Shown here piece after piece: positions 1-34,180 of a stretch of 34,180 nt of DNA. How positions within the stretch are numbered: position 1 is the stretch's first letter; the number at the start of each line of letters is the position of its first letter. The position numbers and the translations under genes are program-made. The notes below the pieces were generated by a model that was not told the DNA's origin, made no database searches, and was given only the letters and a program-made list of their open reading frames with translations. The stretch spans positions 1 to 34,180 of the forward strand of contig JWZX01002778.1 of NCBI GenBank assembly GCA_001275005.1, in the 5' to 3' direction. The DNA is from Chrysochromulina tobinii. Lineage: Eukaryota > Haptophyta > Prymnesiales > Chrysochromulinaceae.

Positions 1-377
1 AACAACCAAAAAACCGACCCCTCTGCATGGCCACGGAAAACATTTTCTTCGAACCTACTCGAAACCTACGCCGACCATATGATCTATTCTTGGAAACCCG
101 CGGAGGCCGGAGAGAGAGCGTCTAGCTATATTTGTGAAAGAAAGATGAAAGTGTTGTGTATTTGTTCATTTTTGTGCTTTGTATGTCACCGACTCCGCGA
201 GCGGTTTGGCTTGCATGCATCGCATGCGGCAACTTCGAACTTGCATGCTTCGAAAAAGTGGCGCGGACGAAACGCCCAGATTTGGTTCGCAAGCTGCTCT
301 GCAAGGCGACGGTCCAGAACGATGGCGCAACCGTCTGTCGAGGCTGCGGTCCCACACGTCGACTTGGTTGTAGAATC
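1..377. other. 5' flank of the FHA/EF-hand gene
   Basis: No convincing gene is visible here. The frame of the following gene stays open upstream to an in-frame ATG at 183. That leaves room for a 65-residue Cys-rich extension, but it matches no domain I know. The segment is most likely promoter plus 5' UTR. Confidence 0.4.
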
Positions 378-2105
378 ATGAATGACCGGCCGAGCTACCG
401 CCTGGTCCCGTCGCTCGGCACCTATGAACTGATGACTATCGCACCTGCTCAGAACGTACTCATCGGCCGCAGCGCTGTGGTCCCTGTCCCACCCTCTGGC
501 CAACTGCCGACCTTCTATGTGAGGATTTCAGATCCGACCATCTCGAAGCAGCACGCGCACCTCGCCCTCTCTGCCGACGGCACAGTGCTCACGCTCACCG
601 ATGTGTCTACCAACGGCACCTTTGTCGATGGTTTGAGGGTGCCTCGTGGCAGCGCAATGGAGCTCGAGAGCGGCGACGTGCTCTCCTTCGCCACCACCGA
701 CCAGCAATCTGTCACGCTGCCATTCTTCAAAGTCATGTTGGTCACCAAAACGCCGGAGCCGGTATCAGAGCCAGCCCCGCCGCCCGAGACCCATATGGAT
801 AAACGAGACAGTGTGCCCGTCGAGAACGTAGCCTTCACCCTCACCTTGAAAATTGGCGAAGTGACCGTCGAAAGTGCCAAGGCCATCGGCGTGGCCACAG
901 TCGACAGCGTCAAGGCCGTCGGTACAGCGACGGCGGGCGGAGCCGCCTATGTCGGTAAGAAGAGTCTTGAAGGCGCCAAGGCCTTCGGCGACGGCGTCAA
1001 GGCCACCGGCAGCCTCGTGGCAACAGGGCTAGAGAAGACGCTAATGACGCTCGGCGTCACCGCGGCCTTCCAGGCAGTTTTTGGCGAGAGCATCGACAAG
1101 TCGGACGTGGGCCTGGAGGCGGCCTTTGCCAAGTTGGACACGAACAAGAGCGGCAAGATCAACTGCGCCGAGATGAAGGCGTACATCTCCAGTGTGTACG
1201 AAGAGGGTAACGACGACGACACAATCATCGCCGAAATGATGGCGAGCGCGGACATGAACCTGGACGGCGAGATGGACCTCGATGAGTTCAAGATCATCAT
1301 GCGCTCAGCGCCCATGAAGTCAGACGGGGCCCTAGGCGGCGCCGTCGATGCTACTGTCGGAGCAACTGTGGGTGGCATCAAGGCCATTGGCGATGGCGCC
1401 GCCTTTTTCGTGTCAACCCCCATCAAGGCCGTGTCAACCCCCATCAAGGCTTGGCTTGCACAGCGTGAGGTGGAGAGCAAAGATGGTGGCGACTCTATGG
1501 ATGAGAATCTAGATGCGAATCTGGAATCGGAAGATCCGGAGCCCGCAACGCCGAGCGTAGCACGCAAGTCGGGCACGAGGACGCCGGAGACGCTCGTGTC
1601 TGAGATCGTTGCAGACTACTTATGGAGAGCACGTAACAGCGAGGGCATCTTTGATGGGGTCCTTGAGGAGCGTCATGAGGAGGTGCCGCCGTCCACGCAC
1701 AGCCACAGCTTGTCGTCGCGTATCTTGCTATGGCTTGGCAGGGGGGTGCGCAGCAGGAAGCGCAGGAGCACGAGCACGAGCACGAGCGAGTCGTCCAACT
1801 CCAAAATCATGGACAAAGTGCGATCGGCGCCGCTGAGCGCCGCGCTGCGGCGCTCAGCTTCCTTTCACGCCCGAGAGTCCGCAAAAGCACGCGAGTCGTT
1901 CGCTCGGACGAGACGCACTGAAGTCCAACTAGTCTTAGCCTCTCATGAACGGGCCCCTCATGAACTGGCGTCCGCGGCAGAACGGGAGGCCACTGCGAAG
2001 ATGGCCCAGATCCAGAAAAGCATCGCGGAAGAGCAGAGGCAAGATGACTGGGTTCAAGGCCCCATGTACAATCAGCCGAGGATTGAGAGGATGGTCCCTC
2101 CTTGA
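378..2105 (+). CDS. FHA-domain protein with paired EF-hands
   Basis: The protein has 575 residues if started at ATG 378; an in-frame ATG at 183 would add 65. Residues about 7-110 form an FHA (phosphothreonine-binding) domain with its hallmark residues: GR at 30-31, SKQH at 56-59 and DVSTNG at 75-80. An Ala/Gly/Lys-rich segment of loose repeats (AKAIGVA, VKAVGTA, AKAFGDG type) follows. Two canonical EF-hand loops come next, at 254-265 (DTNKSGKINCAE) and 292-303 (DMNLDGEMDLDE), so calcium binding is likely. A tandem VSTPIKA repeat precedes a low-complexity Ser/Arg-rich C-terminus. The 378 start puts the FHA domain at the N-terminus and skips a featureless stretch. A role as a calcium-regulated phosphopeptide adaptor is inference. 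I do not recognise a specific orthologue. Confidence 0.8.
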   Translation: MNDRPSYRLVPSLGTYELMTIAPAQNVLIGRSAVVPVPPSGQLPTFYVRISDPTISKQHAHLALSADGTVLTLTDVSTNGTFVDGLRVPRGSAMELESGDVLSFATTDQQSVTLPFFKVMLVTKTPEPVSEPAPPPETHMDKRDSVPVENVAFTLTLKIGEVTVESAKAIGVATVDSVKAVGTATAGGAAYVGKKSLEGAKAFGDGVKATGSLVATGLEKTLMTLGVTAAFQAVFGESIDKSDVGLEAAFAKLDTNKSGKINCAEMKAYISSVYEEGNDDDTIIAEMMASADMNLDGEMDLDEFKIIMRSAPMKSDGALGGAVDATVGATVGGIKAIGDGAAFFVSTPIKAVSTPIKAWLAQREVESKDGGDSMDENLDANLESEDPEPATPSVARKSGTRTPETLVSEIVADYLWRARNSEGIFDGVLEERHEEVPPSTHSHSLSSRILLWLGRGVRSRKRRSTSTSTSESSNSKIMDKVRSAPLSAALRRSASFHARESAKARESFARTRRTEVQLVLASHERAPHELASAAEREATAKMAQIQKSIAEEQRQDDWVQGPMYNQPRIERMVPP

Positions 2106-2610
2106 AGGTTCGAGAGCACAGCATTCGAGCATGCAAGGACGCAAGGAGACGGCTCGCTCTGCCGGCTGCTGGTCCTGCTCTCGATACTCGAAGTGTAAAT
2201 CGACTATAGGGTCGGCCGGTGTTAGGCCGGTGTGCGACAACTTTGCTAAACATTGAAGTCTGCCCATGGTCCGATACATCCGCGCACAGCTTGGGTCCGC
2301 GCACGGGCGCACGGCACAGCACGGTCGACCAGTGGCCACAAGGTCGACCACGGGTACTTCGTCTTCTCGTATCTCGATTATCGATCGATTATCGCCTCAA
2401 ATATAAGTAACTCTAACTGTCTTCACATACACATTATTCACGTGAATCTCCGGATACTAACCACACGAGCATGAAATGATGGCACACTGAATAGACTGAT
2501 AGAACGCATGCCCTATTGCCGTACACACCGGCGGCGGCGCCGCCTCGAGCGCACCCCTTGAGTCTTGACCCAATTGTCTTGCCCGCCACGCGAACCCCCA
2601 CATGCCCCCA

Positions 2611-2896
2611 CTGAGTTCAATAATCTTCAAAATCAGGTGGTGGGGATAGTGTGTGAATCCAGAAAGAACCTCCCCCTACCCCTTTCCCAAAGGCCCTTTG
2701 GGTCAACCACTGAGTTCAAAATCAGGTGGTGGGGATGTGTGTGAATCCAGAAAGAATAGTGAATACCTCCCCCTATTGAATTCATATCCCTTTATGGATC
2801 ATACAACCCCGGACTGAGTTCAAAATCTTCAGGTGGTCTGGGGATAGTGTGCACGTGCGGTGTGTGAATCCAGAAAGAATTAGAATACCTCCCCCT
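2611..2896. repeat. Three imperfect direct repeats, about 100 bp period
   Basis: Units begin at 2611, 2710 and 2814 with CTGAGTTCAA. Each continues through a CAGGTGGT.GGGGAT block and GTGTGAATCCAGAAAGAA, and ends in ACCTCCCCCT (near 2677, 2774 and 2896). The units differ by small internal indels, for example a missing ATCTTCAA block in unit 2 and an inserted GCACGTGCGG in unit 3. The array is non-coding. Its function is unknown. Confidence 0.85.
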
Positions 2897-2974
2897 CGCC
2901 TGTGTGAGCCCTGGTAACTAACCTGTACCCCTTTAGGTGGCGCGCGGTCAAAAGAAAAGCCAGACGTCGCCAAG

Positions 2975-3030
2975 CCCCCGCCCCCCCCCCGGCCCCGGCC
3001 CCGGGCGCCGGGGCGCCGGCCCGGGCGGCG
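2975..3030. repeat. GC-only self-complementary tract
   Basis: A C-homopolymer run is followed by nested palindromic words (GGCGCC twice, CCCCGGG, CCCGGG). The tract could fold into a very stable hairpin. It may also be a place where assembly or sequencing is unreliable. Confidence 0.6.
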
Positions 3031-3347
3031 GTGAGAGCTTCTCAGCTTCAGCCTGCGCTGTTGTTCACGGATTTGAGACAATTCCGGTATAACCAACGCA
3101 GGTTAAACTGGGGTGGGACACAATGCCCATCCACCTCACTCAGGGGAATGTGTTAATGGCGCTACACATTCTAATACACATCCTGTGTGGGGCCACATGG
3201 CACATTCTCGCCCCGGTGTCGCTATGTGCAACTATGGCCATGGCTCACGTCCGTGGCACGTCGCCCGCGCTCTCCGCGGCCACTTCAGGTTCCGACGGCG
3301 GCGACAGCTCTGCCAGGCGGTCCTGCCGGCGTCCGCCCGCGCGCCGC

Positions 3348-4460
3348 CTAGTCCATCGGCTCGGCCTTCTGCACCGACGCCTCCTCCCACAGGTTGGCGT
3401 ACAGAGCCGTAGAGAGGTACCGCTCGCCAAAAGAAGGGATGATGCACACGATGGTCTTGCCGTTGTTCTCGGGGCGCGCGGCGAGCTGCTTGGCGGCCCA
3501 CACGGACGCGCCCGACGAGATGCCGCACATGACGCCCTCGGTCGTCGCCATCATGCGCGCCGTCGCCATAGCGTCGTCATCACTCACCAGCATCACCTCG
3601 TCGAACATCGACACATCCGCATTGCCAGGCACGAAGCCGGCGCCGATGCCCTGAATCTTGTGCGGGCCCATGTGCTTGCCGCCCGAGAGCACGGGCGACG
3701 AGACCGGCTCGAGCGCCACAATCTTGCACGACGGCTTCAGCGGCTTGATGTACTGCGCGCAGCCTGTGATCGTGCCTCCGGTGCCAATGCCACCCACCAG
3801 GATGTCGATCTCGCCGTCCGTGTCGGCCCAAATCTCGGGGCCGGTGGTCTCGCGGTGGATCTTCGGGTTGTCGGGGTTGTTGAACTGCTGCAGCATCTTG
3901 GCCTTTGAGCCCATCTCGGCCACGATCATCTCCGCCTTCTTGACAGCGCCGGACATGCCCTTGGCCGCGGGCGTGAGCACGAGCTTCGCACCGAGCGCCT
4001 TGAGCATGACGCGGCGCTCCATGGACATGGACTCGGGCATCGTAAGAATGAGCTCGTACCCCTTGGCCGCGGCCACCATCGCGAGCGCGATGCCCGTGTT
4101 CCCCGATGTAGGCTCGACGAGCGTAGTCACGCCCGGGGTGATGTCGCCACGCTGCTCCGCCTCGGTGATCATCGAGTAGCCAATGCGGTCCTTGACGGAG
4201 CTGCACGGCTCCATCGACTCAAGCTTCGCCAGGATGCGGCAGTTGGGGACGTCGGCGACCGAGCGACCCAGCTGAAGCAGCGGAGTGTTGCCGATCAGCT
4301 CAGTGATCGACTTGGCAATCTTTGGCTTCGTGCGCACGCCAACCATGTCGCCGAGCTTGGAAACTTGCATCGAGACGGCGGGTGCGCGGCCGGCGGAGTG
4401 CAGCGGCGCCGTCGGGCTTACCACGTAGGCCGAGATGAGTGCGCAGGCGAGTGAAAGCAT
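3348..4460 (-). CDS. Cysteine synthase (O-acetylserine (thiol)lyase), probably plastidial
   Basis: The protein has 370 residues, a normal length for an organellar OAS-TL. It is a PLP enzyme that makes cysteine from O-acetylserine and sulfide. The PLP lysine is K90 in the motif [12 protein letters not shown]. The substrate and phosphate loops PTSGNTG (117-123) and GTGGTITG are intact. The first 35 or so residues look like a signal peptide ([14 protein letters not shown]) followed by an Ala/Ser/Arg-rich stretch ending APAVSMQ, a pattern typical of bipartite plastid targeting in secondary-plastid algae. The catalytic fold begins near [14 protein letters not shown] (51-64). The ATG at 4460 is the only start that includes this leader. 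The gene is divergent from the predicted lumenal protein gene at 4611. Enzyme assignment is firm; plastid location is inferred. Confidence 0.95.
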
Positions 4461-4610
4461 TGCGTTTTCGGCGCGACTTGATCAGTGAGTCCTGGTCGCC
4501 CTCGTGATGACTGCATATTCACACTGAAATAGCGGGTCCCCAAAAATTTCAGCATCCGGAAGATGGCGCCAAGGGCGCGCAGTCAAGAAACTGAGTAGAC
4601 TACGGATGTC
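4461..4610. promoter_or_regulatory. Divergent promoter region, 150 bp
   Basis: This spacer separates the start codons of cysteine synthase (-) and the predicted thylakoid-lumen protein (+), so both promoters must lie in or near it. No TATA-like box is obvious. Both products look plastid-bound, so a shared bidirectional promoter is plausible but unproven. Confidence 0.5.
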
Positions 4611-5543
4611 ATGTGCGTATCGAAAAAGCGACGAGCGTCAAATCGAAGTGGCGATCGACGCAACGCGCGACACAAAATGCGGCTTCTAACGCGCGAGCAA
4701 TTGCTCACGTCAGCGACGGCACTGTGCATCCGCTTCCTGGTACCAGCATCGACTGGGCTCATCGTGCCGGACGCCGCGCATGCGGCCGTCAAATTCTCAA
4801 ATGGAGCTGAGGAAATACGAAAGGCGGCCTCGTTGATACCAGGCTATGGGCCACCCGACATCTCTTACCCGCCAGTCTTCCTAGGGCGATGGAGAGTTGA
4901 GAGCCGCATGGTGAACGTGACGACGCCGCTCGGCGAGGACGTGGCGCCCATGGACCAGCTCAAGACCGCACGGCAGCTCATGGCAGCCGAGCGGCCGCTC
5001 AGCTTTGAGCAGCGCTTCGTGGAGGCCGAGGGCGGCGCGAGTGGGGTGGTGCTTGCACGCGAGAACAGCGACTCGCTAGCGCTGTCCCTGAAGAATTATG
5101 GCGGCGGCATGGTGATCGCCGATAGAGCCTTCAATGCAGAGCACCGCGCAGCCGCACAGCCGGGCGCGGCGCCCTTGCAAGACTTCACGGCGCGCTGGGA
5201 GCCGACGAATCCCAATGTGCTGACGCTGGCCTCACGTGGCACCGTGGTCGAGACCAAGGTGACCAAGCGCTCGTTCCAGCAGCCATTCGACGGCGCCTTC
5301 GGCACGTCAGAATACGTGCGGATCGCGGACGCGGGCTCCGAGGGCGTCCTTGGCGGCGTGCCCAACATCAAGGCGTCGCGCGTGCAGATCAAGTACAAGT
5401 GGGACGGCGCGAACCCAAGCGTCATCGAGGCGATCGAGCTCGCGCAGGTCTTCGATCCGACGCAGACGGGGTTCGCCGATCTCGCCGGAGCGACGCCAGT
5501 CTTGACCACGAAAGCGCGGTTACTGTTCACGCGTCAGAAGTAA
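4611..5543 (+). CDS. Predicted thylakoid-lumen protein, DUF6816-like
   Basis: The protein has 310 residues from ATG 4611; an in-frame ATG at 4677 gives 288. After a basic N-terminus (SKKRRASNRSG) comes a hydrophobic stretch ending in DAAHA|AVKFSNG. That is a typical AxA processing site for lumen or export signal peptides. The mature part begins around GYGPPDISYPPVFLGRWRVE and contains the beta-rich pattern I associate with DUF6816, a plant, algal and cyanobacterial family of unknown function with lipocalin or fibrillin-like character (YPxxFLGxWxVxS, then an RF motif, and a C-terminal YKW...IEAIELAQVF). The family name is from memory and moderately sure. Lumen targeting follows from the leader. 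The gene is divergent from cysteine synthase. No catalytic residues are evident. Confidence 0.75.
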   Translation: MCVSKKRRASNRSGDRRNARHKMRLLTREQLLTSATALCIRFLVPASTGLIVPDAAHAAVKFSNGAEEIRKAASLIPGYGPPDISYPPVFLGRWRVESRMVNVTTPLGEDVAPMDQLKTARQLMAAERPLSFEQRFVEAEGGASGVVLARENSDSLALSLKNYGGGMVIADRAFNAEHRAAAQPGAAPLQDFTARWEPTNPNVLTLASRGTVVETKVTKRSFQQPFDGAFGTSEYVRIADAGSEGVLGGVPNIKASRVQIKYKWDGANPSVIEAIELAQVFDPTQTGFADLAGATPVLTTKARLLFTRQK

Positions 5544-5929
5544 CCTCTCAGATTGAAGATAGGTGCTTGTGTACACGTTGAGTTGAGGATTGAGACACAG
5601 ACACATCCGTCCTACAGTTCGGGGTACACGGGACGGACCGTGTGAGCGGGCTCGCACACATTATGGCGCCAAAGCAAGCGAATGTGCAATGTCCCACTGT
5701 TGCAGCACAAGTGCGGTAACAAACGTCGACCGAGCTCTTTGTCGAGACACCCGAAACCTACCGGTGAATGACTCGCTCACCTCAATCGGGACTCACCCGT
5801 TGTTCAAGAACTTGAACTTGAACTTGAACTTGTGAAGTCCTTACAAACTTGCCGTTCGCGGAATAAACATGTGTTCAGGTGCCTCCTGCTTGCGAGGGCG
5901 TGCCGACGCTCGCCACTTGTCAGAGCACC
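5544..5929. other. Spacer upstream of the CS/armadillo gene
   Basis: There is no gene in this 386 bp spacer. It holds one variant of the recurring palindromic motif (TACCGGTG at 5759-5766) and an AACTTG hexanucleotide microsatellite near 5809-5832. The latter 100 bp are presumably the promoter and 5' UTR of the next gene. Confidence 0.5.
5809..5832. repeat. (AACTTG)4 hexanucleotide microsatellite
   Basis: Four perfect AACTTG units are preceded by GTTCAAG, which is their reverse complement, so a small hairpin is possible. It lies about 100 bp before the start codon of the CS/armadillo gene. Confidence 0.8.
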
Positions 5930-7981
5930 ATGATCTCCGGCCGAGTCAAGGAGGACAAGATCAAGTCGGGCGAGGAGCTGCGGTTGGCGCTTGCCGCATC
6001 GTGTGAGAACGAGGCCTTCCGTGCCCTCGACAACGCGATGCTCAACAGGCTGCTCGACTTCGCGCAGATGTCGCGAGACGACCCGAAGCGTGACCCACTC
6101 GAGCTCAAGCAGTCGCTCGCGGCAATCAGCCCTTCGCTCGGCGCGCTCAAGCTCAGGCAGCGCAAGGCGATGATGGTTGCTCTCGAGAACCACATAGCTC
6201 TCGCCAGCCGTCACAACCTGCCGGAGCGGCTGTTCGTCGATGGTGGCTGGCCGCCCAAGGAGCCCGAGCCCGAACCGCCACGCGCGGCCCCCAAGCAGGG
6301 CATGCAGGTGATGATCTCACCCTCGCCGCTCAGCGGCGAGGGCGAGGGCTTCACGTGGACCCAGACAGAGACGGAGCTCACAATCACGGTGTGCTTGCCA
6401 GAGGGTACCCAGAAGCAGGAGGTGGCGATGCAGATGACGCCCAAGTTCGGCCCATCGCAGCAGCTCGTGGTGCGCTGCCGCTTCTGGCCGCTGCCTCTCC
6501 TCTCCGGCGTGCTACACCACGCGGTCGACGCATCGGAGGCTACGTGGCACCTCGACTCGAACTGTAAGGTGACCATCGATCTGCCTAAAATGGTTCCGCA
6601 GCTATGGAAGGGCACGCCTCCCGTGTTCGCGAGCGGCGCGGGGCCCCTCGCCGAGTACGCGCTGCCCGGGCTGCCCGCCGGGAGTGGCGCCGCCGAGGAC
6701 GCCGCCACGGGCGGCGGCGGCGCACCCGACGCGGCCGGCGGCGGCTGCTCGACAGCGCTCATCGCCGGAGTCGCTCCCGAGAGCGTGGTGCAAAAGATGG
6801 GGCAGCGGCCCACCGACCTCGCGCTCCAGCTGCAAGGGTGCGCCGTGCTCGGCGCGCTGCTCGACGCCGACCCTGGAAAGGGCCTCGCCGCCGCCAACGC
6901 GCGCGCCATCCCGGTGCTGCTGCGTATCCTTCGGCTCCATGGGCATCAATCTGAGGTCCAGCTGGCGGCGTGGCGCCCGCTGCTCCAGATGGTGGCCGCG
7001 CACCCGTACCTGCGCAAGGTCCTCCTCGATGCGGGCTGCATGCGGCTTGTGCTCTCGGGGCTCGATGCATGCCGGGCCGACCCGATCGTGCTCACGCAGC
7101 TGTGCCTCGTGGCTCGTTCACTCCTCCCGTCGACGCCGCCGCGACCCTTCGTCGAAAGTGGTGGCCTCGAGCTCATTGTTGAGGCGATGCTGACGCACCC
7201 GGGCTGCGCGCCTCTGCTCGAGACGGGCGGCGCGTGCCTGCACATGCTCTCGGGCGTCAACCACATCGTGCGTCGCATGATCCTGCGCATGGAGGTATTA
7301 CCAACGATGCTTGCGCTCTGTACGTCCGAGCCTTGCCGCGACTGCTTGCATGAGGTGACGCTTGGACTGGTCGCACAGCTCTCGAGAGGGGATGCCTCAT
7401 GCGCGCCCCTCTTCCGCATGCAAGTTCAGGCTGCAGGGCTCCTCGAGGCGCTCAGGCGCTTCCCCGCAGCTCCCGAGCTGCAGGCCGATGGAGCGCGCGC
7501 GCTCGCGACGCTCGTGGGTACCGAAGAGGCCGTGCTCACGTTTATTGCCGAGGGCGGCCTCGAGCACCTGCTTCAAGTGCGTGCAGGCGCGGGCGAGCTG
7601 TCGACGGTCGTCAATGAGGTGGCCAACGTGCTCGAGCAGGCCGTGTGCACCATGTGCGAGGCGATTGATGAGGAGGCTCCTGAAGATGAGCTCGACGCGA
7701 TCTCGATGGCCGAGCTGCTGCGCGAGATGGCGGAGGCGGCGCACGAGCGCCGGCGCCGCGCGGCCGAAGCCAAGCGCGAGGCTGAGGAGCGCGCGCGCGA
7801 AGAGGCCGAGGCGTGCCGCCGTGTGGAGGAGGCCCTCGAGAAGGCACGCGTCGAAGAGATCGAGGCGGCGCCCACGGCGTACGCAGGCTTCAGATGGGGC
7901 TCATCTTTCGACGACCCACGGCTCCTGAGCGCGGGCGACGCGCCCGACCCGCCGCGCATCGTCGAGCTCGACAACGACTAA
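5930..7981 (+). CDS. CS (p23/NudC-like) domain protein with armadillo-type repeats
   Basis: The protein has 683 residues from ATG 5930, the first ATG in this frame. A helical N-terminal region (1-100) is followed by a Pro/Glu-rich linker. A CS domain (about 143-230) follows, with the family pattern FTWTQTETELTITVCLP, then a G-L strand (LLSGVLHHAV), ATWHLDSNCKVTIDLPK and a final W. This arrangement is most like NudC-type co-chaperone domains. Residues about 265-560 are Leu/Ala-rich helical repeats typical of armadillo or HEAT folds (VQLAAWRPLLQMVAAHPYLR and similar). A charged coiled coil (about 590-650, Ala/Glu/Arg-rich) ends the protein. Such proteins usually act as chaperone adaptors for Hsp90 or dynein-related clients; that role is inference. 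The CS plus armadillo combination is not one I can tie to a named gene. Confidence 0.8.
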   Translation: MISGRVKEDKIKSGEELRLALAASCENEAFRALDNAMLNRLLDFAQMSRDDPKRDPLELKQSLAAISPSLGALKLRQRKAMMVALENHIALASRHNLPERLFVDGGWPPKEPEPEPPRAAPKQGMQVMISPSPLSGEGEGFTWTQTETELTITVCLPEGTQKQEVAMQMTPKFGPSQQLVVRCRFWPLPLLSGVLHHAVDASEATWHLDSNCKVTIDLPKMVPQLWKGTPPVFASGAGPLAEYALPGLPAGSGAAEDAATGGGGAPDAAGGGCSTALIAGVAPESVVQKMGQRPTDLALQLQGCAVLGALLDADPGKGLAAANARAIPVLLRILRLHGHQSEVQLAAWRPLLQMVAAHPYLRKVLLDAGCMRLVLSGLDACRADPIVLTQLCLVARSLLPSTPPRPFVESGGLELIVEAMLTHPGCAPLLETGGACLHMLSGVNHIVRRMILRMEVLPTMLALCTSEPCRDCLHEVTLGLVAQLSRGDASCAPLFRMQVQAAGLLEALRRFPAAPELQADGARALATLVGTEEAVLTFIAEGGLEHLLQVRAGAGELSTVVNEVANVLEQAVCTMCEAIDEEAPEDELDAISMAELLREMAEAAHERRRRAAEAKREAEERAREEAEACRRVEEALEKARVEEIEAAPTAYAGFRWGSSFDDPRLLSAGDAPDPPRIVELDND

Positions 7982-8207
7982 GTTCCTGGGGCCCTGGGGG
8001 GTGCAGGTGTACATGTTTGCTACCGGTACATTGTACTGAGAAATTCCGGTACCGGTCATTGTTCGCTATGAAAACTAGAAAATACACACGCGGGCAGTGT
8101 CTGTCGTGTTACATGTAACGTTCACGCCAGTTGGTTCACGCGGCTCCACCCCGGCGCCGGCGGCGCATCCGACCGCCGTGGGCGATCGCGATTGCCACAC
8201 GCGCGAC
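7982..8207. promoter_or_regulatory. Spacer with two TACCGGT motifs
   Basis: This spacer lies between two co-directional genes. The palindrome TACCGGTA occurs at 8021-8028 and TACCGGTC at 8050-8057, within 80 bp downstream of the preceding stop codon. The same core recurs in other spacers of this window, so it may be a 3'-end or promoter signal. Confidence 0.4.
8021..8028. promoter_or_regulatory. TACCGGTA palindrome
   Basis: This is an exact palindromic octamer 40 bp after the CS/armadillo gene stop. A TACCGGTC variant follows at 8050-8057. It is one of several copies restricted, by eye, to spacers. Confidence 0.35.
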
Positions 8208-9539
8208 ATGAAGCGCGCGCCCGCCGTCGTCGGCATCATCCTCGTGTGCACTTTCCTGATCGTCCACGATTCGTTGCCGCGTATGGACGTGACGATAGTT
8301 ACACCATCGTTCGGCTCGCTCGTGGAGGGCACCCCGTCGAGTACCAGGATCGACCCACATGTGCTGCCGGCGTCGGCCGGGCTGGCCAACAGCGGCGCCA
8401 TCGCCGCTGCCACCGCGTCCGCCCCCGCCGCCGCTGCCGCCGTACCGCCTCAAGTGGAGCTCGTGCCGCCGCCGCCACCTTCGCCACTCTGCACGGAGCT
8501 CTCGTGCACGAGGAAGCTGCGCAGCCTCGAGCCGGCGTGGGCCAAGCTCGCCTTCCAACCACGCATCAACTGGCAGGCAGGCGGCATCCGTGGCGACTGC
8601 GTGGTGGGCGAGATCGAGTATATCGAGCACAAATACTGCGAACCGACGAGTACCATCCGAAAGCACGATCCAAGGATCAGCTTGTGGCCCTCTGAGGAGC
8701 GGCTCGAGGCGGCGGACGTGTATTCGCAGCCGCTGCCCAAGGCAACGCTGACGGACCTGGCCAACATGCTTCCAAACCAGACACTGCTGATCATGGGCGA
8801 CTCGGTCATGGAGCAATTCTACAACGCGCTCCAGTGCATGCTGCGCAAGGAGGAGCTCGAAGAGCCTCCCGACGACGCGTTCCTCAACTTCATTAAGAAA
8901 AACGAGTACCTGTGGAAGATGGGCAAGCGCAAGATGCCGCCCAAGCTGCCCCAAAAGGCGCGCACGGGCATGAAGATGCTCTTCTCGCGCCAGGTCAACT
9001 ACCAGCCCGAGGATGTCGCCGCCTCGCTGCAGACCGGCGACGTGATTGTCGTCAACTGGGGCTTACACTACGACGACATGAACAAGTACAAGAAAGAGCT
9101 TCATGAGGCGTTTGCGCAATTCGAGCAGCACGCGACGCGCACTGGGAACGCGGTGCTCTTCCGCGAGACGGGCGCGCAGCACTTCAAGGAGGCCGACGAG
9201 CGCGGCGTTGGCATGCTGCGCTCGTCGACGGGCGAGTGGGAGAAGCGAGACAAATCCACTGACAAGAACTGCGCGTGCTCACCTGTGGAGGACTTCAACG
9301 TCAACAAGCAGAACCGCGCACTGCATGAGGTCCTCGGCACGGGCAAGTACCCGCACGTCAAGCTGCTGCCCTTTGCCGACCTGACGCGGCCGCGCTGGCG
9401 CTGGCACTTTGGCAACTGCACGCACCGGCCTAATGGGTGGAACTGGGACACATGCTGCGACTGCACGCACTTTTGTTTCTCGCCTGGCATGTGGAAGGCG
9501 CACTTGTTTGACCTCAAGAACAATCTGCAAGTCGCGTAG
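8208..9539 (+). CDS. PC-esterase / trichome-birefringence-like (TBL) Golgi protein
   Basis: The protein has 443 residues from ATG 8208, chosen because MKRAPAVVGIILVCTFLIVH then forms an N-terminal type II signal anchor. An Ala/Pro-rich stalk follows up to about residue 90. The catalytic domain shows the GDS nucleophile motif (IMGDSVMEQF, Ser199) and the C-terminal DCTHFC motif (Asp418, His421). That pairing defines PC-esterase or TBL-type O-acetyltransferases, which acetylate cell-surface polysaccharides in the Golgi. A conserved middle motif NWGLHYDD fits the same fold. Paired cysteines (CCDCTHFC) suggest disulfides. Substrate is unknown; a glycan of the algal cell covering or scales is a reasonable guess. 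Family assignment is good; the exact reaction is not shown. Confidence 0.82.
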   Translation: MKRAPAVVGIILVCTFLIVHDSLPRMDVTIVTPSFGSLVEGTPSSTRIDPHVLPASAGLANSGAIAAATASAPAAAAAVPPQVELVPPPPPSPLCTELSCTRKLRSLEPAWAKLAFQPRINWQAGGIRGDCVVGEIEYIEHKYCEPTSTIRKHDPRISLWPSEERLEAADVYSQPLPKATLTDLANMLPNQTLLIMGDSVMEQFYNALQCMLRKEELEEPPDDAFLNFIKKNEYLWKMGKRKMPPKLPQKARTGMKMLFSRQVNYQPEDVAASLQTGDVIVVNWGLHYDDMNKYKKELHEAFAQFEQHATRTGNAVLFRETGAQHFKEADERGVGMLRSSTGEWEKRDKSTDKNCACSPVEDFNVNKQNRALHEVLGTGKYPHVKLLPFADLTRPRWRWHFGNCTHRPNGWNWDTCCDCTHFCFSPGMWKAHLFDLKNNLQVA

Positions 9540-9780
9540 CGCCCGCCCGATTTCCGCAAAGTAGCTCTAGCTGTGAAGGACCGGGGTGACAGACTGACTG
9601 AAAGTGGGACACACACGGGATACACGAACACACACGAACACACGGATCACTCAGACGAACCTGAAAGTGCCGTACCGGTACGTGTTGTCTCAAAAAGGCA
9701 ATCCCTTGCCTCAAAAGTGAAAGTCTTGAAACGGTTGCCGTCCTGTTTGTAGGCTTTGAGGTGTGGACGTTTTTGCTCTC
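9540..9780. promoter_or_regulatory. Spacer with CA-rich tract and TACCGGTA motif
   Basis: This spacer lies between co-directional genes. It contains an ACACACGAACACAC-type tract (about 9609-9645) and TACCGGTA at 9673-9680, about 130 bp after the previous stop and 100 bp before the kinase start. No gene is visible. Confidence 0.4.
9673..9680. promoter_or_regulatory. TACCGGTA palindrome
   Basis: Exact octamer about 134 bp after the TBL-like gene and 100 bp before the kinase ATG. Part of the recurring spacer motif. Confidence 0.35.
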
Positions 9781-10457
9781 ATGGACGGCCATCGCCCCAT
9801 GAGTCAGAATGGGCTCACGGTTTCGGATCACCTCGTACTCCTACGCAATCAGCAGCTCGCATTGGCATATCAGGCAGTCAGCCGGCGCATGCAGCAGGCG
9901 GCAGCGGCAAAGCAGGCCACGACGCTCAACTCGCCTCATCTCCGATACATCGGGCAGCGCAATCGCGGAGCCAACCCGCTACGCATAGGCACCGCGCCGA
10001 ACTGCGCACCGTCGCAGCAAGAAGCAGGCGGCGGCACATCCAGATTTACGGGAGGAGCCGTGGGCAGTGGCGATGGCGGCACAAGTACCCCAACGTTGAA
10101 CAGTGGCACGGTCGTGTGCGCTGGCCCGGCAGCCTCTCACCGCTCCGCCTCATCCTCGGCGCTTCTCGGTAGCGGCCATCAAGGCTTATCGACGGCAGCA
10201 GGAAGTCCAGCGATGGCCTTGCGCCAAGAGCGAGCACGAGCGCGAGCGCTGACCTCGTATGCAGCTGACCCAGAGACGGCGGACACCGCTGCTGGCATAC
10301 TGGCCGCGGCTATGGCGGCGCGCGCACGAATTCGGGCGGCGAAGCACGCGCTCTTCCTTGACCGCCTCGGCGGCGGCGTTGATCCCCGCCACATCGATGT
10401 CGAGCACTATGAAAAGGCGACTAATCCATATGAACAGGCGCCTGTCCATACTTCAGT

Positions 10458-10489
<32 letters not shown>

Positions 10490-11874
10490 CAGCGGCGCGC
10501 CGGCCACAGTCTGCGCTGCCGCTGTCTACGCGCCCACCGTCTGCGCGCCTGCCGCCTACGAAGCCTCCTCACAAGGGCAGCGACGACGAGCTGGCGGCGG
10601 CTGCCCAGAGCGTGAGCGACAGGATCGATCGCGCGGTAGCCGAGCAAATTCAAAAGAAGGTCGCGACCCACGCGAGTCGGCCCGCCTCCGCTTCCGGCAG
10701 CGCCAGCAGCGTCGCACGACCGACCAGCAGTGCGAGCGCTGCGGCGGGCATCGGCGTGGAGGAGCGGCATGGGCGAGAGTTCGACGCGTATGCAGCCGCG
10801 CTTGCAAACGCCGAGGATCGACTCTTCAATCCGTGTGGAGGTGCGGGCTTGGGCGCACCCTCTGTAGAAGCCGCCGCCTCGCCGAGCGCCAGGGCAAGCG
10901 GCACGGGGCGGGCGTGGAGCAGCGTCCGTGCTGCCGCCGCTGGCGACGCAAGTGTGGCTGGCGCCGGCGGCGGTAGCGGCACGCATCGCTCTCATAAAGC
11001 ACTGACGAAGCGCGAAAACGGCTCCGCAACGGACGTGCTGCTGCAGTTTGGCTACCAGTCAGAGAGCCCCATTGCCTCCGGCGCCTTCTCGCAGGTGGTC
11101 CGCGCGCGCCATCTGAGCACTGGCAAGGAGGTGGCGGTCAAGACCTTCCAGACGCGCGCACGCGGCGGCAAGGCCGCGGCCGCCCTCAAAGACGTTCGGG
11201 CTGAGCTTGACGCTCTGACGCGGCTGCAACCGTCGGCGCACGTACACGTGGCGAATCTGGTCGCAACGTTCGAGTCGGAGCATGAGTTGCATGCCATCCT
11301 CGAGTACTGCCAGGGCGGCTCCCTCCAGAAGCACTTGCATGCGCAGGGTCATGGCATGGGGCTTCCCGAGCTCGAGGCGTTCAAGATTGCATGCCAGGTG
11401 GCATGTGCGCTCGGTCACATGCATGCGCTCGGAGTCGCTCACCGGGATGTTAAGCCCGACAACCTGATCTTTGCTGATCGGACGCGCGCGGCGGTGCGGC
11501 TCGTCGACTTTGGCTTCGCCTCGTGCCATGATGGCAAGCGGCTGCGCACCGTATGCGGCTCGCCGGCGTATATGGCGCCTGAGCTGATCGCAAACATGCC
11601 CTACCTCGGTCCACCTGTGGACGTGTGGGCGCTCGGCGCACTTCTCTTTGAGTTACTGCATAACCGCACAGCCTTCCGGGGCGAGTCGATGGCACAGCTG
11701 CACATCCGGATCCGCAAGGGCGCGCACACGCCGTTTGGACCCGAAGCGAGCTCGCGCGCCAAGAAGATCATCAAGAAGGCACTCACAGTCGAGGTACAGG
11801 AGCGGGCGGATGCTATGACAATCGCGCGCAACCTGCACGATTCGGGCATCAAAGTCGATGCGATGCCAAGCTGA
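9781..11874 (+). CDS. Ser/Thr protein kinase with long disordered N-terminus and polyQ
   Basis: The protein has 697 residues from ATG 9781. The first 420 residues are low-complexity (Ala/Ser/Gly/Arg) with a ten-glutamine run at 227-236. The kinase domain (about 425-690) is complete. It has the glycine loop IASGAFSQV (431-439), ATP-binding Lys454 in EVAVK, the catalytic loop HRDVKPDN with Asp556, DFG Asp576, an activation loop TVCGSPAYMAPE and the DVWALGALLFEL helix. The HRDxKPDN and CGSPAYMAPE motifs place it among CAMK/AMPK/MARK or ULK-type Ser/Thr kinases; the exact subfamily is undecided. A threonine in TVCGS is the probable activation-loop phosphosite. The N-terminus may be regulatory or only a flexible tether. 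No docking or membrane segment is seen. Confidence 0.9.
10459..10488 (+). repeat. CAG/CAA trinucleotide repeat (polyglutamine)
   Basis: Nine CAG codons and one CAA lie in frame in the disordered N-terminus of the kinase, encoding ten glutamines. A near-pure CAG run of this kind is prone to length variation between strains. Confidence 0.95.
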
Positions 11875-12432
11875 CGTTGCCGAGCGAGTGGCAGCCGCTC
11901 CAACGCCCCAGGCGGCAGCGTCGTTGCGCGAGGGCCCGCCCGACTGGGCGCCAGACACGCGCTGCGCGCGCCCCATTCAAGATTTACGTTGTGTGATACC
12001 GTCCCTCGACCGCGGTCGGGTACTCCTGTGCGCGTCTGTTCGTCGTTGTCAAAAATGTCATCCGCTTCGCGTCTTGTTACGTGTGTACGTGACCGCGTCC
12101 GACCTTTCAGTGGAGTACAACCGTCAGGAAACCGTCAGGTACAGCCTCCACAGCGCGAGTTTCAGAGTCGCGCCGCCGCCGCGCGCCGGCCACTATTATC
12201 TATTTCCACACAGCTGTCCACTCGCGTGCGATAAGAAGTGTATGCGGACTCGCGTGATTCGATCCGCATCGCCGGGTACCCGCGCACGTCTTACCTATAC
12301 GTTCCCCGCGCGGGCGTGCCCGCCGGCGGGCCGCGAGCGGCCGTTCATCGTCTGCACGGCACACGAAGGGCGCGTTTATGCACGGAGCTGTGCACCGCCT
12401 TCCGTCTCATGCTCACGCCGCCGTCTCTCCCC
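11875..12432. other. Spacer between converging kinase and EXO1 genes
   Basis: This 558 bp spacer carries both 3' UTRs. A long plus-strand frame (about 11858-12604) crosses it, but it overlaps both neighbours out of frame and has Arg/Pro/Cys-rich composition typical of a chance frame in GC-rich DNA. No repeat or RNA gene was recognised. Confidence 0.5.
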
Positions 12433-14397
12433 TCACCGCGGTGGCGGTGGCGCGCCCTGCCGGAATCGCTTGAGGAAGCCAGCTGTCATGGATGGCACCT
12501 GCGAGACTCGTAGCCGCAAGCCGCTGCTCGTCTTCCGGGCAGAGATGGCCGAACAGTCTCCTACCGCCTGCGATGATCCGCCTGCGCCACCACTGCGCGC
12601 GTGACCCAGGTCGACCCATGCAACCTGTGGCACGATCTGTGGGGAATCCAAACCGTCGCCAAATGGCAAGGATCGTGCCGGCCCACGCAGAGGCGGCACT
12701 GGCGATGGTCGAGGCAGTTGAGCCGGCGGTTGAGGCGGTGCACGCGGCGGCGGCGCTTGGCCGTGCACCGGTACGCCATTGCGAAAGCACGAGAACGCCG
12801 CGGAAGCCTCCGATGGTCCGTGTGGCACGCCTACATCGCATGCTGCCGCGGCCGCCGCTTCGAAGAAGCGCGAGGTGGTCGCCCGTCCTTCATTCGGAGC
12901 CGCTGGTGCGGCTCTGGCAGGCTCGTGGCCACCGGGGGCCACGGCAGCGGCAAGGCGCGCCGTAGTGGTGCGGGTCGAGAGCATGCCCCGCTGCGTTGCG
13001 TGCTCGTACTCGTGCTCATCACCATCGGTCTTGAGTGTGCCCGCTACCGGCGCTGGCGCCTCTGCTGGTTGTTGAAACCTTTCCCCCTCGACCGCCTCCA
13101 TCGCCGCCGCCACCGCCTCCACCTCGGCCGGCGCGACTCCGGCAGCTTCCTCCACCGCGGCCGCTTCGGTCGCAGGCACTTCAGCCACGGACGCGAAGGA
13201 CCATGCGGCTGGCGGCAGCGGTTGCGCAGGTGCCGGCAGCGACGCGCACGGCGGCAGCGGGGCGGGTGGCGGCAGACCCTCGAATAGTCTACTCACGTCC
13301 TCGAGCGTCTCCGCATCCACGGTGGCATCGATGCAGATGGCGTGCGCGAGGCCGGCCTCGATCGGCTCGCCGAGGTGGAAGCAGCGTGAGCGCGGCGCAC
13401 CGTCGCGGCGCAGGGGTACCACGCGCGCGCTCGTCGGGTCGTACACGAGCTGGTGCCAAAACGTCTGCCGCACGAGGTTCGCGTTGTCGAGCAAGTCGGC
13501 GAGCAGCTCCGCGCGCTCATGTGCGCGGGCGCCCCCGCCGCCGCTGCTGCATCCGGCGGCGAGTGTGGCTGCCAAACCCCCGCGCTTGTGGAGGGCGGCA
13601 GACAGACACGCCTCGAGGCTCTGATGCTCACGCAGCAGCGCGTGCGCCGTCTTGACGCCCACGCCTGGCACGCCGGACATGTAGTCGCAGCCTGCGAGGA
13701 TGGCGAGGTCTACGAGGAGAGTCTCGGCCCACGCTTGCCACTCGCCTGGCCATGCGCCGTCAAAGAGTGGCACACCGTCGCGCTCGGCGAGGCGCAGGTT
13801 GTCGAAGAGCGCGAGCCGGCCGTGTCCCGACGCATCGAGCTTGAACAGCACGCACGGGCACCCGTACACGAGAAGGTCCGAGTCCTCACTGATAGCTGCG
13901 GCACAGTGGCCGGCACGCACCAGGAAAGCGAGCTGCGCGTCGGCCTCGTAGGGCGCGACGACGAATGCGACACGCTGCTTTCGAAGCGCCGCGATGAGCC
14001 GGCGGCGCATCGCCGCTGTCACGCGGACGGCGCGGCCGAAGGCGGCGCTCGCTTCTGTGCGATGGCCCTCGGCAAGCAGCTGATGACCTTGTGCGAGCGC
14101 CGCCTCGCGCTGCTCTGCGCGCAGCGCGTTGGTGCGTGCCTTCATGACAGCCGGCGCTCCGTCGAAGACGAAGAGCAGCTCAACGCCGTGCTCACGGCAA
14201 AGTGCGATCATCCGCAGCGAGAAGCCCAGGTAGCGCTCAGTGTGCTTGTCTTGCGCAAGGTCGGAGGAGCAAGAGTGCGCACCGCGGTGCAGCCAGCCGG
14301 AGGCATCTACCGCGAGGTACTGCCCGCGGAAGCGCCCAACGTGCACATCCGGCTCGCACGCCGGCCGCACGAAATCGAGCAAGCCGATGATCCCCAT
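12433..14397 (-). CDS. EXO1: EXO1-like 5'-3' exonuclease / flap nuclease (XPG/FEN family)
   Basis: The protein has 654 residues starting at MGIIGLLDF, where EXO1 proteins normally begin. The frame stays open 41 codons upstream, but that segment is unlike the family. The N and I nuclease domains are complete, and all metal-binding acids are visible: Asp31 (LAVDASGWLH), Asp79 (FVFDGAP), Glu151 and Asp153 (YEADAQL), Asp172 and Asp174 (SEDSDLL), and Asp238 (AGCDYMSGVPGVG, which begins the helix-hairpin-helix-like DNA-binding segment). The family acts in mismatch repair, end resection and Okazaki-flap processing in the nucleus. The C-terminal 300 residues are low-complexity apart from a TSRFF motif at 508-512, which resembles the MLH1-interacting (MIP) box known in Exo1. 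The gene converges with the kinase gene and is divergent from the membrane protein gene at 14525. Confidence 0.92.
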   Translation of the reverse strand: MGIIGLLDFVRPACEPDVHVGRFRGQYLAVDASGWLHRGAHSCSSDLAQDKHTERYLGFSLRMIALCREHGVELLFVFDGAPAVMKARTNALRAEQREAALAQGHQLLAEGHRTEASAAFGRAVRVTAAMRRRLIAALRKQRVAFVVAPYEADAQLAFLVRAGHCAAAISEDSDLLVYGCPCVLFKLDASGHGRLALFDNLRLAERDGVPLFDGAWPGEWQAWAETLLVDLAILAGCDYMSGVPGVGVKTAHALLREHQSLEACLSAALHKRGGLAATLAAGCSSGGGGARAHERAELLADLLDNANLVRQTFWHQLVYDPTSARVVPLRRDGAPRSRCFHLGEPIEAGLAHAICIDATVDAETLEDVSRLFEGLPPPAPLPPCASLPAPAQPLPPAAWSFASVAEVPATEAAAVEEAAGVAPAEVEAVAAAMEAVEGERFQQPAEAPAPVAGTLKTDGDEHEYEHATQRGMLSTRTTTARLAAAVAPGGHEPARAAPAAPNEGRATTSRFFEAAAAAACDVGVPHGPSEASAAFSCFRNGVPVHGQAPPPRAPPQPPAQLPRPSPVPPLRGPARSLPFGDGLDSPQIVPQVAWVDLGHARSGGAGGSSQAVGDCSAISARKTSSGLRLRVSQVPSMTAGFLKRFRQGAPPPPR

Positions 14398-14524
14398 GGG
14401 ACGGTGACAAGGCGCTCGTGCGCTGCTCGCCTTCGGCGCGGCGGTGTGACACAGCGTTGTGCGAGATCCTTTGTGAGCACTTATGAGTGGACACACGTAA
14501 TTTTTGGAAGTTTGAGACATCGAG
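14398..14524. promoter_or_regulatory. Divergent promoter region, 127 bp
   Basis: This short spacer separates the ATGs of the EXO1-like gene (-) and an EF-hand membrane protein (+). Both promoters must fit in or overlap it. No named element was recognised. Confidence 0.5.
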
Positions 14525-15433
14525 ATGGCATCGGATTTTTTCCGTTACTCTTCTGTGAACTGTGGCGCAATCGCGATGGTCGTCTTAGTCGCTCCAGCTC
14601 TCTCCACCATTTCCGCGGTCGCCTCCACCGCCTCCGCCGCCGCCTCGTCCGCTGTTTTGAAGTCCTTCGCAAGCGACGGAGTGAACTTCTTCAACTCGCT
14701 GCGAACGCCTGCCGCACTTGTGGCAGCAGCGGCGATCAAGGACGCATTCGCACTGCAGTCGGCACCAGACGACGTTAAAAAGTCCCGTGCGTGGACGGCC
14801 CTTCGAAACATGTACCTGCTGCTTCAGCTAGCATGCTTCAGTAGCACAATCCTGTGCATCTTCATCTCCACCCACGCCATCGTGAACCTCCAGTGCTCAG
14901 CGGGCGTCTCCGGGGTCACTGAGGCCACCTCACTGATCGCAATGATGAGGTCGCACTTCGAGTTCGAGTACGTCTCGGTACGCGCCTCGTTTGGGACCGG
15001 ATTGCTCGCCTTCGTCATCGCACAGGCGCTGCGCGTGCGCTACGAGCTGCGACGGGCCAAAGAAATGTCGTGGGCGGCGATGTGGCTTACATTAGCCTCG
15101 GCGGCTTTCATGGTTGCCTACAACAATTCCAAATCGATCACGTACGGCGGCTACACGGGCTTGGTTGCCCGGTGGGGTCGGCTTTCGGTACAACTTCTGC
15201 TCGAGCGCTCCTCCTTTGCACACCCGATGCCGCTCGTGTGCGCCTTCCTCACCGCCTTCGGCTCTGCGATCGCGGTCCGCGTCGCTCTCCGGCTCGCCCT
15301 CGATCAGCTCGACGAGGACAAGGACGGGTCCGTGAGCTGGAAGGAAGCAACCGGCTTCGTGACGAACCTGCCCGGGCGCGCGTGGCGGCTGATGACGAGC
15401 AAGGATCAAATTAATCAGCAGCCGCAAGCTTAA
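14525..15433 (+). CDS. Multi-pass membrane protein with a single EF-hand
   Basis: The protein has 302 residues. An Ala/Ser-rich N-terminus with one moderately hydrophobic stretch (about 14-45) is followed by likely membrane helices near 97-117 (YLLLQLACFSSTILCIFIST), 157-173 (FGTGLLAFVIAQALRV), 183-200 (WAAMWLTLASAAFMVAY) and 238-260. One canonical EF-hand loop follows at 263-274 (DEDKDGSVSWKE, with acidic residues at positions 1, 3, 5 and 12 and Gly at 6), which probably binds calcium just after the last helix. I do not recognise the family. A calcium-modulated organelle or plasma-membrane protein is a guess. The first ATG follows the divergent spacer directly. Confidence 0.72.
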   Translation: MASDFFRYSSVNCGAIAMVVLVAPALSTISAVASTASAAASSAVLKSFASDGVNFFNSLRTPAALVAAAAIKDAFALQSAPDDVKKSRAWTALRNMYLLLQLACFSSTILCIFISTHAIVNLQCSAGVSGVTEATSLIAMMRSHFEFEYVSVRASFGTGLLAFVIAQALRVRYELRRAKEMSWAAMWLTLASAAFMVAYNNSKSITYGGYTGLVARWGRLSVQLLLERSSFAHPMPLVCAFLTAFGSAIAVRVALRLALDQLDEDKDGSVSWKEATGFVTNLPGRAWRLMTSKDQINQQPQA

Positions 15434-15809
15434 GAAGAAGGTCGAGTCCGCGAATTTGATCGAAGTGGACCGCTGCCTGCGTGGCGAAGGAACGATGCAG
15501 CAGGCTGCCGCCGACTCCGCCCGCCGGCCGAGCCTCCACTGTGGCCGTGTCTTGACTGCGATTGACATGTGAAAAGTTGAGCCCTTGTGGGTACCGGTAC
15601 CGGTATGTGTTTTCGTGTCGCGTCGTCTATGGTGTTTTTACATGCACGTTGCAAAACAAATTGCACGATCTCGTCAAAACCGTTTGCTCGCACAACAATT
15701 GCAGCACAAACCGACCGAAAATTCCAGGATGTCGTTGTGGCCAATCTGAGGGCCCGCGGGTGGTCCACACGGTGTTGAGAGCGCAAACAACGGCGGGACC
15801 TTCCGGGCC
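15434..15809. promoter_or_regulatory. Spacer with overlapping double TACCGGTA motif
   Basis: This 376 bp spacer lies between co-directional genes. It contains two overlapping TACCGGTA copies (15592-15599 and 15598-15605), about 160 bp after the upstream stop. No gene is visible. Confidence 0.4.
15592..15605. promoter_or_regulatory. Overlapping double TACCGGTA
   Basis: Two octamers share two bases. They lie about 160 bp after the EF-hand membrane gene and 200 bp before the small armadillo gene. Confidence 0.35.
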
Positions 15810-16565
15810 ATGGAGGACTTCAACGCGGGCGCGCTGCCCTGGTGTGAGTTTGGTGACGTGGAGTCGGGATCGGACCGGCCGACGACGAGCGCCACGTTCG
15901 TGTCAGCACAGGAATCGCTCGAGGGTCCCACGACTCCGCGCAACGTAGTCTTGCAGTGGCCACCGGCAGCATCGATTGTTGGCGCACTCATCGAAGCGCT
16001 GGCTGCAGCTACGGCCTGCAACGATGGCGAGGCCATCGCTGCGGCAGTGATGCATCTCGCCGTCCTGCTCGACAGCTCATGTCGAGACGATGGTGCGGCA
16101 ATCGGTGCGGCGATGCGTGCTGGTCCCGCGCTCGAATCGCTTGTCCGACTGCTCGATCATGCCGACCAGCGCGTGACGCAGGCCACTCTCCTGCTCATTG
16201 GGAACCTGTCGACGCACGATGTCGATGAGGCGGCTGACGCCACGCTCCACGCGTTTCGCACGCTCGGCTCCTTCGAGCGGCTTCTGCCACATGCGCAAAG
16301 CACAAGCCCGCTCACGGTCATGTACGCGCTCGGCGCGATCCGGAATCAAATGACGGGCCTGAATGAGGTCACCCTGCTCCAGACGAGTGGCGTCCTTGCA
16401 CAGCTGCAGCAAATTGCGGCTGGGAGGCCCCAAGCTGAAGCCGGCGCCACCTCCATGCCATTCGCCGACGCCTTAGATCACCCGCGGCTACGCCAGTTTG
16501 CGTGCGGCTGCCTCATCAACGTGCGACAGATCATGTCGGCGAACAAAATTGGAAACTGGAGCTGA
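15810..16565 (+). CDS. Small armadillo-like repeat protein
   Basis: The protein has 251 residues. The first 50 are polar and disordered. The remainder is Ala/Leu-rich and helical with armadillo-type spacing, clearest in ALESLVRLLDHADQRVTQAT followed by LLIGNLSTHD, then further helix pairs to a C-terminal LRQFACGCLINVRQI. Such solenoids bind other proteins; no catalytic motif is present. It is shorter than typical armadillo proteins, so it may be a single-module adaptor. I cannot name an orthologue. It converges with the GST gene. Confidence 0.7.
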   Translation: MEDFNAGALPWCEFGDVESGSDRPTTSATFVSAQESLEGPTTPRNVVLQWPPAASIVGALIEALAAATACNDGEAIAAAVMHLAVLLDSSCRDDGAAIGAAMRAGPALESLVRLLDHADQRVTQATLLLIGNLSTHDVDEAADATLHAFRTLGSFERLLPHAQSTSPLTVMYALGAIRNQMTGLNEVTLLQTSGVLAQLQQIAAGRPQAEAGATSMPFADALDHPRLRQFACGCLINVRQIMSANKIGNWS

Positions 16566-17080
16566 GACCGGACGAATAGCGTTGCGCCGCACGGGTAAAA
16601 CAATTATAGGCGCCGGGATGGCCCGCAAAGAGGCCGCGTGGCCGCCCACATCCTAGGCTTGGCTTTGGGTGCTGTCACAGTTCGGTTACAGGAGTAACAC
16701 GGCCGGGCAGATGGCTGATGGGCACGGCAGATGCGTACGAGCCCTGGAGCTCGGACGGCGCTCGGCGGCGAACGAACCGTACGAGCTACGACGGTCGCGT
16801 TCAAAAGCTCGCGCATCATTCGCGCGAATAGTACATTTATCCAGCTGAACCATCGCCTTGGCGCTACACTCGCACTACTACGTTTACTGCGCTGCTTTTG
16901 AGGTCGTCGTGTGAGCTGTAAAGTCTGACCGGCCCACCCGACCGCACGTCTCTGACCGGAAATGCCACCCGCGGGTGACGAATCCTCGTGACACCCCGAG
17001 TGCGCGTATGGTACACATCTTACGCAACATGCAGGACCAGCTTCCCCACCGCACTTCGTGGGCAGCACAACTCGCACGGC
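16566..17080. other. Spacer between converging armadillo-like and GST genes
   Basis: This 515 bp spacer carries both 3' UTRs. Only short, compositionally poor frames occur. No repeat, RNA gene or mobile-element signature could be recognised. Confidence 0.5.
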
Positions 17081-17842
17081 TCAGCCGAACATCTTCTTGA
17101 ACATATCTACAGGTCCACCTCCACCGCCGACCGCCGCCGGCGCGTCGAGCCATTCCTCGGCCTTCGATTGCACGAGCTCTGCATGATCCTCCCCAAACGC
17201 CTGCGCAAACGCCGGTCGCTGCGCGCAGCGCAACATGTATGCCGCGATCGCGGGGGTCTTGCTCAGGTCTGCGTTTGGAAAGAAGACGGGCACGTAGTTG
17301 AGGTATGATGCCACAGCCGCGTCAGCGACAGAGAAGCGACCACCAACGAGCCACTCAGATTTGGAAAGGATGGTCTCGAGAGTCGCGACCGCCTTGAGGT
17401 CGGAACGCTCCATGGAGGTGCCGCGAACGCGGTGGTCGCCCGGAATAGCGCCAAAGCAGAGCCCATCCAGACAGGCGTTCGCCCAAAGCACCCACGAGGT
17501 CATTGCGGCCTTCTCGGCCTTAGTCGGTTTGTCGCCCTTGAAGCCGTAAGTATCCATGAGGTAGAGGAGAATCGCCCCAGACTCGAAGACGACGACGCCA
17601 TCGTCGTCCGTGAGGCATGGTACCTGCCCGAAAGGGTGTGGCGATGGCCGGGACGGCGCCATCTCAAAATCAATGCCAGCCTCATAGCAGAAGAAGTTCA
17701 CCAGCGGGGAGCGAGACTGCGGCGACCCGTGCAGTCGAGGCAGGCCCATCGACGGCGGAAATGCCAGCCGTGCTGTGGAGCGTGCTTGTGACGCGATGAA
17801 AGTAGCAGTGAATGATAGAAATGCTGTCAGCGACGCTAACAT
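17081..17842 (-). CDS. Glutathione S-transferase-like protein with N-terminal leader
   Basis: The protein has 253 residues. A hydrophobic leader (MLASLTAFLSFTATFIASQA) and an Arg/Ser segment (to about residue 33) precede the thioredoxin-like domain, suggesting ER or bipartite plastid targeting. The N-terminal GST fold shows HGSPQSRSPLVNFF (38-51, which holds the likely catalytic Ser/Cys region), the cis-proline motif QVPCL (73-77) and the glutathione-contacting FESGAILLYL (86-95). The helical C-domain includes LVGGRFSVADAAVASYL, the usual N-capping-box region. Its reaction is conjugation or reduction with glutathione; the substrate is unknown. It is divergent from the PX protein gene. Family assignment is firm; class and location are uncertain. 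Confidence 0.9.
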   Translation of the reverse strand: MLASLTAFLSFTATFIASQARSTARLAFPPSMGLPRLHGSPQSRSPLVNFFCYEAGIDFEMAPSRPSPHPFGQVPCLTDDDGVVVFESGAILLYLMDTYGFKGDKPTKAEKAAMTSWVLWANACLDGLCFGAIPGDHRVRGTSMERSDLKAVATLETILSKSEWLVGGRFSVADAAVASYLNYVPVFFPNADLSKTPAIAAYMLRCAQRPAFAQAFGEDHAELVQSKAEEWLDAPAAVGGGGGPVDMFKKMFG

Positions 17843-18017
17843 GACCGCGAGGAGGTGTGTGTTTGGCGAGGTCGACTCTTCGAAACTTTCTCGGAACTGA
17901 CTGGAACATACAGAACTGAAGTGAAGGAAGCTGTTCAGAAACTCTGAACCTCAGCCCGGCGGCTTCTGTGTACAACAAACCGGAACATCTATCTGATTAT
18001 TCACGTCATCAAACATC
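17843..18017. promoter_or_regulatory. Divergent promoter region, 175 bp
   Basis: This spacer separates the start codons of the GST gene (-) and the PX-domain gene (+). It is more AT-rich than its surroundings, as expected of promoter DNA. No specific site was recognised. Confidence 0.45.
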
Positions 18018-19715
18018 ATGGCTCTTCGACCCGTGGTGTGTGGCCATGCGCTAGCCGACGGTGGCCACGTCGAGTTCTTGATCATCACGACGACACCCGA
18101 TGGCGGCCAGGTGACCTCGCGTCAGCGTTTCTCGGCATTTCTCGCGTTACATCGGGATTTGCGATTCCTCATAGATGTCGGGAGGCTACAGCTTGGCCTA
18201 CCGGAAGTGTTCCCGGTCGCCAAGAGTGTGTTGCTGCGAAGCACGAAGAGTCGAGTTAAGCGGGCAGCCGAGCTGAACGCATACCTTCAAAACGTAGCCA
18301 CGTTGGCGGGAGACTCGCCGCCCAAAGTCCTCCTTAGCTTCCTCAATATGGAAACTTCCAGCATTGGTGAGGTTAAGCAAGCAGTCCCGGTGAGCCCCAC
18401 CTTCGTCACGCGCGCAATGACGGCGGGAAGCGAAAGCCCAGAAGCTGAGGTGGGGGTGTCGCAGTCTACCACGGAAGACATGGACCCTGCCAAACCGCAC
18501 CCCCTGCCACCGCGTGGAACAGAGGAGCTAGAGCTCACGCGCGATGTGTATGCGACGGCGTTTGTTCTGGCATCCAACGCGACTGTTGACATGTACTCGT
18601 TGTCGCCGAGGACAAACCCACAGATGCTTCTGCTCTGGGGTTATGTGCTCTTCATTGTCGCCTCGCAAACCTTTGCGCTCGCCTCGCTTGTCTTCTTCTT
18701 CCCGCCTGTCGTCGATTCGGAGACTCTGTTTGTCGACTGCCTACGACCGAGCGCGGTGGCCATCAAATGGCTCGAGGTGCTCGCCGGCAGCAGGCTTACA
18801 GCCGCTGCTATGCCCACTGGGACTTTCGCCGCCGCGACCCTGGCTCATCAGTGTCTACCATCGGAGGGCAGCGACTGCACGCCGCCCTCGTTCTCCTCCG
18901 GCACAACCCTGAGCAGCGCAGCGCTCGAGGTCTGCATCGGTCTCGACGTGGCTTTCTCTCTGCCGCTCCCCAGAGCGACGGATGGATCGAGCACCGCGGG
19001 TGCGGTCGAATTTCGAAGGCTGGAGCGCGAGACCTTCTTCTACGAGAACGTCTTCGGCGTCCTCGCGCGGCGACAGCCGGGCCAAGGCTTGCCCTTCGTG
19101 CTGACCCTGCTGCAGCTGGTGTGCTGCGTGTGGGTGGTCGTTCATGTCTACTTCGTCGACTTTGCGGCGGTCGAGCGCCTGCTGCGCTTTCGTGACTTCA
19201 ACACGTGGTTCAAGCCGCTCAAGGGCGAGAAGGGCGACAGCAAATGGTGGGTAATTGCGATCCCACTCATCCAATTTGGATTAGGTTCGTCCATCGTGGC
19301 CGTCTCATGCTGCATCACGTGCGCCTGCACCTCTGGATTCGATGCGGTGATGAATTCGCTCGCCTTCACCTTCATCTCGACCGTCGCGGAGGTCTTCAAC
19401 CAGCCGCTGCTCAGCTACTATGCGAGGCTACCCATCGCCAACCTCGACCCGGAGATGTATGGCACCGAGCCGATCTATTATCTCGTCGCGAGCTATGACG
19501 CTAATAACTCATACGGCATCGAGAAATGGGCGCGTAGCTGGTACGTCAGGCAGGAGGATGCAGTCGCCGGCTTGCTCACCGATTTCGAAATTCGTCACTG
19601 CCCGGACGACTACCCGCAGCATTCGCGCAAGCTCATTGAAGTGCTGCGCGTTCTTTTCTTCTGCGTGCCGATCCTCGCGCTCGCCGCCTGCTGTGTGATT
19701 TTTGGCGCTGATTAA
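18018..19715 (+). CDS. PX-domain multi-pass membrane protein
   Basis: The protein has 565 residues. Residues 1 to about 115 form a PX (phosphoinositide-binding) domain, with QRFSAFLALHRDL (about 36-48), the LPEVFPVAK region with basic residues (about 61-75), VKRAAELNAYLQNV and a closing LLSFL. A polar linker leads to likely membrane helices near 203-228 (LLLWGYVLFIVASQTFALAS), 358-380 (LPFVLTLLQLVCCVWVVVHV), 410-435 (WWVIAIPLIQFGLGSSIVAV) and 546-563 at the C-terminus. The long loop between the first two helices contains several cysteines and may be lumenal. A PX domain on a multi-pass protein suggests an endosomal or vacuolar membrane protein recognising phosphoinositides, which is inference. 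I do not recognise the membrane family. The next gene starts 70 bp downstream on the same strand. Confidence 0.78.
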   Translation: MALRPVVCGHALADGGHVEFLIITTTPDGGQVTSRQRFSAFLALHRDLRFLIDVGRLQLGLPEVFPVAKSVLLRSTKSRVKRAAELNAYLQNVATLAGDSPPKVLLSFLNMETSSIGEVKQAVPVSPTFVTRAMTAGSESPEAEVGVSQSTTEDMDPAKPHPLPPRGTEELELTRDVYATAFVLASNATVDMYSLSPRTNPQMLLLWGYVLFIVASQTFALASLVFFFPPVVDSETLFVDCLRPSAVAIKWLEVLAGSRLTAAAMPTGTFAAATLAHQCLPSEGSDCTPPSFSSGTTLSSAALEVCIGLDVAFSLPLPRATDGSSTAGAVEFRRLERETFFYENVFGVLARRQPGQGLPFVLTLLQLVCCVWVVVHVYFVDFAAVERLLRFRDFNTWFKPLKGEKGDSKWWVIAIPLIQFGLGSSIVAVSCCITCACTSGFDAVMNSLAFTFISTVAEVFNQPLLSYYARLPIANLDPEMYGTEPIYYLVASYDANNSYGIEKWARSWYVRQEDAVAGLLTDFEIRHCPDDYPQHSRKLIEVLRVLFFCVPILALAACCVIFGAD

Positions 19716-19785
19716 AGATTCTGAAATTCAACCAACACAGCGCTTTGAGGAATTTGCAGGGGCGGCGTCACGTGAATCCTCTGAA

Positions 19786-22136
19786 ATGGCTCACATCATT
19801 GCGCAGGCCGCATTGCTGCTGCGGCAGCTCTCGCCCGCGGACATTGCATCAGATGAAGCTGCCGAGCTACGCGAGGTGGGTCTCGCGCTCTTTGGACGGC
19901 TGGCGATAAAGCAGGCCTACGGTGAGAAGGACGTGGTAGAGTTCCTAAGGGAGCAGGCAGGCCACCGAACGCTGCTGAAGCGCCTGGAAAAATTGCAGAA
20001 GCAGATTAATGCGGAGCACGATCGTCGCTGCGCAGAAGCGCAGAGCGCTGGCATTAACCGTGCGCGGCAGGCAACCATGCAGGCCATCGAGGCCGCATCC
20101 GCCGAGGCCGATGACGAGGCCGCTGTGGAGCTCATCAAACAATCCACAGACCATGCAGGCACCCCTGCACCGCATCCATCGGAGCCGTGCAGTGAGCTCG
20201 TCATGGCTCCGCCGAGTGTCGCGGCACCGCCCTCGGGCCCACCGCGACTGCCTCCGCGCGCGTCGATCGATGCAGCCGTGAGCGACGCGGGTGAGGTGGG
20301 CAGCGCTGTCGCAAGCGCGGCGCGTCTGCCTGTGGGCAGCTTCCGTCGTGCGTGCGGCGTGTGCAAGCGCTCATACGCCGACGTGCACGACTTCTACCAT
20401 CGCCTATGCCCCACCTGCGCCGAATTCAACCTTGCAAAGAGGCTGCAGTCGGCCAACCTAGGGGGGTACGTGGCACTCGTCACAGGCGGCCGTGTGCGCA
20501 TCGGGTGCGCGATCGTCCTCCGGCCTGATTGCCTCAGATTGCGAGCTCTGACGTCCTCTGATGAGCTCTGCTCAAAGGTACGAGATGAGATCGTGCTCAA
20601 GCTGATCTCAAGCTGATGACCTCACTGATGACCTCACTGATGACCTTACTGATGACCTCCCTTGATTGCCATCCCTAATTAGGTACGAGATCGTGCTCAA
20701 GTTGCTCCGAGCGGGCGCGCATGTGATCGCGACGACGCGCTTCCCCTCCGACGCGGCACAGCGTTATGCCCGTGAGCCTGACTTTGGGACGTGGTGTGAA
20801 CGGCTTGAGGTCGTGGGTCCGCTTGAGCTCGCCAACGTCCGACAGGTGGAGGCTCTGAGTGCCTCGGAGTGCCTCGGAGTGCCCCTGAGTGCCCCTGAGT
20901 GCCTCTGATGTCCGGCAGGTGGAGGCTTTTGCCGCGGCGCTGCGTGAGCGCTTCTCGCGGCTGCACATCCTGATCAACAACGCCGCACAGACCCTCACAC
21001 GCGAGCCTGGCTGGTTTCTGCGCATGGATCGTCTCGAGAGCGTCGCCGCCGCCGCGCTGCCAGCTGAGGGGCGCGCACTGCTTGTCCACTCGGAGGCCTA
21101 TCTGCTCAGGACGGCGCTCCGTGCTGGCCTACCCTCCGCCGAGAGTGCTGCCGCGGCGTACGTCGGCAGCAGCAGCGGCGGCGGCGCAGGCAAGGGCGAC
21201 CCTCACACTGCAGGTGGCACTGCATGTGGCGTCCTGCTTCCGGCGGGACGAGCGCACGCGGCGAATGGGTTGGAGGAGGCTCTTACACCAAGTTTGAATG
21301 CACACCAGGAGGCCCTTGCACCGGATGCGCCAGCGGGGGGTTGCCTTGTACACTCCCCCGCCGTCGCCGGTGCGATTGTGATGGCCAAGGGGCTGGGAGC
21401 CGCTGCCGCGCAGTCGGATGACGGTGGCGGACATGGCAGTGAGGTAGGCTTGTCCGCGGCGGACCTAGCCGCCTTTCCCGAAGGCAAGCTCGATGAGACG
21501 TGGCAGCCCCTCGACCTCTCTACACAGGTGATTCCCACTGGATTGCCTCTGGTGTGAATTCACACTTGATTGCCTCTGAATGGGCGCGCCATCTATGTGA
21601 AGCCCCCTTCTCTCCCGGCCTGCTCACACCAGAACTCGTGGTCGCGCCGTATCGGCGAGGTCTCAACCTCCGAGCTGCTCCACACGCTCAGCGCCAACAC
21701 CGTCGCCCCGTTTGTGCTGTGCGGCGCGCTCCGGTCGCTGCTGGCGGCGCCCGAGGACGATCCCGACGCGCCCTACGGACACATCATCAACGTGTCCGCT
21801 CTCGAGGGCAAGTTTTCGGTGGGTAAAAAGGGGTCCGGGCACCCCCACACGAACATGAGCAAGGCCGCGCTCAATATGCTGACGCTCTCAAGCGCAGGAG
21901 GCTTCTTTTCGGAGAGGGTGCTCGTGAACGCCGTCGACACCGGGTGGGTGACCGATATGGCGCCGGGCGGAGTGGGCGCCGTGGCCGCGACGCACGCGAC
22001 GCACGTTGGGCCGCCGCTCGACGCCATCGACGGCGCGGCCCGCGTGCTAGATCCCATCTTCAGCCACGTGCGCGACCCACGCGGCTTTCTGGTGCGAGGC
22101 AAGTTCTGGAAGGACTACTGCGTGTCTAATTGGTGA
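19786..22136 (+). CDS. Short-chain dehydrogenase/reductase with N-terminal zinc ribbon, four exons
   Basis: Inferred exons are 19786-20504, 20683-20845, 20919-21527 and 21633-22136. They join in frame to 664 residues. The frame also runs upstream to 19702, but without an ATG. A helical, coiled-coil-rich N-terminus is followed by a CxxC...CxxC zinc-ribbon-like module (Cys190, 193, 208, 211). The Rossmann domain has VTGGRVRIG (nucleotide binding, to Gly240), ILINNAA (Asn314-Asn315), IINVSALEG (Ser552) and HPHTNMSKAALNM (Lys574). The usual catalytic Tyr four residues before Lys574 is Thr570; I recall HTNMxKA in relatives, so this may be a subfamily trait. A low-complexity insert fills much of exon 3. 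The substrate is unknown. NAD(P)-dependent redox chemistry is expected of the fold but unproven, given the missing Tyr. Confidence 0.82.
20505..20682 (+). other. Intron 1 of the short-chain dehydrogenase gene (178 nt)
   Basis: The GT donor is at 20505 and the AG acceptor ends at 20682. Splicing joins RVRIG to YEIVLKLL in phase 2 and restores the dinucleotide-binding motif. Inside, a decayed copy of the downstream exon start (AGGTACGAGAT, at about 20576 and again at 20681) is followed by four tandem TGATGACCTCAC-type units (about 20614-20660). Confidence 0.8.
20846..20918 (+). other. Intron 2 of the short-chain dehydrogenase gene (73 nt)
   Basis: This is a phase 0 GT-AG intron. An 18-nt direct repeat (GTCCGRCAGGTGGAGGCT) spans the donor (20837-20854) and the acceptor (20910-20927), exactly one intron length apart. 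The interior is a 10-nt tandem repeat of GAGTGCCTCG type. The intron is therefore a tandem duplication around an AG|GT site. Confidence 0.82.
21528..21632 (+). other. Intron 3 of the short-chain dehydrogenase gene (105 nt)
   Basis: This is a phase 0 GT-AG intron. Splicing joins LDLSTQ to NSWSRRIGEVST, giving the expected family sequence. A CACTKGATTGCCTCTG word is repeated inside the intron, at about 21537 and 21563. Confidence 0.8.
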
Positions 22137-22348
22137 CCTGCCGGAAAGTATCGTGGGGGCGAAATTTGTAGATGCGACCGGAGGAGTGTGGCTGCAAGAT
22201 GGTAGGTCCCATCCGGGGAATTCACAGTTGGAAGTTTCACGCAGTCACACGCATGTGGAGAATAATCGGCCTCCGGACTCAGGGGACGCACCCTCGTCCC
22301 GTTGATTAATGGAGAATCCGATGCCGCCGTCTTCTCTCGACCACGCTC
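22137..22348 (+). other. Putative retrotransposon 5' UTR / host junction
   Basis: This 212 bp segment lies between the dehydrogenase stop and ORF1. It must contain the element's 5' junction and any internal promoter. No TSD partner for the sequence after the TTAC tail was seen, so the boundary is unresolved. Confidence 0.35.
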
Positions 22349-25300
22349 ATGACGCGAATCCTGAACGCTGAAGCTATGAACCTCGCGACCCCTGGCAAGG
22401 ACACCTCGAACCCCGACAAGCCGCCGCCAAAGAAAGCGCTCTTCTCATCGCCGCCGGCGCACACGTACACCACTGACAAAAATCTAACACCAAGCACGAC
22501 CGAGAAGCGCAACACTCGGGAGAGCAACTGGGTGCTTCTGCGCGGAGCTAGCATCGACACGAAGCCCGAGCAGAGGGTCAAGGACACGATCGAAGTTATC
22601 GAGACCGAGCCACTGCTCGAGGGCATCATGTTCACGAAGCCGCTTGAGGTGACCTCGACTGCTCTGGTCAAGATCACAACCGGGTCGCTCGACGGCTCCG
22701 CAGTGCACATGCATCAGAACCTCGTATTTCTGAAGGAAGGGCTCCCGAACATGCAGGCGATGCTCGTGCTTCCCAAGACGGCCTGCGTCGGCGCGCTCGC
22801 CTCGCAGCTTGCAGGGTGCTACGGCGTCTACCAGCGCATCCAGCACATGACGCAGAAGGAGAAGTGGGACGAAGCCCGCCTCGCATGGATGAAGAACGTG
22901 GACAAGCTGTTTGATACCGGCACTACTGGCGAGTTCGAGATGAGCTTCGAGCGCAGCGTCGATCGCCACAAGGACAAGATCAAGTATTGCTCTGACGCTA
23001 TGGCTCTTGGCTTCGCGTCGTGGGCGCTCCCGCAGGTGATCAACTCGCTCGTCGCGGCTCTCAAACTCGAGGAGTGGATGGTCGCCGACCCTGATTGGGA
23101 CGCCGCGGACGTTGACGACCCGGCCAATGCGGAAAAGTTGGGGGCTATGCGCAAGCATTTTCACGAGTTTCAGACTGAGCTCAATTCAGCGCTCAAGGCG
23201 CTCGGGATCCAAGGTCCAGAGCGCGACGACGGGTGGGTCGCCTACCCCGTGGACAAGACGGTGGAGATCACGGCGAAGGGGCTAGAGGTGCTGCGCCTCC
23301 CGTCTGGCGACAAGGTCGAGGTGAAGAAGCTCATCTCCACCGAGGAGCTGCTCTCCGGGGTCGATGTCTACGTCGCGCCTCAGGCCGGCATCTTCAACAT
23401 CAAGCGTGCCTTCCGCGAGGGCGGAGACGGACTCGAGGCCGTGATCACAGAGCTGGGCGACGACGTCAGCCAGATCATCCCGCGCATTGAGATGGACACG
23501 GAGGCGACTGGGCTGATCAAGCTCACGCTCCGCATCAAGCTGACGTCGGAGAAGGCCGTCGAGAAGAAGCTGCAGGCGCTCTGCAAGGACTCGCGCAACG
23601 AGCTGACGGAGACCAAGGGCGTGCCGACGAAGCTCGCATCAGGCGACGAGGTGCGCATGATCTGGTCGGGCGACCTGGGCACGGCACGCGTGCGCAACGG
23701 CCTCAATCGCATTGCTGCAATCACGGCCGAGCAAGGCATCAAGAACTCGGAGGAGGTCAAGAAGCTCAAGGGCGAGCTGGAGAAGCAAATCAAGGTGAAC
23801 GTCGATGCCATCCTCGAGCAGGATGCCAAGATCACGGCGTACTCCGCGCACATGCAAGGGCTCATGGACAAGCAGGCCACAGTGATGACCGAGATGCAGA
23901 ACCAGCACGCTTCGGCAATGGATGACCTTCACAAGCAGATGGCGGCGAGTGAGGTGGCGCACACGACGCACACGACGGACCTGCACAAGCAGATGGCGGA
24001 CACGGACGCGCAGCACGCGGCAGCGATGGACGACCTGCGCAAGGTGGTCCTGCAGCAGCAGCAGCAGATGGGCGACATGCAACAGTTGGTCCAGCAGCAG
24101 CAGCAGATGCAGCTCACCTTCACGACGCAGTTTGGCGATCTCTTCAACTTCATGAACGCTGTCACTGCCGAGATGATCGAGCAGCGCAACGCGGTGAAGG
24201 CCTCGGTGATGGCTATCAAGGAACTCAAGGACGGTCAGGCGGCAGGGTATGTGGATGCGATAACACGGCGGCAGTGCGCGGTGCTGCGTCAGGTCTTTGC
24301 CATGCACAAGCGAGTCACCGCTCTTGCATCTCTCGTACGCACAGGTCCGACTGAGAAGCGACTGGTGGAGGACGACGTGATGAGTCAAGACTCCCAGGTA
24401 GGAGAGGGGGATGGGACGAAGGCAGACGAGCAGGCTAATGTCGAGGGCAAGCATGGCGCGAGCCGTGGAGGGGACGTGCGAGCCCGCGAAGGAGACGCAG
24501 CCGTAGGCGCAGCTGCGTGCGCGAGGCTGACCTCGGACACCCGAGGAGCCGATGGACCTAACTGGTCGGCAGAGCCCGGTGGACGAGTGCCCCATGAGGG
24601 TGGACAGAGCATAAACTGTGCCGTGAGAGAGAGCGGGAGCACTCGAGATCACCGATCCGGAGAGAGTCCGCCATGGATCAATCGGCGAGGAGGGGCGAGT
24701 GGCATGTTAGACGGACTGTGTGGCATATCGACTCTGGGCGTGTCATACGTCGAGTTTGTGTCTATGTCTCCATCGATACCTATGTCGGCTTCGAGGATCA
24801 ATTCACTGCCAGTCCGCAGCGTCATAGAGCGTCGAGTCGGGCACGACAAGTTTGGAGTTTTTGCGAGCACGCGTGGTTTTCATGTGATACTCGTTCTACT
24901 TCTCAGCTGCGCGGCACGATGCGAGGCGTTCTCTGGAGTTGCTTCGTGTTGCACGACGATGGAGCTGCGACGCGCGGACGATGCGACTCTACTGTGTCGG
25001 GATACGACGGAGATGCGTTGCTACGATCAGGCGGTGTTGCAACGCTTTGGGATCACAGGGCGTGGGGCCTCGTGCGGCGACGTGGGGTCGGCGTTTTGGA
25101 AATGCTTCGACACGATCGAAGGTAATCCAACACCAACGGCGATCGGCGCAGCAACCGAGCGAGAGGCAGAGCCAGAGCCTAGCCCGAGGTGCATCGCAGA
25201 GCACCCTGCCACGCCGGCCACCGCGGCACGCTCGATGCGCACCTCGACCGTCCCACTATACTCTCGGCCGACGCCAAAGTGCACGCCGATCGGCACGCCG

Positions 25301-25447
25301 CGCACCTCGGCGGCCCTCTGGCCGTTGATGTGCCACGCGAGCACGCCGCCGGCGAGCGTCATGCGGATCCGATCTGGGCACCAGATGGTCAAAATGAGAG
25401 CGGGGAGCGATCGACAGACAGGCAATCATCGACGGATACGCCGATGA
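22349..25447 (+). CDS. Retrotransposon ORF1 protein (coiled-coil, Gln-rich)
   Basis: The protein has 1032 residues from ATG 22349. No CCHC zinc knuckle, RRM or esterase motif is visible, so it does not match the standard ORF1 types I know. Residues about 1-60 are polar, and 60-460 look globular but unrecognised. Residues about 465-615 are a strongly helical coiled coil with repeated DLHKQMA and AMDDL units and a Gln-rich block (about 567-589), likely for multimerisation. The last 280 residues are low-complexity with a short hydrophobic stretch (VILVLLLSC). The stop (TGA 25445-25447) overlaps the ORF2 start (ATG 25444-25446), suggesting stop-restart translation. By analogy it packages element RNA. 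The tail may be compromised, since antisense sequence near 25190-25362 looks more protein-like than the sense frame. Confidence 0.72.
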   Translation: MTRILNAEAMNLATPGKDTSNPDKPPPKKALFSSPPAHTYTTDKNLTPSTTEKRNTRESNWVLLRGASIDTKPEQRVKDTIEVIETEPLLEGIMFTKPLEVTSTALVKITTGSLDGSAVHMHQNLVFLKEGLPNMQAMLVLPKTACVGALASQLAGCYGVYQRIQHMTQKEKWDEARLAWMKNVDKLFDTGTTGEFEMSFERSVDRHKDKIKYCSDAMALGFASWALPQVINSLVAALKLEEWMVADPDWDAADVDDPANAEKLGAMRKHFHEFQTELNSALKALGIQGPERDDGWVAYPVDKTVEITAKGLEVLRLPSGDKVEVKKLISTEELLSGVDVYVAPQAGIFNIKRAFREGGDGLEAVITELGDDVSQIIPRIEMDTEATGLIKLTLRIKLTSEKAVEKKLQALCKDSRNELTETKGVPTKLASGDEVRMIWSGDLGTARVRNGLNRIAAITAEQGIKNSEEVKKLKGELEKQIKVNVDAILEQDAKITAYSAHMQGLMDKQATVMTEMQNQHASAMDDLHKQMAASEVAHTTHTTDLHKQMADTDAQHAAAMDDLRKVVLQQQQQMGDMQQLVQQQQQMQLTFTTQFGDLFNFMNAVTAEMIEQRNAVKASVMAIKELKDGQAAGYVDAITRRQCAVLRQVFAMHKRVTALASLVRTGPTEKRLVEDDVMSQDSQVGEGDGTKADEQANVEGKHGASRGGDVRAREGDAAVGAAACARLTSDTRGADGPNWSAEPGGRVPHEGGQSINCAVRESGSTRDHRSGESPPWINRRGGASGMLDGLCGISTLGVSYVEFVSMSPSIPMSASRINSLPVRSVIERRVGHDKFGVFASTRGFHVILVLLLSCAARCEAFSGVASCCTTMELRRADDATLLCRDTTEMRCYDQAVLQRFGITGRGASCGDVGSAFWKCFDTIEGNPTPTAIGAATEREAEPEPSPRCIAEHPATPATAARSMRTSTVPLYSRPTPKCTPIGTPRTSAALWPLMCHASTPPASVMRIRSGHQMVKMRAGSDRQTGNHRRIRR
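25027..25425 (-). other. Antisense open frame within ORF1 3' part, possible captured domain
   Basis: On the minus strand an open frame includes MTLAGGVLAWHINGQ (ATG at 25362) and then VRGVPIGVHFGVGREYSG. The regular beta-strand pattern resembles SPRY- or concanavalin-like sandwich domains. The sense frame over the same bases is Pro/Ser/Thr-rich and featureless. It may be a host exon fragment captured in reverse orientation, or chance. Low confidence. Confidence 0.3.
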
Positions 25448-28400
25448 CCATTACGAATACGGCAGGCGGAGTCGAACTCGCCTTTACGCAACAGTCAGCG
25501 CGCGTGCGGGGAGCATCTTGGCGCGTTACGAGATGCAACAGCACGGTGGCGGTTCCGGACGGCTTGCGACGGCGACGCCTTCGCTGGCACGTCAGCCGAC
25601 GAGCATGGAAGAGGCTAATGAGGTCGCTGCGTGGGAACACAGTTGCAGACATGTTCAACGTCGCGCTCTGGAACGCGCGCGAATTCCATGCGGACGCGTG
25701 TCCTGCTCACGAGGCTTCTCGAGCGAAAGCGCTGTGGATCATGCGAAGGTTACAGGAGGAAGATGTTGACGTCTGCTTCCTGCTCGAAGTGATGGGATCA
25801 CAGGATGCGTTCACAGCTAAGACCTATGGGTTGCGAGCTATGGCGAAGAAGGTTGGCTATGTGGTTCGCTGGATGGTTGGCGAGGGTGGGAGCCAGCGTG
25901 AGCAGCGGCAAAGCGGAGTATCCTTTACCAATGGCATTGCCGTACTCGTTAAGCAAGCGACCTGCGCCATCGAACGACACGTGCGGCTCGAGGAGAGGGT
26001 TCTGGGCGTATGGATCCAAGGTCGGGGAACAAAGGAGCGAATCCAGACGAGGATTGCCGCAGTTCACGGGCTGCATTACGACGGTACCTCGAACTTCGTG
26101 AAACAACTGCAGGCCACGTATGCGTGGGCGGCCGACCCAGCGCAGACCGTGAAAGGATGTCTCGTGGTGGGCGATTTCAATTATGTTGCCGACGAAGCGT
26201 GGCGATCGTCGCACGCAACACTGAGCGCCAACGACCGGGCGTTTCGTGATTACAGCTCGCAGCCGGGGGCTGAATACGTCTTACCTGTTGCTTCACAACC
26301 TTTGGTCGTTTGGACTCGGAAGGGCGGGGACGTTGCCGAGACGAGCAATTCCGAAGGCTTTGGATCCATGCTCGATGGCGCCGTCACGATAGGATCCGAG
26401 TGTGGGTGTTGGAGGAGGACTGTGGTGGATTTCGCTTTCAGCCATGACGGCCCGGCGACGGGCACAGCCAAGCCGCTCTCTGATCACGCGTGGGTCACCT
26501 TCTCCAGAGAGATTCCACAGTTGGAGCTTAGAGGGGAGAAGCGACCTTTATCGGCACTATCAAGAGGTGATGTGCAAGCCAAGGACAGTTATCGAGATCG
26601 CGTGCGAGAAGGCGACGTTGTCGAGGACCTTTTATCGGTGCGAGGATTGGTTCACGCGACTTCCTCTGCGGTTCGATTGCTACGAAGAGCGGCTGAGCAG
26701 GCCGTGGCGGAGGTGCGGAGACGTCGTGAGGATCGGCCGCTGGAGACGGCGCACAGGTGGCGCAGGTGGCTGCAGGAGGCGTATGCGGCGCGGCGCCAGG
26801 GTCTGGCACCGCACGAGGTGCATGGTGGCCTTTTCAACTACCACTCGCGTCTATGGCTCATTCGTGAGAGATATAAGGGAGCTGGAGACGATGTATGTTG
26901 GTCCAAGATCATCAGGCGCTGTCGACGGTGCTGGACGAGGGCGACCCAGAGACTTGTGTTTCGGCAGCAGCGGGAGGATAGGCGTCTTCGCGAGCTATCG
27001 CTGAGCATCGTCGAGGGCAAAGGCAACAAAGACCTTGCGCAGGTGGCGATGCGAGCCTGGAAGGCGATCCGCCCGCAGCGCGTCAGCTTGGCGTTCGATC
27101 GATTTCACCCAAAAGATGACGTTCACAGCGCCCCAACTCTCGCGGCTGACGACCCGGACGCTTTTCTAAGTGGGCTTGCACGTGAAGGCGATCGATTAGT
27201 TCATGGTCTCTCGTCCACTCCGCCGATCATTGAGGCGTTCAAAGCCTTTTGCAAGGTCTTTTGCCCAACCTACGACACACTACGTGGACGTGACGGCGGT
27301 GAGTGGGAACTCTCCAAGGAGCTGACTTTCCCAGTCTTTTTGCAAGTGCTTCAGCGCGTTCCGAGGGGGAAAGCCGTGGGGTACGGCGGCTTTTCCATCG
27401 AACTTCTCATTCACGCCGATCGGGGGATCAAGAGAGCCTTCTATGATTGCCTTATGGCGGATTTGCGGGGAGGAGAGTTCCCACCGTCGTGGCGGAAGGT
27501 CATCTATACGTGCTGCTAACGAAGCCGCCGCCGAGTAATCCCGCACTGATCTCCGAGAGACGAGAAATTGCCTTGATGGCGCAGGACATGAAGCTGATCA
27601 TGCACATGGTGCGTGCAACGGCGTATCGGCTCATTACGGGTAGACTACGATCCGAGCAGTGCGGCTGGCTGCCTGGGTACGGCACTGTCGATGCTGGGCT
27701 CCCGTTGGCAGCCGTGATACAGCAGGCGCAGCGCCTACATCAATCGATATGGATACTGTACGTCGATCTGGCGACGTTCTTTCCTCGTATTGACCGTGAG
27801 GCTCTCACCGTCGCCGAGCTGTTGGTCGGGCTCCCCCCGCAAGTTATTGAGCTGGTTGGGCAAATTTACGGCGCTGGACGAGCGGTGGCAGAGGAAGCGG
27901 TTGAGTGCCAATTCGACACGTCCATCGGACTCAGTGCCTCTTTCCGAAATCACATGGGAGCCTTGATGGGGGAGGTGCTCTCTCCTGATCGAGCGAAAAT
28001 CATTCTCAACTCGATCTTGTGGGCGATCAAATTGCACGTGCACGGGGTGCAGCTCTTTGGGTTTGGGGAGGATGAGGAGGGATGCATTCGTGCGATTGCG
28101 AGCTTGGCCTACGCACAGACGATTGGGCGGGTACGTTTGGCAGCGAGGCGGATCTGAGGCGTGCCTGGGCGATATGGAGCGTTTGGGTCCCGATCTCCGG
28201 CTCTAAGTTGGGCATCAAAGGCAAACTCAAGACCGTCGTCACGGGAGTCATTCGAGATGGGCAGGGCAAGGAGAGCGATATCCCTGACCCGCAGCTTGTC
28301 ACGCTCGATGGCGTCCGCGTGCCTACTCTTTCGCGGAGTGAGGCCTACAAACATCTAGGGGTGCTGCGCGCGGCAATAGGCGGAGATGGGGCGGCGGCCG

Positions 28401-31400
28401 AATCGCTCAAGAAGCAATTGCGGGTCGCGATCGGTCGTGTGGCGCGCATGCACAAGCCGTCCAGACACGACATGGTCTTGGTAACGAATGGCCTCTTTCA
28501 GGGGCTGGCGGGCTTCAAGTGCAGCACGGTGTACTACTCCTTTGAGTGGATGGAAACCGTGGAACAGGAGTGGAGGAGAATGTTCAACAAGAAGGCACGA
28601 CGAGACGCAACTACGCCAGCGTGCCTGCTGTATGAAGGCGGGGGCGGCGCGGCAGAAGGTCGGCGACACCTGTGGGCGATTGGGTGCGCCTCGTTTTACG
28701 TGGCTTTCACCAGAGCACTCTCTGACGCCGCCGACACTTCTCAGCGCGCAGCGGCACGATCGGCGTTGGCGCTCAGCCTGTCGAGGTGGGGAGCGCAGGG
28801 AGACCCGAGGTTGTTCTCTTGGCGCCACCTCACGAGCGCTCTCGAGAGGCAATTACGAGGCCGCCAGCGGTACCTTGGGGAGACCTTCATGCTCATCTCG
28901 AGCCTCCTGCAGGGTGATAAGCCTTCCGGGGAGAATTGGCGGTGGGTGCAGCGCCCTGAAGCGTGGGACCCGCTGCACGAGCAGCGCCCTCACTTTCGTA
29001 CGATGGAGTCGATCGCGCTCTTTGAACCCGAGCAGCAAGGTGGCCTCGGCATCGAGCCTGCGCCCAAGCTTCTCGACGCGCGCATTCGCGTGGCGGGGCA
29101 GATGTACGCATGCAGCGGCATGCACGAGGAATCTAAGCTGATGTCTTTCGATGAGGCACGTCGGATCTATCCGTGGCTGGGCGTTGGAGCACGCACGGAG
29201 TGGGATAGGACGGTGGCGAGTCTCGAAGATCGCCTTGACGCTGGAATGGTGCCGGAGCGCGAAGCGTGCAGGGCTTGGGATCAGCGCGGGCTCTGTGTCG
29301 GCGGCGGAACCGTCAAGCTTAGTGGCAGCAGTGCAGGTGAAGTGTCGAGGACGGATGAGGCGAATGAGCGCACGTTGCACGAGGCCATTCGGCGTGCGCT
29401 TGGTGAGATCAAGCGCGGCGCGGTGCTCACACCTTTCGATTGGGAATCTTCTTTGCGAAGCACGTTTCGGGGGATCAGGAAGCCGAGCGCCGAGGAGTGG
29501 TGTGTTGGGGGTGGCGACACTCAGGCGGATGCGCGGGGGGGGCGAGTTTTCTGTGACATCGACAGCGCAGAGGAGCCACGGGGCGGTGAGGCATCGTGGC
29601 TTTGCCGAGCGGACGTCGACGAACAGGGATTTCTTTTCGGCTGGATGGACCGCGCGGGCGAGATACGAGCACGGTTTCACTTTGACACGGCGGGCTACCT
29701 TTGCTTGCGAGGTGGTCCAAGACTCCAACATCAACACTTAGCACAACTCGACCCCGCGGTGCAGCTAGTGGCACGGGCGCGGCTGGCACTTGGCGACGTT
29801 GACGTCCTCCCGGGGGATGGGACGAAGAGGCAGGCGACACATGTGCAGCTGGCCGCGCAGCGTGGTCTTTGGGAAAAGCTCACGACGTGGTCGGCACGTA
29901 TCAGGGCGACACGTATTTATACGCTGGATGGAGGATGGCGTGACGTCAAGACGGACAAAGGGGTGGTGAAAATCGCCACGAGGGCGGCGATCGACCATGA
30001 GGGAAATGTCCTCGGAGGGCGGATTTGCGAGGAGGACGTGAACGAGGATAACTACATCGCCGAGCTCGCCGCACAACTCGACGCGCTCACTGACGCGGTC
30101 TCGCGAGGGACGGAGGAGAGGGTCATCATCGTCTTCGACGCCACATCACCGGTCAGGGCGATGCTTCGCTTTGGGCGGCTTAGCGCTCGTGCACGTGGGG
30201 ATCGGCTGGCCGCCGAACTCCTCGAGCACTTTGAGCGTCTCCGGCGGCGGGTGTCGGCCTTGGTGCTAATCTGGCAGACGTCGCACGTGGGCGAGCCAGT
30301 CAATGAGTGGGTTGACATGATGTGCGACAAGTTTGGAGTGGATGATGATTACCCGATCCCGCGAGGCAAAATTGCTTTCGCCTCGGTCGTCTTTCCGGAC
30401 CATAGGGGCCCGGCACAGGCGTACGCCATGCGTGGCATGAATCGTGTCGTTGCACAGCGCCTACGCAGTCGGGTGCGAGATACGATACTGCGAGATCCCG
30501 ATGAGCATGTGAAACTGTTGGGAATTACATCAGAGGCTCAGCAGATATGCGACGAGATCGCAGCGCGGCGGTGTCAATACGTCGATCAGCCGTACGCAGA
30601 GCCGCGAGCGCGACGAGTTTTGGCGGCTGAGTGGTGCCCCTTTGGCTGCACTGATCACGACGGGCGGTGGCGAGAGATCCATCCGTCGGCGGTAGCGCGG
30701 CGAAGGGCGCTTCATCTCCCCGAGCTCGCGAGCCTCATTGCGGCTCGTCTTGGGGCGCAATCTGGTGCGACTTGTGAGATCTCGTCACAGGAGCGGACGA
30801 ACTTAGGCGGAAGCGAGGTGCAGCCGGGAGACGCGGTTGGAGGGCGGGGACGGTGGTTCGCGCTTACTGAGCGATCTCCCACCTGGTGGCACTTTCAATT
30901 CGAGTGTACGGGGGCGCCACTGCTGGCGGCGCGGAAAGCATACGCACTTGCAGCGGTGGCGGCGCGGCGATGCATGGTCGCCCTGCAGAAGGGACGCGAG
31001 CTTGTCCCGCACAGCCAACTCGATGATCTCATTTTGCTCATACATCAAGGATTGAAGGGCTGGGAGGCAGAGGACAAGGCTACAGGGTCGGAGGCTCAAC
31101 AGCAGAGCCTCAAAAATCGGATCCAGAGGGGAATCACTGACGCCTGGGAGACAGAGTGGCTACGAGCAGGAGCCGCAGGGGCCGTGCGAATCTCTGGCTC
31201 GAGGGCGGATGCCAACGGACGATGGAGGCTAGCTCTGACGGAAATGGTACTGAGTGGGTGCCAGTTGCAAAAACTAGGCAAGGAGAGCTGCGCGGAGGGG
31301 AGGAGGGCGTTCTGGGAGCGCCTCGGTGACCTTCGCATTCTCGGCAAGATCTTCGCAGCTTGGAGTTCCGCTCTCTTGCGCACCACGACGCTGCGGGCAG

Positions 31401-32578
31401 CGGCGCTGCGAAACCTGCGGTTGGCGAGGGAGTTTGTCACGCGTGTCACGACGGGCGAGAGGCGACGCTTACGCAAGGAGGTCGGAAGGAGGCTGGCCGC
31501 GGTTGACGAGGAGCAGGCTGACAATGCGCCAGGCGAGTGGCTGCAGCTGCGAGCTTGGTTGGCTTGGCGCATGGTGCTCGCGCAAGGGCTAGGCAGAAGC
31601 GGCAGATGCATCGTTCACGGGCCGACGCGCGACTCCTTGTGCGAACAAGTGCTGGAGTCTTCCACGGGAAGACAACAAGAGATTGCGAGGGCTCGCGAGG
31701 GCGTCGCGGCGCTGAGGTCGAGGCAAGGGCGAGCGTGGCGGCGGTGGTTGCGCACGGGCGGCTGGGCAGCGTTTGACCTTTGCTTTCAAAAAAGGGAAAG
31801 GATCATGAGGAATCGATCGCTCGCGGCGCAGCGGGATGGAATGCGACGATGGGCGTGTCTGGCGGATGGCACGAAGTGGCAAATCCTCACTGAAGCTGAG
31901 ACGGAGGAGCGGTTCGAACTTCGACACGAGGGTCTGCGGGCCCTTCTCGAACTCAAACAGGTTTTGAGTGATGGCGAATGGAAGGCTCTGGGCATTCACA
32001 ATCTGCGACTCGGGCATTTTATCAGGGTCGAACACTTGTTCTACGGGCCGGAGCAGGCCCCCTCGTGTCACACGTTGAGTGGGCATGAGGCGATGGACGT
32101 GGGTAACTTAGTGCGAATTGAGATTGAACCCAGATGGGACCCGCATCGAGCGAAACGGCGTCGGCAGGAGGTACTGAGTGCCAGGCGCGACGTTCGACAA
32201 CGCGTGGCGATGGGCCCCGTGGTCGCTGGTCAGGAGGCGGATGATGGAGGACGTTGGGCGGTGCGTCGCATTATGGCGGTGCGCCGTCACGAGGGGCGGC
32301 GCGGTCGCCCTCTGGACGTACTCGTGGAATGGGAAGGCGAGGACTCTGACGGGGACCTCTGGGAGGAATCCTGGGTCAGCGTTACCTATCTCTCGAAGGA
32401 CCTGCGTGACGAGGCGAGACAGCTCGAAGGCGAGCTGTTTGGGGCGCGAGGTGCGCACCAGGCGCCCAGTCGGCGGGCGGCGCAGCGAGACGAGGCGAGA
32501 CAGAGGCAGGAGAGAGAGAGAGAGCGCATGCAATGGAGCGCTCGGCTACGAGATCGGGCGAGAGGGGCACCCGTGTAA
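25444..32578 (+). pseudogene. Retrotransposon ORF2 polyprotein: APE endonuclease, RT, RNase H, chromodomain (two frameshifts)
   Basis: About 2376 conceptual residues. The APE domain has Asn at 25672 (LWNAR), Glu at 25786 (LLEVMG), GDFN at 26170-26181, VDFAFSHD, and SDH ending at 26487. The RT has GKAVGYGGFSIELL, motif A YVDLATFFPRID (Asp at 27765), the motif B-like MGEVLSP, and motif C YA/DDW at 28110-28126. RNase H acids are Asp 29927, Glu 30062, Asp 30137 and Asp 30314; their spacing (45, 25 and 59 residues) is close to other RNases H. A long basic region with a possible CPFGC..H..H finger (about 30633-30720) leads to a chromodomain (32255-32440). Two +2 insertions shift frame: a TA doubled at about 27505-27508 and a CA doubled at 28114-28117, the latter within YADD. 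The reading frame is otherwise open, so the protein was recently functional. Confidence 0.85.
32255..32440 (+). other. Chromodomain at the C-terminus of ORF2
   Basis: The region reads WAVRRIMAVRRHEGRRGRPL, then VLVEWEGED, LWEESWV and a closing helix LSKDLRDEARQLEGEL. This matches the chromodomain plan of three strands and a C-terminal helix. Of the HP1 aromatic cage (Tyr24, Trp45, Tyr48), the first position is Trp and the second Trp. The third is acidic. Histone-tail binding is therefore plausible but perhaps altered. Confidence 0.72.
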
Positions 32579-32717
32579 CCCCGCAGCTCTCGAGCCGCAA
32601 CCGTGGGTTGACTGGTGGCTTTCATCAGCTTCAACTCCCGTGTTGTTGAACACCGTACACGCTTAGTATGCCTGGGGGAGACCCCCTCGCCACGTGTGCG
32701 CTGCCAGTGGGCGTTGT
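32579..32717 (+). other. Retrotransposon 3' UTR
   Basis: This is the 139 bp between the ORF2 stop and the TTAC tail. It contains a small palindrome-like GGGGGAGACCCCC (about 32673-32685). In non-LTR elements the 3' UTR is usually what the RT recognises; that role here is inference. Confidence 0.5.
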
Positions 32718-32737
32718 TTACTTACTTACTTACTTAC
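32718..32737 (+). repeat. (TTAC)5 tail, probable 3' end of the retrotransposon
   Basis: Five perfect TTAC units lie 140 bp after the ORF2 stop. Short tandem-repeat tails in place of poly(A) are known for several non-LTR families, so this is the likely 3' terminus. It could instead be an unrelated microsatellite. Confidence 0.7.
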
Positions 32738-33125
32738 AGGTTTCAGACTCGTGAACCCTTTTTTCTCGCACGTACCGCTACCGGTACAGCCCGTTCGTCG
32801 CACGAGCCAAGCAAGGTTTGGGGTCTTTCGGTAAGGGGGCCGAGCAAGAGCGGGGCGCAGGCGCTAAGTTCTACAACAGCGAGCCCACGAATGAGCCGAC
32901 GGTGCATGCGTGTGTGTGAAGAGGCGGGGCATACATGTAGGCTCACACCATACCATCCCCTTCGGGGGACGCAGAAACAGCATAGGCGAGGTTCGCACCA
33001 GTGGCCCTACGACCGTTACTGACCCGCTTCTGTGGGAAATTAATTAGAACAGGTTTTCTGTGGGAAATAATAAGACCGGCACACATGACTTCGCAGAGGA
33101 ACGCGGGCCACAGGTTTTCCTGAGC
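32738..33125. other. Spacer downstream of the retrotransposon
   Basis: This 388 bp region contains TACCGGTA at 32779-32786 and a repeated TTCTGTGGGAAAT word (about 33028-33040 and 33056-33068). It presumably holds the promoter of the following gene. No gene is visible. Confidence 0.45.
32779..32786. promoter_or_regulatory. TACCGGTA palindrome
   Basis: Exact octamer about 40 bp after the (TTAC)5 tail and 340 bp before the Ser-Pro-rich gene. If host-derived, it supports the end of the retroelement lying before it. Confidence 0.3.
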
Positions 33126-34180
33126 ATGCCGGCCAGTACTGCCTGGGGGCAGTGCCTGTGCGTCGCCATCGCTGTCGGGGCCTCGGGTGTTATAGGGGGG
33201 TTCGTTGGGCACGATGCCCCCCTCGACTCCCCAGCCCGAGCGTGCGCGCCAAGCTACGCCATTGCTGAGCCGGCCTCGGGGGTTATAGGGGGGTTCGTTG
33301 GGCACGATGCCCCCCTCGACTCCCCAGCCCGAGCGTGCGCGCCAAGCTACGCCATTGCTGAGCCGCATGCAGTCGTGCTCAGCTCTCGATGGACTTCCAG
33401 CGATCTTCAAAGTGAGACGGGTCGATTCGCTTGCCTCAGCTTCACCAGGCCAAGCCGCGCAAGATACTACAACGGGGGTGATATTCATTTTCATCATCCT
33501 ATGCATGGCCATCATCCCCATCATCCCCATTCTCCACATACGCATACCCCTCATTCGCATACCCCTCATGTACATTACCCTCCGCCACCCTCGCCGCCGC
33601 CGCCGTCTCCGCCACCACCATCGCCGCCACCAGCACCACCATCACCGCCGCCATCGCCCCCGCCGCCTCCATCACCACCTCCTCCTTCGCCGCCACCAAC
33701 GCCGCCTCCATCACCACCTCCTCCTTCGCCGCCACCAACGCCGCCGCCACCGCCTTCCCCTCTGCCACCCGAACCATCGCCACCACCACCCTCTACTCCG
33801 CCACCGTCGCCTCCGTCATCTCCACCCTGCCCATCGCCACCCCCTCCGTCACCGCCTCCCCCGTCTTCGCCTCCGTTGCCTCCACCACCCTCTCCTCCGC
33901 CACCGTCGTCGCCGCCGCCGCCGCCTTCGCCACCACCCTCGACACCACCATCGCCACCACCACCAAGTCCGCCCCCATCCCCACCACCACCACTTCCACC
34001 ACCACCTTCACCGCCACCACCATCACCGGAACCGTCTCCTCCACCACCACCTTCTCCCAGATCACCATCGCCATCACCGCCTCCATCTCCGCCACCACCG
34101 TCCCCGCCCCCGTCGCCACCTCCTCCGTTGCCACCACCACCATCCCCACCGCCACAACCACCTCCTCCGTGTCCACCACC
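33126..34180 (+). CDS. Secreted Ser-Pro-rich (HRGP/extensin-like) protein, 3' truncated by window end
   Basis: The frame opens after a TAG at 33045-33047, starts at ATG 33126 and remains open for 351 codons to the window edge, so the C-terminus is missing. The N-terminus MPASTAWGQCLCVAIAVGAS looks like a signal peptide or signal anchor. Two near-identical 31-residue repeats follow (ASGVIGGFVGHDAPLDSPAR and on to SYAIAEP). After a unique segment of about 38 residues comes a His-rich stretch (HFHHPMHGHHPHHPHSPH) and then about 200 residues of PPPSPPPP-type sequence. That is the composition of hydroxyproline-rich glycoproteins such as extensins and pherophorins in algal walls and scales. The opposite strand is also open but Val/Met/Glu-monotonous. 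Export, a signal peptide and a synonymous difference between the repeats all favour the plus strand. Confidence 0.72.
   Translation, partial: MPASTAWGQCLCVAIAVGASGVIGGFVGHDAPLDSPARACAPSYAIAEPASGVIGGFVGHDAPLDSPARACAPSYAIAEPHAVVLSSRWTSSDLQSETGRFACLSFTRPSRARYYNGGDIHFHHPMHGHHPHHPHSPHTHTPHSHTPHVHYPPPPSPPPPSPPPPSPPPAPPSPPPSPPPPPSPPPPSPPPTPPPSPPPPSPPPTPPPPPSPLPPEPSPPPPSTPPPSPPSSPPCPSPPPPSPPPPSSPPLPPPPSPPPPSSPPPPPSPPPSTPPSPPPPSPPPSPPPPLPPPPSPPPPSPEPSPPPPPSPRSPSPSPPPSPPPPSPPPSPPPPLPPPPSPPPQPPPPCPP
33180..33365 (+). repeat. 93-bp tandem duplication, in frame
   Basis: Two adjacent 93-bp copies (33180-33272 and 33273-33365) differ at a single base that I can see, a GGT/GGG glycine wobble position. Each contains a short inverted repeat, GGGCA-CGA-TGCCC. 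The unit length is exactly 31 codons. Confidence 0.92.
33582..34180 (+). repeat. CCN-rich low-complexity tract coding Ser-Pro repeats
   Basis: About 600 bp of cca/ccg/cct/tcg codons encode irregular PPPS, PPSPPPP and PPPT blocks. A 45-bp word (CCTCCATCACCACCTCCTCC and on, about 33664 and 33706) is directly repeated. Variation in length between alleles is expected. Confidence 0.85.

Follow-up and report, generated by a model that had tools for sequence, protein, structure and literature searches.

Positions 32,255 to 32,440 on the + strand of the window (the whole 34,180-nucleotide stretch of DNA that was analysed) encode a divergent chromodomain at the end of ORF2 of a non-LTR retrotransposon. 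A C-terminal chromodomain on this protein, and its fusion to a non-LTR element with APE-like endonuclease, reverse transcriptase (RT) and RNase H, had been proposed in a sequence-only reading of the same DNA; both are borne out by the predicted fold, by a family profile searched against the PDB, by profile-profile comparison with hhalign and by constraint on the coding sequence. The domain is also more widespread than that reading suggested: it recurs regularly across a wide clade instead of being confined to a single copy. Retrotransposons bearing chromodomains are known; here the domain sits on a different integration machinery, that of a LINE. What guides the site choice of most LINEs, apart from the short motif preferred by the endonuclease, is an open question. 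With a chromodomain conserved in so wide a clade near the end of the integrating protein, target-primed integration guided by chromatin would become open to direct test.

Architecture of the element

The retrotransposon occupies approximately 22.3 to 32.7 kb of the window, on the + strand. Its ORF1-like N-terminal part (22,310 to 25,447) shares 47-58% identity with the N-termini of the relatives P0025, P0027 and P0031, in all of which this part is fused in frame to the remaining domains. An open piece at 25,183-27,519 holds the APE-like endonuclease of the Exo_endo_phos family (25,669 to 26,448; PF03372, E 2.2e-8, above cut-off), and is followed by an RT piece at 27,447 to 28,157 (PF00078, E 1.6e-4), which at 21.9 bits lies below the cut-off of 29.6 and whose frame is broken on both sides in the window copy and unbroken in relatives. 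The last open frame, 28,076 to 32,578, carries the end of the RT, an RNase H region, a linker, the chromodomain and a basic tail. The RNase H region (29,813 to 30,352, ends approximate) gave no Pfam match in the window itself; it was placed by mapping residues 1396-1575 of P0007 across, and is homologous to the RNase H of relatives bearing PF00075, namely P0058, which passes the cut-off (E 8.6e-7), and P0055, which does not (E 0.0016). When P0007 was compared with the PDB by phmmer, no relative was found.

With the endonuclease upstream of the RT and RNase H downstream, the element has the features of an APE-type non-LTR retrotransposon. None of the 11 integrase (PF00665) matches in the genome falls on contig C1620 or on the other contigs with family copies, and no LTR pair was apparent among the 20 largest direct-repeat families listed for positions 20,500-33,500 of the window. 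The full arrangement is seen in P0031, a single unbroken frame of 3,214 aa that runs from the ORF1-like part through endonuclease (1095-1280), RT (1724-1940) and RNase H region (2475-2655) to the chromodomain (3097-3168). Compared with P0031, the frame of the window copy is interrupted near 27.5 and 28.1 kb; the stretch at 25.2-25.4 kb is possibly a further break or a natural two-ORF arrangement. The sequence-only reading placed the domain correctly. Its term ORF2 needs one correction, as in P0031 the ORF1-like part runs into "ORF2" without interruption.

A simple-repeat tail, (TTAC)5, lies at 32,718 to 32,737 of the + strand; (TTAC)n tails and differing flanks were observed at most of the 20 loci looked at, L017, L025 and L032 being the exceptions. 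No target-site duplication was found for the window copy, whose 5' end is unclear. Just 3' of the element there is a 93-base tandem duplication (33,164-33,349, 94% identical), followed at 33,575-34,180 by a frame of (S)P-rich repeats that by eye resembles algal hydroxyproline-rich wall proteins. The genome also gave 59 matches to light-harvesting proteins, which mark the host as a photosynthetic alga.

Sequence and predicted fold of the domain

Near the 3' end of the open frame 28,076-32,578 the translation reads GRWAVRRIMAVRRHEGRRGRPLDVLVEWEGEDSDGDLWEESWVSVTYLSKDLRDEARQLEGELFG. Structure prediction for this region yielded strands at 32,255-32,287, 32,312-32,338 and 32,360-32,380 and a C-terminal helix at 32,396-32,440, that is, a three-stranded sheet packed on a helix, with a mean pLDDT of 76.9; the span agrees with the coordinates given in the sequence-only reading. 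In Foldseek the cropped model had an HP1 chromodomain as its best match (E 0.73) and a longer model an unrelated chain (E 0.087), and nothing fell under E 0.001 for either. The longer model, made earlier and extended by a disordered N-terminal stretch, was of low quality with a mean pLDDT of 61.2; its Foldseek list was headed by non-chromodomain chains, and its VIA list had eEF3 on top, followed mostly by chromodomains.

Pfam Chromo was the sole Pfam match of the cropped window sequence at E <= 10. The crops scored 15.0, 15.7 and 17.3 bits (E 0.023, 0.014 and 0.0046) against a PF00385 gathering cut-off of 25.1 bits, the window is not an annotated member of PF00385, and the whole 1,500-aa frame had no Pfam match. 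Among single relatives, P0064 came closest to this cut-off (24.9 bits), followed by P0053 (22.3) and P0045 (21.2). Pfam applied to the window alone would have meant rejection of the domain, and it is the family profile alone that decided.

This profile, A4, was built from the window plus 25 domains out of the 59 found by an iterated profile (described below). Near-identical rows were omitted, as were the divergent matches of P0039, P0041, P0055, P0068, P0070 and P0044, in the last case for its first copy only; no known chromodomain is among the 26 LINE domains of A4. Searched against the PDB, A4 had a chromodomain Y-like protein as its top match (E 2.1e-6), and among the best 60 of 125 matches at E <= 10 the first 51 were chromodomain proteins, the first row of another kind being a SAWADEE domain at E 0.052. 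Compared by hhalign with seven chromodomains of the same genome, it reached 95.3% and E 2.4e-8, so that both comparisons gave significant matches to chromodomains. A profile of close relatives only (A1, built from the window plus 12 of an initial 24 proteins) gave 45% and E 2.2e-4 by hhalign, and E 0.13-0.51 against the PDB; alignment A2 holds seven of eight loci, one near-duplicate being omitted. At E <= 10, Pfam Chromo matched four of 13 sequences in A1 and eight of 26 in A4; three other Pfam families matched one A4 sequence apiece.

Among reversed and shuffled control proteins, not one domain scored below i-E 0.01, the best shuffled protein reaching 0.015. A Pfam Chromo scan of the genome returned 59 matches at E <= 0.001 and not one family copy, so that such a scan undercounts these domains. 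A troponin chimera, found by phmmer in the PDB at E 0.0072 with chromodomains next (0.083 and 0.11), was taken as a chance match, since it is missing from the rows listed by the profile searches.

The aromatic cage and a proposed role

The sequence-only reading had noted aromatic residues at two of the three HP1 cage positions, and this was confirmed. Position 1 (Y24 of fly HP1) is Trp at 32,255 to 32,257 and W, Y or F in 25/26 A4 domains; position 2 (W45) is Trp at 32,330 to 32,332 and W in all 26; position 3 (Y48) is a non-aromatic Glu at 32,339 to 32,341, with an aromatic residue in one of the 26 and a gap in three. In a test for the three-aromatic cage of the HP1 type, or CHD_I, the window therefore fails at position 3. 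Specific to the clade is a W-xxx-W motif at 32,360 to 32,374, whose first residue (32,360-62) is W or Y in 23/26 domains and whose second (32,372-74) is W in 25/26. From the hhalign pairing, the second W seems to be the TWEP tryptophan of chromodomains, while the first, a loop tryptophan, may replace the missing cage wall. The putative methyl-lysine pocket is largely kept in the clade. More canonical C-terminal chromodomains occur in P0045 (aa 2374-2406) and P0053 (aa 1703-1735), where F..Y..W, read by eye, stand at the three cage positions and apparently form a full cage.

Chromatin targeting by this domain is plausible, and its likeliest role, to which we give a probability of roughly 60%, would be to dock the retrotransposition machinery on chromatin before target-primed reverse transcription. 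The polyprotein of the clade, whose members come from this alga and from public genome and metagenome data, and which joins an ORF1-like part, endonuclease, RT and RNase H to a chromodomain near the C-terminus, would bind its own RNA after translation. The chromodomain would then dock the particle on nucleosomes by clasping one residue of a histone tail, most likely a lysine that carries methyl groups, with its pair of conserved aromatic side chains; the endonuclease would nick DNA near the docking site, and target-primed reverse transcription would start in the docked chromatin. In favour of this role stand the fold and profile evidence, the presence of the domain at every spanning locus, its strong constraint, its spread over the relatives, the agreement of its distances with those of the RT, the two conserved cage aromatics, the apparently full cage of P0045 and P0053 and the precedent of LTR integrases. 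Counted against such chromatin reading are the single aromatic residue at cage position 3 among 26 domains, the scores of single sequences below the Pfam cut-off, the 45% of the hhalign comparison with close relatives only, the weak Foldseek matches and the flanks of the window copy, both of which hold, by eye, seemingly ordinary genes.

Alternatively, the fold may have been kept and methyl-lysine reading lost, as in shadow chromodomains or those that bind nucleic acid, the domain serving to pair ORF2 molecules, to recruit a host factor or to hold RNA or DNA. Some chromodomains do bind proteins or nucleic acid (PMC3350952). Against this stand cage positions 1 and 2, aromatic in nearly every domain of the clade; since Group II chromodomains of plant LTR retrotransposons lack position 1, and usually position 3 too (PMC3350952), the retention of position 1 argues for a use. 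We regard this alternative as unlikely, though it deserves serious attention.

Also counted for chromatin reading are SET domains (PF00856), which follow the chromodomain on its C-terminal side in P0051 (aa 2605-2718, E 7e-7) and P0058 (aa 2138-2252, E 5e-6) and would tie related proteins to lysine methylation. A further SET domain is found at the N-terminus of P0056 (aa 44-158, PF00856 E 4e-9); all three are above cut-off and mutually related. P0051 represents 58 member sequences, for which one contig is listed, so that by itself it might be a mis-assembly; three separate fusions argue against this. By eye, all three SET domains retain the asparagine and have altered the histidine of NHSC, the usual SET motif, and it is quite possible that these putative methyltransferases lack activity. 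Judged by coordinates, the 105 listed SET matches of the genome all lie in frames other than those of family copies.

In the few relatives that have SET, the reader of chromatin would be joined by a writer. A bolder and decidedly tentative picture is that of a deep plankton LINE clade with a chromatin reader since its ancestor, the pocket rebuilt by the loop tryptophan and some members carrying SET as a read-and-write system; if true, these retrotransposons would choose, and perhaps mark, the chromatin that they enter by target-primed reverse transcription.

Distribution over the clade and comparison with known systems

All 14 loci of the genome whose match spans the domain have it, as judged by alignment and with the window included; among them is subfamily B, at 43-46% identity, while L025 and L026, with partial domain matches, stand outside the 14. 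In one subfamily-B copy, L021 (G000:C1151), an apparent subfamily-A 3' UTR was seen by eye after position 2163, possibly a nested insertion. Mean dN/dS was 0.037 for the domain, 0.070 for the linker, 0.120 for the upstream part and 0.307 for the tail (eight subfamily-A copies and 28 pairs, L017 being omitted for its internal stop; JC correction defined for 21, 12, 20 and 26 pairs, respectively), which makes the chromodomain the most constrained of the four C-terminal regions. Between the window and C1586 the domain has a dS of 0.93 and a dN of 0.014. In seven long ORF2 proteins the domain ranks among the better conserved stretches: 185 of 2,265 segments of 50 residues surpassed it, the majority of them from RT and RNase H and a few sharing residues with the chromodomain.

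Relatives were picked by the RT of P0007 alone, which gave 62 proteins with RT identity down to 37%, and the domain was searched for with a window-family HMM iterated on these and earlier proteins. The iterated profile found it in 44 of the 62, and in 43 of the 50 relatives whose sequence extends 1,230 residues or more past the RT. Counting two other profiles the number rises to 46 of 50, adding P0045 and P0053 (genome-chromodomain profile, E 1.8e-4 and 6.3e-5; Pfam Chromo on cut pieces, E 2.7e-4 and 1.2e-4) and P0059 (A4 profile, E 6.8e-6). P0027, missed by the iterated profile, stops just short of the domain, and P0049, P0073 and P0074 had no match with any of the three profiles. Stretches that look Tudor-like by eye, in the last 350 aa of P0073 and P0074 and between the chromodomain and SET of P0058, had no relevant Pfam support. 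The chromodomain comes after RNase H, every match of the iterated profile lying in the last 40% of its protein, and P0044, P0051 and P0064 each have two copies. Both conditions under which the sequence-only reading would have been refuted, a lack of significant profile or structural matches and a domain absent from all other copies and derived from an adjacent host gene, failed.

Chromodomain distances followed RT distances (Mantel r 0.89, 0/999 permutations) in the 40 of the 44 RT-selected carriers with a sufficient RT piece, and did so with r 0.49 (0/999 permutations) in the 27 divergent proteins only. An RT tree was made of 57 of the 62 proteins and two frames of this genome, with P0045 and P0053 scored as present, P0059 as absent (its match came later), and P0027 and the domainless proteins with fewer than 1,230 residues after the RT unscored. 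At least four changes between presence and absence are needed on this quick tree, in which 21 of 56 inner branches are weakly supported and the outgroup does not form one side of any branch. A second LINE lineage of the genome, sister to the family (G000:C419, C2155, C577 and C1930), with related RT and RNase H, had no chromodomain by three profiles in 75 open frames (best E 0.36). This distribution fits an ancestral capture in the clade followed by few losses.

A recent capture, local to the family, could have drawn on a host gene or on a chromovirus of this genome, which has both the 59 Pfam chromodomain matches and a chromovirus at G000:C2236:14348-19915 whose single 2463-aa frame encodes RT, integrase and a chromodomain. 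Such an origin is contradicted by the spread of the domain, which reaches proteins whose RTs are as little as 0.40 identical in pairwise comparison, by distances that track those of the RT and by the minimum of four state changes, and we consider it very improbable. A likeness due to chance, or a frame that has run into the gene next door, would agree with the failure of the window and of the whole frame in Pfam, but is contradicted by the PDB and profile-profile matches of the family, the clean reversed and shuffled controls, the same place in every spanning locus and the constraint, and can practically be dismissed.

In a PMC search with chromodomain terms, no LINE with an ORF2 chromodomain was among the matches listed, subscription journals and Repbase reports lying outside it, and an exact-phrase search of the PMC literature returned 0 papers. 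The precedent is on LTR integrases (PMC5348765 and PMC3350952), where a 2025 review of plant elements also places chromodomains (PMC12477314). PMC5006619 counts among the chromoviruses the Skipper elements of dictyostelids, in which the chromo domain is either canonical or diverged, and PMC11288735 describes the poplar centromeric LINE Celine as having no domain that resembles the CRM chromodomain.

Chromoviruses of the Ty3/gypsy group, such as MAGGY and CRM, likewise carry a chromodomain at the C-terminus of the integrating protein, with presumed chromatin targeting; they are LTR elements with an integrase, whereas the LINE family has an endonuclease and RT and no integrase match. Independent captures by retrotransposons are also described, in PMC5348765, for Chronos (oomycete Ty3/gypsy) and CoDi-I (diatom Ty1/copia), and these, together with the chromoviruses, are all LTR elements, Chronos and CoDi-I having an integrase-chromodomain, unlike the LINE family. 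The absence of integrase from the family contigs and the separate chromovirus on C2236 are compatible with parallel evolution, as the sequence-only reading had supposed, and the LTR solution of integrase plus chromodomain would then have arisen again on different machinery. CR1/L2 LINEs are likewise non-LTR elements with a possible chromatin reader, a PHD finger for which PMC4120745 suggests a general role in targeting integration. It usually belongs to ORF1, and one subgroup probably has it where ORF2 begins; the present family carries instead a chromodomain that lies beyond RNase H, close to the C-terminus. With the chromodomains of HP1, CDY, CBX and MPP8 the LINE domain has in common the predicted fold, the sequence profile and two cage aromatics, and differs from them in the missing third cage residue and in a longer loop between strands 2 and 3 that contains W-xxx-W. 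Its cage pattern is unlike both classes reported in PMC3350952, CHD_I having three aromatics and CHD_II lacking position 1 and usually position 3.
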